Part shown: piece by piece, positions 1-64,000 of the stretch
Numbering within the stretch: the first letter of the stretch is position 1
Layout: the number at the start of each line of letters is the position of its first letter
Position numbers and translations under genes: made by a program
Notes under the pieces: generated by a model
Database searches by the model: none
Told to the model about the DNA's origin: nothing
The model's input: the letters and a program-made list of their open reading frames with translations, nothing else
From: Nanobdellota archaeon
GTDB lineage: Archaea > Nanobdellota > Nanobdellia > Pacearchaeales > GW2011-AR1
DNA length: 64,000 nucleotides
NCBI GenBank assembly: GCA_021799535.1
Contig: JAJZAH010000003.1
Location: 1-64,000, forward strand
Direction: 5' to 3'

Positions 1-148
1 ATAAATCTTTCAGTTTGGTGCCTGCAGACCTTATGTAAGCATTTGTCTTTCTTGCTGATGCCTTTGCCATAAAGTTTTGAGACCGCAATTCTTTATAAAC
101 TTTTCGATTTATAGTCTCTTAATAGTGACAACTAAATGGAAGAACAAT

Positions 149-781
149 TCATCTTCCAAGCAACTTTTCAATCTCCCTTTTAGGATTCTCGGCTTCTGTT
201 ACCCCAGAAGCTATAGCGACACCTGTTGCCCCCAGTTTCATGGAAGTTTCCATATCATTGTAAGTTTTCACTCCGGCACCGACGAGAAATTTCATTTTGA
301 GCGATTTAGATATCTTTTTTATGATTTCTGGCTTTGCAGTAGAGACAGAGATGTCCCCCCCAACGAGTTCTGGGGGTTCATATATCAGAAAATTTGGCTT
401 TAATCTTTCGATTTTTTTCGCTTCAGAAAGGCTTGAAGCAAAAACGGCGGTTTTCAAGCCGATTTTTTTGCATCTTTTCATTGTCTCCTTGAGGGTCTTA
501 AAGTCCAGTTTATGCTCGGAATGATTAAGAAATGTTCCGGCGGCCCCGCCAGCTTTCACTTCTTCTGGGATTATGTAACCTGTATTTCTTCCAAGAGGAA
601 AGGGATCAACATGCTCTGCGTAAACTTTCAATTTGGTTTTTGAGGCAATCTCTTTTATGTCGGAAGCCGGAACGCCAACTATTATATTTTTGTCGACCTT
701 TTCGGTCATTCGGGCAAGATCCAGATTTTCTTTGCCTTTTTTGTAAGTTTTGAAATTTATTATGATTATTGGTTTTTTCAT
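149..781 (-). CDS. tpiA: Triosephosphate isomerase, archaeal type
   Basis: Motifs IIINFKTYKKG, YEPPELVGG, VGAGVKTYNDMETSMKLGATGVAIASGV. Confidence 0.95.
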   Translation of the reverse strand: MKKPIIIINFKTYKKGKENLDLARMTEKVDKNIIVGVPASDIKEIASKTKLKVYAEHVDPFPLGRNTGYIIPEEVKAGGAAGTFLNHSEHKLDFKTLKETMKRCKKIGLKTAVFASSLSEAKKIERLKPNFLIYEPPELVGGDISVSTAKPEIIKKISKSLKMKFLVGAGVKTYNDMETSMKLGATGVAIASGVTEAENPKREIEKLLGR

Positions 782-1197
782 TTTTCAATTGATCCCCCCC
801 AAGGATAAGGTATAAGCTCTTTGAGTCTCACTTTTTTGTTTTCAGAGATTATAACCTCTGTGTTGCTATTCTTTTTGCTAGCTTGTAAGATCATCTCTCG
901 GCACTTCCCACATGGAGGAATCACTTTATACTTTCTTTTATCTTTATTATACCAAACAGCAACAATCTCCTCGATTTCTTTTTCGCCATTTGAGATCATC
1001 GCACCAACTGCTTGATATTCCGCGCATGATCCAATTCCACAATAGAATCCTAGACTGACTCCTTGAAAGATATTTCCATGTGAAGTTACCAAGGCCGCCC
1101 CAACGTCTCCAGTATCAATAAGATTGACACCTTTTGCCTTCTCGATAATTTCTTCCGCTTTTTTTATCAGAATTTTACCCTTCTTGTTGAGTCTCAT
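778..1197 (-). CDS. Cytidine deaminase-like zinc deaminase
   Basis: CAEYQAVGAMIS (C/H-A-E type) and PPCGKCREMI motifs; likely start MRLNKKGK inside the ORF. Confidence 0.85.
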   Translation of the reverse strand: MRLNKKGKILIKKAEEIIEKAKGVNLIDTGDVGAALVTSHGNIFQGVSLGFYCGIGSCAEYQAVGAMISNGEKEIEEIVAVWYNKDKRKYKVIPPCGKCREMILQASKKNSNTEVIISENKKVRLKELIPYPWGGSIEK

Positions 1198-2195
1198 TCT
1201 ACAATTGCCTCGCATACTTTATTTTTAGATATGCATTCAATATTCCTTATTGTTATGTCAAGAATTCTCTGAAGTGCCTCTGTGCTGTAGAAAGCCATAT
1301 GTGGAGTTATTATGACATTCCCAAAAGTCAAAAGCAAATGATCTTCGAGAAGGTTTTTAAGCCGCTCTTTCGGAAACTTTGATGAAAGCAGCTGGGCTTC
1401 TTCTTTTATCAGTCCTTCTTCTTCTAAAACATCAAGTCCTGCACCACCTAACTTCCCAGATGACAAAGCTTTCACAAGAGCAGTCGTATCCACAAGACCA
1501 CCGCGTGCTGTGTTTATCAAGAGTGCCCCTTTTTTCATCAGGTTGATATTTCTTGAATTTATGAGGTGATATGATTTCTTGTCATAAGGGCAATGAAGAG
1601 ATACTATATCAGAATTTTTCAAAAGGTTATTCAGGCTTGAGTATTTAAAATTCAGATTTTTTTCAAGGACTTTATTTGGATAAGGGTCGTAAGCAAGCAC
1701 CATCATCTCGAAGCCGTTCGCTATTCTTGCAACGTGGCGTCCGATAGATCCCATTCCGATTATTCCGATAGTTTTATCTTTTATATCAAATCCTTCAAGA
1801 TCATCAAAAGAAAAGTTTCCTCTTGTAGTTCTGTCATAAGCGCGGTTTATCCTTCTTGACAGAGAGAGGATTAAAGCGAATGTATGTTCAGCAACGGTGT
1901 TTTGTCCGTAATTCGGGACATTGTAGACTTTTACTTTTCTCTTCTTGCATTCCTTTAAATCAATATGATCATATCCTGTTGACCTTGTGACAACTGCTTT
2001 AAGTTTTTTTAGTTTGTTAAGAACATCTTTATTTACTTTTGAATATATGAAAACACTTATTATGTTGACATCTTTCATGGAATCGACGCCACTTTCATTC
2101 ACAGTTTCTTTGAAGAAAATCAGCTTGTGGTTCTTGAGTCTTTTTTTTATATAGTCTTTCTCCCAGTCCTTTATTTCAAAAAATGCGATTTTCAT
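1194..2195 (-). CDS. D-2-hydroxyacid dehydrogenase (D-lactate dehydrogenase-like)
   Basis: TIGIIGMGSIGRHVARIANGF NAD-binding motif; NTARGGLVDTTALVKAL; ITPHMAFYSTEAL. Confidence 0.93.
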   Translation of the reverse strand: MKIAFFEIKDWEKDYIKKRLKNHKLIFFKETVNESGVDSMKDVNIISVFIYSKVNKDVLNKLKKLKAVVTRSTGYDHIDLKECKKRKVKVYNVPNYGQNTVAEHTFALILSLSRRINRAYDRTTRGNFSFDDLEGFDIKDKTIGIIGMGSIGRHVARIANGFEMMVLAYDPYPNKVLEKNLNFKYSSLNNLLKNSDIVSLHCPYDKKSYHLINSRNINLMKKGALLINTARGGLVDTTALVKALSSGKLGGAGLDVLEEEGLIKEEAQLLSSKFPKERLKNLLEDHLLLTFGNVIITPHMAFYSTEALQRILDITIRNIECISKNKVCEAIVE

Positions 2196-2272
2196 ACTCT
2201 CTTTTTATACTGAAGATAGTAAAGGAATCTTTATAAAATTATTTCGGGTGTCCATTTAAACGAAGTACCTTT

Positions 2273-2343
2273 GGGCTTGTAGTATAACGGCATTACGCCC
2301 GGTTCGCAATCGGGTGGTCCGGGTCCGACTCCCGGCAAGTCCA
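2273..2343 (+). tRNA. tRNA-Ala (anticodon CGC)
   Basis: Acceptor GGGCTTG/CAAGTCC with G3-U70, anticodon stem CCCGG-TTCGCAA-TCGGG, T-arm CCGGG-TCCGACT-CCCGG; CCA not encoded. Confidence 0.95.
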
Positions 2344-2817
2344 TTATTTTTTGAAGAATCTTTCTGTGAACCTAAAATTGTAATCGTGTCCGGCATCTTT
2401 GGAATAAATCGATAAGAATTCGCACTTTCTCTCTCCCGTGTTTATCACTCTGTGGCCCGCTTTTCCCGGTACAAGATATATCTTGTCTTTTTTCATCTCT
2501 ACGGCTTTTGCAGTCTTTCCTTCTTGGATCAGGAGTTTTCCTTTTCCACCTGTTAAGATATATATTTCCTCTCTTGGTTTCACATGTTTGTGGCCTTTTG
2601 TCATGAAATATTCGCCATTTATTGTCCCGGATTCAAGGACGGTCAAGCCCACTTCAAAGGTCACAAAATCTTTCATATAGACAGTATAAAGGAGAGGATT
2701 GTTTTTTAAATTGGGATTTTTGAATTTGTCCGACATATCAGAAAGCCTTCTAACAGTCTTGCTGTCATAATTTTTTTTCAGATCCTCGAAACCGTTTTCT
2801 ATTTTCATTTTAACCAT
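2344..2817 (-). CDS. pgiA: Cupin-type glucose-6-phosphate isomerase
   Basis: GEYFMTKGHKHVKPREEIYILTGGKGKLLIQ cupin signature typical of archaeal PGI. Confidence 0.9.
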   Translation of the reverse strand: MVKMKIENGFEDLKKNYDSKTVRRLSDMSDKFKNPNLKNNPLLYTVYMKDFVTFEVGLTVLESGTINGEYFMTKGHKHVKPREEIYILTGGKGKLLIQEGKTAKAVEMKKDKIYLVPGKAGHRVINTGERKCEFLSIYSKDAGHDYNFRFTERFFKK

Positions 2818-3284
2818 CTTTCCATAATGTTTATTTTGTTTTTGAAACCTTCTATTTCGTAAAACCTCCTGCTTGGTTCGTTTACCTTAAATACATCCAA
2901 CATGATTTTATTTATTCCTTTCTTTTTGCATATTTTGTATAATTCATTGAACATTTCCTCTCCGAATCCTTTTCCTCTGTATTTTTTGTCGACGAACATG
3001 TTGTTGACCCAGCAAAAATTCTTTTTTTCCTTTTCATAGTTTATGCCATATGGCTCTTTTTTCGAAATGATGAATTCAAGAAATCCCGCTATTTTACCAT
3101 TTAATTTCAGGCAGACTATGTTCTTTCTTTTAATTGAAGATTTAATACTTTTATTCAGCCACACTTTGCCGTCGGAGGTCTCTTTCTCTATTTTGCAGAT
3201 TTCCTGGATGCCGTTGAAAATAAAATCAGATTCCTCATTGGTCGCATATGCAATACTTACGCTTTTCTCATCGCGTATTTTCAT
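2805..3284 (-). CDS. GNAT family N-acetyltransferase
   Basis: NNMFVDKKYRGKGFGEEMFNELYKICKKKGINKIMLDVFKVNEPSRRFYEIEGF. Confidence 0.88.
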   Translation of the reverse strand: MKIRDEKSVSIAYATNEESDFIFNGIQEICKIEKETSDGKVWLNKSIKSSIKRKNIVCLKLNGKIAGFLEFIISKKEPYGINYEKEKKNFCWVNNMFVDKKYRGKGFGEEMFNELYKICKKKGINKIMLDVFKVNEPSRRFYEIEGFKNKINIMERWLK

Positions 3285-4042
3285 TTTCCAAGTATTATCT
3301 TCCTTATCTTTTTAGAAAGTTCAAAAGGATCCTCGGACTGCCAGACATTTCTTCCGACAGCAATTCCGGCTCCCCCTGCACTGATAATATCTTTTATCTC
3401 TTTGAGAAATTTACCCTCATTGGCCTTGGTACCTCCTGCAATGACTACCTTTGTTTTTCCCGCGGACTTTACGGCCCATTTCAGGTCTTTTTTGCTTCCG
3501 TCATACTTTATCTTTGCGATGTCTGCCCCCACTTCGAGGGCAACTCTTGCGGCGTATGCCATAAGTTCCGAATCACTTTTATCCTGAGTCCCTTTTCCTC
3601 TTGGATATACCCAGGTTATAACGGGCATTCCGAGCATATGTGCTTCCTCTTCTATGCCTGCAAATTCCTTCATCATGTCCTCCTCGTAGTCGCTTCCTAT
3701 GTATATTGTATACCCTACAGCGACAGCTCCAAGCGAAACGGCTTCCTTGACGCTGCATATCTGCTCCGATCTTGGCTCACCTTCCCTTAAGTTTGTTTTC
3801 CCGTTAAGTTTTATTATGAGAGGAACTTTTGAATCTTTTATTTCTTTACCGTATTTTTCGGCAATTCCTTTCTGGAAAATTATTGCATTGTATTTGCCTT
3901 TCTTTGCAATTTCAATTATGTAATTTGGGTCCACGTTATCGTCGTTGAAATCTTTTGTTGGACCATGTTCTAAACCCTGGTCATAAGCAAGAAACATTGC
4001 CCTCCCATTGGTCATAATTTTGTCAAGATCTGGTTTTTTCAT
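3281..4042 (-). CDS. fba: Fructose-bisphosphate aldolase class I, archaeal (DhnA/FbaB-like)
   Basis: FLAYDQGLEHGPTKDF; GADIAKIKYDG; GGTKANEGKFLKEIKDIISAGGAGIAVGRNVWQ. Confidence 0.95.
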   Translation of the reverse strand: MKKPDLDKIMTNGRAMFLAYDQGLEHGPTKDFNDDNVDPNYIIEIAKKGKYNAIIFQKGIAEKYGKEIKDSKVPLIIKLNGKTNLREGEPRSEQICSVKEAVSLGAVAVGYTIYIGSDYEEDMMKEFAGIEEEAHMLGMPVITWVYPRGKGTQDKSDSELMAYAARVALEVGADIAKIKYDGSKKDLKWAVKSAGKTKVVIAGGTKANEGKFLKEIKDIISAGGAGIAVGRNVWQSEDPFELSKKIRKIILGK

Positions 4043-4111
4043 TTCTTCACTTTCTTACTTTTTACATTGCTTTAAAGATGTCCTCTTTTAATAAGCTTCT
4101 GTATTCATACT

Positions 4112-5227
4112 TCATTCTTCTTTCATCCTTTTCTTGTTGATGTAATAGAGAGCGGTGATGAACAACGATTCCGACCATCCGAGAGGGGTATTCTCATTGT
4201 ATTTATCTGAGTTGGAAAAATAAAGCTCAGGTATTCCTTCTTTTGTCGTATCTTTCATTTCTCTTTTCATGAAGCTTTCGGCCTTGTTGACCTTCCCAAG
4301 CATCTCATAAATCAATGCAAGCCAGGAAAATCCAAAGGTCCACTCAGCTTCTTCCGAAAAGTTGTCGGAATTCTTGTTGTAATAATGGTCTCCTTTATAT
4401 CTTATAACCCCCCTTTTTCTCACGAGATGGTACTCCACATTTTTCAGAATTTCATCCCCCTGCTTTTTATCAACGACATTATAAGGCCATATCAATGAAA
4501 GTAATGCAAGATCCACAAATTTCTTCTGTGACTCTCTTGGAAGTAGTCTATTGAGAACTTCTTCACCTTTTTTTATAAGCTCACCAGAGACTTTTATTCC
4601 TCCGACGTTTCTTATCATCTTCAATCCCGCAAGGCAAGCGCCGACGCTTGAAGCATGTATTTCCTGGTTCTCTTCCCACATCCCGGAGTCCGGGTCATGC
4701 CAATACTCAAGAGTTGATAAATAGTCGACTAATTTCTGGACTATTCTGTAATCATTTTCATCTTCGAGGATTTTTATCTTTTTTACTGATTCAAGCTCTC
4801 CAATTTTAAAGAGGATACAGCCTATGGAATCATTCTGCTTATTTCCCCATTCTTCCCAGAATTCGTCGAATGTTTCAGGATTGTACCTTGCATGGATGTA
4901 TTGATGCGTGTACTCGGGTTTTTTCAAAATGGCATAATCAATTTTATACTCATGCTTCTTAAAAACCTCCAGTATAGCTCCGTAAGTCCTTTTGACGGTG
5001 CTCCAGTCATTTAAGACTTCAAAAGCAATACATTCGTAAAAGTTATCTCTCAGCCACGCTTTGTCATAACCTGTTTTTACATTGCTGTTTGACGCGAGAA
5101 AGAGCCCTGATTTTGTCTGGAGTTTTTTCAAAATTTTAAGGTGCTGTCTTATCAGTTGGTTGTAATTAATAGGAGTTTCTTTTTTAGATCCGAAGATGTT
5201 TTTGAGGAATTTTTGAAAAGAGGTCAT
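4112..5227 (-). CDS. Glycoside hydrolase family 15 (glucoamylase-like) protein
   Basis: DKAWLRDNFYECIAFEVLNDW; YWHDPDSGMWEENQEIHASSVGACLAGL; FSEEAEWTFGFSWLALIYEMLG. Confidence 0.85.
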   Translation of the reverse strand: MTSFQKFLKNIFGSKKETPINYNQLIRQHLKILKKLQTKSGLFLASNSNVKTGYDKAWLRDNFYECIAFEVLNDWSTVKRTYGAILEVFKKHEYKIDYAILKKPEYTHQYIHARYNPETFDEFWEEWGNKQNDSIGCILFKIGELESVKKIKILEDENDYRIVQKLVDYLSTLEYWHDPDSGMWEENQEIHASSVGACLAGLKMIRNVGGIKVSGELIKKGEEVLNRLLPRESQKKFVDLALLSLIWPYNVVDKKQGDEILKNVEYHLVRKRGVIRYKGDHYYNKNSDNFSEEAEWTFGFSWLALIYEMLGKVNKAESFMKREMKDTTKEGIPELYFSNSDKYNENTPLGWSESLFITALYYINKKRMKEE

Positions 5228-6138
5228 TTTCCCAACTTTTTCCTGAGAAGTCCATTCTTGGCACCGCGGGATTTTATCACCGACTCACTTTCTTCAAGGC
5301 CGATCTTGAGACTTTTATCAATTGACTTCCCGATTATTTGTCCTGCTACAAAACCGGAAGCGAAAGCATCTCCTGCACCCGTCCTTTCAACAACTTTTAT
5401 TTTATGGGGCGTTATAGAATAAACTTTACTGCCGTCATAAGCAAGAGTATCCTGGTCTTTATTTGTGATAACCACTATTTTTGGACCAAGATTCTTTAGT
5501 CCTTTAAGAACGTTCCCTTCTTTTACGAGCATCCTTGCTTCCTCATGATTCAGTACAAAAACATCGCAGATCTTAAGAAGGGGTTTTATGTTTTGTGCCT
5601 TTATCTGATACTCTGTGGTATTGAACGCAATCTTCGTTCCGTTTTTGTGCATCTTCATAGCTACTTTTTCCTGAGTTTTGAAACTTTCACCAAGCATGGT
5701 TGAGAGATAAAGCCATCTGGACTGAATTTTCTTCATGTCAAGCTCCGGGGCTTTAAGAAAATCATTGGCTCCCGAATATTTGAGGATTGTGCGGTCATTC
5801 CCCTTACTATCAAGGATTATGGAATACCCCCCATTGACAGAAGAGTCTTTTTCAATACCTCCTAAGAATTCTATCTTTTCTTTTTTTAGAAGTTCTAAGA
5901 TCTCTTTTCCCTCGAATCCGGAATCCAGTTTTCCGATATATCCTGTTTTAAGTCCGAATCTAGCAAAGGCGACAGCAGTGTTTGTCCCGCCCCCACCTAT
6001 GCTGAATTTTATTTCCTTAAGCAGAATCTTGCTTCCGATGGGATATCCCACATATTTTTTTTCCTCTTTCAGATCGTTTATGTTCGTTTCTGCAAAAACG
6101 TCAACAGTTGCGGAACCGAAAGTTATTATATCAAACAT
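5224..6138 (-). CDS. PfkB/ribokinase-family sugar kinase
   Basis: N-terminal GSATVDVF, IGGGGTNTAVAFARFGL; C-terminal VVERTGAGDAFASGFVAG. Confidence 0.93.
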   Translation of the reverse strand: MFDIITFGSATVDVFAETNINDLKEEKKYVGYPIGSKILLKEIKFSIGGGGTNTAVAFARFGLKTGYIGKLDSGFEGKEILELLKKEKIEFLGGIEKDSSVNGGYSIILDSKGNDRTILKYSGANDFLKAPELDMKKIQSRWLYLSTMLGESFKTQEKVAMKMHKNGTKIAFNTTEYQIKAQNIKPLLKICDVFVLNHEEARMLVKEGNVLKGLKNLGPKIVVITNKDQDTLAYDGSKVYSITPHKIKVVERTGAGDAFASGFVAGQIIGKSIDKSLKIGLEESESVIKSRGAKNGLLRKKLGK

Positions 6139-6256
6139 CTTACCATCCTCTTTATCAATTGAAAGAAGGCGGGAATAAAAAGGTTTTGGATGAGAGATTT
6201 AGTTGAATTTTTTTAATAGGAAATTTTATAAATATTGGTCTTTTGAAAGGAGTAAC

Positions 6257-6952
6257 ATGAAAAAATTTTATATGGTCGGGACAAATCATAGGGACTTGAA
6301 AGGACCAGGAAGGCTTGAAAAATTTCTCGAATTCGTAAGACCCGATATGATTGGAGTAGAATCCACAGAGGAAGATTATATAGACCGGATTGAAGATCAT
6401 GAAAGGCTGAAATCTTATGAAATCCCTCTGAAGCTGAGGCTCTCACAGGAGCATGGGGTGGAAAAAGCTGCGGTCATTATGAAATATTTGAATTCGCTTG
6501 GCTATGAATCCTGGGTTCCATATGAATTTTCAAGAAGAAACACTGGAGCAAAAGTAACTCCTTGTGATAAGTTCGAAAAGGAAAAAGTCGTATCGATAAT
6601 GAATAGGGTACTGGGTAATGGAGATATTTCCGCCGAATTTTTAAGCAGAAGCCCTTCGATAGAAGAATTGTCTAACTTGGATTTTGAAAAATACCAATCC
6701 CAAATGGATTTAGTTTATCATCTAAGTTCAATTAATGGATTTGAAGAAGACCCTGAGATGTTCAGGAATCTGTTTTTGATAAGAGACTACTGGGCAGAGT
6801 TAAATATAAGAAAAGTTTTTTCAAGGACGGAAAACACGATGGTCTATGTTGGTGGGGCTATGCACATCTTTGGGGATTATCATAATTTATACGAAAGGCT
6901 GAGCGACTTAGTCCCGTTCAGGATTAAACTACCCGACATGGATAATTTTTAA
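6257..6952 (+). CDS. TraB/TIKI-like domain protein (tentative)
   Basis: MVGTNHRDLKGPGRLEKFLEFVRPDMIGVE and C-terminal MVYVGGAMHIFGDY resemble the GT.H/GxxH arrangement; start MKKFYMVG at 6257. Confidence 0.5.
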   Translation: MKKFYMVGTNHRDLKGPGRLEKFLEFVRPDMIGVESTEEDYIDRIEDHERLKSYEIPLKLRLSQEHGVEKAAVIMKYLNSLGYESWVPYEFSRRNTGAKVTPCDKFEKEKVVSIMNRVLGNGDISAEFLSRSPSIEELSNLDFEKYQSQMDLVYHLSSINGFEEDPEMFRNLFLIRDYWAELNIRKVFSRTENTMVYVGGAMHIFGDYHNLYERLSDLVPFRIKLPDMDNF

Positions 6953-8106
6953 TTTTTGTAATACCCCAACGCCTCGAGCCCTGGAAGTCTCTTTCCTGAG
7001 ACATAGTCAAGAAGCGCCCCTCCTGAAAGACTTATGTAACCAAATTTCTTTTTCGAGATCTTAGAACGGTCAATAGCTTCGTTGAGTTGCCCACCCCCTA
7101 AAAGAGAGAAGGCTTTGCTCTTTGAGACAGCTGTCAAAAGAGCCTTTGTTCCCTTGATGAATTGCGGATCAAGATAATATCCTGCTGGCCCTTTCATATA
7201 GATTGATTTAGCTTTTTTTATCTCGTCCAAATAAATTTTTTGTGTCTTTGGCCCTATATCAAAAATCTCGTATTCTACTGGAAAATCTTTGAGATCAATA
7301 TCTCTTCTTTTACCCTTTTTGCCTTTCACTCCGAAGTCAACAGGAGTTTTTACGAGACCTCCGACTTCTCCCAATTTTAATTTAAGATCACTTATTAATT
7401 TATCATAATCAGATATTTTCTTTTTCAAATATTCGTCCTGAGCGCCGAGCTCTTTCCCCGTTGCGGATATGCACATCTGCCCGAAGAGACCGCAGGCGAG
7501 AACTTTGTTTTTGTTTAGCAAATTTATATCGTCAGCGGGTTTTGCACCCGCGAGAATGTAAAGACAGTTTTTCAGGTTTATTTTCTGAAGAGCTTTTACC
7601 TCTTTTTCCAAAAGAGGACCGGCGTAGCTTTTCATATGCTTTGGAAAGCCGACGATAGAAGCTTGTGATCTGTGAGACACTGAGAAAGCATCATTCACAT
7701 ATATATCACACCATGAACTGAGTTTTTTTACAAAAACTGTATCTTCTTCTGAGAATTCATCTTTAAGATTCCTCACATTATCAAGTAGGATTGCTTCACC
7801 ATTCTTCAAATTTTTTATCGCAGTTTCAGCTTTTTCTCCGATTATATCGGGAACAAAATTGACTTTTGTGAGTTTACTCAAAAGTTTAGCATGCTGTTCC
7901 ATCGAAGTGAAATCTTCGCCGTCGGGTCTCCCCTGATGTGCAAGAATGACAACTTTCGCACCTTTTTTCTTGAGAAATTTTATTGATCCGGCGCTTTCTT
8001 TTATCCTCTCAGACATAAGAACCTTCCCTTTATCAACATCAGAGTTCAAGTCTTCTCTTAGAAGAATAATTTTCCCCTTTACATTGGTTTTTGTTATGAA
8101 ATTCAT
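6949..8106 (-). CDS. pgk: Phosphoglycerate kinase
   Basis: ILLREDLNSDVD; ILAHQGRPDGED; VNDAFSVSHRSQASIVGFP; SLLGGGQLNEAI; ISLSGGALLDYVSGKRLPGLEAL. Confidence 0.96.
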   Translation of the reverse strand: MNFITKTNVKGKIILLREDLNSDVDKGKVLMSERIKESAGSIKFLKKKGAKVVILAHQGRPDGEDFTSMEQHAKLLSKLTKVNFVPDIIGEKAETAIKNLKNGEAILLDNVRNLKDEFSEEDTVFVKKLSSWCDIYVNDAFSVSHRSQASIVGFPKHMKSYAGPLLEKEVKALQKINLKNCLYILAGAKPADDINLLNKNKVLACGLFGQMCISATGKELGAQDEYLKKKISDYDKLISDLKLKLGEVGGLVKTPVDFGVKGKKGKRRDIDLKDFPVEYEIFDIGPKTQKIYLDEIKKAKSIYMKGPAGYYLDPQFIKGTKALLTAVSKSKAFSLLGGGQLNEAIDRSKISKKKFGYISLSGGALLDYVSGKRLPGLEALGYYKN

Positions 8107-8240
8107 ATTGTTTACCTAATTATTTTAATCACTTTTACATAATTAAAATTAAAACATTTTAATATCTTGTGAATTGAAATTCTTACCTGTCGTTATCGTT
8201 AAATGACAAAATTTATAAATCTACATGCTTTTTATGAATC

Positions 8241-9506
8241 ATGAATTATTTAGATAGTTATATACATGCTTCTGGGGCTAATCCTTCAGTCAAGGCCAGA
8301 TTTGGAAATTTACTGGCAAGTATGCCTAAACCTAGCAGTAAGGGAGTTCCCTATGCTATTGAGGTCTTAAAAAAGGTGCAGGAATTCTTTAGAGAGAAGA
8401 ATGGAGACTTTTATGGACCCTATAACTTCACAATACAGGATGTTATTGAGAATAATCTAGGGAACTGCCTCGGATTGCCCCTCACAGCCGGAACAATATT
8501 AAATGAGCGAGGAATGAACCCGGAATTTTCTCTTATGGTTAATCCTAAGGATGAAGTTCATAAGATGGAACGGAAGTTTGTCGAAGAATATAGCCAAAAC
8601 ATGAGCTATGATAAACCTGAGCTTTCGACAGAGCAAGAGAATTTGATTCTTAGATGTGCACCTTTGGAACATCTCGTTCTGAGATTTGGAAATAGACTCA
8701 TGGAGGCAACTTCACGGGAGGACTTCTTCGTGGGCGCTGAATCAAGAAGAGATATAACTTTTGATGAGGCGCTGAGTTGCGTGTACAAAGACAGAGCCGT
8801 CGGTGAACTTTCTATGGGAAATGTTGAAAAGGCGAGGGAGCTGTTAAATCAAGGTCTGAGATCATGGAAAGATAACAGAGAAATCTACAAAGTTCTGTCT
8901 GCAATTTCGGCGGATCAATTCGATGATGTCGGGTATAATGAAGCAGCGAAAAATTATCTCAGGTTAAAATCTGATGACTCTTTATCTCTTCATAATGAAT
9001 ATCTCATAGCTGGGGATAGATCCTCTTTAGAGAGGGCTCTTAAAGAATATCCTTCTTATGCAAGCGCTATTGCGAACAAGGCAAGAGCAATGATTAATTC
9101 AGACCCGAGAGAAGCGAGGTTCTTTTACGGCCTTGCGTCAAAGCTCGTTGCAAACTCACATACTCTTGACGTTCTTGATTTTTATATCGAAAATTTTCGC
9201 GAGTTAGCCGAACTGTTCGGGAAAGGAAGAATTTTAAAGACACTCTCGGACCATGGAAGTGAAGGCGTCGGAAATTTCGATTACAACATGGCAATGCACG
9301 AGTTGACTTCAAATGCAGATTATTTGGCTGAAGCCAGAGAGAGCATTGTAACGCCGTTCCAAAAGTTAAGATGGGCTTATACCTCAAGAGGAACAGCATT
9401 GGAAAATCCGAATGAAATCTCTGTTATGCACAAAGAATATGAAAATTCAAAACTTTATCATGTTGCTACTAACCAATTGGAAAGTAAAAAGGAGGCAGTT
9501 AAATAA
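8241..9506 (+). CDS. Uncharacterised protein with N-terminal transglutaminase/SirB1-like segment and helical-repeat region
   Basis: NNLGNCLGLPLTAGTILNERG is reminiscent of SirB1/transglutaminase-core2 GNC motifs; AVGELSMGNVEKARELLNQGL is TPR-like. Confidence 0.5.
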   Translation: MNYLDSYIHASGANPSVKARFGNLLASMPKPSSKGVPYAIEVLKKVQEFFREKNGDFYGPYNFTIQDVIENNLGNCLGLPLTAGTILNERGMNPEFSLMVNPKDEVHKMERKFVEEYSQNMSYDKPELSTEQENLILRCAPLEHLVLRFGNRLMEATSREDFFVGAESRRDITFDEALSCVYKDRAVGELSMGNVEKARELLNQGLRSWKDNREIYKVLSAISADQFDDVGYNEAAKNYLRLKSDDSLSLHNEYLIAGDRSSLERALKEYPSYASAIANKARAMINSDPREARFFYGLASKLVANSHTLDVLDFYIENFRELAELFGKGRILKTLSDHGSEGVGNFDYNMAMHELTSNADYLAEARESIVTPFQKLRWAYTSRGTALENPNEISVMHKEYENSKLYHVATNQLESKKEAVK

Positions 9507-9507
9507 C

Positions 9508-9831
9508 ATGGCAAAAGGACCAGGCTTAAATCTTGGGTGGAACACTGGCTGGAATATGAATATGGAACATAGGCTAACCCCTCCGATAGCAAATACCGCT
9601 GATGAAGTCGTTCCAAGAACACACTTAGTTAAGAAAAGTATAGACGGAAAGTTATTAAGCGAAGTCGAGTCTTATATTAAATCAGAGGATTTCTTAAAAC
9701 CTTATGCTGATGCTCAGATAATGGATTATTTGTCGTCAGTTGGTTACAATGTGAGTAGAACTGATATCGCTTCTGCAAGAAAGATGTTGGGAATCAAGGC
9801 CTCATCAATAAGGCATCGAAAAACGGATTAG
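9508..9831 (+). CDS. Small protein with RpoN (sigma-54) C-terminal box-like HTH
   Basis: IKSEDFLKPYADAQIMDYLSSVGYNVSRTDIASARKMLGIKASSIRHRK aligns by eye with the RpoN C-terminal pattern (EDxxKPxSDxxIxxxLxxxGxxxxRRTVAKYRxxLgIpsSxxRk). Confidence 0.6.
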   Translation: MAKGPGLNLGWNTGWNMNMEHRLTPPIANTADEVVPRTHLVKKSIDGKLLSEVESYIKSEDFLKPYADAQIMDYLSSVGYNVSRTDIASARKMLGIKASSIRHRKTD

Positions 9832-9854
9832 GTTTTATTCTTGGTGACAACCCC

Positions 9855-10847
9855 TTACAAGAACTTTTCTAATTTCTTCACGAATTCAGCAAGTCTGTGA
9901 GAATATCCATATTCGTTGTCATACCAAGACAGGACTTTTACAGTATTGCCTATAAGCATTGTGGAGATGCCATCAACAATTGAAGAGTGCGTGTCGCCTA
10001 TCACATCAGAAGAGACAATTTCATCTTCAGTATAATCAAGTATCCCTTTCATTTTTCCGGATGCGGCTTTTTTGAAAGCTTCGTTGATCTCGTTTTTATC
10101 CCTAGGGGTTTTCTCAAGGTCTGCTACAAAATCAACTATGCTTCCTGCAGGGACAGGAACTCTCATTGCAAGTCCATCTATCTTACCGGAAAGCTTTGGT
10201 ATCACTTCAATGACCGCTTTTGTCGCTCCTGAAGTTGTGGGGACAATGTTAAGAGCACCCGCTCTTCCTCTCCTTAGTTTCTTGTCCGGGCCGTCAACGA
10301 TTTTTTGAGAGGCAGTATAAGCGTGAACAGTTGTCATGAAACCTTTCTTTATCCCGAAATTTTCCTCAAGAACTTTCGCCACAGGTGCAAGGCAGTTCGT
10401 GGTGCAGCTTGCCATTGAAAGTATCTGATGCTCTTTCTTTATTATATTGTCATTTACCCCAAGAACTATAGTCGCATCAGGGTTTTTCGCCGGAGCGGAA
10501 ATAACGACTTTTTTTGCTCCTGCTTTTATGTGTTTTATTGCTCCATCCCGGTCAGTGAAAAAACCCGTAGATTCGACAACGACGTCTATTCCGAGCTTCT
10601 TCCAAGGGAGTTTCTCCGCATCTTTCTCCGAAAGAATTTGTATTTTCTTACCATTAACGTTTATGAAACCTTCTCCTGTTTCCACTTTTCCCTTGAATCT
10701 CCCCTGGGCAGAGTCATACTTGATGAGATAAGCAAGGGTCTTTGGATCGGTTAAATCATTTATTGCGACAACGTTCAGGCCAATATCAATGGCATTTCTC
10801 AAAACCAACCTTCCTATCCTCCCCAAACCGTTTATTGCAACTTTCAT
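9855..10847 (-). CDS. gapA: Glyceraldehyde-3-phosphate dehydrogenase, bacterial type I
   Basis: KVAINGLGRIGRLVLRN; SMASCTTNCLAPVAKVL catalytic motif; SWYDNEYGYSHRLAEFV. Confidence 0.97.
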   Translation of the reverse strand: MKVAINGLGRIGRLVLRNAIDIGLNVVAINDLTDPKTLAYLIKYDSAQGRFKGKVETGEGFINVNGKKIQILSEKDAEKLPWKKLGIDVVVESTGFFTDRDGAIKHIKAGAKKVVISAPAKNPDATIVLGVNDNIIKKEHQILSMASCTTNCLAPVAKVLEENFGIKKGFMTTVHAYTASQKIVDGPDKKLRRGRAGALNIVPTTSGATKAVIEVIPKLSGKIDGLAMRVPVPAGSIVDFVADLEKTPRDKNEINEAFKKAASGKMKGILDYTEDEIVSSDVIGDTHSSIVDGISTMLIGNTVKVLSWYDNEYGYSHRLAEFVKKLEKFL

Positions 10848-10989
10848 TTGAACCTCTTTTATACTTGTAATAAAGAACCCCATTTTAAAAAGTTTATGAA
10901 AGTGACACTCAGAAAAAAGATGAATTTAGAAGATTGAATTTATGAAGAATTAAAGGTTTCTCTAATTTCCTAAGATTCCATGCAAGAAG

Positions 10990-11121
10990 TTGTATTTCTT
11001 TATCGAAAAATATTTGGATCATCCGGAATATCTTGTAAGCGAGTCCGCGAAGATAACTAAAGAGAGATTGCTTAATTTGAAGAATCCTTATTCAGGTGTA
11101 AGACATTTCAAGAAAGTTTAA
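10990..11121 (+). pseudogene. Possible C-terminal gene remnant without a plausible ATG
   Basis: Frame reads YFFIEKYLDHPEYLVSESAKITKERLLNLKNPYSGVRHFKKV then stop; upstream frame is closed by stops. Confidence 0.3.
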
Positions 11122-11426
11122 TCCTTCATCTCAATTTTTATATTGACAGATTTAGGGACCCTCATTCTCATGATGCTGTGAAGTATCTTTTCATTTGCAG
11201 GTATGTCTATCAGTCTTTTATGTATTCTCATCTCAAACCTGTCGAAAGTCGCAGTCCCGTTCCCGCATGGTGACTTCCTTGTTGTCACCTTCAGCTTTTT
11301 TGTCGGAAGAGGCACTGGCCCGGAGATACTTATACCTGCATTTTTAGACATATCCTTTATTGAGCTGCAAATTTCATTAAGCATATTTATGTCTGTCGAG
11401 TTCAATTTTATTCTTACTTTAGCCAT
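11118..11426 (-). CDS. rpsJ: Ribosomal protein uS10
   Basis: MAKVRIKLNSTD; GPVPLPTKKLKVTTRKSPCGNGTATFDRFEMRIHKRLIDI. Confidence 0.96.
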   Translation of the reverse strand: MAKVRIKLNSTDINMLNEICSSIKDMSKNAGISISGPVPLPTKKLKVTTRKSPCGNGTATFDRFEMRIHKRLIDIPANEKILHSIMRMRVPKSVNIKIEMKD

Positions 11427-11528
11427 ATCCAATTTATCCTAAAATGGTTTAAAAACCTTTCTTTGATATTTTGACATTCGCCTCGGCAATATAAATTCTT
11501 AAAAACAGGCTCTTCAAATTAAGGTAAA

Positions 11529-11822
11529 ATGCATTGGTATTTTCCCGAACCTGATGACCCGGTTTGGTATACAGATTATATGAGGGGACTCGGAGACAGA
11601 AAACTCCCTGCTCCTGCAAAGAAGTTGTTGGAATATCTTGACAAAGGGGAGTGGAGGAATAGCATCAAAAGAGCCGGTGCAGGAAAGAAGTCAATAGAAG
11701 CCTGTTTAGAGATAGGTCTTGTCAAGAAAAAGAATTTTCAAATCTCGGAAAAGAATAAAGTCACAAGATACAGGATAACCAGAGAAGGTGAGAAAGCACT
11801 CGAGACGGGAGAACTGCCCTAA
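11529..11822 (+). CDS. Small winged-helix-like protein
   Basis: C-terminal IEACLEIGLVKKKNFQISEKNKVTRYRITREGEKALETGEL is typical of a wHTH beta-wing. Confidence 0.5.
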   Translation: MHWYFPEPDDPVWYTDYMRGLGDRKLPAPAKKLLEYLDKGEWRNSIKRAGAGKKSIEACLEIGLVKKKNFQISEKNKVTRYRITREGEKALETGELP

Positions 11823-12809
11823 TTATTTCATCCTGGGATAAGCTCCGGGATAATAATCAAGTTTGTCCTCATTCATGATGATTACAAAATCGTGGTTCTT
11901 TATCAGGTCGGGAAACCTCTCTTTTATCCCGGACATCGTTTCATGGAACCTGTTGAAGTTCTCTATCTCAAAATCCAGTTCCATGTCCCAGCTCCCTATG
12001 CACTTTATCAGATAAGTTAGGTTCCTGAGAGAACCCAAGTATTCTATGAGTTCCCTGATTTTTTTCTCATTGGGATTTTTGAGCCTCAGGAAAGCCTTGC
12101 AGTATATCCAGTCAAATTTGTTCAGGTCCATGAAAACCCTGTTCAGTATGACAATCTTTTGCCTGATAAGGTTTTTCAGCCTGTAACCTGCGACTCGGGG
12201 AGTTGTCTTTGTCCTTCTCGCAATCTCTATAATCGGCATCCGGGCATTATTTACAAGAATTTTAACAATCTCCTCGTCGGTCTTGTCCAGATCCATTTTT
12301 TTCCTCCCGCCCTGATAAACCGCTTCCTGATTGATTTTATTGTCCAAGAGATATTCTTTTCTCCAGTGGGGAACTTCGAGAGTTATCGTCGTCTCTTTTT
12401 CCGATATGAACCTAGAGAAATTCTCTTCAAGTTCCCGGACACTTTCATCGAATTCATAAATGTCCTTGACCAAATAACCTGCGATTATGTCCCATTTTCC
12501 TGAGCATGTTGCTATCCATTCGGTTTTTTTATGGTCTTTAAGGAAATTGATTATCTGAGAGAAATCTTCTTTCGTTGCTCCTTCAAGTGAAAGGTAAAGT
12601 TTGTACTTAGAATATCCTAATTTATAGGTATCTATCACGGAGCTGAATCTTGTTATTATCCCTTTACCAAGGAGATTCTCTATCCTATATTTCACCGCCT
12701 GCTTAGAGAGCCTGACCTTTTTCCCGATCTCCGAGTCACTTTGCCTGCAATCTTTATCGAGCTCGAAGAGTATCTTCCTATCCTTTATATCTAACATTTC
12801 TTTAATCAT
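11823..12809 (-). CDS. Tandem Lrp/AsnC-family regulator (two HTH-RAM units)
   Basis: Two HTH copies (LDIKDRKILFELDKDCRQSDSEIGKKVRLSKQAVKYRI; LDKTDEEIVKILVNNARMPIIEIARRTKTTPRVAGYRL), each followed by an Lrp-like ligand-binding domain. Confidence 0.9.
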   Translation of the reverse strand: MIKEMLDIKDRKILFELDKDCRQSDSEIGKKVRLSKQAVKYRIENLLGKGIITRFSSVIDTYKLGYSKYKLYLSLEGATKEDFSQIINFLKDHKKTEWIATCSGKWDIIAGYLVKDIYEFDESVRELEENFSRFISEKETTITLEVPHWRKEYLLDNKINQEAVYQGGRKKMDLDKTDEEIVKILVNNARMPIIEIARRTKTTPRVAGYRLKNLIRQKIVILNRVFMDLNKFDWIYCKAFLRLKNPNEKKIRELIEYLGSLRNLTYLIKCIGSWDMELDFEIENFNRFHETMSGIKERFPDLIKNHDFVIIMNEDKLDYYPGAYPRMK

Positions 12810-12850
12810 ATTAACTTTATGACAATTTAGTATATAAATTTGTTGTTTTA

Positions 12851-12869
12851 TTCTTAAATTGTTTAAGAA
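12851..12869. promoter_or_regulatory. Perfect inverted repeat TTCTTAAA-TTG-TTTAAGAA in divergent intergenic region
   Basis: 8-bp perfect arms, 3-nt spacer, between the Lrp-like gene and the 12908 ORF. Confidence 0.65.
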
Positions 12870-12907
12870 CATTAATATAAGCAGGTTACTATTTCAAAGT
12901 AATCAAA

Positions 12908-13474
12908 ATGAAAACAATGAAATCAAGATCAAAACTGAGGAATTTTCTTAAGCTCGGTCCGAGTGATGACGAGATGGAAGAGCAAAGAGTTCTCCATGAG
13001 GCAATCTTGAGAGAATTCGACGGCAACGAAGAGTATACAAGAAAATATGGGAATGAAATTGAATTATCTATTAGGAAAAAAGAGGATGGAAAATACTCAA
13101 TAAGTTTTAATAATAGTTCAGAATACTTGGGTATAGCAAGGGAGGCGGCGTCTAAAGGCGACTCAGAAAAGAGTTTAGTTTTTTACAATTTGGCAATTAA
13201 GAGGGCTGAAAGATTTGCGGAAAATGATAAGGGTTGGATGTCTTTTGCCGGAAACTTGAGAGAAGCCGGAGACTATGCGGAATGCGCTGAGATTGCAAGA
13301 GAGGCGGGGATGCCTGAAAGAGAAAAGCATTATCTTGAAAATCTCCTGGACGTCTACGAAACTCATGAGAGATATTCTGATGCTATAAGGATTGCAAAAA
13401 AGCTTAACCTTGAAGAGAGAGTAAAAGCTTATAAAAAGATAATTTCAGCTAAGAAAAAACTCAGAATCATTTGA
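12908..13474 (+). CDS. Uncharacterised helical-repeat (TPR-like) protein
   Basis: GIAREAASKGDSEKSLVFYNLAIKRAERF, repeated helical pairs. Confidence 0.5.
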   Translation: MKTMKSRSKLRNFLKLGPSDDEMEEQRVLHEAILREFDGNEEYTRKYGNEIELSIRKKEDGKYSISFNNSSEYLGIAREAASKGDSEKSLVFYNLAIKRAERFAENDKGWMSFAGNLREAGDYAECAEIAREAGMPEREKHYLENLLDVYETHERYSDAIRIAKKLNLEERVKAYKKIISAKKKLRII

Positions 13475-13600
13475 GATAAAGATTTTTATTCTTCTTAATA
13501 CACCTTAATATCCATCGTCAACAACCTTTTTATATCTCTTCGGCGTAATTATTAGAAAAGAGGCGAGTGATTTTGTGGCAGAGATAATCTTTCTCCATGA

Positions 13601-15331
13601 ATGGCTCGTGTGAAATCAGAAGGAAAAATGGATGCAACTTTTTTGGGACTCGCAGTTATCCTTTTTGCAGCTTTTATAGTATCTTATCTCGTGAGAACTC
13701 TAAACCAGCCCTTGATAATAGGATATATAATAGCAGGGATCATTATTAGCCCGATTCTTGTGAGCATAGGCGCATCGACAAGCACAATAAACCTCTTCAG
13801 CGAACTGGGGATATCATTCCTTCTCTTTATAGTCGGTTTAAGCTTGAATCCAAAAGTCATAAAAGAAATTGGCGGAGCATCACTTTTCATAGGTTTCGGG
13901 CAGATGGTACTGACATTTATAGCAACATATCTTGTGTCAGGTTCTCTTATGCACGCGGATATGATTACCTCCGTTTATTATGGCATCGCAGTATCCTTTT
14001 CATCGACGATTATTGTCCTTAAACTCCTTTCTGATAAACGGGAGATAGATTCACTTTCATCTAAAATTTCAATAGGCATACTTATAGTTCAAGACATTGC
14101 CGCTGCAGCAGTCCTGATTTTCATCTCTTCCATGTCTGGAATGAGCGGAAGTGGCACTTGGGAAGCCTTCATTGGCGGAGGGATCCTTATAATTCTACTT
14201 CTTATTGGCGGTTATTTTGCGCTGCCAAGAATAATGAAAAAAATCGCAAAGTCACAAGAACTGCTGTTCTTATTTTCCATAGGATGGTGCTTTGTGCTTG
14301 CCGCTTTATTCTCTTATATAGGATTCTCAATGGAAATTGGCTCGCTTCTTGCGGGGATAATACTCTCTACAAGCCCTTACGCAACCGAAATATCCTCAAA
14401 GATAAGGCCACTTAGAGATTTTTTTCTTATCATATTTTTTATCATCCTTGGGCTGAGCCTCCAGATTTCAGAGATACAGTTAATCCTCATTCCGGCAATA
14501 ATCCTCTCCGGAATATCTTTAATATTCAAGCCGGTTATCCTCATGGTTTTTGGAAGGTTTTTCAGTTACACAAGAAGGACGAATTTCCTTGTCGGCTCTG
14601 CACTTTCGCAGATATCAGAGTTCTCATTGATTGTCGGAGCTCTTGGGCTTTCAATGGGTCAGATTTCAAGATTAACCTTTGATACAATAATCCTGACACT
14701 TTTGATAACTATTTTTCTGTCAAGCTATTTTATAACTTACTCAGGAGATATATACAATAAGCTCTCCGGTGCATTATCTATATTTGAAAACAAGAAGGCA
14801 AAGAGAAGTGTTCATCTGAGAAGGGACTATAACACTGTCTTGTTCGGATACAACAGGATAGGTTTTAGCATATTAAACGCTCTGAAAAGGATGAAAAGGA
14901 AGTACATAGTTGTTGATTTCAACCCCGACACCATCGCCAAGCTGAATAAGTTCGGCATACCTGCCTTATATGGGGATGTGTATGATAAAGATTTTTTGGA
15001 TGACCTTAAACTTAAGGACCTCAGTCTTGTCATTTCAACCATTCCAGAGGTTGAGACAAATGAACTTATAATAGAAACAGTAAGAGAGGTCAATAAAGAT
15101 GCGATAATAATTCTCAGGGCACATACAGTCGAAGATGCGATGAGGCTTTATGATCACGGCGCCAATTATGTGCTGACTCCGCATTTCCTCGGAGGGGAGT
15201 TCGTCGCAAGGATGATAAAACATGAGAAGGCGGGAGATCAAGATTACGGTGAGGAAAGAAAGAAGCACATAAAAATGCTCAAAGAAATCGTGGAGCAGAT
15301 AGGAGACCACCCCATGATCGAGAAGAATTAA
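13601..15331 (+). CDS. Kef-type CPA2 cation/H+ antiporter with TrkA-N (RCK) domain
   Basis: 12-TM-like hydrophobic region, GYIIAGIIISP, GISFLLFIVGLSLNPKVIKE; C-terminal NTVLFGYNRIGFSILNALKRMKRKYIVVDFNPD. Confidence 0.92.
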   Translation: MARVKSEGKMDATFLGLAVILFAAFIVSYLVRTLNQPLIIGYIIAGIIISPILVSIGASTSTINLFSELGISFLLFIVGLSLNPKVIKEIGGASLFIGFGQMVLTFIATYLVSGSLMHADMITSVYYGIAVSFSSTIIVLKLLSDKREIDSLSSKISIGILIVQDIAAAAVLIFISSMSGMSGSGTWEAFIGGGILIILLLIGGYFALPRIMKKIAKSQELLFLFSIGWCFVLAALFSYIGFSMEIGSLLAGIILSTSPYATEISSKIRPLRDFFLIIFFIILGLSLQISEIQLILIPAIILSGISLIFKPVILMVFGRFFSYTRRTNFLVGSALSQISEFSLIVGALGLSMGQISRLTFDTIILTLLITIFLSSYFITYSGDIYNKLSGALSIFENKKAKRSVHLRRDYNTVLFGYNRIGFSILNALKRMKRKYIVVDFNPDTIAKLNKFGIPALYGDVYDKDFLDDLKLKDLSLVISTIPEVETNELIIETVREVNKDAIIILRAHTVEDAMRLYDHGANYVLTPHFLGGEFVARMIKHEKAGDQDYGEERKKHIKMLKEIVEQIGDHPMIEKN

Positions 15332-15681
15332 ATATGCTTAAATTTCTTCTCGAGTTGGTTTTCTTTTTTGAACCTTTTCCTCTTTGAATTATTAGCTGCA
15401 AAGGTTCCAAAGGACCCTCCAACAACTGTAGTTAGTGCTCCTAATGGTATATATGGAGATGATGCTATAGGGATTGCATTGACAGCCAATGCCGCCCCCC
15501 ATGTAATCAATTCTTCGATTGCTCCGTTTGTTTTTACTCCTCCAAGTAAGGTGTAGCGTGCAGCAATTGTTGGTGCTACTATTCCGGCAATCATCCCCGT
15601 GTGGATGTAAGCCCTCTCCTTGAAATTGTAACCTTGTCTTTCAAGATATTCTTTTATTCTTCCCATTTTTTTATCTTTCAT
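15328..15681 (-). CDS. Small membrane protein, predicted target of the adjacent HTH_10 regulator
   Basis: Two hydrophobic stretches; perfect palindrome in its upstream region. Confidence 0.55.
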   Translation of the reverse strand: MKDKKMGRIKEYLERQGYNFKERAYIHTGMIAGIVAPTIAARYTLLGGVKTNGAIEELITWGAALAVNAIPIASSPYIPLGALTTVVGGSFGTFAANNSKRKRFKKENQLEKKFKHI

Positions 15682-15724
15682 AATTTAATTACAAGAATGA
15701 GTAAAACAGAGGATTAATTCTTTT

Positions 15725-15742
15725 TACCGATTTAAATCGGTA
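15725..15742. promoter_or_regulatory. Perfect 18-bp palindrome TACCGATTTAAATCGGTA
   Basis: Upstream of the 15328..15681 minus-strand gene; near-identical element precedes the HTH_10 gene at 16394. Confidence 0.8.
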
Positions 15743-16390
15743 TCAATATCTGCCTGTGAAGAACTCGCTTATCTTTTTCTCAGCATATTTGAGATGCTGC
15801 TGGAAAGTAGAATATGAAATCCCTGATAATTTGGCAAGCTGTTTTATATCTATCCTCTTTGGATATTCATAATACCCTTTTTTCACAGCAAGTTCATAAG
15901 CACTTCTTTGTTTTTCTGTAAGGTTTGGCTGGACACCGAGGATAGAAACGCTTTTTATGCTCTCCTGGCGGAAATGAAGGATCTTGTAACTGTAATTTTT
16001 CCCGATGAACTTCAGAAGATCTGAAAGGTCCTCTTTTCCCCAACTTCCTAAATGATAAGTATAAATCCCAGAATGGTCTATCTTGACAGGAGAAAGGTAA
16101 ATAAATGATGGGCTGTAAAAAGGTGCGAATTTTTTGTCCTCTTTTATCAAAAGGTTGAAGAAATTTCCATTTGATTCCATCTTAAGAAAATATTTGCTTC
16201 TTTTCAGAAATCTTATAATACTTTCCTCATCTTTTTCATAACCAGTGACATTTCCAACGAGATTTATGAAAAGCCCTTTTGCTTTTTCATGTCTGGACAC
16301 AGGATAACCAGTTATGGTAAGGTTGAACCTCTTAGCGAGACTTCCAAAGAAAATATCTTCTCCCTTAAGGATGAATTTCAGGACCCACAT
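15743..16390 (-). CDS. HTH_10 (bacterio-opsin activator-like) transcription regulator A
   Basis: LTEKQRSAYELAVKKGYYEYPKRIDIKQLAKLSGISYSTFQQHLKYAEKKI; start MWVLKFILKGED. Confidence 0.88.
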   Translation of the reverse strand: MWVLKFILKGEDIFFGSLAKRFNLTITGYPVSRHEKAKGLFINLVGNVTGYEKDEESIIRFLKRSKYFLKMESNGNFFNLLIKEDKKFAPFYSPSFIYLSPVKIDHSGIYTYHLGSWGKEDLSDLLKFIGKNYSYKILHFRQESIKSVSILGVQPNLTEKQRSAYELAVKKGYYEYPKRIDIKQLAKLSGISYSTFQQHLKYAEKKISEFFTGRY

Positions 16391-16393
16391 GCA

Positions 16394-16411
16394 TACCAAT
16401 ATTAATCGGTA
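16394..16411. promoter_or_regulatory. Imperfect palindrome TACCAATATTAATCGGTA (autoregulatory operator candidate)
   Basis: Lies between a TATA-like TTTTTATATA (minus strand) and the HTH_10-A ATG; matches 15725..15742. Confidence 0.75.
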
Positions 16412-16471
16412 TATAAAAATCTGCTGTTTTTGAAAACAAATTTTTATAAATCCCGGAATTTCACCTTTTTC

Positions 16472-16777
16472 ATGAATATAGAATATGAACCTTATTACCT
16501 TCAGATAAAGATGAGCCAAAAATATGAATCCAAGCAGAAAGGTGTGAATCGCTTTGGTGATATACTTGACGGTATTTATTTAATGATTAAAAATACTTCT
16601 TCGGATTTCTCATTTGGATCTTTTCAAGGTAGGACATTAGGAAATGGGTGGGCAATACTTGAGTTTCATCCATCCGCTGAATGTGACAATTCACTACAAA
16701 AAGCGATAAGCCATCTTGAGATGCTTGGGCTTGAAGCTAAAGAAGTCGATCCTGAAAGAATAATAAGGCCGGATTAA
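16472..16777 (+). CDS. Hypothetical protein
   Basis: Intact ORF with TATA-like TTTATAAAT upstream. Confidence 0.45.
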   Translation: MNIEYEPYYLQIKMSQKYESKQKGVNRFGDILDGIYLMIKNTSSDFSFGSFQGRTLGNGWAILEFHPSAECDNSLQKAISHLEMLGLEAKEVDPERIIRPD

Positions 16778-16827
16778 TGGAGTGAGAAAATCTGAGGGTT
16801 GTTTGTATTTGATTAAGGGCAGAAGTT

Positions 16828-16974
16828 ATGATTATCGTTGCAACAATGATAACAGAAACAATTAATAGAGTCACGATATCCGGTGAGGTGGTCAAAAACA
16901 TCAAAAAGATTGTGAAGATACCAAATCACAAAGAAACAATAAACGGAAGAATCATTAAACATTCCAGAAAATAA
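16828..16974 (+). CDS. Small hypothetical protein (48 aa)
   Basis: ORF MIIVATMITETINRVTISGEVVKNIKKIVKIPNHKETINGRIIKHSRK, not in the ORF track. Confidence 0.25.
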   Translation: MIIVATMITETINRVTISGEVVKNIKKIVKIPNHKETINGRIIKHSRK

Positions 16975-17015
16975 ATAAGTGCCCAGAAAAAAAGCCCACT
17001 TTCCCAGCTTACTGG

Positions 17016-19553
17016 TTAAAGTTCATATTTTCTGAAAAAGGTTCTTTTGCTCAATTCCACGAGGCCTAAATAGGTCATGACTGCAACTGCGAGGAAAATA
17101 AAATATATTCCCGGCATCGGCTGGAGGCTGAATAACCCTCCCAAAGCAGTATAAGGGATAATCAAAGCCGCTGCAACAATCCCGAAGCAGCTTATCAGAA
17201 TCCATTTTCCAGGATTACTTTTCCAGAATGGCGAACGTCTGGTCCTTATAACAAAAACAACAAGGGTCTGCGTTGCAATTGACTCAACAAACCACCCTGT
17301 CCTGAATGCGATATCTGAAAACCGAAAGATGAAAAGCATAACCCCAAAAGTGATAAAATCATAAAGTGAACTTATCGGTCCAAACCAAATCATAAACCTC
17401 CGGATTAATTCAAGATTAAATTTCTTGGGCTTTTTCATGTATTCGGGATCGACGTTATCACCGGAAATTGGAAGCTGGGATAGGTCATAAAGCATATTAT
17501 TCAGAAGGACCTGAGGGGGCAGCATCGGCAAAAAGGGAAGGAAAAATGATGAAACAGACATGCTGAGCATATTCCCAAAATCAGAGCTCACCCCCATAAG
17601 AATATATTTTACTGAATTGCCGAAGATTTTCCTCCCCTCAAGAACTCCATCTGCAAGAATATCCAGGTTTTTCTTTAAAAGGATTATATCTGATGCATCT
17701 TTTGCAACATCAACTGCAGAGTCCACAGATATTCCAATATCCGCTTCGTGCAACGCCGCGATGTCATTGACGCCATCGCCCATATATCCCACATCATGAT
17801 CAAGCTCTTTTAAGGCTTTTATTATCCTAGATTTATCCTCAGGGGACAGTCTGCAGAAGAGATTAGTTTCCTGGACAATCTGAGCTAAACTTTTATCATC
17901 CGCTTTTCTTATCTCATCCCCAATCACTATTTTTGAGATGCTTATTCCAACTTCTTCAGCTATTTTTTTTGTGACTATTTCATTATCACCTGTCAAAATT
18001 TTAAAGTCCACATTAAGTGATTTTAATTTTTCAATTGCTTCCTTTGCGGTCTTTTTCGGAGGATCTGATAAGACAATAAATCCAAGAAAAATCATCTCTT
18101 TCTCGTCACTTTTTGAATATTTTTCTTTTGCGGAATTTTTGTACGCTACAGCTATCACTCTTAGCCCGCTGCCTGAAAGTTCAGTGAATTTCTTTTTTAT
18201 TTCTTCTTTGTACCTGCCTATGCTGCCTATCCTCCCGTTAAGATCAATCTTTGAGCATATTTCAACGACTGGCACTGTCGCGCCTTTTGTTATCAAGATG
18301 ACTTCTCTTCCCCGCTTTACAACAACAGACATCCTTTTTCTTTCATAGTCAAACGGGATTTCGTCAATTTTAGAGTAAGATTTGGAAAGAGTTGTTATCT
18401 TTTGCCCAGCCTGCTGGAGGATTGCAACGTCTATAGGATTTCCAAATGTTTTCTTCCCGTGGGACATAGCAGAATTACAAAGGGTCCCGTAAAGCAATAT
18501 CTCCTCGCTGGCACGTCCTTCAATATCAAAGTACCCGTCTAGCTTTATATTCCCTTCTGTAATTGTCCCAGTTTTATCAGTGCAGAGGATATCCATATTG
18601 CCAAAGTCCTCAATTGAGATTAGTCTTTTTACAATCACATCTTTTCTTGCCATCTTTTTAGCCCCCATAGACATACTCACAGTTAGTATCACTGGAAGCA
18701 TCTCAGGAGCTATTCCTATCGCTATCGCGAGGGCAAAAAGAAGTGAATCAAGGAAATTTTGCTTCAGAAGAGCATTAGCGATAAATATAATAACAGTTAG
18801 GATAAGTGTGACTTTTATAAGGAAATTCACAAATTTATTGATGCCTTTCTGGAATTCAATCTGGGGTTTCTCCTGAACAACTTCTTTTGACAATTTCCCT
18901 AATTTGGTGTCATTCCCGATAAAAATTACCACCCCTGTCGCTTCGCCGTCTGAAACGATTGTACCGGCCAGGGCGTAATTCTGAAGATTTAAAGTTTTAT
19001 TATCACGAACTGGTTCTGAGGTCTTATGCACAGGGACCGATTCCCCTGTAAGTGTTGATTCATTTATTTCAAGGTTTTTTGCGTCTATTATCCTGAGATC
19101 TGCCGGCACTTTGCTTCCTATATTCAAAATGACTATATCCCCCGGGACGAGATTCTTCACATCAATTTCTGTTTTTTCATTGTTTCTTATCACAATTGTT
19201 TTGTGGGAAATTTTCCTGTTCAAATCCTCAACAATTCTTTCAGAGCGGTATTCCTGTATGAACGTCACAGTTGCGGACAAGACAATAAGAATTATTATAA
19301 TCAGCCCATCTATGAGCTCGCCAAGGAACATCGAAAGGGTACTTGCGACGATGAAAAGCCATAACAGTGGGCTTTTGAACTGCCTGATAAATATCATAAA
19401 AGCAGACTTTTTCTCTTTTATTTCATTATAGCCATATTTCTTCCGCCTTGATTCGACCTCAGATTCTGTAAGCCCGTGCCTTGATGTATTTAGCAAGTGG
19501 AACAGATCCCCTTCCTTTTTTTCCCAATAATTAGTCTCACCCTCTTTATGCAT
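17016..19553 (-). CDS. P-type cation ATPase (MgtA-like)
   Basis: LTGESVPVHKT, DKTGTITEG, ILTGDNE, GDGVNDIAALHEADIGISVDSAVDVAKDASDIIL. Confidence 0.95.
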   Translation of the reverse strand: MHKEGETNYWEKKEGDLFHLLNTSRHGLTESEVESRRKKYGYNEIKEKKSAFMIFIRQFKSPLLWLFIVASTLSMFLGELIDGLIIIILIVLSATVTFIQEYRSERIVEDLNRKISHKTIVIRNNEKTEIDVKNLVPGDIVILNIGSKVPADLRIIDAKNLEINESTLTGESVPVHKTSEPVRDNKTLNLQNYALAGTIVSDGEATGVVIFIGNDTKLGKLSKEVVQEKPQIEFQKGINKFVNFLIKVTLILTVIIFIANALLKQNFLDSLLFALAIAIGIAPEMLPVILTVSMSMGAKKMARKDVIVKRLISIEDFGNMDILCTDKTGTITEGNIKLDGYFDIEGRASEEILLYGTLCNSAMSHGKKTFGNPIDVAILQQAGQKITTLSKSYSKIDEIPFDYERKRMSVVVKRGREVILITKGATVPVVEICSKIDLNGRIGSIGRYKEEIKKKFTELSGSGLRVIAVAYKNSAKEKYSKSDEKEMIFLGFIVLSDPPKKTAKEAIEKLKSLNVDFKILTGDNEIVTKKIAEEVGISISKIVIGDEIRKADDKSLAQIVQETNLFCRLSPEDKSRIIKALKELDHDVGYMGDGVNDIAALHEADIGISVDSAVDVAKDASDIILLKKNLDILADGVLEGRKIFGNSVKYILMGVSSDFGNMLSMSVSSFFLPFLPMLPPQVLLNNMLYDLSQLPISGDNVDPEYMKKPKKFNLELIRRFMIWFGPISSLYDFITFGVMLFIFRFSDIAFRTGWFVESIATQTLVVFVIRTRRSPFWKSNPGKWILISCFGIVAAALIIPYTALGGLFSLQPMPGIYFIFLAVAVMTYLGLVELSKRTFFRKYEL

Positions 19554-19632
19554 TACTTATACATTCACAAATCCTGTTTATATTTTTTTTGACTCTAATT
19601 AAGTTTAAATAGAACCTCTGTCTTTTGACTCC

Positions 19633-20919
19633 ATGATAGATATCAACATGATCAGGGAAAATCCGGAAAAGGTCAAAGAGAACATAAAAAGAAAATATCA
19701 GGACGATAAACTACCTCTTGTTGACGAAATTCTTAAGATTGACTCTAAATGGAGAAAACTGAAATTTGAAGATGATAACCTGCGTTCCGAAAGGAATAAA
19801 ATATCTAAGAGTATCGCGGGGGAGCTCAAAACAGGACATAAAAAGGAAGCTGATAAACTCAAAGAAAAGGCAAAAGAGATTCCTCTTGAAATTGATAAAA
19901 TTGAAGGTAAAAGGAAAAAACTTGAAGAGGAGATAAGGCAAATCCTTATGAAAATCCCCAATATTATACATGATTCAGTTCCTCTTGGCAAGGATGACAG
20001 CCAAAATGTCGAGTTGGAGAGGTTTGGGGAACCAAAAGTCCCAGCATATGAAATTTTTAACCACGCAGAACTTGCCGAAAAACTTGGAGGGGTGGACTTT
20101 GATACTGCAAGAAAAATATCTGGCAATGGATTTTACTATCTTAAGGGGGATTTGTCCAGGCTTCACTCTGCTTTGATATCCTACGCAAAAGATTACATGG
20201 TAAAAAATGGTTTCGAATTTGTCATTCCCCCTTTCATGATAAGAAGTGAAGTTGTAGACGGAGTGATGAGCTTTGCTGAAAAAGATGCCATGATGTACAA
20301 ACTGGAAGGTGAAGACCTTTACCTTATTGGAACTGCTGAACACTCTTTGATAGCCATGTTCGCATATAAAAATCTCAATGGCAAAAACCTGCCCTATAAA
20401 ATAACGGGGGTTTCCCCCTGCTTCAGGAAAGAAGTTGGCGCTCACGGAATAGAGGAGAAGGGGTTTTACAGGGTCCACCAGTTTGAAAAGCAGGAAATGA
20501 TAGTGATATGTGACCCTGCTGATTCTTATGATTGGTATGATAAAATGTTAAAACTTACAGTTGAACTATTTAAAGAGATAGGAATTCCTGTGAGGACTCT
20601 TGAAATATGCAGCGGAGATTTGGCTGATCTCAAAGCTAAATCTGCAGATGTCGAGGCTTGGAGTCCGAGACAAAAAAAGTATTTTGAAGTGGGAAGCTGC
20701 TCAAACTTAACGGATGCACAGGCGCGCCGCCTTAATATTCGTGCTGAAAAGGATGGTAAAATATACTTTGTCCACACTTTAAACAATACAGTTGTCGCTT
20801 CCCCCCGTGCGCTTATAGCCCTTATGGAAAATTTCCAGCAAAAAGACGGCTCGATAATAGTCCCTACAGTGCTTCAGCCTTACATGGGAGGTATGAAAAA
20901 AATAGAAGCGAGAAAGTAG
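19633..20919 (+). CDS. serS: Seryl-tRNA synthetase
   Basis: MIDINMIRENPEKVKENIKRK; GVSPCFRKEVGAHGIEEKGFYRVHQFEKQEM; class II motifs. Confidence 0.97.
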   Translation: MIDINMIRENPEKVKENIKRKYQDDKLPLVDEILKIDSKWRKLKFEDDNLRSERNKISKSIAGELKTGHKKEADKLKEKAKEIPLEIDKIEGKRKKLEEEIRQILMKIPNIIHDSVPLGKDDSQNVELERFGEPKVPAYEIFNHAELAEKLGGVDFDTARKISGNGFYYLKGDLSRLHSALISYAKDYMVKNGFEFVIPPFMIRSEVVDGVMSFAEKDAMMYKLEGEDLYLIGTAEHSLIAMFAYKNLNGKNLPYKITGVSPCFRKEVGAHGIEEKGFYRVHQFEKQEMIVICDPADSYDWYDKMLKLTVELFKEIGIPVRTLEICSGDLADLKAKSADVEAWSPRQKKYFEVGSCSNLTDAQARRLNIRAEKDGKIYFVHTLNNTVVASPRALIALMENFQQKDGSIIVPTVLQPYMGGMKKIEARK

Positions 20920-21065
20920 TCATATAATCATCAAAAGAGTGAGGCGAAAACACTTATGGGTTTTCGCCCCCCTGTTGTCCAACCGAAATTGAACATTTTA
21001 ACAAGTGCATTAAAATTTAAGTATTTTTCCTTTTTCATAGGCAGGCTTTTACGACAAAATTTATA

Positions 21066-21521
21066 ATGGAGCTATCCTTAAGTCTGCTTGTGGGAATAGT
21101 TGAAGGTATAAAGCTGGGGAAAAATCTTGAGAAGACCATAATAAATCTTGAAATTGGCGAGGGTGGATGGGCAAAGCCTGAAGCTCTCGAGATGTATTAT
21201 GGCTTCAAGGCGGTCCTTGACTTAGACACGCCTGTATTTGACAGCGGTCATAAAAGAAAAGATACAACTCTTCATGTAAAGAGAGTCGGTTTACAGAAAA
21301 ATGATTTTGAAGTGAATATAAGTAACGTCGATAACTACCGATGGAGAAAACTTCCGGTGGATAAGGATGAATTTCAGGATTTCGCAGAAGATCCGTCATA
21401 TGCTATACTCGATTATTCTGAAGAAAAAACTCTCCAGGATGAAATCGACGAAGCGGTAAAAAATGAGAATTACGAACTTGCTCAAAAATTAAAAAATGGA
21501 TTGAAAGGTACTAAAAAGTAA
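21066..21521 (+). CDS. Uncharacterised protein with C-terminal UVR-like motif
   Basis: LQDEIDEAVKNENYELAQKLKNGLK resembles UvrB/UvrC motif. Confidence 0.5.
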   Translation: MELSLSLLVGIVEGIKLGKNLEKTIINLEIGEGGWAKPEALEMYYGFKAVLDLDTPVFDSGHKRKDTTLHVKRVGLQKNDFEVNISNVDNYRWRKLPVDKDEFQDFAEDPSYAILDYSEEKTLQDEIDEAVKNENYELAQKLKNGLKGTKK

Positions 21522-21576
21522 AATTATCCATAATGCTTATAAATGAATATTTGTTATCTGATGCAAGAGGTGAAAA

Positions 21577-23958
21577 ATGAGCGAGCGTGATAAGGTTTTT
21601 GTGCTAAAGTTTAACGAAGTGACCATAAAGGACGTTCCTATCGTCGGCGGGAAAAATGCTTCGCTTGGTGAAATGTACCAAGACTTGACAAGTAAAGGTG
21701 TCAGGATCCCGAACGGGTTTGCGGTCACGGCTCATGCATATAGGCACTTTCTTGAAAAAACGGGGCTCAAAGGGAAAATAAAGGAGATACTCTCTGACCT
21801 AGACACTAAAGACACAAAAAACCTTTCTTTGCACGGGAAGAAAGTCAGAGGCGAGATACTGAAGGCAAGCTTACCTCTTGAAATTGAGAGAGAGATAATT
21901 GCTCATTACAAGGAGCTTTCAAAAGAGTACGGAACGGGATACACTGATGTAGCCGTCCGTTCGTCGGCAACAGCAGAAGATCTGCCTGATGCTTCTTTTG
22001 CCGGTCAGCAAGATACATATCTCAATATAAAAGGTGAAAAAGAAATCCTCGAAGCATGTAAGAAGTGCTTTGCTTCTCTTTTCACTGACAGGGCGATTTC
22101 TTACAGGGAAGACAAACATTTTGATCATTTCAGCGTAGCTCTTTCAATCGGCGTCCAGAAGATGGTAAGAAGCGACATGGGGGCTTCAGGAGTTATGTTC
22201 TCTCTTGACACTGAATCAGGATTTAAAGATGTCGTTTATGTAACTTCTATATATGGACTTGGCGAGAATATTGTTCAGGGGGCAGTTAATCCAGATGAAT
22301 TTTATGTTCACAAACCGACCTTGAAAAAAGGGTTCAGATCCATTGTGTCAAGAAAAGTCGGCGACAAGAAAGTAAGGATGATCTATTCGGGCAATAGAGA
22401 AGACCCGGTGAAGAATGTTCCGGTAACTCTTGAGGACCGAAAAAGATTTTCCATAAATGATGATGAAGTTATAGAGCTCGCTAAATGGGCGGTTCAGATT
22501 GAAAATCATTACCGTAAGCCGATGGACATGGAATGGGCAAAAGACGGGAAGCTTAACAAATTGTTTATTGTGCAGGCAAGACCCGAAACTGTTCAGAGCA
22601 GGAAAGATCTGACAAAGCTTGAGGAATACAAACTCCTTGAGGAGGGGAAAATTCTTATTGAAGGTAACAGCGTTGGTTCGAAGATAGGCAGCGGAAAAGC
22701 CAATGTAATAAGGGAAGTTTCGGGCATCGGCAGGTTCAGGAAAGGTGAAGTACTGGTCACAGACATGACGACGCCAGACTGGGAGCCTATAATGAAGATA
22801 GCATCCGCAATAATCACAAACAAAGGCGGAAGGACATGTCATGCAGCCATAATCTCAAGAGAGCTTGGGATACCCTGTGTTGTCGGAACTGACAATGCGA
22901 CTGAAAAACTAAAGACTGGGGAGGATATAACTGTAGACTGCTCGCAGGGGGAGAAAGGATATGTCTACGAAGGGATCCTTAAATTTAAGGTAGAAAACCA
23001 TGACTTGAAAAAACTTCCAAAGCTCAAAACGAAAATCATGATGAATATCGGAACACCTGAGCAAGCTTTCGAGCAGAGTTTTATACCAAATGACGGCATA
23101 GGCCTCGCAAGGGAAGAGTTTATAATAAACTCTGCGATAAAAATTCACCCGAACGCACTGATAAACTATTCCCAGATTAAGGATTCAAAGATAAAAAGGC
23201 AGATAGATGAGCTAACTTATGGCTACGATGACAAAAAGCTATATTTCGTTGACAAGTTGGCTGAAGGCATAGGGACAATAGCTGCTGCATTTTATCCCAA
23301 GGATGTGATCGTCAGGACCTCTGATTTTAAAACAAATGAATATGCAAACTTGATTGGGGGGGCTGAGTATGAGCCTAAGGAGGACAACCCGATGATAGGG
23401 TGGAGAGGGGCTTCAAGATATTACAAGGAAGGATACAAAGAGGGATTTGTCCTTGAATGCAAAGCCTTTGTGAAAGTAAGGGAAGAATTTGGTCTAAAAA
23501 ATGTTAAGATAATGATTCCTTTTTGCAGAACCGTTGAGGAAGGAAAGAAAGTTCTTAAGATAATGGAGGAGAATGGACTCAAGAGAGGAAAAGACGGCCT
23601 CCAGGTTTATGTAATGTGCGAGATTCCTGCAAATGTCATACTTGCCGATGAATTCTCTAAGATTTTTGACGGGTTTTCAATAGGATCAAATGACCTCACA
23701 CAACTGACTCTTGGAGTTGACAGAGATTCTGAGATAGTATCGGATGTTTATGATGAAAGAAATGCCGCGGTAAAGAGTTTCATAACTGAAGTCATAAAAA
23801 AAGCAAAGAAAAACAAGAGAAAAATTGGCATATGCGGTCAGGCTCCGTCTGATTTTCCGGACTTCGCAGAATTCCTTGTGAAACAAAATATCGATTCAAT
23901 CTCCCTCAACCCTGATACGGTCATTAAGACAAGAGTGGCAATTTCTAAGAAGAGATAA
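21577..23958 (+). CDS. ppsA: Phosphoenolpyruvate synthase
   Basis: VRSSATAEDLPDASFAGQQDTYLN; TNKGGRTCHAAIISRELGIPCVVG; IGICGQAPSDFPDFAEFLV. Confidence 0.97.
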   Translation: MSERDKVFVLKFNEVTIKDVPIVGGKNASLGEMYQDLTSKGVRIPNGFAVTAHAYRHFLEKTGLKGKIKEILSDLDTKDTKNLSLHGKKVRGEILKASLPLEIEREIIAHYKELSKEYGTGYTDVAVRSSATAEDLPDASFAGQQDTYLNIKGEKEILEACKKCFASLFTDRAISYREDKHFDHFSVALSIGVQKMVRSDMGASGVMFSLDTESGFKDVVYVTSIYGLGENIVQGAVNPDEFYVHKPTLKKGFRSIVSRKVGDKKVRMIYSGNREDPVKNVPVTLEDRKRFSINDDEVIELAKWAVQIENHYRKPMDMEWAKDGKLNKLFIVQARPETVQSRKDLTKLEEYKLLEEGKILIEGNSVGSKIGSGKANVIREVSGIGRFRKGEVLVTDMTTPDWEPIMKIASAIITNKGGRTCHAAIISRELGIPCVVGTDNATEKLKTGEDITVDCSQGEKGYVYEGILKFKVENHDLKKLPKLKTKIMMNIGTPEQAFEQSFIPNDGIGLAREEFIINSAIKIHPNALINYSQIKDSKIKRQIDELTYGYDDKKLYFVDKLAEGIGTIAAAFYPKDVIVRTSDFKTNEYANLIGGAEYEPKEDNPMIGWRGASRYYKEGYKEGFVLECKAFVKVREEFGLKNVKIMIPFCRTVEEGKKVLKIMEENGLKRGKDGLQVYVMCEIPANVILADEFSKIFDGFSIGSNDLTQLTLGVDRDSEIVSDVYDERNAAVKSFITEVIKKAKKNKRKIGICGQAPSDFPDFAEFLVKQNIDSISLNPDTVIKTRVAISKKR

Positions 23959-23986
23959 TCCCGGAAAACTATGAGCGCAATTGGAC

Positions 23987-24281
23987 ATGAAGGGAAATAA
24001 ACCTTTCAAAGACAGTTCTCAAAAAGTCGACTGATCTGCAGGCGAGCAAACTGACTTTCACAAAGAGAGAACATTATCATGTGAATAATAAAGGGTATGT
24101 GCTTTGTGTCGTTATCGACGGCTGGATGGATGCACACTGCGACGGAAAAGATTACAAGTTAGAACAAGGAGACGGAATCATTTTCTACCCTGGAGAGCGC
24201 CACAGAATAAACAAATGGGAGGGTTGGATGCTATCAGTCTCCTCGACGGATTATGAAGAATTGAAAACTGAATGGGGATAA
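23987..24281 (+). pseudogene. Small cupin protein with apparent 1-nt frameshift near its start
   Basis: ATG AAG GGA then +1 shift reads MKGINLSKTVLKKSTDLQASKLTFTKREHYHVNNKGYVLCVVIDGWMDAHCDGKDYKLEQGDGIIFYPGERHRI. Confidence 0.5.
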
Positions 24282-24357
24282 GGCAATTCTTTTTCGGTAA
24301 GAGTTACTTTGCATATAATTCATCACATTTTTAAAAAGAGATTCACTAATCTGAGAA

Positions 24358-24948
24358 ATGAAGATAAAAAAGTTAGTCCTGAAGAGGTCAGGAATTGTCG
24401 TAGGAATAATCATTGTTATTGTAGCCGCAGCAGCAGCCTTATTATCTCTTAGGACCCCTAAGGGCGAAGTCTTTATGCAGACGAACGTCGGAAATATCAC
24501 ATTGCAACTATATTCTGACAAAGCTCCTATCACCGTGCAGAATTTTGAAAATTATGTCAAAGACGGTTTTTACGACGGGACTGTGTTCCACAGAGTCGTG
24601 AAAGGATTTGTTATACAAGGAGGCGGCTTCATGTCAAACGGGACGCAAAAGCCAACAAGCCCTCCAATAAGCCTTGAGTCAAATAACGGCTTGTCTAACG
24701 TGCAATACACCATAGCAATGGCAAGAACAAGCGATCCTAATTCTGCGACATCGCAGTTTTTTATAAATACTGCAGACAACTCATTTCTGGATTATAACCC
24801 CCAGAATCCGGGCTACGCAGTATTCGGGAAAGTGGTGAGCGGTTTTGATACTGTGGATAAAATTGAAAACGTTCCTGTGGCGACGAAATACGGAATGCAA
24901 GATTGGCCAATTAGTAATATAATCATCGAGAAAATGAACATAATCTGA
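24358..24948 (+). CDS. Membrane-anchored cyclophilin-type peptidyl-prolyl isomerase
   Basis: N-terminal TM segment; FHRVVKGFVIQGG; NSATSQFFINTADN; FGKVVSGFDTVDKIE. Confidence 0.93.
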   Translation: MKIKKLVLKRSGIVVGIIIVIVAAAAALLSLRTPKGEVFMQTNVGNITLQLYSDKAPITVQNFENYVKDGFYDGTVFHRVVKGFVIQGGGFMSNGTQKPTSPPISLESNNGLSNVQYTIAMARTSDPNSATSQFFINTADNSFLDYNPQNPGYAVFGKVVSGFDTVDKIENVPVATKYGMQDWPISNIIIEKMNII

Positions 24949-24994
24949 TTTTTCAGACCAAAATATTTAAAATCCATGTTAGATTTCACAATAT

Positions 24995-25456
24995 ATGGTA
25001 AAAGCCAAACTTGAGACGAATTATGGAGATATAATTCTGAATCTTTATGAAGATATGCCAATAACTTCGGGCAATTTTGTCAGTCTTATAAAGAAAGGGA
25101 TTTATGAAGGCGTAGTTTTCCACAGGATTATCGACGGATTCATGATACAAGGAGGCGATCCGACCGGGACAGGGTATGGTGACCCAAAGATACCAGAGAT
25201 CCCGGATGAGTTTACACATTCAGGCGGCAATAAAAATAACAGGGGAACAATCTCAATGGCAAATGCCGGTCCGGACACAGGCTCTTCACAATTTTTCATA
25301 AATCTTGTAGATAATAATTTCCTTGACACAAAACATCCTGTTTTTGGAAAAGTCATGCAAGGGATGGGGGTAGTTGACAAAATCGCAAAGGTAGTGACAG
25401 ATGGGAATGACAGACCTTTGAAGGAGGTCAAAATCCTTAAAGCGAGCTTAATCTGA
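24995..25456 (+). CDS. Cyclophilin-type peptidyl-prolyl isomerase
   Basis: FHRIIDGFMIQGGDPTGTGYGD; GSSQFFINLVDN; FGKVMQGMGVVDKI. Confidence 0.95.
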   Translation: MVKAKLETNYGDIILNLYEDMPITSGNFVSLIKKGIYEGVVFHRIIDGFMIQGGDPTGTGYGDPKIPEIPDEFTHSGGNKNNRGTISMANAGPDTGSSQFFINLVDNNFLDTKHPVFGKVMQGMGVVDKIAKVVTDGNDRPLKEVKILKASLI

Positions 25457-25467
25457 AAAACTTTTGA

Positions 25468-26079
25468 TTACTTCAAGTATCCGTTGTCTTTTTCGGAAAT
25501 CATTCTCTTAACAAGCCCCTTTTCCCGTCTGATCATTTCCCTTATCGAACTTCCTTTTATGAGAAAAGCGCGATTCTCTTCGATAAATCTTCTGGGGTTC
25601 AATTCCAGGCTGCCAACCTCGTAAAATCCCCAAAGGCCGGGCTCAAGGGCATTTTTGTCTTTTAGAATATTAACAAGCTCATCCCTGACCTCATAAATCC
25701 CTCCGAACAAAAGTGGATAAAGACCGTGAGTTTCAATTGTTTGCCAGCTTAAAAATGTCCTGTCTCCTTTGAATTTTACATGACCTAATGGCACATTATC
25801 TTTGACAAGAATGTACCCCCTTCTGTAATACTCCGACTTGGAGTCAAGGATCAGAGAATGATAAAGATCAGCGTCAGAACAGCATTCGCTTGAATAAAAT
25901 CCCAGCCTTGTAAAAGGGGCTGATGAAAGACTTCCATTTAAATTTACAGGGGGACCAAATTTCTTGATCTCCTTTTCTGTGACATGGATGGGGATTTTGT
26001 AAGGATGTCTCAGTCTCATAGGTCCTTTAGGATTTTCCTTGAAAGAAAGATAATCCATTATTGCTTGTATCTTTCCCAT
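25468..26079 (-). CDS. Hypothetical protein
   Basis: Intact ORF, no recognised domain. Confidence 0.45.
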   Translation of the reverse strand: MGKIQAIMDYLSFKENPKGPMRLRHPYKIPIHVTEKEIKKFGPPVNLNGSLSSAPFTRLGFYSSECCSDADLYHSLILDSKSEYYRRGYILVKDNVPLGHVKFKGDRTFLSWQTIETHGLYPLLFGGIYEVRDELVNILKDKNALEPGLWGFYEVGSLELNPRRFIEENRAFLIKGSSIREMIRREKGLVKRMISEKDNGYLK

Positions 26080-26234
26080 AAAGAGTTTTACTCATCTATA
26101 TTTATAAAATTTACTACTATTCAAAGGTCACATAGTTGATGAAGGAACATCCATCTGAAAGGCAATAAACCATTCTCTAAAATAGACTTTCCTATCACAA
26201 AAATAGTTAAAAAGACTTTTTGCTAAAGATTCGT

Positions 26235-27458
26235 ATGAGGTTTGGGTACCAAGTTGGGAGTTTCCCCGGTGCAAACTGGAGGGATTTACTGAAAGAAAAA
26301 GTCAAAAATACCAAGTGGATGGATCCACGTTATAATGAACAAAGTTCGATAAAAAGGCTGAATAATGATGACTTCGGGGATAAAGGTGTCAGAGGAGCCT
26401 CGTTTTCATACGGCCACGTTGACAAGGGAAAAGCTATAGGAACCACTTCTTACGGTGAGATATGTGCGACATGGGCTTTGGGGAAACCAGTAGTAATTGC
26501 TGATGCGAATCCACACACGGATCCGGTACTTGAGGAAACCTTTTCTTATTTGTTTGCATCGGATAATGATGCAGCTGATTATCTGAATAGGCATTCCAGA
26601 TTAAGTTCTAAATATCTCCAAATTAAAAGAAAGAATTCTATCTCATGCTTTGAGAATTTATTATTTGCAGGAGATATCGGTGGTATCGAAAATACTATTA
26701 ATCAACTATCTGGGAGGTATAACTTTTTTGTAGCTGAAAGTGTTTCAGATGCAAAAAAGTACGTTCCGAAAGCTGACTTAATTGTCCTCAACTTTGAGAA
26801 AGGTCATCCATATAATCCGCTGGGGGTTTCATATCTTGGTGTGGCAAATGCCCTGAATATAACTGCAATATCCCTGGATGGCAACAGGATTCCTTATCCG
26901 CCCCTCACAGGTCTCGCAAAGCTGGTGTTTGTTGGCGATGAAAGGGGTAAGAATTTTATTCAGTTTTTGGATGATCCGAAGCCATTTATCAAATATGATC
27001 TATTAGCTCAGATAGAATCAGCAAGGTCAAAAGCGAAATCCATAAACTTAAAACCTGATGATAAAACACTGGATCATGCAGAGTATGAAAACATATATTT
27101 CAGCGGAAGTTCTCCCGAGCTCGCGGAACTGAAGGAGAGCATGAAAGGAGTTAAAAATGTAGATGAAAAGTTTAATATCTTTACAGATCTTGTTGTTGCC
27201 GAAGTTCCGTCAGATTTAAGCAAGGCCCAGAAAGCCCTTGAAGACATGGCCTTTGCTTATGAATCGAAAACACCCGTGTTGCTCTTATATGATACAAAAA
27301 TTGTGTATCAAGGCATCGTTGAATTATCCAGAAGACCGCTTCTTGGGGACGGAAGATATGCACAGGCAAAAAAGTATTTAGAGAACCTTAAATCACAGAA
27401 TATAAACGATGAGGCCGTTGTATACTACAACCTTATGAACGAATTCAACTCCGTATAA
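26235..27458 (+). CDS. Nucleoside 2-deoxyribosyltransferase-like fold protein (tentative)
   Basis: VGSFPGANWRDLLKEKV...WMDPR; GTTSYGEICATWALGKPVVIA; second similar unit DLIVLNFEKGHPYNPLGVSYLGVANALNITAISL. Confidence 0.45.
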   Translation: MRFGYQVGSFPGANWRDLLKEKVKNTKWMDPRYNEQSSIKRLNNDDFGDKGVRGASFSYGHVDKGKAIGTTSYGEICATWALGKPVVIADANPHTDPVLEETFSYLFASDNDAADYLNRHSRLSSKYLQIKRKNSISCFENLLFAGDIGGIENTINQLSGRYNFFVAESVSDAKKYVPKADLIVLNFEKGHPYNPLGVSYLGVANALNITAISLDGNRIPYPPLTGLAKLVFVGDERGKNFIQFLDDPKPFIKYDLLAQIESARSKAKSINLKPDDKTLDHAEYENIYFSGSSPELAELKESMKGVKNVDEKFNIFTDLVVAEVPSDLSKAQKALEDMAFAYESKTPVLLLYDTKIVYQGIVELSRRPLLGDGRYAQAKKYLENLKSQNINDEAVVYYNLMNEFNSV

Positions 27459-27495
27459 TCAAAACATTTAAATAAGAAAATATTTTCCTTCAAAG

Positions 27496-27792
27496 ATGGA
27501 AAAGGATATAGGCAAAATACAAAAGAATGATCAGTCTGACATAATCCTCAGGATAGATGACTTCGGAGGCCGAAGAGGATTCACGATAAGGGAATACGTG
27601 ACTTCGGACAGATATACGGGATTCACAAAAGCCGGTGTAAGGATACTTGCAAAAGATTTTCCAAAATTTAAAGAGATGATCAACTCGATCTCTGACGAAG
27701 ATATGACTGACGCGGAAGATTCTGCTGAACCTCAGGAAAAACCTTCAAGAAAGGCCTCATCAAAGTCACAAGAAGAGCTTCCTGATTATTGA
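27496..27792 (+). CDS. PC4/p15-like transcriptional coactivator protein
   Basis: DIILRIDDFGGRRGFTIREYVTSDRYTGFTKAGVRILAKDFPKFKEMINSI. Confidence 0.75.
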   Translation: MEKDIGKIQKNDQSDIILRIDDFGGRRGFTIREYVTSDRYTGFTKAGVRILAKDFPKFKEMINSISDEDMTDAEDSAEPQEKPSRKASSKSQEELPDY

Positions 27793-27793
27793 G

Positions 27794-28167
27794 ATGGACA
27801 GGGAACGCTTGATGCTTTTGACAGGCTTTTTTCAAATATTGAATCGAAACGGGATTTTCTGAGAAGGCAGTTTTACCCTTCTTATAAAAAAAGTCCGCTT
27901 GAATTCTCTGCCTATGAACTGGCGGACATGGCCGGAAATCACGTGTTTGACGATTATCCCAAAAAGTTCGGGATGACAAAAAGACAAGCTCATCTTATCA
28001 GAGAATACTTCCAGTTAAGCAATCCTCTTGAGAACTCAATAAATGAACTTTATGATCTTTTCCCGGATTTCATGCAAGGTGAACCTTTATTTAGGATAGA
28101 ATTCCCCTCACGATTAGGCTCTCATGTTCCTCTATATTCAAAAGATGAAATAACCAATCCTAATTGA
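27794..28167 (+). pseudogene. Hypothetical protein with apparent 1-nt frameshift close to its ATG
   Basis: Coding-like frame DGQGTLDAFDRLFSNIESKRDFLRRQFYPSYKKSPLEFSAYELADMAGNHVFDDYPKK has no start; ATG at 27794 lies in a different frame. Confidence 0.4.
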
Positions 28168-28786
28168 CTTTGTAAGAAACTATCCAGTCAATCTTTCCAA
28201 GCTCCTCAATTATTTTTCTAAGCCTTCTCCCGTTACAACTCAAGATATATTCGAATTTTTCTGTTCCGGCTTTTTTGTCTGCCTCTATTGAAATCATCCT
28301 CACGCTGTTGAATCTTTTAAGAAGACTGTCGAATTTATCTCTATTTTTAGATTTTATCTCAAAGAGTATTCTTTTTTGGTATGATCCTATGCTGTTTCTT
28401 TCGAAAAATCCGTCTATTAATATAACAACCCACACAAAAATGTAGACAATGGTTGCGATATAATAATCACCTACTCCCATCAAAAGCCCGAATATTGAAA
28501 AGACCCATATGCTTGCGGCTGTCGTAAATCCGAAAATCTTGTCAGAAGTTCTTACAAGTGCTCCTGCACCTAAAAAACCTATTCCTGTAACAATAGATCC
28601 TATTATTGGGATGGGATTGCCCTCGCCAAAGGTCGTTCCTATTATCGCAAGTCCGCATGAGCCAATGGCAACAAATGTGAATGTTCCGAATCCTATGGGT
28701 TTGTGAGCCCTTTGCCTTTGGAGTCCGAACGCCATTGAAAGGACAAAAGTGGCAAAGATTTGCAGCAATATTACCTCTGTTCCCAT
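28160..28786 (-). CDS. MgtC/SapB family membrane protein
   Basis: AFGLQRQRAHKPIGFGTFTFVAIGSCGLAIIG; VTGIGFLGAGALVR; GFTTAASIWVFSIFGLLMG. Confidence 0.93.
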   Translation of the reverse strand: MGTEVILLQIFATFVLSMAFGLQRQRAHKPIGFGTFTFVAIGSCGLAIIGTTFGEGNPIPIIGSIVTGIGFLGAGALVRTSDKIFGFTTAASIWVFSIFGLLMGVGDYYIATIVYIFVWVVILIDGFFERNSIGSYQKRILFEIKSKNRDKFDSLLKRFNSVRMISIEADKKAGTEKFEYILSCNGRRLRKIIEELGKIDWIVSYKVN

Positions 28787-28885
28787 AAAATTTCCACAAC
28801 GAAGTAGTATTTAAATTTAGGTGAGATTATGAGAGCATAATAATTTTTAAAAAGAGGCAATTATGAAATTGAAGAAGCTGAATGT

Positions 28886-29224
28886 TTATCTTTTAAATCC
28901 GGCGCCTGCTTCTTTTCCACCACTTAGGTAGCTTGGCATCAGGGAATTATGACCAAACTGTATGATCATATCAATCCCGAGTTTATCCATACCGACAGGG
29001 TAATCACACGCACCGAAGCAGCTTCCGAGGTAGATCAGAAAATCAGATCCTGTTTTTTCCGTAAGATGATCAACAATTGCTGTCGCATATTGTTTGAGTC
29101 CGTCTGGAAACTGAATGAGGACCAATCTTGCCCCATGTTTTTTTATTTCACGCACTGCTCCGTCAATGTCAAGTGAGTATTCTTCTTCAAGGTCTTTTAG
29201 AGTCCTTTCTTTTGCGTCTTTCAT
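28886..29224 (-). pseudogene. dph2: Truncated diphthamide biosynthesis Dph2-like protein (N-terminal domain only)
   Basis: VLIQFPDGLKQYATAIVDHL; YLGSCFGACDYPVGMDKLGIDMIIQFGHNSLMPSYL then stop; remaining domains absent. Confidence 0.65.
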
Positions 29225-29347
29225 GAAAAAAGAATCATGCAGGAAGTTATAAATTTAACCTCGTCATAAAATCCATAAAATTTTAAAAAGGCTGGTGCTT
29301 TGAAGAAAAAGTCACAAAATGAGGTATAGTTACAAATGAAAAGTAAC

Positions 29348-30346
29348 TTAATTTTTAGCAGGTTTCGGTTTTCTTTCCACTATTCTTACCAGACGTGCTT
29401 CATCTGGGCAATCAGATGAGTCCTTATAGGATATTCCTTTTATCGGCCCTGCGAAACGAGAGGATGTTCCATATAAGAGAACACATTTATTATCTATCGT
29501 TGACTTCTCCCCCCCAAGCCATCTGTGATAATTAATATTTACAAGATAAACGGGGTCATAAAAAGTTCTTGAAACATTGGCAGTTATCCAGTTCAACGGG
29601 GCAAGCACGCCCTGAACGAATTCTGTTCCCGCGATAGCTTTCAAAATCTCGGGCAAATTTTTATTTGTCCTGTCAAGGTTTAGGTATTCCATATGTTTTT
29701 CTTCATATTTACCCCCTCTTTCTCTTATCATTGAATGCTCCATCTCGGTAACATTGATTCCATAATAATTGCTGGGTATTGTGGGAATTTTTATCTTTTT
29801 TTCAATATCCGGAACTCCGGGAAAGTGCGTTATAACATCTTGAGATTTTCCATCTTTTGATTTGCCATGTTCTATAAGACTGCTGGTCATAAACCCTTTA
29901 GGGAACATGCGATCATTGAAGTAACAGCCAAGAAGGTTTTTGAAATGGAGTATGTCACTTTCATAAACGTCCACATCCCTTTGATACGTTGCTCTGAAGG
30001 TCACACCTGCAAGTTGGCTGCTCGGAAGAATCCATTCCTTATCTCTAGTTTTTTCAATCCATCTCTCACCACTCCAATGATCACTTTCATCAAGATAAAG
30101 GGTCGGCTGTTCAGACCAGTCAACTGTCCAAAGTTGGTCGTCCATATCCAGATTATAGAATCGGAAAAAGCCCCGCTCAAAACCTTTTGAGTTAAAGTGT
30201 CTTATCGCTAATTCCCCTTTTGCTTCGTCTCTTGCGATGTACCTCTCAAAGATCTCAGGAAACTTTTCCTGAGCATACCATTTGAATTTGCTTTCATTCT
30301 TTACTATATTTTCTATCTCTTTTTCATTCATAAGAAGGTTAGTCAC
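29348..30346 (-). CDS. Hypothetical protein divergent from TrmB-family regulator
   Basis: 332-aa intact ORF, no recognised domain. Confidence 0.5.
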   Translation of the reverse strand: MTNLLMNEKEIENIVKNESKFKWYAQEKFPEIFERYIARDEAKGELAIRHFNSKGFERGFFRFYNLDMDDQLWTVDWSEQPTLYLDESDHWSGERWIEKTRDKEWILPSSQLAGVTFRATYQRDVDVYESDILHFKNLLGCYFNDRMFPKGFMTSSLIEHGKSKDGKSQDVITHFPGVPDIEKKIKIPTIPSNYYGINVTEMEHSMIRERGGKYEEKHMEYLNLDRTNKNLPEILKAIAGTEFVQGVLAPLNWITANVSRTFYDPVYLVNINYHRWLGGEKSTIDNKCVLLYGTSSRFAGPIKGISYKDSSDCPDEARLVRIVERKPKPAKN

Positions 30347-30369
30347 AAAGAAGTATTTTTTATTTTGTA

Positions 30370-30384
30370 GTCCAGTAACTGGAC
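30370..30384. promoter_or_regulatory. Palindrome GTCCAGT-A-ACTGGAC (TrmB operator candidate)
   Basis: Perfect 7-bp arms in divergent intergenic region, followed by AAAATATTTAAA. Confidence 0.75.
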
Positions 30385-30418
30385 AAAATATTTAAATGTG
30401 AGAGACCATTTGCTAGGG

Positions 30419-31177
30419 ATGGATGAAAACATACTGAAAAGGCTTTTAATATCACCTTCAGAATGGGAGGTCTATGAAATACTTCTCAGGATTAAATCAG
30501 CGACGGCAGGTAAGGTCGCAAAAGAAAGCAGGTATTACCGTTCAGCTGTCTATACTGCTCTTGACAGGCTCTATAAGCGCGGGCTTACTTCAAAATCAAG
30601 ATATGGCAACAGAACAATTTACCAGCCTTCACTCCCAAAAGAAATTCTTGGAATTCTCAATGAGGAAAGAGATAAGATCTCAAAGGAGATAAAAAATTTC
30701 AAGAGGATAATACCTGAATTAATGTTGCATTCCAGCAAGGATGAAAGCAAAACTTCTTTTTTCACATACTCTGGAACGCGCGGGATAAGGGCTTTTCTTG
30801 ATCTTCTTATAGATACTGGAAGGAAAGGAGATTGTATATGTGCTCTTGGGATTCCTCCTGAGATGCGTTCTATTCATGGGGGATATTTTAAACAATACCA
30901 CAGAGAAAGAATTAGGAAAGGGATAAAAACCAGACTCATTTTCACACAAGAAGCCCTTAAGGAAAAGTATAAAGAACCGGCAAAACTAGTTTCAATGAGG
31001 GTTTTACCAAAAGGTGAAAGCTTCCCGACAGAAATTGTTATTATGAATGACTTCACAGGGATAATTCTCCCATCCTCGGAGCCTGTCGCGTTTGCGATAA
31101 AAAGTAGAGAAATAACAAAAAGTTTCCAAGGATACTTTAATATGTTATGGAAAGATGCAAAACCCATAAGGACTTGA
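30419..31177 (+). CDS. TrmB-family transcription regulator
   Basis: N-terminal wHTH (LLISPSEWEVYEILLRIKSATAGKVAKESRYYRSAVYTALDRLYKRGL) and C-terminal effector domain. Confidence 0.88.
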   Translation: MDENILKRLLISPSEWEVYEILLRIKSATAGKVAKESRYYRSAVYTALDRLYKRGLTSKSRYGNRTIYQPSLPKEILGILNEERDKISKEIKNFKRIIPELMLHSSKDESKTSFFTYSGTRGIRAFLDLLIDTGRKGDCICALGIPPEMRSIHGGYFKQYHRERIRKGIKTRLIFTQEALKEKYKEPAKLVSMRVLPKGESFPTEIVIMNDFTGIILPSSEPVAFAIKSREITKSFQGYFNMLWKDAKPIRT

Positions 31178-31180
31178 GAA

Positions 31181-31199
31181 TTTTTGTCCAGAACAAAAA
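31181..31199. promoter_or_regulatory. Inverted repeat TTTTTGT-CCAGA-ACAAAAA
   Basis: Shares half-site TTTTGTCCAG with the palindrome at 30370 (reverse strand); precedes the 31218 ORF. Confidence 0.65.
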
Positions 31200-31217
31200 A
31201 CTTAAATATTTCCAATT

Positions 31218-32018
31218 ATGAGTCAGTTCATGGCATTGACCATTGAAAGCTCAGGCCGCCAGTTCTGCCCGATAAACTTAAAAGATTCAGAAGCGAGGCT
31301 CAATAAAAAGTATGGTATAAAACTTGCTGAATTAAAAAACGGAGAGTTAAGCGGGTTCCTTGGAGATCTTGAGGCGAACATCCCATTCAGAGGCGGTTAT
31401 AACCAACCACTGGGCGAGATAAATGAAAAGATAATAAAGAGATATGATAAAATCCCGGGATTTTGCTCAATGCTTCTGGAGAATAACACAGACATCTTCA
31501 GGCATTCTAAAATCATATATGAAATTAGCTATAACCATTATGTATTCGGCAAAGAGTCTGACATGAGGAGTGACCAGGACTGCAAATTCCCGTCGGGATG
31601 CTGCGGTAGGTCTGCAAAAAATCTCTTTCTGAGCCTCATGGAGAAAGGGTATGTAAATTCATCCTTTTTATATAACCCCTTTCAGAACCATGCTTATGTA
31701 GGTTTACCTTTTGTTGTGAAGGAAAATAACAAGACCGGATTCATAATATCGGATCCCACTTCAGACCAGCTTTTCGACTGCGAAGAGAGAAAAATAAGGA
31801 ATAATCTTTTTGTAGTCTATGGCACAAAATGGGAATACAAAACTGACTGGAAATGCGGGGCGGATTTGTACCCATTCGCTTCTAACAATTCAAAATTCTC
31901 CAACCTTTATACGCTAAGAGGAGATGTTGATCCGTCCATAAATGAAGTTCAAGACATGGAAAAGTTTTTTTGCGAGGTTTTCAAAAACCCCGTCGGGGTA
32001 AAAGCGCACTTTCTATAA
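31218..32018 (+). CDS. Uncharacterised protein, possible papain-like cysteine hydrolase/transglutaminase fold
   Basis: Ordered Cys-His-Asp candidates: CCGRSAKNLFLSLMEKGY...FQNHAYVGLPF...GFIISDPTSD. Confidence 0.4.
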   Translation: MSQFMALTIESSGRQFCPINLKDSEARLNKKYGIKLAELKNGELSGFLGDLEANIPFRGGYNQPLGEINEKIIKRYDKIPGFCSMLLENNTDIFRHSKIIYEISYNHYVFGKESDMRSDQDCKFPSGCCGRSAKNLFLSLMEKGYVNSSFLYNPFQNHAYVGLPFVVKENNKTGFIISDPTSDQLFDCEERKIRNNLFVVYGTKWEYKTDWKCGADLYPFASNNSKFSNLYTLRGDVDPSINEVQDMEKFFCEVFKNPVGVKAHFL

Positions 32019-32039
32019 AGTGAACTAGTGAATTCCCAG

Positions 32040-32420
32040 TCAATTCCTGCTGAACTCGATTTTCATCCTGGGGGCCGGCAGCTGAAACATTTCTGCCAAT
32101 TCTCTTATCTCAGGACTGAAAGGTCCGAATTCGGAAGCGATTCTTATCTCTTTTTCCAGGCCCTTTATTGCGACATAATTTCCCTGAATCATAAAAGATG
32201 CATTGTAAGGGCTATCTTTATCCAAGCTGTTCAGGCGAGCGCCTGACTCGCTGATGAATTTACTTGCATTTGTGAACTCCTTCCAGGTGATTTTTTCATA
32301 ATAATCAAAAGACGGGTCAAGAACCTTTTTTGTCCCATCAGCAATGTAAAAAAGCAGCTCATAAGCATACTGTCCTTCATGATTTTCATCAATGAAACCA
32401 GCCATAAGAATTTCCCGCAA
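32040..32420 (-). CDS. Hypothetical protein
   Basis: Intact ORF. Confidence 0.4.
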   Translation of the reverse strand: MREILMAGFIDENHEGQYAYELLFYIADGTKKVLDPSFDYYEKITWKEFTNASKFISESGARLNSLDKDSPYNASFMIQGNYVAIKGLEKEIRIASEFGPFSPEIRELAEMFQLPAPRMKIEFSRN

Positions 32421-32564
32421 TCAGCATTTAAAAAGATTATTGTATTTTTACACACTCAGCTTTATACACTTTTCGTTCGGATAAGACTTTAACTTTCTTA
32501 TTGTTCAACAGATAAAACCTGTCTGCCAGCGTCAGATTTTTAAGCTATATGACTTTGTATCAAT

Positions 32565-34307
32565 ATGGTAAGCCAAAATTTACGACAGCCAATAGTCACG
32601 GTCGCAGGACATGTAGACCATGGAAAGACATCAATCTTGGACGCACTTAGAAGTTCGTTCGTGCAGGAAGGTGAAGTAGGAGGGATAACACAGAAGATAT
32701 CTTTCACATCATTCCCTGCAGAAAATCTAAAGAAAGCCTGCCCCCTAGTTGAAAAATCGGGCATAAACCTCAGGATTCCTGGGTTCCTTTTGATTGATAC
32801 TCCTGGTCATGCAGCATTTTCAAATCTCAGGAAAAGAGGGGGGTCGCTTGCTGACCTTGCGGTTCTTGTGATAGACATAAATGAAGGGATAAAACCTCAG
32901 ACTGCAGAAGTCATCCAAATCTTAAAAATGAACAAAACCCCCTTCGTCATTGCCATGAATAAGATAGATAAAATAACTGGCTGGAGAAAATTAAATGACG
33001 ACCTTAAAGAGTCCGTTGAGGGTCAGAATGAAAGGGTAAGAGAAAATTTTCTTGAGAAATATTACACTATTCAGGGAGCGTTACAGTCTTATGGCTTTGA
33101 AGCGGATCTTTTCTATAACATAAGCGATTTTACAAAGAATGTCGCAATTGTTCCATGCTCTGCCTACACAGGGGAGGGGATACCAGAACTTATATTCATG
33201 CTTGCCGGCCTCTCTGAAAGATTCCTTTCGAAAAAACTTGAACTCCATGATGAACCAAAAGGCGTTACTTTGGAAGTTAAGAAAGACAAATCCATGTCAG
33301 CTGTTGAAGCGATTCTATACGACGGGAAACTCAAAAGGACAGATGAGATAGCGGTCGCGTCATTTTCAGGAGATCCAATAATAACAAAAATAAGAATACT
33401 CGAAGAGATAAAACCTGTATCAGATAAGTTTGAAGTGGTTGAGGAAGCAAGAGCTTCCACAGGCATAAGAATGCAATTCACAGACAAAACAGAAATACTT
33501 CCCGGGATGCCTTTTGTAAAATTTAAAAATAATCTTGGAGAAATAAGGAAAGAATTCAGAAAAGAGATAAGCGACCTTGTTAAAACCGAAAGTCATGGGA
33601 TAATTGCAAAAGCAGATTCATTAGGAAGCCTTGAAGCCTTGATGATCCTGTTAAAACAAAGCAATATCTCCGTTGTGAGAGCTGGTATAGGGGATATAAG
33701 CAAGGCGGATATAATAAATGCGAAAGCCAATCTCGGCATAAACGAACTTGACGCTGTGATTGTAGGGTTCAATATAGGAATGTCTGAGGAAGCAAAAGAT
33801 CTTCTTGGGAATATGAAAGTCATCACTGGGAATATTGTTTATAAGATAATAGAAGACCTTGTCACTTGGAGGAAAGAAAAGCAAGCAGAAATTGAAAAAA
33901 AGAGAATAATGGGGCTCTCGACAATATGTAAAATCGAACTTTTGCCTCAGTATGTTTTCAGAAACACAAAACCGGCAATTTTTGGCGTTCGTGTGTCAGG
34001 CGGGAAACTCATAAGAGGCCTCCCGATGGTCGATGAGAATGATGAAAAAATCGGTGAAGTCAAGAATATACAGTCAGAAAAAAATTCAGTCGAAGAATCA
34101 CATGAAGGCGACGAAGTCGCGATATCAATTCCGAATGTAAATTATGAGAGGCAGCTAAAGGGGAAAAGATTCCTTTATTCTAATATTGGAGAATCACAAT
34201 TCAGAAAGTTCAAAGAAAATAAAGACCTCTTGACAGGTTCTGAGATGAATGTTTTGAGGGAGATTGCAGGGCTCAAAAGGAAAACTAATCCCGAGTGGGG
34301 AGTTTAA
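32565..34307 (+). CDS. infB: Translation initiation factor aIF5B (IF2-like)
   Basis: RQPIVTVAGHVDHGKTSILDALR; FLLIDTPGHAAFSNLRKRGGSLADLAVLVIDINEGIKPQT. Confidence 0.96.
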   Translation: MVSQNLRQPIVTVAGHVDHGKTSILDALRSSFVQEGEVGGITQKISFTSFPAENLKKACPLVEKSGINLRIPGFLLIDTPGHAAFSNLRKRGGSLADLAVLVIDINEGIKPQTAEVIQILKMNKTPFVIAMNKIDKITGWRKLNDDLKESVEGQNERVRENFLEKYYTIQGALQSYGFEADLFYNISDFTKNVAIVPCSAYTGEGIPELIFMLAGLSERFLSKKLELHDEPKGVTLEVKKDKSMSAVEAILYDGKLKRTDEIAVASFSGDPIITKIRILEEIKPVSDKFEVVEEARASTGIRMQFTDKTEILPGMPFVKFKNNLGEIRKEFRKEISDLVKTESHGIIAKADSLGSLEALMILLKQSNISVVRAGIGDISKADIINAKANLGINELDAVIVGFNIGMSEEAKDLLGNMKVITGNIVYKIIEDLVTWRKEKQAEIEKKRIMGLSTICKIELLPQYVFRNTKPAIFGVRVSGGKLIRGLPMVDENDEKIGEVKNIQSEKNSVEESHEGDEVAISIPNVNYERQLKGKRFLYSNIGESQFRKFKENKDLLTGSEMNVLREIAGLKRKTNPEWGV

Positions 34308-34597
34308 TCTAATGCTTTTGTAATAGGCTCAAGAGCATAGGGAATATCAAAACTGTAAGGACAAATGACTCCCTCACCAATCTTATCCACTCCTTTTGGA
34401 TGTGAAGCCTTGCATCTTTGTCCGTGCCCGCCAGTATTGTAAGGACAATCAATTATACTAGAGAGATCATTACTATTTGGAGATTTGTAAACTTTAATTG
34501 AAACCTCTATGGGTTCTGTCAAAACTTCAGATCCCTTTTTATTCCTTCCACCACATTTGATTGGAAAATTCTGCTCTACATAATCTTCGACATTCAT
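34304..34597 (-). CDS. Hypothetical Cys/His-containing small protein
   Basis: CGGRN...CPYNTGGHGQRCKASH...CPY may bind metal. Confidence 0.45.
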   Translation of the reverse strand: MNVEDYVEQNFPIKCGGRNKKGSEVLTEPIEVSIKVYKSPNSNDLSSIIDCPYNTGGHGQRCKASHPKGVDKIGEGVICPYSFDIPYALEPITKALD

Positions 34598-34661
34598 TTA
34601 TTATTATTTCAAAATTTAGTTTAAAATAATTTTGTCGTTTGGAAATATATTTTTACTAATA

Positions 34662-34835
34662 TCAATGCACCAGTCCTGACAAAGCGCCCCCGAGGTAATA
34701 AGCCCAGAGGATTATTGCAAGAACAGCTTTCCAGAAAGCGAGTTTCAAAAAACCTACGGTGAAAAGCCATCCGGCAATCCAAAAACCCGCGAAAGAAACT
34801 TTCACTGTGTTATCGCATTTCCAATCTTTAGCCAT
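34662..34835 (-). CDS. Small membrane protein (57 aa)
   Basis: Reverse-strand ORF MAKDWKCDNTVKVSFAGFWIAGWLFTVGFLKLAFWKAVLAIILWAYYLGGALSGLVH; absent from the track because it is short. Confidence 0.6.
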   Translation of the reverse strand: MAKDWKCDNTVKVSFAGFWIAGWLFTVGFLKLAFWKAVLAIILWAYYLGGALSGLVH

Positions 34836-34853
34836 CCTTACGATTAATTTATT

Positions 34854-35753
34854 TTACTTTATGCTCCTCATCCTTCTTTCCTGAAGAGCCTTTTTCCTTT
34901 TCTGTCTCCTGTAGAACCAATACCCTATAAGGATCGCAATCGCAACTATAACAACCCAGGTGGCGGCCGAGCCTGAGTTAGAATTTGAAGCTGTGCTCTG
35001 GAAAAATTTGGAATCGTAGTTCACAGTTTCATTTACACTTCTCCTCACGCCTGCTATATCTGTGTAAGAAAGGGTCAGGTTGATTTTCCCGCTTGTGGGA
35101 ACCAAAGAAAAATCAGCAGTTGTGTACTCGTTAGAGCCAAGATCCCCGACTATGTTCACATTTGAGCCTTTCATCTGGATATTATTCTGTTCCGGTATTT
35201 CCATGGTTACCGCTTTGGCATCAACGTTCGCGGTGTTCAAAATTTCAAATGTAAGAGTGTTCGTCAAAGAATCATAATTCTGGACGTATACTTCAAAACT
35301 TGCCCTTGAGTTTTGGATTGAAACATTGAATGTCTGCGACAAAAGCCCTTGAGAGGACGTTGGAGAACCTGATCCTGGTGAATAATAAGCTGTAATTGAT
35401 GCTTCACCGTCGGGAGCACCATTGTTGACATTGAGGGTATAAGGGATTGCCCAGTTATTATTGTAATTTTGAGTATACGTGCTTCCCTGCAGGATTCTGA
35501 CACTATCATTTTGTGTGAGTGAAAAAGCGTAACCTGGGTCTAACCTGAAATAAGCACCATTGCAGTCAGGATTCTGGACGTTGCTAACCTGGAACAAAAG
35601 CTTAACTGTATCTCCCTGAACAGCAGGATATGGATCCTGATTTACAAGGGAGACCTGGAGACTGCATGAATTTGAAATAGAGGCTGCAAAACCCCCCCCA
35701 ACGCTAAGGATAAAAACTCCCAGTATGAATAAAAATATGATACTTTTTTTCAT
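34854..35753 (-). CDS. Secreted or surface protein with signal peptide, Ig-like repeats and C-terminal TM (COG1361-like)
   Basis: N-terminal signal MKKSIIFLFILGVFILSVGGGFAA; beta-rich NTANVDAKAVTMEIPEQ; C-terminal TM plus RRQKRKK. Confidence 0.7.
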   Translation of the reverse strand: MKKSIIFLFILGVFILSVGGGFAASISNSCSLQVSLVNQDPYPAVQGDTVKLLFQVSNVQNPDCNGAYFRLDPGYAFSLTQNDSVRILQGSTYTQNYNNNWAIPYTLNVNNGAPDGEASITAYYSPGSGSPTSSQGLLSQTFNVSIQNSRASFEVYVQNYDSLTNTLTFEILNTANVDAKAVTMEIPEQNNIQMKGSNVNIVGDLGSNEYTTADFSLVPTSGKINLTLSYTDIAGVRRSVNETVNYDSKFFQSTASNSNSGSAATWVVIVAIAILIGYWFYRRQKRKKALQERRMRSIK

Positions 35754-36025
35754 ATTAAGATTAATCAAATTTTGCTTTTAAATGTTTTTATACAAAAGAT
35801 TTCTAAACAAAAAACTTTTGCTCTGTGATAGACAAACCGGCACTTAAAGCTTGAAAAGTTTTGGGCAAGGTTTACAGAGATGACTGCGATATCAGTGATA
35901 AGTTCTCAAGGTGTCAGTTTTTCAAAGATTATTTCCATATAAAGCCAGATTGGAACTAGTTTTTAGGATTTATCTGCCTGGAAAAATTCATGCTCCATTT
36001 CGCAGATCTTGCGGCTTTTATTCGC

Positions 36026-37231
36026 TTACTCATACCTCAGCGAATCGACAGGATTTATTCTCGACGCTTTTATAGCGGGTATGACTCCTGATATAGCTCC
36101 CGTAATGACTGCGAATAAAATGCATCCGATGAAAAGCCAGGGAGTGTAATATGGGGCCAGAAAAGACCAGCCCAAGCCAGCAAGAATGTTTTTTGCAATT
36201 TCAGTCGCGACAAAACCAAGCAAAACACCCAGAACCCCTGCGATAAAACCAAGAGATGCGGATTCAAAAAGAAAAATCCCAAAAATCTCGGAGTTCCTTG
36301 CGCCGATAGATTTCAAAACCCCTATCTCCTTAAACCTTTCCAGGACAGAAGTTATCATTGTATTAGCAGTGTTTATCCCTGAAACAAGAACAGAGATAAG
36401 AGCTATGAGGACAACAAAACCAATTATAATATTAAGCGTCGAAGAATATGAATCAACCAAACTCTGAAAGGACTGGACATAAAAATCCTCCTCCCCCTTC
36501 GTCTCATTTCTTTCATGCCTCAGGCTCCTTTCCACGTTTGATATGGCCTGATCAATGTTCTTTATGTCGACGCGAGCGACTATCTCTGCATATGAGTTTT
36601 TGTTCGGATACATCGTCTTAAAGTAGCTGTTGGTAATGTAAATGTTAGAATCATCTCCAGGATTGCCAATAGGAGCCAAGAACCCTACAACTTTAAGCAA
36701 AGTCCCGTTTATTTTTATCTGATCGTTCACGTTGAGCCCCTTTGAAAAAATCTTTCCGTCGACCATATAATTATATCCTAATATGACGCTTCTCGTGTCT
36801 CCGGGCTGAAGAAGTCTCCCCTTTTCAAGCTGCGCATTAAAAGACTGGAGTATGAGGGAGCTTGAGGGGTCATATGAAATAAGGTAAGCATACTTGGACT
36901 GGTCGCTTTTAGTGACCTGTGCGGCAGTCATGTAAATCCCTGAAGCTTCAAGCACTCCGGCGGAACTTTTTATTGCGTTCAGATCCGTATCATTAAAGAT
37001 AATAGTGCTAGATCCTGTGGCCCCTGCAAGCCCTTTCGGCATTATTATGACTTTATCCATTGCTCCTGAGACCGATATAAATTTTGTATAGTTATAAAGC
37101 CCCATCCCAAAACTGAGGAATATAAAAATTGTAGCAATTCCGACGAGAATTGAAAACACGGTCAGGAAGCTTCTGCCCTTTTGGTGTTTCAGGTTTCGCA
37201 GAGAGTAACGGATTGTTTCTGAGTTTATCAT
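36026..37231 (-). CDS. MacB/FtsX-type ABC transporter permease
   Basis: LRNLKHQKGRSFLTVFSILVGIATIFIFLSFGMGL; MITSVLERFKEIGVLKSIGARNSEIFGIFLFES. Confidence 0.93.
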   Translation of the reverse strand: MINSETIRYSLRNLKHQKGRSFLTVFSILVGIATIFIFLSFGMGLYNYTKFISVSGAMDKVIIMPKGLAGATGSSTIIFNDTDLNAIKSSAGVLEASGIYMTAAQVTKSDQSKYAYLISYDPSSSLILQSFNAQLEKGRLLQPGDTRSVILGYNYMVDGKIFSKGLNVNDQIKINGTLLKVVGFLAPIGNPGDDSNIYITNSYFKTMYPNKNSYAEIVARVDIKNIDQAISNVERSLRHERNETKGEEDFYVQSFQSLVDSYSSTLNIIIGFVVLIALISVLVSGINTANTMITSVLERFKEIGVLKSIGARNSEIFGIFLFESASLGFIAGVLGVLLGFVATEIAKNILAGLGWSFLAPYYTPWLFIGCILFAVITGAISGVIPAIKASRINPVDSLRYE

Positions 37232-37686
37232 TTCAGTTTTTTCTCCATATAGATCTCTTTTATCTTATTAGGGCCGGATATTTCATAGACTGATTTTATC
37301 CTCTTGAATCCGCATTTTTCGTAAAATCTTTCGGAACCGATATTACTTCGGACAGTCAATTTTCTTAAACCACTCCTTGTGGAATAATTTTCTATTTTTT
37401 CAATCAGCTTTTTGCCGATTCCCTGCCCGTGAAGATCGGGATTCACAAAAAGTTTCATTATTTCATTCTTTTTGAAACTTATATAGCCAACGACCTCACT
37501 GCCAACCAAGGCAACGTAGCAAATCCTTCCCTTGGATTTTTTTAAGATATGTGCGGAATCCATTTCCTTGATCCACATTTCGATTACTTTTTTCGGATAA
37601 TCTTTAGAGGTGACTTCCCTATCATTTCTTTTTATCAAATCACAAACCTCTTTTGCATCTTCTTCCCTGAACTTCCTTGTTTTCAT
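37228..37686 (-). CDS. GNAT family N-acetyltransferase
   Basis: KLFVNPDLHGQGIGKKLIEKIENY; GSERFYEKCGFKRI. Confidence 0.88.
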   Translation of the reverse strand: MKTRKFREEDAKEVCDLIKRNDREVTSKDYPKKVIEMWIKEMDSAHILKKSKGRICYVALVGSEVVGYISFKKNEIMKLFVNPDLHGQGIGKKLIEKIENYSTRSGLRKLTVRSNIGSERFYEKCGFKRIKSVYEISGPNKIKEIYMEKKLK

Positions 37687-37687
37687 C

Positions 37688-38902
37688 TTATTCTTTTAAT
37701 GCCTCCACTGGGTTCTGGCTCGCTGCCCTCATGGCAGGGATAATCCCTGCGACGCCTCCTATGAGGAAACTTCCGACAAGAGCGCTTATTATCAAACCTA
37801 AATTTATCATGATTGGAAGCTTTCCGTTTATCAGACTGTTAATTGAAACGGTTCCTATGATACCAAGCAATTCTCCTGCAATTGCTCCTACAAATCCACC
37901 CACAAGGCCAAGAAGGCTCGATTCAATGAAAAACTGTGCGAATATCTGTGCATTTGTAGCACCTATAGACTTCATTATCCCAATGTCCTTTCTCCTTTCA
38001 AGAACTGAAGTAGTCATTGTGTTTACTATTCCTATTGCTCCTATGAAGATTGATATCGACGCAACTATGACTATGAAAATCTGCACGCCTCCCAGGACTT
38101 GGTTCACCTGTGCGAGACTAGCCTCTGGGGTGGAGATCTGGAAATTCTCTGAATCTTTCTTTACATTCCTCAGCCTCAACAAGAGATTCTCAATATCGTT
38201 TTTTGTTTTATTGATATTATTCTTGTCAACCGGCTCAACCGCGATTAGGTCAACTTTATTGCCATAGTTGGAAATTGAGTTAAGATCATTCTGGTTCATA
38301 TAGATAACATTGTCCAGGATAAAGCTCCCCTGCTTTGCAAGGATACCGATGACTTGGAAGGTTTTATTTTGCACGGTTATTGAGTTTCCCGGAACAATAG
38401 CTTTTCCAAACCCGCTTGAGTCAGTTCCAAACTTATAACCTAAAACGATCTTCCCGATATCTCCGTCTTTTAGAAGTCTCCCAGATTCTGCTTTTGCACT
38501 AATCTCTTTATACACAAACTGCCTGTCAGACCCAGATGGCACATTTGTCGCATAAGTGAAGATGGCTTTTTTATTGAATATAGCCTTAACAGGAACTATA
38601 TCTCTTCCAACCGCACGCTTTACGCTTGACAATTTTTCTATCTCATTAAGGTCATAAGTTGTTAGAGGGACAACAGCACCACTCCCTGGGGGGCCATTCG
38701 ATACCCCGCTTGCCTGTACAGTCAATAAATCCGTTGAACTGACACCAAATTGGCTTGAAACTGCAGCTTGAAGACCATTTCCTAGGGAGATCAGTGAGAC
38801 AACAGCTGTTACTCCTATGAATATCCCGAGCAAGGTCAGCCATGAACGAAGACCCCGGTGTTTTAGATTTTTGAAAGAGAGAACAAATGCATCCTGAATC
38901 AT
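37688..38902 (-). CDS. MacB/FtsX-type ABC transporter permease
   Basis: SFKNLKHRGLRSWLTLLGIFIGVTAVVSLISLGNGLQ; VLERRKDIGIMKSIGATNAQIF. Confidence 0.94.
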   Translation of the reverse strand: MIQDAFVLSFKNLKHRGLRSWLTLLGIFIGVTAVVSLISLGNGLQAAVSSQFGVSSTDLLTVQASGVSNGPPGSGAVVPLTTYDLNEIEKLSSVKRAVGRDIVPVKAIFNKKAIFTYATNVPSGSDRQFVYKEISAKAESGRLLKDGDIGKIVLGYKFGTDSSGFGKAIVPGNSITVQNKTFQVIGILAKQGSFILDNVIYMNQNDLNSISNYGNKVDLIAVEPVDKNNINKTKNDIENLLLRLRNVKKDSENFQISTPEASLAQVNQVLGGVQIFIVIVASISIFIGAIGIVNTMTTSVLERRKDIGIMKSIGATNAQIFAQFFIESSLLGLVGGFVGAIAGELLGIIGTVSINSLINGKLPIMINLGLIISALVGSFLIGGVAGIIPAMRAASQNPVEALKE

Positions 38903-38963
38903 ATTAGTTTCACCTCAATAAGTAGAGAAATATCCGGATTATAAACTTGCCCATTTTTGCGTA

Positions 38964-39578
38964 TCAACTTTTCCTATTTATCGACACAAATGATGCGTAA
39001 GTCCTTGAAAACTGGATAATTTTAAGATTATGGTTAAGAATTATCTCTTCCATCTCCTTTTTTGTATAACCTCTGACGAAGGTTTTGTGTATGCCGTTTT
39101 GTATGACAAAACCATCATTGTATGGGATGCCTTTCTTTTTTGCAAAGTTACATTTTATTTCACTCTTGTTTCTGAGGGACAAGACAAGATACCCACCACT
39201 TTTTACCAGTGAGATAGCTTTATTCAAAACCTCCTCTCTTTGGTTTTCAAAAGGCAGGACCTGAAGGACAAAGTTCAAAAGCACAGCATCATAATCACTT
39301 TGCACAGGAGCGTCGGACAAGTTTTGTATTTTTTGGATAAGTAAAGGGTTTATCCGTCCAAGCTGCTCCGGAAGATCAATCGCGTCGACAATCAGACTAT
39401 TCTCTGCAAGGTAAACCGAATCTCTTAAGAATCTTCCGCATCCATAATCCAAAACTTTCCTTATCCCTTGTCCAACGAAAAATGGGAGGACCATCTCTTT
39501 CGTCGCCTTGCTGGGCTTTATCTCCCTTGATGTTGAGGCATAAACAAATTCCTCAAGACTGATTTTCACAAAGAACAA
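38964..39578 (-). CDS. SAM-dependent methyltransferase-like protein
   Basis: RKVLDYGCGRFLRDSVYLA; LSLVKSGGYLVLSLRNKSE. Confidence 0.8.
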   Translation of the reverse strand: MFFVKISLEEFVYASTSREIKPSKATKEMVLPFFVGQGIRKVLDYGCGRFLRDSVYLAENSLIVDAIDLPEQLGRINPLLIQKIQNLSDAPVQSDYDAVLLNFVLQVLPFENQREEVLNKAISLVKSGGYLVLSLRNKSEIKCNFAKKKGIPYNDGFVIQNGIHKTFVRGYTKKEMEEIILNHNLKIIQFSRTYASFVSINRKS

Positions 39579-39624
39579 GCAGAAAAGAGACTTTTTAAAG
39601 CAATTCGCATGGGGGTTATGAGAA

Positions 39625-40386
39625 TTATTTCCTTTCCCGAACCAGTTTTTTTAATTCTCCGTCAATATACTTTTCGCCTTTCTTCTTTTTTGTCACTTTT
39701 TCTATCCTCCCGTCACGAAGCCAGTAGACCACCTCCGCATGGTGCTCCGCGAGCTCAGGCTCGTGTGTGATCATGATTATAGTCTTGCCCTCTTTGTGAA
39801 GTTTGTCAAGGAAATGCATGACTATATCTCCGGTTTTTGTATCGAGATTCCCCGTAGGTTCGTCAGCGAGAATAACTTCAGGGTCATTGGCAAGAGCCCT
39901 TGCTATTGCAACCCTCTGCTTTTGACCCCCTGAAAGTTCATTCGGATAGTGATTCACTCTGCTCTCCAATTCCACAAGCTCAAGGAGTTCTTCAGCTTTT
40001 ATCTCCCGCTCTTCTAGAGGGACGTTCTGAAAAGTCATGGGGAGCATAACATTTTCTTTTGCAGTCAAGTTGGGGATTAAGTTGAAGGACTGAAAGATGA
40101 AACCAATTTTTCTCCCCCTAAGCTGTGCAAGATCCGATTCGGTAAAGGTGGATATATCCTCTCCGTCGAGGAAGATGTGGCCTTTTGTGGGCACATCAAG
40201 ACTCCCAACAAGATTCATTGAAGTTGATTTCCCGGAGCCGGAGGGACCCATAATCGCTACAAATTCTCCAGTACTGACTCTTATTGAGATGCCATCAACA
40301 GCCTTTACGACATTTTCCCCCATGTAATAATATTTGAAGACGTCTTTCAGTTCAATCAGCACCGAGTTTTTCTTGCCTTTTTCCAT
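39625..40386 (-). CDS. ABC transporter ATP-binding protein (MacB/LolD-like)
   Basis: Walker [25 protein letters not shown]; Walker [13 protein letters not shown]. Confidence 0.97.
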
Positions 40387-40438
40387 AGACTAAAAAAAGA
40401 ATGGCTTTTATTTAAAGCTAATCCTGAATTTTCCCGGA

Positions 40439-41095
40439 TTATCTCCTGCTCACGGTCATATAAAACTTAGAATATTCCTTTTCAAGTCCGAATATGTCAA
40501 TGAGTCTTTCACCGTCTGTCCTGTAAAGGTGATTTATCTCTTCCCTGTCCCCCCCGAATTTCTCGAGGAGCACTTTTTTACCCACTTCATAAGTTTCCTT
40601 CTTTTTTGAATAAAATTTTTTATAATGGTCTTTTCCTATGAAAGTCATGGACAAGTCTGGGATTTTCACAATCTCGCCATAGTAAGGGAAATAACTCGAG
40701 ATAAGCTCAGCGTCGCCTTCTATAAGGTAAGGGTAGGGGTTTGTGCCGCCTTTGCCAAAGTCATAAGAGTAAGAAAGATACAATATTTCAGGAAATGAAC
40801 TAAATTGCGCATTATGCATTAGTTCATGCGCAAGGGTTGAGGAATAGACTTCGTTCTCAATCATTTTTGATGAGATACTTAATCGTTTAAGCTCATGGCT
40901 GTACGAACCACCATGATGGTAATATAAAATCAGCGCATTCCTCAACGACAAATGGCTTGAAAAGATAGGATGAATAATGCCGCGGGTCAATCTAAAAGTA
41001 ACTCCTTCGATATTGCACTTCAGACCACTCAATTCTTCAACTCTTGGAACAAGTTTTTGTGCTTCATCACGAAGGAAACTTTTATCAAATCTCAC
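40439..41095 (-). CDS. Putative zinc metallopeptidase-like protein (HELMH), paralogue of 46476..47006
   Basis: STLAHELMHNAQFSSFPE and downstream YLIEGDAELI; shared with the 46476 ORF. Confidence 0.6.
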   Translation of the reverse strand: MRFDKSFLRDEAQKLVPRVEELSGLKCNIEGVTFRLTRGIIHPIFSSHLSLRNALILYYHHGGSYSHELKRLSISSKMIENEVYSSTLAHELMHNAQFSSFPEILYLSYSYDFGKGGTNPYPYLIEGDAELISSYFPYYGEIVKIPDLSMTFIGKDHYKKFYSKKKETYEVGKKVLLEKFGGDREEINHLYRTDGERLIDIFGLEKEYSKFYMTVSRR

Positions 41096-41125
41096 AAAAA
41101 GCCTTAATAAAAAGTGTATATAAGT

Positions 41126-41518
41126 TTAGTTATCCTGAAAAATATCTTTAGTTTTGTAGATTTTATCTTTCAATTCGTCAAAGTTAAAAATAGAATCAGT
41201 GTGAAAAGTCTCATCAAGTATCGAGATCAAACTTTTGGCTTTCACAAGATCTTTTGCATTTTTTGCCTTTACAAAATCGGCCCAGATTTTGTCGCCATCA
41301 AAAATGAAATTGATGATTTCATAGAAATTAAATATATTGTTTGCCCTGGACATTGAGAACTCAGAGATTTTTCCGGATTTATGCGGAAAAGTGAAAAAAT
41401 AACTGTTCATGGGAAAAAAGTTCTCAAATTTCGCGAAGTCATTATCAACTCCCTTGAAATAGATATCAAGGAACTTCCTTAAAGCATAAAAATCTGCTTT
41501 TGCAAGGATATTTACCAT
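41126..41518 (-). CDS. Hypothetical protein
   Basis: Intact ORF. Confidence 0.4.
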   Translation of the reverse strand: MVNILAKADFYALRKFLDIYFKGVDNDFAKFENFFPMNSYFFTFPHKSGKISEFSMSRANNIFNFYEIINFIFDGDKIWADFVKAKNAKDLVKAKSLISILDETFHTDSIFNFDELKDKIYKTKDIFQDN

Positions 41519-41519
41519 T

Positions 41520-43157
41520 TTAATTTCTTTGTTTTATAAATTCTTTTAATAACCTGACAATCTCATCTTTTTTATAAGGAAGGAAAGTGAGAGACCCTGC
41601 ATTCTTGTGGCCCCCTCCTGAAACAAAAGCCTCTGGGGCTTTTTTATTAAGGAATCCCAAAAGCTCATGGAATGAGAAATTTGCCTCGTCAGTTGCACGG
41701 AGAGTTATCGCTGTGGACATTATTCCTGCTGTCACGAGTGCCTGAACGTTTTTTTCATGCTGATAATCATCGTGTATGAGGCTGACTGCCCTTCCGGGCT
41801 TTGGGAAGAATCCGAATCCGGGAAAAGTATCCTCTATTTCTATCGACTGCAAAACTGTCTTTCCCATTTTTTCGTGCTTTGCGTTGCTCTTTCCAATTGA
41901 AACACCCTTTCTATCAAGATCGTGTATATACGGAGCCATAAGGTTTATCAGATTCTTTTGCTTGTCCCTGGGTTCCCCAAAAAGCACTTCTATATACTCT
42001 CTTGCTTCCATAAAGCGCAATTTCGCGGAAGCGTAGTCTATAACCAAAGCTATATCTGCGAGAAGCTCCTTTGAGTATCCTTCCACCTCTGCGATCTTGA
42101 GATATTGCTCCACGACTCCGGGGTTAGCCAAGTCTATTCTGTCTGCAAATCCCGCCATGGCAGGGATCTGTGAAATATTTTTCACTTCAGGGTTTATGAA
42201 TCTGGCAATTTCCGTGCAGAGCATTCCAGCCGAAAATTTTGTTCCTTCTTCTCCTACAAGGAAGGGATTTATATGAACAAGAACCTCTGGAGAGATTACA
42301 TCCTTGTCATAAGGATGGTGATCAATCACTATAAAATCCGCGCCATGAACTTTCCCCTGTTTTATGCCCATAAGATCTTCCTGAGTCGATCCATTGTCCG
42401 CGATTATTATCAAAGGCATTTTATTCGAAAACTTTGCTACATTCCTTAAAGAGTTAGCCATATCTTTTATAGAATCATCAATCTCATAATAAGGCGCCTG
42501 GCATGGAGCTCTCAGGAAAAATTCCCAAGGAGCCTTGACAGAACTATGCTGTTTTATTATGAGCGGCAATATGGCCCTTTCGAGTGAAAAACCCGAGGAG
42601 TAACCATCAGCGTCATTGTGATGCCTCACTATTATAGGCCTGTTTTGGATTATAGCAAGTCTTATCTGAGTCGCGGCTTCTATAAACCTGAATTTCAGCT
42701 TATCCAGAATGATATCTTTAACCAAAAACTCTGGAGGAGCTATCTTCGCCCTATCCATTTCCATGTCACCTAATCTTTTCAAAAAATCCGATTTTTCTGA
42801 TTCACCCAGTTTTTTTATGGAACTTATCTCTCCCTCAAGTTCCCCTTGGAATTCTCCGACAGAAACAGTAGCCTTTACGACATCTCCTTCATCAATTTCA
42901 GGATAAGCTCTCTGCCCAGGACCTATAAATCCTTTTATTGAAAGACTTCCGGTACCGTCAGACACCCCGAAAATCGTGGGCCCTCCGGTCTGGACAACAC
43001 GGTCGACAATACCTTCTACTATTATCTTGCCTTTGGAGTTCAGGTTAATATTCTCAATGGAGACCTTTTTCGCATCGAAATTCTGAATGGGTCTCTTAAA
43101 ACTTCTGATTCTCTCTTTATTTTTTCTGTCTTTCATTTTAATACTTATTTTTTTCAA
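41520..43157 (-). CDS. RecJ-like DHH/DHHA1 phosphoesterase with N-terminal OB fold
   Basis: PIIVRHHNDADGYSSG; DFIVIDHHPYD; C-terminal FVSGGGHKNAGSLTF; N-terminal OB-like GKIIVEGIVDRVVQTGGPTIFGVSDGTGSLSIKGF. Confidence 0.9.
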   Translation of the reverse strand: MKKISIKMKDRKNKERIRSFKRPIQNFDAKKVSIENINLNSKGKIIVEGIVDRVVQTGGPTIFGVSDGTGSLSIKGFIGPGQRAYPEIDEGDVVKATVSVGEFQGELEGEISSIKKLGESEKSDFLKRLGDMEMDRAKIAPPEFLVKDIILDKLKFRFIEAATQIRLAIIQNRPIIVRHHNDADGYSSGFSLERAILPLIIKQHSSVKAPWEFFLRAPCQAPYYEIDDSIKDMANSLRNVAKFSNKMPLIIIADNGSTQEDLMGIKQGKVHGADFIVIDHHPYDKDVISPEVLVHINPFLVGEEGTKFSAGMLCTEIARFINPEVKNISQIPAMAGFADRIDLANPGVVEQYLKIAEVEGYSKELLADIALVIDYASAKLRFMEAREYIEVLFGEPRDKQKNLINLMAPYIHDLDRKGVSIGKSNAKHEKMGKTVLQSIEIEDTFPGFGFFPKPGRAVSLIHDDYQHEKNVQALVTAGIMSTAITLRATDEANFSFHELLGFLNKKAPEAFVSGGGHKNAGSLTFLPYKKDEIVRLLKEFIKQRN

Positions 43158-43350
43158 ATTAAAAAGCTTTGTATAAGCTTATTCAAACCAGAATTATTTT
43201 TCACCAAAATCAATTCTTAATTAGATGAACAATTTTTCATAGGTATATAAATCTTTTGGCAGATGAAATTATTGAGTCTCTTAATTTTAGTTGTCCTTTT
43301 TTAGTGATTAAAAAAGTAATATTTAAATATAATAAGACTATAATTAAATC

Positions 43351-43779
43351 ATGAAAAAGTCTATTGAATTGTTGGTTGTAGAAGACAAGGCAATTAAATC
43401 AGTCAAGAAAGCTCAAGAAGATTTTCCTGCTGTAAAAATTCATTTAGCAACAAATCTTGAAGGTGGATTGAAAGAACTTCAAAGGGAAAATATCTCTTAT
43501 GTTGTTACAGACCTTAGTTTTCCGCCTGAAAGGGAGTACACCCTTGATGTCAATAAATTAATTACACAATATAATGCCTTTTTGAGCAAAGTTCTTGGAA
43601 AAAGAATAGAACCAGAATATTTAACAGAGATGATAAAATGTGGAAAGGGAAAAGAGTTGACCGAAAAAATCGGGATTGATACAGAAAGATTTTATGAAAT
43701 AATCATAGATGATTCCCGTCTTAGGAAAAGCTTAATAAAAAACCAGATGTTCAAAGGAGAATTTCCAATAAATGGCTAA
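43351..43779 (+). CDS. Receiver-like or degenerate signalling protein (tentative)
   Basis: IELLVVEDKAIKSVKKAQEDFPAVKIHLATNLEGGLKELQRENISYVVTDLSFP resembles the REC alternation. Confidence 0.4.
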   Translation: MKKSIELLVVEDKAIKSVKKAQEDFPAVKIHLATNLEGGLKELQRENISYVVTDLSFPPEREYTLDVNKLITQYNAFLSKVLGKRIEPEYLTEMIKCGKGKELTEKIGIDTERFYEIIIDDSRLRKSLIKNQMFKGEFPING

Positions 43780-44254
43780 CAGAATATTGACACCAAAAGA
43801 TAAAATTATTGTTCCTGATTATGTTGGATTATTCGACAGAGTTTTGGAAGAAATAAGCCCTTTTTATAATGAAGAGGCAATTCGAGAAACTAAGTCCAGG
43901 TACACTCAGGAATATATAGAGAATAACCTCAGAAGCGATTCAGAACGATTCATAGGGCATTTCACAGGGACGAGTTTGGACGGCTTACTGATAGAGGGAT
44001 TTGATAACCTTGACGGAAATAGAACAGTGATAAGATGGGTCATGGCTGGGAAAAAAGGCAAAGGCATAGGAACGGACCTAATAATGGACTGTATCTCCCG
44101 TGCAAAAAGGGAGCATAAAGATAATGTTGCTTTAGGGGTGTCTCTAAAAAACACCTTAGCCCGAAACTTGTACAAAAAATTGGGATTTATATCTGGTGGA
44201 ACTTATATTAATAATCACGGGTTACTTATGGAGGTCATGGGCTATATTTTTTAG
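43772..44254 (+). CDS. GNAT family N-acetyltransferase
   Basis: RWVMAGKKGKGIGTDLIMDCISRAKRE; SLKNTLARNLYKKLGFISGGTY. Confidence 0.75.
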   Translation: MANRILTPKDKIIVPDYVGLFDRVLEEISPFYNEEAIRETKSRYTQEYIENNLRSDSERFIGHFTGTSLDGLLIEGFDNLDGNRTVIRWVMAGKKGKGIGTDLIMDCISRAKREHKDNVALGVSLKNTLARNLYKKLGFISGGTYINNHGLLMEVMGYIF

Positions 44255-44333
44255 GTACATTTCCAATCTTTGTTTTGACGATCCGAAAAACCGAACAGCA
44301 ATCTTTATAAATCAAAATCACGCAAAGTAATTT

Positions 44334-44768
44334 ATGGCATTTAAAATAAACATCGGGGGAAAGTCGGGGAAAACGTACAAACTTGAAGCTAACGCTCCAG
44401 GCCTAATTGATAAGGAGATTGGAGAGAAAATTGATGGCAAAGAACTGAAAGGCGATCTTGAAGGATATGAATTCGAGATAACGGGAGCTTCAGACAAGGC
44501 AGGATTCCCTTCGATAAAAGAAGCTCCAGGGCAGATACTCCAGGGCGCTCTTTTGAAATACGGGAAAGGAATGCATAAAAAACCGAGAAGGGAAGGGAAA
44601 AAACCCGCAAAGGACAGAAAGCCAAAAGGACTTAGATTAAGAAAAACTGTCAGAGGGAAAGTCATTTCAGAGGCAGTAGTCCAGGTTAACCTTAAAGTTA
44701 TCAAAGACGGGAAAAAACCGCTCACCGAGATTTTTGCATCCGCAGAAAAACCTGCAGAATCTGCTTAA
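44334..44768 (+). CDS. rps6e: Ribosomal protein eS6
   Basis: INIGGKSGKTYKLEA; LEGYEFEITGASDKAGFPSIKEAPG; RREGKKPAKDRKPKGLRLRKTVRGKVIS. Confidence 0.93.
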   Translation: MAFKINIGGKSGKTYKLEANAPGLIDKEIGEKIDGKELKGDLEGYEFEITGASDKAGFPSIKEAPGQILQGALLKYGKGMHKKPRREGKKPAKDRKPKGLRLRKTVRGKVISEAVVQVNLKVIKDGKKPLTEIFASAEKPAESA

Positions 44769-44770
44769 GT

Positions 44771-45118
44771 CTAAGCGGCCCAAGGCTCTGATTTAAAGAT
44801 CACATCGAAATCTTTGTATATCGCCTTTTCAATACCGTCTTTTGCCACGGTCACAACATCATAAATCTCAAATCGGAGTTTCCTCAAACCACATAAAGGA
44901 CAGTCCTTATCAGACAGATTATCTTTTGAGGGCCTTATACTTCTCTCAAGGAAACTTAAGATAATCTCGTTTTCAGGTCCGATTATTCTATTTTTATAAA
45001 GCTTCTGCTCAACACGATTCAGAAAACAACCCGGACATATTTCATTAACTTTCCTATTCACCAAAAATCCCGGAAACTTCATTTCTCTATCATGCTCTAA
45101 CCTTATTAATGTGTCCAT
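44771..45118 (-). CDS. Small Cys-rich (zinc-ribbon-like) protein, paralogue of next
   Basis: CPGCFLNRVEQK and DCPLCGLRKLRFEIYD. Confidence 0.55.
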   Translation of the reverse strand: MDTLIRLEHDREMKFPGFLVNRKVNEICPGCFLNRVEQKLYKNRIIGPENEIILSFLERSIRPSKDNLSDKDCPLCGLRKLRFEIYDVVTVAKDGIEKAIYKDFDVIFKSEPWAA

Positions 45119-45441
45119 ATTTCATAGTTGAAGACATCATCAAAGTCATCAATCATCTCCTTGTCATTAAGTTTTTTCAGAATCCATTTCGTGCGAAGGA
45201 CAAGGCAATAAGTGCAAAAGTCCACAGTATTTTCGTGGCAGATCACACAATCGACATCAGATATCCCTTCATCAGAAATTTTGATAGATCTTCTCAGTTC
45301 ATCAATCACCTCAGTTTTCTTCTCGGAGCTTATCCTCCTTCCGGAGAGCCATTCATTGACATGCCCAAGGAAGCACTCAGAGCAGACGGGGTTTGATATT
45401 ACGTGCAGACATTTTTTGCAAAGGTAATATTCTGTTTTCAT
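45106..45441 (-). CDS. Small Cys-rich (zinc-ribbon-like) protein
   Basis: YYLCKKCLHVISNPVCSECFLGH; DCVICHENTVDFCTYC. Confidence 0.55.
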   Translation of the reverse strand: MKTEYYLCKKCLHVISNPVCSECFLGHVNEWLSGRRISSEKKTEVIDELRRSIKISDEGISDVDCVICHENTVDFCTYCLVLRTKWILKKLNDKEMIDDFDDVFNYEIWTH

Positions 45442-45515
45442 AGATGATTGATGTGCTTTCTATTTATAAAAAAATGTAGTCCTAAAAAAGTATACAACCG
45501 TTAGCTGCGGGTTTC

Positions 45516-46346
45516 TTAAAGATTGGATAATACTGAACGCTGAACTGCAAAGCGACCACGTGAAAACTTGTGTCTTGAGTTCTTTACAACGCTCCACAAG
45601 GAACGGAAGAATCCTCCAAAATTATTTGCAATTAATCCGTTCTTAAAAATCAAACAGAAAGGAGAGTCTAACAACACGCACATACCAAAGATATCTCCAC
45701 ATACAAATTCCATAATTTTAGATTCGCCAACTGTTGAAGGTAGGGATTTTATCTGCACGGCACCCGTCTTTTTGTATCTTCCAATCGTAGAATAATCTGG
45801 ATTGTTTGATATTATCTTTGCGTCCAGTCTATGTTTTGATATCTCTTTCAGATAATCTCTCATGAAGGCCTCTCCGAGCAATCTGTCAAATGCATCTGAG
45901 TAGCCACATATTTTTATCGGTTTTTTTTCATCCAGCAGATCATAAAGTCTGGATTTCAGCGCAAAGACTCCGCGGGAGATAGAAATCTGAGATTTGCCCT
46001 CTGCCTCACTGTCGAGATTTATGAATTCTTTCATTTTCGATATTTCTTCCTTAAGCTCAGATCCCTTTCGGTTGAAGAAATCAACCAATTTTTCAATTGA
46101 CAACGCAGAATATTCTTTTTTATCCCCATTCGGAACCTCATAGACAAAACCTTTGTTTATCAGGGCTCTCAAGGAATCGTAAATGTTAGTTCTGTGGATT
46201 CCAGTTTTTTTGGAGATCATAAGAGCCGATGAATGACCACCCTTCAATAAAGATAGGTAAATCAAAATTTCATTCTTAGAAAAACCAATCGAAGACAAAA
46301 TTTCCGCGATTCTCTGAAAGCGATTCTCTACCTGAAAACTTGTCAT
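45516..46346 (-). CDS. TrmB-family transcription regulator
   Basis: LSSIGFSKNEILIYLSLLKGGHSSALMISKKTGIHRTNIYDSLRALINKGFVYEV. Confidence 0.88.
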   Translation of the reverse strand: MTSFQVENRFQRIAEILSSIGFSKNEILIYLSLLKGGHSSALMISKKTGIHRTNIYDSLRALINKGFVYEVPNGDKKEYSALSIEKLVDFFNRKGSELKEEISKMKEFINLDSEAEGKSQISISRGVFALKSRLYDLLDEKKPIKICGYSDAFDRLLGEAFMRDYLKEISKHRLDAKIISNNPDYSTIGRYKKTGAVQIKSLPSTVGESKIMEFVCGDIFGMCVLLDSPFCLIFKNGLIANNFGGFFRSLWSVVKNSRHKFSRGRFAVQRSVLSNL

Positions 46347-46401
46347 AATCCATTTAGTTTAAATAAGGCCCTGTAGTATATAAAGATACTTCTCCCATAG
46401 T

Positions 46402-46418
46402 AGTTATAAATAATAACT
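46402..46418. promoter_or_regulatory. Inverted repeat AGTTAT-AAATA-ATAACT in divergent region
   Basis: Perfect 6-bp arms between the TrmB-like gene and the 46476 ORF. Confidence 0.5.
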
Positions 46419-46475
46419 CCTTTTTAGGGATGACAAAATCGAAAGGTTTAAATAGGATTTTCCATTATAACTTGA

Positions 46476-47006
46476 ATGATAATCACAGAGGATTTTGCAA
46501 GGAGAACTATCGAAGAGGTAGCACCGCACATTGAAGAATTGAGTGGACTGAAGGTTAATCTGGGTGGTCTCGTAATTTTAATGTCCGATAGTAAGGAAAA
46601 TGCCGCAAGTTATTCAGAGATAACAAATGTTATAGAAGTAAGTGAATCTATTCTTGATAAATATAACAAAGACAGTTTCAAAGAAGCTCTAAGCCATGAA
46701 TTGACGCATCTTGGGCAGTACTCTAACTTCAAGGATTTATCTTGGAGAGATTATTTCGCTAGAACCACTTCCAGCATGCCCAATGAACAAAATCCGGTTA
46801 CCTCTTTAATAGAAGGTGATGCAACACTAATCATGAGAACTTTTAGAAATAGATACAACCCGACAAATCAAGAAAAAATTTGTCCTAAAGATTATTTCGC
46901 ATGGTCTGAAATACTCAGGAAAAGATTCAACGGGAAAAGGAAAGATATCAATGAACTTTACACGGCACCTATTAAAGAATTAAATAAAATATTCGGGATA
47001 AATTAA
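46476..47006 (+). CDS. Putative zinc metallopeptidase-like protein (HELTH)
   Basis: ALSHELTHLGQYSNFKD...SLIEGDATLI; paralogue of 40439..41095. Confidence 0.6.
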   Translation: MIITEDFARRTIEEVAPHIEELSGLKVNLGGLVILMSDSKENAASYSEITNVIEVSESILDKYNKDSFKEALSHELTHLGQYSNFKDLSWRDYFARTTSSMPNEQNPVTSLIEGDATLIMRTFRNRYNPTNQEKICPKDYFAWSEILRKRFNGKRKDINELYTAPIKELNKIFGIN

Positions 47007-47034
47007 AAAGAGAATAAAAAAGGAGGATATAAAA

Positions 47035-47523
47035 ATGACAAACGAAAAACATTATAAATTCATGGGAACAGGAGAACCTGCAATGGAGACCAAGGACTAT
47101 CTAAGCAACCTTAACCTAAAAATAGATAATGAATCCGGAATCATAGGCATAACCGAAGATGAAGAAGCGGATGTAAGACCCAAGAAAATTGGAAAGTTGG
47201 GAAAGATGGTCCTCACAGCCATAACAGCGGGTGTTGTTGGAACAACCTTTTACGGATCTCTTACAAAAAAAGTGGAAACTCTTCCGTTAACTTACCAGGG
47301 ATGGCACAGGGAGGGGGGATATAATATAATGGTATTTGATCCAAACTCTTTATATGAAAGAGGCAATAGGGAGCCACAGAATACTTTTGCAAGCGACCTT
47401 GACACAAAAATCCTTAAAGATCTTAAAACAGGTAAAGTTTATGAGGTGACTATAGAAAGGAAAAATATTGAAACTCTGTTCCCCGCCGAAGTTATTGCGG
47501 TAAAGAAAGCTCCTTCGAAATAG
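47035..47523 (+). CDS. Hypothetical protein with one TM segment
   Basis: GKLGKMVLTAITAGVVGTTFYGSL. Confidence 0.5.
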   Translation: MTNEKHYKFMGTGEPAMETKDYLSNLNLKIDNESGIIGITEDEEADVRPKKIGKLGKMVLTAITAGVVGTTFYGSLTKKVETLPLTYQGWHREGGYNIMVFDPNSLYERGNREPQNTFASDLDTKILKDLKTGKVYEVTIERKNIETLFPAEVIAVKKAPSK

Positions 47524-47532
47524 GAGTCAAAT

Positions 47533-47661
47533 ATGAGAAAAATAAAATTGCTTGACAAAAGGAAAATAATATCTACTGAAGGGATTAGTTTTGAGCCTGT
47601 GAGAAGATTTGTAAGGAGTTATCTTGCTCTGAAAATATTCTGTGAAACCGGAGGACTTTAA
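47533..47661 (+). CDS. Small hypothetical protein (42 aa)
   Basis: ORF MRKIKLLDKRKIISTEGISFEPVRRFVRSYLALKIFCETGGL, 9 nt after the preceding stop. Confidence 0.3.
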   Translation: MRKIKLLDKRKIISTEGISFEPVRRFVRSYLALKIFCETGGL

Positions 47662-47722
47662 GGACGGCGCAGCACTATTCTCCGACATATAAATACTTTT
47701 AAAGATATGATTCATAAAAAAA

Positions 47723-48052
47723 ATGATGAGCAAAATGATGGATAAAAGTAATCCAAATTATGGATATGTAATTGCCCGCGTTGGAGATATAAGACTTACA
47801 CCCGAACAATTTGAAAAATTGCATTCGATAAGAGACTATTCAAGACTTGAAAAGGAGCTTAAAAAGATCTCTTCGTTTGGAAGGGCTAAGTTTATTCATT
47901 ATGGAGATGTCGGCGGGTGCGGTTTAAAATCGGTTGTAAGGATAGGAAGCGACCCCCAAGATGAAGATGTCTACTTTTGTATATACTGTGACAGGGATTT
48001 CCAAATGGACCAATGGGATTTCAGATATAGTGGAATCAGACCTGCAATTTAA
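47723..48052 (+). CDS. Hypothetical protein
   Basis: Intact ORF. Confidence 0.4.
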   Translation: MMSKMMDKSNPNYGYVIARVGDIRLTPEQFEKLHSIRDYSRLEKELKKISSFGRAKFIHYGDVGGCGLKSVVRIGSDPQDEDVYFCIYCDRDFQMDQWDFRYSGIRPAI

Positions 48053-48090
48053 TCCCAAACCTTTTTTAACCTAAATTCTCTAAATTTTTC

Positions 48091-49281
48091 ATGACAGAAG
48101 AATTACCTGAGATAAATGTGGGGGTCGTTGGGCATATTGATCACGGAAAAACAACCCTTCTTTCAAGACTTACTGGAAAATTTACAGATACACATTCCGA
48201 AGAGCTTAAGAGGGGCATCACGATAAAGTTAGGGTATGCTGATCTTGTGATATATGAAGACCATGGAAATTTTAATACTGAGAAAAAAGGGAAACCTGTT
48301 AGGTATGTATCTTTTATAGACGCTCCGGGACATGAGATGCTTATGGCCACAATGCTTTCAGGAGCAGCAATAATCGACTCAGCAATACTTGTCATTGCTG
48401 CGAATGAAGGGATAAAGCCTCAAACAAAGGAACATTTCATGGCTTTGCAGGCAAAAGGTATAAGGAACCTTATAATTGTGCAAAACAAAATTGACTTGGT
48501 TTCGAAAGAAAAAGCTTTTGAGAGTTACAATGAGATAAAAAATTTTGTAAAAGGAACTTTTGCCGAGAGTGCCCCTGTAATCCCAGTTTCCGCGCAACAA
48601 AATGTTAATATTGACAAGCTACTTGAAGCCTTGAGTGAAATTCCCATCCCAAAAAGAGATGATGCAAAAAAACCTGTCTTCCTGATTGCAAGAAGCTTTG
48701 ATATAAACAGACCTGGAACAGAAATAAAAGATTTGCATGGGGGGGTCCTTGGAGGCATTCTGAAACAGGGGAAACTTAAGGTTGGCGATGAGATAGAAAT
48801 AAAGCCAGGCATGGCAATAAAAAGAAATAACCAGTATTTCTATGAGCCCATATCTACAAAAATTCTTTCAATACACAAAGGAGAATCCTCTGTCGGAGAA
48901 GTGATGCCTGGCGCAAGTATATCAATTGAAACTGAACTTGATCCTTTCATGACAAAAACCGACGCACTCACCGGATCAATAGTTTCAACAAAAGGAAACC
49001 TGCCGGAAATAACTTCAAAAATCCGCATAAAAACAGAACTATTTAAAGAGGTGCTTGGAGAAGAGGAGAAAAATAAAATAGAAAACCTCAAAACAAAAGA
49101 GATGCTCATGCTTTCAGTTAATACAACCATCACAGTAGGAACTGTGGAAAAGATTTCAGGCCATGTAGTGGAGATGAATTTGAACATACCCATAGTCGGC
49201 ATTGTTGGGGATAACATCGGAATTGCAAGGAATATCAACGGGCACTGGAGACTTATAGGATTCGGAGAAATAATCGGATAG
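48091..49281 (+). CDS. eif2g: Translation initiation factor aIF2 subunit gamma
   Basis: PEINVGVVGHIDHGKTTLLSRLTG; FIDAPGHEMLMATMLSGAAIIDSAILVIAANEGIKPQTKEHFMALQ; RSFDINRPGTEIKDLHGGVLGG. Confidence 0.94.
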   Translation: MTEELPEINVGVVGHIDHGKTTLLSRLTGKFTDTHSEELKRGITIKLGYADLVIYEDHGNFNTEKKGKPVRYVSFIDAPGHEMLMATMLSGAAIIDSAILVIAANEGIKPQTKEHFMALQAKGIRNLIIVQNKIDLVSKEKAFESYNEIKNFVKGTFAESAPVIPVSAQQNVNIDKLLEALSEIPIPKRDDAKKPVFLIARSFDINRPGTEIKDLHGGVLGGILKQGKLKVGDEIEIKPGMAIKRNNQYFYEPISTKILSIHKGESSVGEVMPGASISIETELDPFMTKTDALTGSIVSTKGNLPEITSKIRIKTELFKEVLGEEEKNKIENLKTKEMLMLSVNTTITVGTVEKISGHVVEMNLNIPIVGIVGDNIGIARNINGHWRLIGFGEIIG

Positions 49282-49356
49282 AATTAGTTACTTCTTGAAA
49301 AAGACAACGCAAGAAAAATTTAAAAAGGTTCCTTCCATGAATAAAACTGTAAGAAA

Positions 49357-49752
49357 ATGGGAATGCTAAGGAACCTTTCAAACAAGCTGCAAGGGAGAAA
49401 AAAAGTTCAAAATGAACATTTAAACTTTCAAGAAGTCCTGAATCAATTAGGATCTTTAAGCGAAGAGACTAATGTCAACATAATTTATGGACTTGGTTCG
49501 ATGTATTTTCATTTATTCAAGGATAAAAAACCAAAGGAAGCTGCTCAAATCATAGAGAAACGTTTTGATCGCCAACAAGAGAAGTTTAAATATTTCGAAG
49601 CAGATCACGAGACTTTTTCAGGGGAGAAAACAGAAAAACATTACCTTTGGTTAAAGAACGGTTTTATAAATTCTAAATCCGGACTTCACTATTTTCCATA
49701 TCAGGATGCAAGTGTTAATTATATTGTAGAAAAAGCAATAAACTCCAAATAG
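49357..49752 (+). CDS. Hypothetical protein
   Basis: Intact ORF. Confidence 0.4.
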   Translation: MGMLRNLSNKLQGRKKVQNEHLNFQEVLNQLGSLSEETNVNIIYGLGSMYFHLFKDKKPKEAAQIIEKRFDRQQEKFKYFEADHETFSGEKTEKHYLWLKNGFINSKSGLHYFPYQDASVNYIVEKAINSK

Positions 49753-49893
49753 ATTCTATAACAGTTTATCTTAAAATTTTGTGAAATAACTCAATAATCG
49801 GTCCTGCAATTCCAAAAATTATTGCAATCATTAAGAAGAGATTGCTGAATGAGCGGAATCCACAATTTTTAAAAAGGCATTTTCCTTTTCAAT

Positions 49894-50919
49894 GTGATGA
49901 AGGGTGAAAAATTTTTGATCGGATTCGTCCTTGCAATCGGAATTTTCATGGTGTTAAGCCCTTTTGCGCTTGCAGATAATTCTACAAATATGAATTCCAG
50001 TAATTCGACAAATCTCACATTTAAGGCAAATGCAACCTCGAATTCTACAGGAATCATATCCAATGTTTCTTCCAATATTACTGCAAATTACACTCAGAGC
50101 AACACCACAGGAAATATTGAGGTGAATTCGTCAGGGAATGCAACTATTGATAATGAAACTGAACATGAAATTGGGATGATGCAGGGCACAGGGCCAGGGG
50201 CTCAGATAAGAGTACTGCAATTAGAAAGAAGCATTGAGATAAAAATACTTGAGGCACAGGCAGTACTGGGTTATGTGCAAAGCAAAACTTCAAATTACAC
50301 ATCAAACCTTCAGGATATAATAAACAAACTTCAAAATTTAAAGAATGAAGCCGGAAACGTTTCAGTCACAAACAGAACTTATGCCGTAGGGCAATTTGTG
50401 GACATAAAATCGCAGGCAGCAATATTAGTAAAAGAATTCAGGGGAAATGCTTCAGCTTATCTTAATGAAAACGACAGAAGAGCTCTGCAAGCACAATTTA
50501 ATCAGATAGAGAGAAATTCTTTCCAGGACATGAAAAAACAGATTGAGAACCTGCAAAAGGAACTTTGGAGGGAACAAATTCAGAATGTCCTGAACAGATT
50601 CGGAAGGGATGATAATAAGCTTCTGGATAGAATAAATCAAAGCAATATGACTGCAGAAGAGATAAGGTCAAGACTTGAAGAAGATTTTTCAAACATGACA
50701 CAACAGCAAAGGGCAAATGCACAGATAAAATTAAGAGAGGATGCTATACAGATCCAACAGCAAAAATTAGATGTATTAAAACAGATTGAAAAGGAAAGAG
50801 AACAACAGATTAACAGAAATCTGAATCAGCTAAGATTAATTCAAGAGAGGGAAGCCAATAGGAGTGAAAAAATAAACAATTTCATTCAAAGGTTTAAGAA
50901 CAAGAGTCAAGATGGATAA
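49894..50919 (+). CDS. Secreted N-glycosylation-motif-rich coiled-coil protein
   Basis: Signal-like N-terminus FLIGFVLAIGIFMVLSPFALA, dense NxS/NxT motifs, Q/E/R/K-rich coiled coil. Confidence 0.6.
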   Translation: MMKGEKFLIGFVLAIGIFMVLSPFALADNSTNMNSSNSTNLTFKANATSNSTGIISNVSSNITANYTQSNTTGNIEVNSSGNATIDNETEHEIGMMQGTGPGAQIRVLQLERSIEIKILEAQAVLGYVQSKTSNYTSNLQDIINKLQNLKNEAGNVSVTNRTYAVGQFVDIKSQAAILVKEFRGNASAYLNENDRRALQAQFNQIERNSFQDMKKQIENLQKELWREQIQNVLNRFGRDDNKLLDRINQSNMTAEEIRSRLEEDFSNMTQQQRANAQIKLREDAIQIQQQKLDVLKQIEKEREQQINRNLNQLRLIQEREANRSEKINNFIQRFKNKSQDG

Positions 50920-51139
50920 AAAGGCTTGGATGGGAATAATTGCAAGTGTCGTTATTGTCTTAGCCGTAGCAGGGTTGCTCATATTTGGAAACCATAGTAC
51001 AAGTCAAAATGCAAACACGAGTTCAGGAAACCAAGCAGCGCTTTCAGCCGCAAGCACTGTCTCTAACAATAGCAGCCAATTAATAGCAAACTCTGTCTCT
51101 AATAACAGCACTTCTGTCAACCTTGGGAGTCTTATATGA
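50912..51139 (+). CDS. Small secreted or anchored Ser/Asn-rich protein
   Basis: N-terminal TM AWMGIIASVVIVLAVAGLLIFG followed by S/N-rich tail. Confidence 0.5.
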   Translation: MDKKAWMGIIASVVIVLAVAGLLIFGNHSTSQNANTSSGNQAALSAASTVSNNSSQLIANSVSNNSTSVNLGSLI

Positions 51140-51178
51140 GGATTCTTACTAAAAATTTATAACCTGATTTTTCTATCA

Positions 51179-52054
51179 TTGGTGGAGATGACGCTTTATT
51201 CACATTCAAGATTGTCGACTTTTGAGCAATGCAGGTACAAGTACAAACTGAAGTATATTGACAAAATTCCAAGCCCAGTTAAGAAATCTGTCGAGGCGCA
51301 TCTGGGGGAATGCGTTCATGAAGCCCTTGAGTGGCTTTACAAAAATATTATTGCAGGAAAAGTCCCGCAGATGGATGAAGTAATAAGCAGATATTCCGGC
51401 ACATGGCAGGAAAAAGACACAGAAGAAATGCTTATCGTGGGAAGATTTTCAAAGCAGGATTACTTTAACAAAGGGGTTAAATTCCTGATAGATTATTACA
51501 TGAAAAACACTCCTTTTCAGGATGGCACAGTAGAAACTGAAAAGAAAGTTTGGATAAATCTGGGAGAAAATTTCCCTCATAAGGTCGTGGGTTATATTGA
51601 CAGGCTCGTCTATAATAATCAGAAAAATGAGTATGAAATCCATGATTATAAAACTGCTAACACTCTCCCCAACAGGGAGAAATTCGAAAACGACAGACAG
51701 CTGGCGCTTTATTCAATCGCTATAAAAGATCTGTACGGGAAAGACACTCCAGTCACCCTCACATGGCATTACCTGAATTATAATATGAAATTAGTTTCAA
51801 AAAGAACCAATGAGCAGCTTGAAGAACTCAAGGAGAATACAAAAAGATTGATAAACGAAATAGAATCAACGGGCGAATTCCCGCCGGATAAATCCATACT
51901 GTGCAACTGGTGTGAGTACAAGCAGTATTGCAAAGCCTGGGGAAATTCAGTTCCAAAGAAATTTTACGAAAAGCAGGCAAGCTTGCTGCAAAGCGAAGCC
52001 ACCCCTATAGAGCCTGAAGGGTTCCCTACAGCGGAAAGATCTTTTAATGATTAA
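51179..52054 (+). CDS. PD-(D/E)XK nuclease, RecB/Cas4-like with putative Fe-S cysteines
   Basis: SRLSTFEQCRYKYKLKY; GECVHEALEWLY; VGYIDRLVY; YEIHDYKTA; LCNWCEYKQYC. Confidence 0.88.
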   Translation: MVEMTLYSHSRLSTFEQCRYKYKLKYIDKIPSPVKKSVEAHLGECVHEALEWLYKNIIAGKVPQMDEVISRYSGTWQEKDTEEMLIVGRFSKQDYFNKGVKFLIDYYMKNTPFQDGTVETEKKVWINLGENFPHKVVGYIDRLVYNNQKNEYEIHDYKTANTLPNREKFENDRQLALYSIAIKDLYGKDTPVTLTWHYLNYNMKLVSKRTNEQLEELKENTKRLINEIESTGEFPPDKSILCNWCEYKQYCKAWGNSVPKKFYEKQASLLQSEATPIEPEGFPTAERSFND

Positions 52055-52340
52055 AAAAAGAGTGAAAGTATTCTTCTGCAAAAATCAAAAATTCAAGAAT
52101 ATCATACTGTGAGACGACACCGACAGATTCATTTCTTAACATCTTTTCGATATTCCCTGGCATAGAATTTATTGCTTCGTCTATTTTGGCGAAATCAAGG
52201 GCGCCCTTGCAGTCTCCCCTGATATTTGAAATTATGTTGTCCTTCATTTCCCTTAGATCCAAATAATCCTCGCAATAATCTCTAAGGAACGAACCCTTTG
52301 GGAGGCTCAAAGCAGCCCTTTTTACTAATGTTCTGTTCAT
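52044..52340 (-). CDS. Hypothetical protein
   Basis: Intact ORF. Confidence 0.4.
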   Translation of the reverse strand: MNRTLVKRAALSLPKGSFLRDYCEDYLDLREMKDNIISNIRGDCKGALDFAKIDEAINSMPGNIEKMLRNESVGVVSQYDILEFLIFAEEYFHSFFNH

Positions 52341-52406
52341 GGAGACTAGATATGAACTTTTTTTATAAATTTAACTGAACCGTCCCGGCAAAAACTTTAA
52401 ATATTC

Positions 52407-52427
52407 ATATGAACCTATAAACATATG
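52407..52427. promoter_or_regulatory. Operator copy ATATGAACC-TATAAA-CATATG
   Basis: Overlaps ArsR-like start codon; same motif and spacing at 56479, 57694, 59163. Confidence 0.8.
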
Positions 52428-52730
52428 AAAAACGTACATTGCGACAATTATCATATCTTCTTCAAGAATCTGGCGAACCCGCTTAAAATAGGAATAATTG
52501 CCTCGTTGAAGGAGAAGCCTTCAAGCGTCAATGAGCTTTCCGAAAAACTTGGAGTGGAGCAGTCAAAACTTTCCCACTCCCTTGCAAACCTGAGATTCTG
52601 CAGCCTCGTGAACTCGAAACAAGTCGGGAAAAAAAGAGTATACTCCTTGAATAAGAAAACAATCCTGCCGATTTTAAGAATAATCGACAAACACAGACAG
52701 GCAGATTGCGCCGGCTGCAAGTTAAAATGA
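52425..52730 (+). CDS. ArsR-like HTH regulator with C-terminal CxxC
   Basis: FFKNLANPLKIGIIASLKEKPSSVNELSEKLGVEQSKLSHSLANLRFCSLV; tail DCAGCKLK. Confidence 0.85.
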   Translation: MKNVHCDNYHIFFKNLANPLKIGIIASLKEKPSSVNELSEKLGVEQSKLSHSLANLRFCSLVNSKQVGKKRVYSLNKKTILPILRIIDKHRQADCAGCKLK

Positions 52731-53200
52731 AAGACGGGCTTAAACATGTAGCCTTAAAATTTCTGAAGCTGAAGCCAATCTATTCTCAGCTTCCTGTGGT
52801 TGTAGGCGTTCCTATTATAGTCAAAAATTCGAAAGGCGAAATTCTTCTTGGAAAAAGGAACAAAAATATGTACGCTTACCCTGATTTTTGGAACCTTCCC
52901 GGAGGACTCGTAGATTACGGAGAAAGTCTTTCACATGCAGCAAAAAGGGAATTTGAAGAGGAAACAGGCGCCAAGGTAAAAATAATCCGCAAATCAAAGA
53001 ATATTTATGAAGTCTTCCCTACAAAAGAATCGCATTTTCATTCTCTAAATATACCATTTTTTGGAAAGATAATAGAAGGAATTCCTCAAGCAAGAGATGA
53101 AACACAAGAAGTGAGATGGTTTAAACCTGCAGAGATAAAAAAGATGAGGCTCGCATATACACATAACGAGATATTAAAGAAAGAAGGGGTAGTGAAATGA
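52727..53200 (+). CDS. NUDIX hydrolase
   Basis: NLPGGLVDYGESLSHAAKREFEEETGAKV Nudix box. Confidence 0.93.
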   Translation: MKDGLKHVALKFLKLKPIYSQLPVVVGVPIIVKNSKGEILLGKRNKNMYAYPDFWNLPGGLVDYGESLSHAAKREFEEETGAKVKIIRKSKNIYEVFPTKESHFHSLNIPFFGKIIEGIPQARDETQEVRWFKPAEIKKMRLAYTHNEILKKEGVVK

Positions 53201-53628
53201 AGACAAGGAAAGCTACAAAAAATGACATGGAAGAGGTCGCAAAGATATACAAAGATTCTTTTTCAGAACCGCCGTATAATGAAGGATGGACGCTTGGAGA
53301 GGCTAGGAAAAAAATGAGGGTATTTTCAAAATATTGTGATATATGGGTTTATGAATCAGATGGCGAAATCGCCGGATTCATGGTGATAAATCCCCATCAG
53401 TGGAAAGAGGGGGAAGTGATATTCAGGGAAGAAACAGGAGTGAAAAAAAGATTCAGAGGGAAAGGCGTTGCAACTATAATGATGACAGAAGTTTTCGATT
53501 TTTACAGGAAAAAAGGATACAAAACCTCAATTGGAATAATTAACAGAAAAGCAAAAAGCTTCGGATTTATAAAAAAATTCGGCATGAAAATTGAAGAAGA
53601 CAATCTTTTGGCGGTGAAGGAGTTATGA
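53197..53628 (+). CDS. GNAT family N-acetyltransferase
   Basis: ETGVKKRFRGKGVATIMMTEVFDFYRKKGY; INRKAKSFGFIKKFGM. Confidence 0.85.
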   Translation: MKTRKATKNDMEEVAKIYKDSFSEPPYNEGWTLGEARKKMRVFSKYCDIWVYESDGEIAGFMVINPHQWKEGEVIFREETGVKKRFRGKGVATIMMTEVFDFYRKKGYKTSIGIINRKAKSFGFIKKFGMKIEEDNLLAVKEL

Positions 53629-54305
53629 TGGAAACTCAATTTTTAATCGACGCAAAAGTTGAATCAGAAAGCATTCCGAGCTTGATAAGTTTAGCAGGAG
53701 AAGGAGTATTATCTCCAAAATATGCTAAAGTTATATTTGGAAAAAAGGGCAGCGAACTTTACACGGAAATATTGGAAATACAAAAAGAGGAAGGGGAGGT
53801 TTTGGAAGACCTAAGAAAGTATTCAGAAAATTATTGGGGAAGAATTGAGGAGAAATATTTTGAATACATGGAAAAACTGACCTACCAAAAATTAGATCCA
53901 AAAAAAAGGGTTTATTTTTCTCCGATAATAAAAATAGGAATAGCGGATGTTCGGGGGAGAGAAAATGTTTTCATAGGGACTTATTTTAATAAAGAAGATT
54001 TAAATTACATAATTCCACATGAATCGACTCCTCTACACTACACAGATATTGCAAGTAAGATAAAGCTGCATGAAGCTACAAGATCTCCATTGATGGAAGG
54101 AGTCGATCATATGATAATCTTCAAATCTCCGATCACAAAAATATTAAATATGAAAGCTGATTATAAAAAATTGAACTTCGTCAGATCAAATCCCGAATTC
54201 ATGAAGGAACTTGAAGATGAATGGGACAACAGGAAAAACTTCGAGTCTTTTTTAAAAAAAGCAATAGAAATACAAAACAAATTCAAGAATGTAAAAATAT
54301 GTTAA
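53625..54305 (+). CDS. Hypothetical protein in IscS operon
   Basis: Overlapping start/stop with neighbours; no recognised domain. Confidence 0.5.
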   Translation: MMETQFLIDAKVESESIPSLISLAGEGVLSPKYAKVIFGKKGSELYTEILEIQKEEGEVLEDLRKYSENYWGRIEEKYFEYMEKLTYQKLDPKKRVYFSPIIKIGIADVRGRENVFIGTYFNKEDLNYIIPHESTPLHYTDIASKIKLHEATRSPLMEGVDHMIIFKSPITKILNMKADYKKLNFVRSNPEFMKELEDEWDNRKNFESFLKKAIEIQNKFKNVKIC

Positions 54306-54306
54306 A

Positions 54307-55455
54307 ATGACCTCGATATATTTAGACAATGCAGCGACAACAAAGGTTGACAGAGAAGTTTTAAGAGCCATGGCTCCGTATTTTGATGAATTTTATGGAA
54401 ACGCCTCATCCATGCACATGAAAGGCCAGGAAGCGAAAAAGGCGGTCGAGAAAGCAAGGGGGATAATCGCGCATGAGATTAATGCAAAACCAGAAGAAAT
54501 CTATTTCACTTCCGGGGGGACAGAATCGAACAACTGGGCTCTGAAAGGCTCCTTCTTTGAGAACTTCCCTAGGAAAAATCATATCATTACGGTGAAAACA
54601 GAACATGACTGTGTATTGAACACCGCGAAATGGCTTGAAGGAAAAGGCGCAGAGGTCACATATCTTAATGTTGATAAAAAAGGTTTTATTGATATTAATA
54701 AGTTAAAGAAAGCAATGACCTCAAAGACTTTTCTCGTCTCAATCATGCAGGCAAACAATGAAATAGGAACGATTCAAAATCTTGAAGAAATTGGAAGAAT
54801 CTGCCGGGAAAAAGGCATTTTATTTCACACAGATGCAGCACAGAGTTTCACGAAAATCTCTCTTGATGTAAATAAGATGAATCTCGATCTTGTGACAATA
54901 AATGCCCATAAAATCCGCGGGCCAAAAGGTGTAGGGGCTCTGTTTATTCGTAAAGGGGTGAAAATCACTCCTCTTCTTCATGGTGGTGGGCATGAAAGAG
55001 GGCAAAGAAGCGGAACTGAAAATGTTCCGGGAATAGTCGGATTCGGAAAAGCGGTTGAAATATCCAGAAGAACAGATTACAAAAAAATGTCTGCCCTCAG
55101 AGATAAACTAATAAAAAGGATAATCGAAAAAATTCCAGACACCAAGCTGAACGGCCCTGAAGGTGAAGAAAGACTCCCGAATAATGTGAACATAACCTTC
55201 AAAGGCTGTGAGGGCGAAGCCTTGGGGGGTTACCTTGAGACAAAAGGGGTTTATGTTTCAACTGGCTCAGCGTGCATGTCAAACACAAATGCTCAAAGCC
55301 ATGTCCTTAGAGCAATAGGACTCTCGAGAGAGGACCAGGAATCATCAATAAGATTCACTCTGGGCAAAGAGACAACAGAGAAAAATATAGATTATGCTTT
55401 GAAAGTCCTCCCAGAGATTGTTGAAAAGATGAGAGTTGCCGGGAAGATAAAATGA
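54307..55455 (+). CDS. iscS: Cysteine desulfurase (IscS/NifS)
   Basis: MTSIYLDNAATTKVDREV; FTSGGTESNNWALKG; HTDAAQSFTK; NAHKIRGPKGVGALFIRKG; STGSACMSN. Confidence 0.96.
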   Translation: MTSIYLDNAATTKVDREVLRAMAPYFDEFYGNASSMHMKGQEAKKAVEKARGIIAHEINAKPEEIYFTSGGTESNNWALKGSFFENFPRKNHIITVKTEHDCVLNTAKWLEGKGAEVTYLNVDKKGFIDINKLKKAMTSKTFLVSIMQANNEIGTIQNLEEIGRICREKGILFHTDAAQSFTKISLDVNKMNLDLVTINAHKIRGPKGVGALFIRKGVKITPLLHGGGHERGQRSGTENVPGIVGFGKAVEISRRTDYKKMSALRDKLIKRIIEKIPDTKLNGPEGEERLPNNVNITFKGCEGEALGGYLETKGVYVSTGSACMSNTNAQSHVLRAIGLSREDQESSIRFTLGKETTEKNIDYALKVLPEIVEKMRVAGKIK

Positions 55456-56030
55456 AAAAATTCAAAATATACAAACAAGAAACGGAGCACTCATGCGGAA
55501 TCGCTTGCCTTCGGGGTGTCATGAATTATTATGGAAATGATTTCTCCGAGAAGGACATATGGGACAAGCACGAGTCTTACAAAGCCAAGAACGGGGGGAC
55601 GTTAAACCCAATACTGAACCTGGGGGTTACAGCCCTCAAATTCGGCTTTGATGTAATTTATCTTGGATATAATCTGATAATTGCCACCGATAATCCTTCA
55701 AAAGGCCTGAAAGAATCCCTGGAGGAAAGGTCCAATAAATACTTTGAATTCGGGAAATATTACATAGATGAAGCACTTAAATTTATTAGTCTAGGAGGAA
55801 GAATAGATATAGATAAGCTCAATCTGAAAAGAATAAAGGAGCTAGTGAGAAAGAATAAATTTGTCTTGGTGGAGATAAGACCCACATTCATTTATGGAAA
55901 AGGCCCAATAAGCATGGACCATAAGGTGATAATCATAGGATATAGCAAAGAGGGGTTCAGGGTCCTTGATCCTTCAGATGCAAAAGAGCACGTCTCCTCG
56001 CATTTTATGCAGGGGCTCCCGAGATGCTAG
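55452..56030 (+). CDS. Peptidase C39-like protein
   Basis: IYKQETEHSCGIACLRGVMNYYGNDFSE; MDHKVIIIGYSKEGFRVLDPSD. Confidence 0.75.
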   Translation: MKKFKIYKQETEHSCGIACLRGVMNYYGNDFSEKDIWDKHESYKAKNGGTLNPILNLGVTALKFGFDVIYLGYNLIIATDNPSKGLKESLEERSNKYFEFGKYYIDEALKFISLGGRIDIDKLNLKRIKELVRKNKFVLVEIRPTFIYGKGPISMDHKVIIIGYSKEGFRVLDPSDAKEHVSSHFMQGLPRC

Positions 56031-56043
56031 TGATAAAACCAAG

Positions 56044-56319
56044 ATGAAATCAGAAAAAAAACGGAAACAAGAAAATAAGAAGAAAAGTCCAAAAGAGAAA
56101 AGCTTAATCATAACAAAAGACATGAGCATCTTGGAGATAATAGACAAGAAACCTGAGGTGATTGAAGTTTTGTTCGAGTTCGGACTCGGATGTATAAGCT
56201 GTGCTTTCTCACAGGTCGAGACGCTTGAGCAAGGGGCGCTCGGTCACGGGATGAGCGAAGAGGTAATAAACAAGATGATAGAAGAGATGAACAAAATTGA
56301 GCCTGAGAATACTTGGTGA
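56044..56319 (+). CDS. DUF1858-like (hybrid-cluster-associated disulfide) protein
   Basis: SLIITKDMSILEIIDKKPEVIEVLFEFGLGCISCAFSQVETLEQGALGHGMSEEVI. Confidence 0.85.
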   Translation: MKSEKKRKQENKKKSPKEKSLIITKDMSILEIIDKKPEVIEVLFEFGLGCISCAFSQVETLEQGALGHGMSEEVINKMIEEMNKIEPENTW

Positions 56320-56478
56320 AAAAAAGATGTTTATTGCTCCAAAATCGACTTTGTTTATAATGACAAAAAATCTTCGAGCATGATTGATAGATTTAGAAAG
56401 TCTATGAGGTCAATAGAGCGAGCGATAAACCTCGTCCCAGAAGTCCAGAAAAAATAACCAATCATCCGCAAAATTTAT

Positions 56479-56499
56479 ATATGAACCAATTTTCATGTT
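56479..56499. promoter_or_regulatory. Operator copy ATATGAACC-AATTTT-CATGTT
   Basis: 16 nt upstream of the peroxiredoxin start codon, overlapping a TTTATATA TATA-like element. Confidence 0.75.
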
Positions 56500-56514
56500 T
56501 ACTGTGAAGTTAAA

Positions 56515-57147
56515 ATGAGAGAGAATTGTGGGTGCGAAAATGAGGAATGCAGCTGCGGGAACCGTGACTGTAAAGAGGAAGAATTCTTAGCAATAAATCA
56601 TCCGGCACCAAGATTCATTGCTGAAGCTTATCATGAAGGCCAGATAAAGAAAGTTTCTTTAAAAGATTACAGAGGAAAATGGGTCATTGTGTTTTTCTAT
56701 CCGGCAGATTTTACGTTCGTCTGCCCGACTGAACTTGGAGAGATGGCAGAAAGGTATGAAAAGTTCAGAAATCTTGGATGCGAGGTCCTTTCAATATCAA
56801 CAGACACTGTATTCGTCCACAAGGCATGGCATGACACTTCAGATACGATAAAAAAAGTAAAGTTTCCCATGGTGGCCGACCCGAACCATGAAATCTCATG
56901 GAAATACGGAGTTTTAATCCCTGAAGAAGGGGTCACATTCAGAGGTTCATTTTTGATAGACCCTGACGGAATACTGAAAGCTTACGAAGTTCACAACAAC
57001 GACATAGGAAGAAGCGCTGACGAACTCCTAAGGAAACTCGAAGCCGCGATATTCACGAGAGAGAACGGCGGAGAAGTTTGCCCTGCGAACTGGAAACCCG
57101 GACAGAAAACCCTTCATCCCGGACTGGATTTAGTTGGGAAGATTTAA
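56515..57147 (+). CDS. Peroxiredoxin (AhpC/Prx family)
   Basis: VIVFFYPADFTFVCPTELGEMAERYEKF; ENGGEVCPANWKPGQKTLHPGLDLVGKI. Confidence 0.96.
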   Translation: MRENCGCENEECSCGNRDCKEEEFLAINHPAPRFIAEAYHEGQIKKVSLKDYRGKWVIVFFYPADFTFVCPTELGEMAERYEKFRNLGCEVLSISTDTVFVHKAWHDTSDTIKKVKFPMVADPNHEISWKYGVLIPEEGVTFRGSFLIDPDGILKAYEVHNNDIGRSADELLRKLEAAIFTRENGGEVCPANWKPGQKTLHPGLDLVGKI

Positions 57148-57158
57148 TCCGATTTTAC

Positions 57159-57611
57159 TTAATTGAGGGTTTTTTCAAGAACGACTTGGTCATCCCATCC
57201 CTCAAATCTTGCTTTTTTATAAAACGCCTTTTTAAAACCACTTTTATAATAAAAATCACGGGTTTTATTATAAGGGAAGTATTTATATTTATCAGAAAGG
57301 GTTTCAACTTCAATTAGATGTAGCTTGAACTTTTTAGCTTCTTCCTCAAGCCATTTGAGAAGTTTTTGCCCGATTCCTCTATTCTGTGAACCCCTCCTTA
57401 CAGCCATCCATAAAAGCTGCATTTTTCCTGAGTTACTTGAATAGCATATAAACCCGAAAATTTTCCCTTTTTCTTTAGCAATAACGACATTATTTAGCTT
57501 AAAGTCTGTTTTAAGGTTTTTAATTCCTTCATAGTTAAACCATTCCTTTAGGTCTTTGGCTATATCTATAGCACCTTTCTTCTCTTGTCCTGTTGCCATG
57601 GCTAATTGCAT
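57159..57611 (-). CDS. GNAT family N-acetyltransferase
   Basis: WMAVRRGSQNRGIGQKLLKWLEEEAKKF; TRDFYYKSGFKKAFY. Confidence 0.88.
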   Translation of the reverse strand: MQLAMATGQEKKGAIDIAKDLKEWFNYEGIKNLKTDFKLNNVVIAKEKGKIFGFICYSSNSGKMQLLWMAVRRGSQNRGIGQKLLKWLEEEAKKFKLHLIEVETLSDKYKYFPYNKTRDFYYKSGFKKAFYKKARFEGWDDQVVLEKTLN

Positions 57612-57693
57612 GGATTTATTATAAAGTTGTAACTTATTAAAACTATCCTAGATAAAATAACAAATCATTAAAAACCTATCCCATAACCTTTTT

Positions 57694-57714
57694 ATATGAA
57701 CCACATTTCATATG
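57694..57714. promoter_or_regulatory. Operator copy ATATGAACC-ACATTT-CATATG
   Basis: Upstream of ferredoxin gene; nearly identical sequence at 59163. Confidence 0.85.
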
Positions 57715-57726
57715 TTCAGGAATAAT

Positions 57727-57990
57727 ATGAATAAAATAACCTTCAACAACCAAACGGCGGAAATTCCTGACGATGAAAATCCTTACAACACATTCGAGAA
57801 ACTCGGGATGGAATTCTCATGCTTCAATGGGATATGCGGGACATGCAAGATGAAGGTCACAAAAGGCATGGAGAACATAAACTCCAAAACAGAAGAAGAG
57901 AACGAATTCCCTCTTGACGATGATGAAAGGCTCGGATGCCAATGCTTCAGATTAAAAGGAGATATAGAAGTTGAATATGAAGGGTGGTGA
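57727..57990 (+). CDS. 2Fe-2S ferredoxin-like protein
   Basis: FSCFNGICGTCKMKVTKG...ERLGCQCFRLKGDIEVEY. Confidence 0.9.
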   Translation: MNKITFNNQTAEIPDDENPYNTFEKLGMEFSCFNGICGTCKMKVTKGMENINSKTEEENEFPLDDDERLGCQCFRLKGDIEVEYEGW

Positions 57991-58005
57991 AAAGAAAATA
58001 AAAAT

Positions 58006-58389
58006 TTAAAATTTTACTTCATAAATCCTATGCCATAAGTAATACTTACTGGAACCAAAACTTAAATTTTTATTCAAAGTTTCATCTTCAGAAGGCTTGC
58101 ACTTAGATAATCTTCCAATTCTCCCGATGAGTAGTTCAAGACTTTTGCCTTTTTTGAAGAATCCTTTTTTAAACTCTTCCCCAGTAATCTTCTCCCCCTT
58201 GCCAAGATATTTAGTAACATATTCAATCAGATGATTTGTCCCAAGTCCGTAGGCTGCAATATTATTTCCATCTTGATCCTCAATCAACAAATGTAGCTCA
58301 ATAGGCACAAAGCATTTTGTATACAATAGCTCACTGTTTATAATTGTCCCCGTTATCCTTTTTTTGATTAAGCCGTTTTTTAATTCCAT
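58006..58389 (-). CDS. Hypothetical protein, predicted target of HTH_10-B
   Basis: Intact ORF with operator and AATTTAAATT TATA-like element upstream. Confidence 0.5.
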   Translation of the reverse strand: MELKNGLIKKRITGTIINSELLYTKCFVPIELHLLIEDQDGNNIAAYGLGTNHLIEYVTKYLGKGEKITGEEFKKGFFKKGKSLELLIGRIGRLSKCKPSEDETLNKNLSFGSSKYYLWHRIYEVKF

Positions 58390-58423
58390 ACATACAAGAA
58401 AAAGATTTAGAATTTAAATTTTC

Positions 58424-58440
58424 ACCCTTCTATGGAAGGT
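58424..58440. promoter_or_regulatory. Operator copy (minus strand ACCTTCCATAGAAGGGT)
   Basis: 16/17 identity to the element at 59103..59119. Confidence 0.75.
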
Positions 58441-59102
58441 TATTTAGATATAAGTTTGGGAAGCAGCTTGAACTCAGCTTTTCTCAAATTTTCCCTGAAA
58501 GTCTGCTTGGAGACTTTTGCAATCTTAGAGAGCTTGTCAAGATTGGTCCTTCTCGGAAAACCATAATACCCGTTCTCAAACGCGAGTTTTATCGCTTCTT
58601 CCTGCCTTTTGGGCATTTTGGGAAGGAGCCTAGTCAGATAGACGTCCTCAAGGTCATTTTGCGAAAATCTCAATATCTCAAAATATGTCGTGTTCTTACC
58701 TTCTTTCATTGTCTTGATTAGATTCTCAAGGGGTTTCCTGTCCCAGCAAGCGACTTCTATCACTTCAAAACCATCACTACTCAAATATGCAGGAGACGGG
58801 TAAATGAAAAGAGAGTTATAAATGGATTCATAAATCTTAAACTCTTTTTTGTTCTTTGCCAAAGTGATTATTGTACTTCCATGAACTTCACATTTCACAA
58901 CCTGCTTATGGTCTTTCATGTATCTTGCATATTTTTGGATATCTTTTTCATGGCCATTCAATTGCTGGATTGCAGAAGTATAGATATAATCCCCCTTAAT
59001 GTAATGGCCAAGGTAATAAAAGAAAACAGAAAGTTTCAATTTAGAGAGTTTTGGGGCATAAATGCAGTCGTCATGCTTGTATTTGAATTTCAGATACCAC
59101 AT
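58440..59102 (-). CDS. HTH_10 family regulator B
   Basis: MWYLKFKYKHDDC start; RQEEAIKLAFENGYYGFPRRTNLDKLSKIAKVSKQTFRENLRKAEFKLLPKLI. Confidence 0.88.
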   Translation of the reverse strand: MWYLKFKYKHDDCIYAPKLSKLKLSVFFYYLGHYIKGDYIYTSAIQQLNGHEKDIQKYARYMKDHKQVVKCEVHGSTIITLAKNKKEFKIYESIYNSLFIYPSPAYLSSDGFEVIEVACWDRKPLENLIKTMKEGKNTTYFEILRFSQNDLEDVYLTRLLPKMPKRQEEAIKLAFENGYYGFPRRTNLDKLSKIAKVSKQTFRENLRKAEFKLLPKLISK

Positions 59103-59119
59103 ACCTTTCATAGAAGGGT
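59103..59119. promoter_or_regulatory. Operator copy ACCTTTCATAGAAGGGT at HTH_10-B start
   Basis: Adjacent to the ATG and downstream of TATA-like CTTAAATAAA (minus strand). Confidence 0.75.
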
Positions 59120-59162
59120 TCTTTATTTAAGGGTTTCTATACCCATCTCCCGCAACATTTTT

Positions 59163-59183
59163 ATATGAACCACATTTCATATG
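59163..59183. promoter_or_regulatory. Operator copy ATATGAACC-ACATTT-CATATG
   Basis: Upstream of sufB; overlaps TTTTTATATG TATA-like element. Confidence 0.85.
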
Positions 59184-59202
59184 TTCAAGGAGAACATACA
59201 AC

Positions 59203-60591
59203 ATGGCAGACAGAATACAACAGGCATATACGATGAGAAACCCGGAGAACCTAAAGTTCAAGAGTCCGGAAGGGTTGACTGAAGAGCTTGTCCGGCGAAT
59301 ATCAAAAGATAAAAATGAACCAGAATGGATGCTCCAGAGAAGACTGAAATCTCTTGAAATATTTAATTCAAAACCAATTCCAGCATGGGGACCAAGCCTG
59401 AAAGATCTCAATCTTGACAAAATACATTATTATCTGCGACCTAACGCGAAGAACTCAAAATCATGGAAAGAAGTCCCAAAAGATATCTATGGAACTTTTG
59501 AAAAGTTGGGAATTCCTGAGGCTGAAAGGAAAGCTTTGGGGGGAGTTGGCGCTCAATATGAAAGCGAAACAATCTATCACAATCTCAAAAAGGATCTTGA
59601 GAAAAAGGGAGTAGTCTTCACTGATTGTGATACGGGTCTCAAAGAGTACGAAGAACTCTTTAAAAGATATTTCATGACTACCTGCGTATCTCCCAACCTC
59701 CATAAATTCGCGGCCCTTCATGCCGCTGTATGGAGCGGTGGAACTTTCATTTATGTTCCGAAAAACGTGAAAGTCGAGATCCCCCTTCAGGCATATTTCA
59801 GGATGAACGCGCAAAAAGGTGGGCAATTCGAGCATACTCTTATAATTGCGGATGAAGGTTCAGAGATACATTACATAGAAGGGTGCAGCGCTCCGCAGTA
59901 TCAGGAAAGCTCACTTCACGCAGGATGCGTAGAGATACACGTTTTAAAAAACGCCCGCGTTAGGTATTCATCTATTGAGAATTGGTCAAAAAATACTTAC
60001 AATCTTAACACTAAGAGAGCAGTAGTTGAAGAAAATGGAATAATAGAATGGGTGAATGGAAATTTAGGAAGTCACACAACAATGCTTTATCCCTGCAGTG
60101 TCTTAAAAGGAAAAAACGCGAAGTCCGATTATATAGGAATAGCTTACGCCGGACGCGGGCAATATCAGGACACAGGATGCAAAGTCTATCACTTGGAAAA
60201 GAACACTTCATCAACAGTATTATCAAAGGGTGTGAGCGTTGACGGCGGAGTAACTTCTTACAGAGGTCTCGTTCAAATAAATTCGGGAGCAGTAAACTCA
60301 AAATCAAGCGTGCGCTGCGATGGGCTCATGCTGGACAATAAGAGCAAAGCTATGACCTTGCCAGCAATGGATGTGCATGAAAGCCAAGTAGAGGTTTCGC
60401 ATGAAGCAGTTGTCGGAAAAATAGGTGAGGAGGATTTGTTCTATCTGATGAGCAGGGGCTTATCTGAAATGGAGGCAACAAAGTTGATTGTTTCAGGTTT
60501 CATAGAACCGGTCGTGAAAGAGCTTCCGCTTGAATACGCAGTCGAATTAAATAAGCTAATTGAACTCGAGATAGAAAACAGCATATGCTAA
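59203..60591 (+). CDS. sufB: Fe-S cluster assembly protein SufB
   Basis: GGTFIYVPKNVKVEIPLQAYFRMNAQKGGQFEHTLIIADEGSEIHYIEGCSAPQY; EASHEAxVGKI-like VSHEAVVGKIGEEDLFYLMSRGLSEMEATKLIVSGFIEPV. Confidence 0.96.
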   Translation: MADRIQQAYTMRNPENLKFKSPEGLTEELVRRISKDKNEPEWMLQRRLKSLEIFNSKPIPAWGPSLKDLNLDKIHYYLRPNAKNSKSWKEVPKDIYGTFEKLGIPEAERKALGGVGAQYESETIYHNLKKDLEKKGVVFTDCDTGLKEYEELFKRYFMTTCVSPNLHKFAALHAAVWSGGTFIYVPKNVKVEIPLQAYFRMNAQKGGQFEHTLIIADEGSEIHYIEGCSAPQYQESSLHAGCVEIHVLKNARVRYSSIENWSKNTYNLNTKRAVVEENGIIEWVNGNLGSHTTMLYPCSVLKGKNAKSDYIGIAYAGRGQYQDTGCKVYHLEKNTSSTVLSKGVSVDGGVTSYRGLVQINSGAVNSKSSVRCDGLMLDNKSKAMTLPAMDVHESQVEVSHEAVVGKIGEEDLFYLMSRGLSEMEATKLIVSGFIEPVVKELPLEYAVELNKLIELEIENSIC

Positions 60592-60592
60592 A

Positions 60593-60940
60593 ATGAGAAA
60601 AAACCAAGTTAATGGAATCTTAAACGATCTTATAAAACTAAATTCGTGGAACAGCCCAGCAAATAGCATGTGGATTCCAAAAAAATATGAAATTAACTTA
60701 ATAACAGGTAAGGTGAAGCCAATTATTGGGAACGATATATCTGAATATCTGGATTATAAATCGAAATGGTTTAAAGAGAGGATTAGGGAACTCGATGGTG
60801 ACCTCAAAGATTTTCAAAAAGCGGCCATTACTCTCTTTGGAGCACGTGAAAAGGCTGTATTAATCTACAAAGGGGAAGAATTCAAAAAAGATAAGTCTAT
60901 AATAAAAAAAGGAGCAAGTTACTTTGAAAAATACTCGTAA
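60593..60940 (+). CDS. Hypothetical protein inserted in suf operon
   Basis: ORF starts 1-2 nt after the sufB stop and ends next to the iscU-like start. Confidence 0.55.
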   Translation: MRKNQVNGILNDLIKLNSWNSPANSMWIPKKYEINLITGKVKPIIGNDISEYLDYKSKWFKERIRELDGDLKDFQKAAITLFGAREKAVLIYKGEEFKKDKSIIKKGASYFEKYS

Positions 60941-60941
60941 A

Positions 60942-61304
60942 ATGAAAACCGACTCAATATACAAAGAAGAGATAATGGAGATATATTCAGAGAAGCCGAA
61001 TTTTGGAAAGCTCGAGGGAAAAACCCATGAGGCGAAACTCAAGAATCCGGGATGCGAAGACGAATTCAAGATCGAACTCAAAGTTGAAGGTGGAAAGATA
61101 AAAGACGCAAAGTTCACGGGAAAAGGCTGTGTCATATCGACAGTCTCAACTGCGATACTCACAGAAAAGATAAAAGGAATGAGATTATCTGACGCTCAAA
61201 GGATGTCAAAAAAAGATATGGATAAATTTTTAGGAATGGAAGTCATACCCACGCGTATGAAGTGCGAACTACTGGGACTTGAGATATTAAAGAGAGTAAA
61301 ATGA
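60942..61304 (+). CDS. IscU/SufU/NifU-N-type Fe-S scaffold
   Basis: LKNPGCEDEFKIEL; FTGKGCVISTVSTAILTEKIKG; IPTRMKCELLGLEIL. Confidence 0.93.
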   Translation: MKTDSIYKEEIMEIYSEKPNFGKLEGKTHEAKLKNPGCEDEFKIELKVEGGKIKDAKFTGKGCVISTVSTAILTEKIKGMRLSDAQRMSKKDMDKFLGMEVIPTRMKCELLGLEILKRVK

Positions 61305-62044
61305 AATCAAAAAAAATACTTGAGATAAAAAACCTTCACGTGGAAGTTGAAGGAAAGGAGATACTTAAGGGCCTGAACCTTACGCTGGAGCGCGGGAAAA
61401 TAAATGCGCTTATGGGTCCGAATGGCTCCGGAAAATCCACGCTTGTAAACGCAATAATGGGTCACCCAAAATATATTGTGACAAAAGGACAGATTTTATT
61501 TGAAGGAGAAGACATAATAAATCTGTCTCCGGACAAGAGGGCAAAGAAGGGGATATTCTTATCATTTCAGTATCCGCGTGAAATCTCGGGAGTGGGCGTC
61601 TCGAAATTCTTAAAGACCATTTCAAAAAAACTCAATCCCGAATTTTCGCTTACTGATTTCAAAAAGAATCTGAAAGAAAACTCCGAGATTCTAGGGATAT
61701 CGAAAGAAATGAATGAAAGGTATCTAAATGCTGGATTTTCGGGTGGCGAGAAGAAAAAGAACGAAATCCTGCAGATGCTTATCATGAACCCTCAGCTAAT
61801 GATGCTTGATGAAACAGACTCAGGCCTTGATGTCGATTCATTAAAAACCGTAGCTAAAGGGGTAAATGCCGCAATGGGAAAAGATAAGTGTGTCTTTATC
61901 ATCACACATTACAAAAGAATACTTGAATACGTGAAGCCCGATAAAGTCCTCATAATGATAAATGGCAAGATTGTGTTATCCGGAAGCGGAAAGCTCGCTG
62001 ACGAATTAGAAAAAAAAGGTTATGAATGGATAGAGGAAGATTGA
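61301..62044 (+). CDS. sufC: Fe-S cluster assembly ATPase SufC
   Basis: ALMGPNGSGKSTLVNAIMGHPKY; SGGEKKKNEILQMLIMNPQLMMLDETDSGLDVDSLK. Confidence 0.97.
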   Translation: MKSKKILEIKNLHVEVEGKEILKGLNLTLERGKINALMGPNGSGKSTLVNAIMGHPKYIVTKGQILFEGEDIINLSPDKRAKKGIFLSFQYPREISGVGVSKFLKTISKKLNPEFSLTDFKKNLKENSEILGISKEMNERYLNAGFSGGEKKKNEILQMLIMNPQLMMLDETDSGLDVDSLKTVAKGVNAAMGKDKCVFIITHYKRILEYVKPDKVLIMINGKIVLSGSGKLADELEKKGYEWIEED

Positions 62045-62075
62045 TTCTTGGAAAATTATTTAAAATACAAAGCAT

Positions 62076-62085
62076 ACATGTTCGC
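62076..62085. promoter_or_regulatory. ACATGTTCGC element overlapping HTH_10-C start (ACATG-TTCG-CATGT)
   Basis: Same 10-mer at 62756..62765. Confidence 0.5.
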
Positions 62086-62736
62086 ATGTGGGTTGCAAAA
62101 CTTAAATGCCGACATGATTGCCTCATAGGAAACAGATGCAAAAAATATGGCATAGAGGCAAGTGCATATGAACTTGGAAAAACTAAACAGGGGAATGTTC
62201 TTATCTCTAATTCCGTTCACCAACTTTTCGGAGAAGAAAAACAGATAAAGAAGTTCGTTGAAGACCTGAAAAAAGACAAAGATGTCATACATACAGAAAT
62301 GAAAGGAGATATGTTATTCTTAGTTGAAAAGAAGAAAGGAACCCCTGTCAAGGAATATTCAAGAAACATATTTTTCGCATCTCCGGTCACAGTCGACAAA
62401 AGAGGATATGAGTATTGGGAAATCGGGTCATTCGACAGGAATGAGTTAAATAAATTCATAAATAAGTTAAACAAGATTTGTTATGAACTTGATGTAATCT
62501 TTATCAAAGAGACACAAGCCCAGAATATATTCTTCCCGAAGATACTTCCAAATCTAACTGGTCTCCAAAAGAAGGCAATTGATTTGGCAATAAAGGAAGG
62601 ATATTATCATGTCCCAAAGAAGATTTCTTTAAGACAACTCGCAAAACACATGGGGATTGCTCTTTCGACTTATCAGAGGCATCTTCAAGTAGCCGAAGCA
62701 AAACTCATCCCAAATCTTTCTTTTGACCTGAGATAG
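62086..62736 (+). CDS. HTH_10 family regulator C
   Basis: MWVAKLKCRHDC start; LTGLQKKAIDLAIKEGYYHVPKKISLRQLAKHMGIALSTYQRHLQVAEAKLIP. Confidence 0.88.
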   Translation: MWVAKLKCRHDCLIGNRCKKYGIEASAYELGKTKQGNVLISNSVHQLFGEEKQIKKFVEDLKKDKDVIHTEMKGDMLFLVEKKKGTPVKEYSRNIFFASPVTVDKRGYEYWEIGSFDRNELNKFINKLNKICYELDVIFIKETQAQNIFFPKILPNLTGLQKKAIDLAIKEGYYHVPKKISLRQLAKHMGIALSTYQRHLQVAEAKLIPNLSFDLR

Positions 62737-62755
62737 TCCCCTTCTTTGGTGCGGG

Positions 62756-62765
62756 ACATGTTCGC
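62756..62765. promoter_or_regulatory. ACATGTTCGC element upstream of EgtD-like gene
   Basis: Exact repeat of 62076..62085. Confidence 0.5.
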
Positions 62766-62786
62766 TAGAAGGAATAAGTAGTTATT

Positions 62787-62801
62787 AAGTAGTCACTACT
62801 T
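62787..62801. promoter_or_regulatory. Perfect palindrome AAGTAGT-C-ACTACTT
   Basis: Immediately upstream of the ATG at 62803; extra AAGTAGT half-site at 62776. Confidence 0.6.
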
Positions 62802-62802
62802 C

Positions 62803-63720
62803 ATGACAAATAGACTTCCGAAAATTATAAGGATTGGGAAAGACCCCACAACCGCAGAACTGAAAAATTCATTGAGAAAAAATGAGATTCCATTAAAATT
62901 CTGCTATATGGGACAAGGGGCGAAATGCTGGAACAATCTGAGAGAAAGCAAAGAGTATAAATTAGGGGACAAATGGGTTTACATCCTAGAAAAGACGTTA
63001 CCTCAGGTTAGGAAGAGATTAAACGGAGAAGATTACAATTTGATTCATGTTGGTCCCGGGAACGGTATTGAGATCCCCTCATTTCTTGGAAGCATTGGAT
63101 TAAATGGTAAAGCGAGATACTGCGGAATTGATGTAAGCAGAGACATGCTTGAACTGGCAATAGAGTCCAACAGGGACACCTTAAATCAGAAGAATTCAGT
63201 TTGGTACCAGTCCGATGTTGAATCAAAAGGAAATCTTGAAAGGATAGCTAAGGGCATTAGAAGAAAGTACTCGGAGAGGAGTCTTATTCTATTAACAGAT
63301 GAAGGAACTCTCCTATCAAATAAGAGTATCTTCAAGGAACTCTACAGAGCCCTCGGTAAAGGGGATTATGCCTTAATCACGATTGAAGGGGACAACCCGG
63401 AAAAAAGAGGGGAAATTTTGCAAACTTATTCTCTTCCTCAAACATTAAAGATACTATCAGTAGGCCTTAGGAAGGCAGGATATGATTATAATCGTGGAAG
63501 CTTTTCCTTTTCTTTCAATGAAAGAAGATCACGAGTGGAAGTTTATTTCAATACCCATGTGGGGAATAAGCTTCTTTGCCTAGCCTCATATAAACCAAAA
63601 AAGGAGGAATTTTTCAATGAATTGAAATCCTTTGGATTTGATATCCCTTATTTCAAATTCCATGAGGAAGCCTGGGCTTTCTCAGTTCTCTTGGAGAAAA
63701 GAGACAAAAATGTTCAGTGA
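62803..63720 (+). CDS. EgtD-like (histidine-methyltransferase-type) SAM-dependent methyltransferase
   Basis: YNLIHVGPGNGIEIPSFLGSI; YCGIDVSRDMLELAIE; NERRSRVEVYF; C-terminal EEAWAFSVLLEKR. Confidence 0.65.
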   Translation: MTNRLPKIIRIGKDPTTAELKNSLRKNEIPLKFCYMGQGAKCWNNLRESKEYKLGDKWVYILEKTLPQVRKRLNGEDYNLIHVGPGNGIEIPSFLGSIGLNGKARYCGIDVSRDMLELAIESNRDTLNQKNSVWYQSDVESKGNLERIAKGIRRKYSERSLILLTDEGTLLSNKSIFKELYRALGKGDYALITIEGDNPEKRGEILQTYSLPQTLKILSVGLRKAGYDYNRGSFSFSFNERRSRVEVYFNTHVGNKLLCLASYKPKKEEFFNELKSFGFDIPYFKFHEEAWAFSVLLEKRDKNVQ

Positions 63721-64000
63721 ATTTTATCCATCTGCTGACAAGGAAGTTAGAAGTATCTTAAAAAATGTGAAATCTCCATCGGAAGAAAAAGTTAAAGACA
63801 TTCTTGAGAAAAGCAAAACTGAAAGTTTGGATTTACCTGAAATCGCTGAACTGTTGGAAACTAGGGGCGATCAAAGTTTTGAGATGATGAGGGATTTTAC
63901 ACTTGAAAATTTCAGAGGTCCAGAAGGCAATGAACTGAGGAATATCTCTCCAATTTACCTCTCAAGTCATTGCATCGATAAATGTGGTTACTGTCAATTC
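63710..64000 (+). CDS. Radical SAM protein, ThiH/HydG/BioB-like, truncated by window edge
   Basis: ISPIYLSSHCIDKCGYCQF contains the CxxxCxxC motif; frame open to base 64000. Confidence 0.8.
   Translation, partial: MFSEFYPSADKEVRSILKNVKSPSEEKVKDILEKSKTESLDLPEIAELLETRGDQSFEMMRDFTLENFRGPEGNELRNISPIYLSSHCIDKCGYCQF

Follow-up and report, generated by a model that had tools for sequence, protein, structure and literature searches.

The three HTH_10 regulators encoded in the window (the whole 64,000-bp stretch of DNA that we analyzed), here called A, B, and C, each carry two copies of a specific operator, one at the regulator's own promoter and one at the promoter of the next gene. Across relatives, these paired sites occupy two distinct, fixed positions, the operator sequence follows the recognition helix of its regulator, and the neighboring target gene turns over. 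Taking these observations together, we consider it likely that A, B, and C are local autoregulated activators, each of which would turn itself down and one neighbor up as a compact unit with an exchangeable target. Within Nanoarchaeota, they would form part of a family of local regulators that join an HTH_10 domain to an N-terminal half made of two ferredoxin-like folds.

The locus of regulator B comprises the following features, given in the direction of transcription:

59122-59130, minus strand: TATA-like element of B, TTAAATAAA, assigned by its sequence, with a place that agrees with the family
59103-59119, minus strand: B operator copy 1, ACCCTTCTATGAAAGGT, predicted autorepression site, at -17 to -1 of the putatively leaderless gene
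58440-59102, minus strand: HTH_10 regulator B, 220 aa, beginning MWYLKFKYKHDDC, start ATGTGG at 59102
58424-58440, minus strand: B operator copy 2, ACCTTCCATAGAAGGGT, predicted activation site, sharing one base (the last) with B's stop codon and abutting the BRE
58412-58422, minus strand: BRE/TATA of B's target, AAAATTTAAAT, assigned from the family profile (AAA at dyad +10 to +12, TATA at +15 to +21)
58006-58389, minus strand: target of B, a 127-aa orphan protein with its ATG ~43 bp from the operator dyad

The two 17-mers that the initial annotation had reported at B were located at 59103-59119 and 58424-58440 as claimed. They are identical at 16 of 17 positions and face opposite ways with respect to transcription, an arrangement that the near-palindromic site allows. 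The first base of copy 2 is the last A of B's stop codon, and the copy lies directly 5′ of GAAAATTTAAAT, the BRE/TATA of the target. Copy 1 had been described as touching B's ATG downstream of the TATA box. Its position is as described; however, the ATG at 59111 lies inside the operator and is probably not B's start, which we would place at the ATGTGG at 59102. All 62 aligned relatives of B have M1 and W2, giving ATGTGG as the family start, although the invariance of W2 is partly a selection effect, as starts were set at MW wherever MW was present. Independent backing comes from the TATA-to-ATGTGG spacing, which is ~25 bp across the family. At B, the start at 59102 falls ~24 bp past the TATA center and one base beyond operator copy 1, so this copy sits between TATA and start, outside the coding sequence.

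A Pfam search matched B to PF04967 (HTH_10; E=9.5e-15, 54.6 bits against a cut-off of 23.1). This was the sole domain found at E<=1; the N-terminal half matched no Pfam family. In the AlphaFold model of B (pLDDT 92.7), two ferredoxin-like alpha/beta folds lie N-terminal to the HTH. A PDB fold search with this model returned no convincing global match (TM <= 0.25), and a PDB sequence search with B returned no match. B's target had no match in Pfam, PADLOC, or PHROGs, and it was present in only 1 of 284 genomes searched, its own.

Near the B locus, an identical 25-mer, TATATGAACCACATTTCATATGTTC, occurs on the plus strand at 57693-57717 and 59162-59186, at or after the TATA of a ferredoxin-like gene (57712) and a sufB-like gene (59203). 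These are its only two copies in the genome within 3 mismatches, and it is probably an operator common to Fe-S genes, for a different regulator.

A genome-wide search found exactly three HTH_10 genes in this genome (746,762 bp, 87% complete), all within the 64-kb window, scoring 73.2 (A), 57.1 (B), and 59 bits (C). The initial annotation had stated that the other two HTH_10 genes show the same architecture with different sequences, and both A and C bore this out:

16394-16410, minus strand: A operator copy 1, ACCGATTAATATTGGTA, between TATA and ATGTGG
15743-16390, minus strand: HTH_10 regulator A
15725-15742, minus strand: A operator copy 2, ACCGATTTAAATCGGTA, just 3′ of A's stop codon
15328-15681, minus strand: target of A, a 117-aa protein without a family
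62072-62085, plus strand: C operator copy 1, GCATACATGTTCGC, touching ATGTGG
62086-62736, plus strand: HTH_10 regulator C, start ATGTGG at 62086
62754-62767, plus strand: C operator copy 2, GGACATGTTCGCTA, dyad 44.5 bp from the target ATG
62803-63720, plus strand: target of C, a methyltransferase of the histidine-specific type (PF10017, E=3.3e-11)

The start of A's target lies ~52 bp from the dyad, against a family norm of ~43. The C operator has the same sequence, ACATGTTCGC, at both sites, and C's target scores below the NCBIfam EgtD cut-off. A putative CxxxCxxC-type radical SAM gene lies 3′ of this EgtD-like methyltransferase (62803-64000) and runs off the window; the same gene order was noted at L073:1763-2956. 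The methyltransferase and the radical SAM gene possibly form a two-enzyme step.

The operators of A, B, and C are confined to the regulator's own promoter and that of its neighbor, as expected of regulators with one private target, where "private" means that few other copies exist in this genome. The B operator pattern, CCTTYYATRRAAGG, had only two mismatch-free sites in the 746,762-bp genome, both at the B locus; a third match, with 2 mismatches, was at 59868, inside the sufB coding sequence. The A operator had two sites within 2 mismatches, compared with 0 for a control pattern. Two exact copies of the C operator were present, and the C-like near-matches at G000:C1:111089 and C5:12010, both of which were inspected, were outside promoter position. 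Each regulator therefore has a specific pair with few other genomic copies, as the initial annotation had proposed in calling the operator private, but privacy in the sense of selected insulation did not hold up. Operators within one genome showed no excess difference from each other compared with permuted sets (0.565 vs. 0.556), and three within-genome operator pairs were 86% alike, so cross-talk is possible. There is no sign of selected insulation or of a mutually orthogonal regulator set.

Relatives of B were found in 44 of 185 genomes of the GTDB family, a patchy distribution covering about a quarter of genomes. The initial annotation had proposed checking whether each HTH_10 gene in related genomes is followed by one target gene with a matching private repeat. 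This holds for most relatives, and the paired repeats are conserved rather than absent. We matched the promoter stretch (-25 to +6) of each regulator against the 150 bp 3′ of the stop codon, using its own locus or swapped loci. In the family set of 62 intact genes, own pairs scored 9.82, compared with 7.40 for swapped pairs; the observed mean was not reached in any of 20,000 permutations. The result was repeated in an independent set of 56 genes, almost all of which come from different families in the phylum (9.43 vs. 7.13, again with 0 of 20,000 permutations). A control window at -110 to -80 gave no pairing signal (8,946 of 20,000 permutations reached the observed value). The paired look is thus extremely improbable as a product of shared ancestry or AT-rich low complexity: the operators have AT-rich centers, and regulators that are related have related operators, but the swaps were made among the same loci and still reached the observed mean in neither set, while the control window was without signal.

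Scanning all 118 loci with a model built for the target-side element classified 55 as paired, 20 as having the target site only, 12 as having a site upstream on the opposite strand, and 31 as having none detected, although part of these 31 represents contig ends or sites overlapping the stop codon. By inspection, at least 7 of the 12 opposite-strand loci (L009, L014, L015, L016, L112, L115, and L139) are real divergent cases, in which a single palindrome between the regulator and the divergent gene reads op-AAA-TATA toward the latter. The self-operator went undetected in about half of loci. Judging from these sequences, the target-side site is what stays constant in this layout, and a self-site is common yet optional. 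The genomes sampled are incomplete drafts, and some loci were removed by hand.

Several variants and absences were seen within this sample. The MW..KF/R N..H subgroup (L014, L015, L016, L112, L115, and L139) is transcribed divergently from its target; a single palindrome, e.g., CCTGCATATGCAGG, stands in activation position toward the divergent gene, and several of these divergent-gene targets resemble B12 radical SAM proteins. At L159, a tandem pair of operator copies precedes one target, compared with the usual single copy. Some family members are interrupted by a stop codon or divided between two frames (L018, with TAG, and L021; also L060/L054 and others), which suggests decay or assembly errors. 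A scan of genome contigs with B alone as the query recovered 3 loci, including one in Nanoarchaeota archaeon isolate CSMAG_2060. The viral contigs searched held no relative of the regulator family and thus gave no sign of a viral origin. We found no paper on this regulator family in the open-access literature.

In the 55 loci with a good pair, aligned on the dyad, the two copies stand at distinct fixed positions, in line with the earlier claim that they are placed differently at the two promoters. The upstream dyad has a median position of -12.5 from the ATG (interquartile range -13.5 to -8.5), 14 bp past the TATA center. The target-side half-sites contain CG in most loci, with C at -6 and G at +5 of the dyad in 92% each, and the dyad is followed by AAA at +10, +11, and +12 (92%, 98%, and 82%), a TATA-like element at +15 to +21, and the target ATG at about +43 to +45. 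The distance from the target-side dyad to the regulator stop, by contrast, varies from 1.5 to 46.5, with a median of 9.5. The fixed spacing to the target's AAA, TATA, and ATG, together with the variable spacing to the stop, indicates that the target-side copy is a promoter element. Reading it instead as a 3′ element of the regulator mRNA, either a terminator or an RNA hairpin, is very improbable. Such an element would sit close to the stop, as the second copy does in most loci (within ~10-20 bp); however, the second copy matches the regulator's own operator, A runs rather than T runs follow it, and in divergent loci the site is on the regulator's other side.

As a promoter element, the operator resembles known archaeal sites at both of its positions. 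In archaea, a regulator whose site lies downstream of the promoter blocks RNA polymerase, and one sitting immediately upstream of BRE/TATA activates by recruiting TBP or TFB; TFB-RF1 brings in TFB in this way, from a palindrome next to a weak BRE, on its upstream side (PMC5937170). In the 55 paired loci, the self-site lies between TATA and the regulator's own start, where archaeal autorepressors bind (a leaderless start being assumed), and the target-side palindrome lies at a fixed distance just 5′ of BRE/TATA, as with TFB-RF1-type activators. Because the two positions match those of known repressors and activators, we infer the signs of action from them and predict that the regulator turns itself down and its neighbor up. 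The initial annotation had predicted the same combination; the positions agree with it, but autorepression would not be universal, given the 20 of 118 loci with the target site only, the at least 7 divergent ones with a single site, and the 31 with none detected.

Under this local autoregulated activator model, each regulator would bind its palindrome of ~14-17 bp as a dimer at two places. At its own promoter, protein bound between TATA and the leaderless start would block the loading of RNA polymerase and lower the regulator's own level. At the next gene, protein bound 5′ of BRE/TATA at a rigid spacing would assist TFB/TBP in binding a weaker promoter, turning the gene on. The N-terminal half would meet an effector or signal, presumably triggering the switch.

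A repressor acting at both promoters, which would hinder TFB beside the BRE and the polymerase after TATA until an effector lifted both blocks, is unlikely but carries more weight than the mRNA element. Promoter-near palindromes often serve repressors, and the target-side site abuts the BRE, where a bulky dimer could hinder TFB. Yet, across 55 loci the site keeps one fixed spacing that leaves the AAA (BRE) and TATA uncovered, and the literature places archaeal activators upstream of BRE/TATA. The TATA boxes of targets are also poorer matches to the consensus than those of regulators (Wilcoxon p=5e-7, by a crude consensus count), as expected for a promoter that needs help. Moreover, at least 7 divergent loci keep the op-AAA-TATA order toward the target.

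The link between regulator and operator was also visible in the recognition helix. Across the 55 loci, recognition-helix similarity predicted operator similarity beyond N-domain similarity (partial rank r 0.284, 0 of 2,000 permutations); the pair lists for this, the residue-base, and the geometry analyses were hand-cleaned, with 8-10 loci omitted in which the best match was not the dyad. The partial effect of the N-domain was 0.25, so relatedness matters for this link. Helix residue 9 (in B, the E of AKVSKQTFRENL) tracks the base before CG in the operator: Glu was found with CCG in 10 of 11 loci, and Ala with A, G, or T before CG, never C, in 15 of 15. On the tree, 3 independent contrasts were supported; all point the expected way, but so small a number cannot reach significance.

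The targets, for each of which we chose the longest open reading frame found within 260 bp, were far less constant than the regulators. The 100 putative targets fell into 76 similarity clusters, the majority without a family. Recognized targets were polyprenyl synthases, FcoT/ScoD-like enzymes, short-chain dehydrogenases, a PLP enzyme, B12 radical SAM enzymes, a NUDIX protein, and C's methyltransferase, to which inspection by eye added substrate-binding lipoproteins and a symporter. FcoT/ScoD-like enzymes (PF10862) were recurrent archaeal targets (L030, L054, L060, L066, and L067). Ten targets searched against PADLOC and PHROGs gave no match, leaving a role as defense or phage cargo unsupported. 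A role for the regulators in long biosynthetic clusters was ruled out, as larger neighborhoods mostly held a single target followed by unrelated genes.

Turnover was evident even among close relatives. The relatives that share B's operator type (L005, L006, L007, L126, L134, L152, and L008/L040) have targets of 336, 163, 190, 139, 221, 267, and 148 aa, with no recognizable likeness. Regulator pairs at least 50% identical had related targets in only 3 of 57 cases by BLAST or phmmer, which may be an undercount if faster divergence hides some true relatives, and regulators up to 84% identical had targets without recognizable similarity. Because regulators this similar have unalike targets, the molecule that a regulator senses is unlikely to be made by its target. 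This weighs against a quorum-sensing-like pair in which the target enzyme makes or changes the molecule sensed by the N-terminal half, a reading we regard as quite unlikely. The recognizable targets do include enzymes suited to it (prenyl synthases, FcoT/ScoD-like enzymes, short-chain dehydrogenases, PLP and B12 radical SAM enzymes, and C's methyltransferase); however, most targets have no family, and some are membrane or substrate-binding proteins.

In 29 close regulator pairs (at least 55% identical) with unrelated targets, operator DNA identity was ~84% and dropped to background from dyad +20, just past TATA; on the upstream side, identity faded before the TATA box. As far as DNA comparison can tell, the conserved unit is TATA-operator-regulator-operator-BRE/TATA, and the gene behind it changes freely. 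A regulator with its two operators looks like a portable one-target switch. More tentatively, and with somewhat less than even confidence, the unit could be a portable expression cassette whose 3′ end has repeatedly taken up new genes in Nanoarchaeota, often orphans, with regulator and operator persisting as one controlled gene is swapped for another. If so, new genes would have in the cassette a regulated landing platform.

HTH_10 regulators of haloarchaea include NarO. The Bat-type haloarchaeal regulators have the same DNA-binding domain family, HTH_10 (PF04967), and Bat is a transcription activator (PMC5847659). Unlike the Bat type, B showed no REC, PAS, GAF, or BAT (PF15915) domain in the Pfam search, its N-terminal half being modeled as two ferredoxin-like folds, and the family described here has one private neighbor as a target plus a paired self-operator. 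The arrangement resembles that of TFB-RF1 of Pyrococcus furiosus in its palindrome just 5′ of a weak BRE/TATA, its local target, and its activator role, here predicted (PMC5937170). TFB-RF1 differs, however, in auto-activating its own operon and in acting on a second target far away; in the family described here, the self-site occupies the place of a repressor, and the target forms a transcription unit of its own. LysR-type local regulators of bacteria repress themselves and activate a neighbor, usually a divergent one with one shared site. The functional logic predicted here is similar, but the protein family is unrelated (a Pfam search found no LysR HTH or substrate domain in B), and the loci are mostly tandem with two separate sites of opposite roles, only a minority being divergent with one site. 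As in LacI-family local regulators (PMC2978694), the operators are private and residue-base rules can be read; by contrast, the regulators here are archaeal HTH_10 proteins with activator geometry, and targets turn over while regulator and operator persist. The local autoregulated activator layout is of a known kind and the system extends phylum-wide, but the exchange of targets is unusual.

Almost nothing is known about gene regulation in uncultured, small-genome archaea. For dozens of regulators, the operator pair gives a predicted binding site, target, and sign of action from sequence alone, and together these loci form a large natural data set for the residue-to-base recognition code of HTH_10. 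The compact regulator-operator pairs are also potential ready-made archaeal switches. Finally, the exchange of targets behind conserved units raises the question of how new and orphan genes gain regulated promoters.
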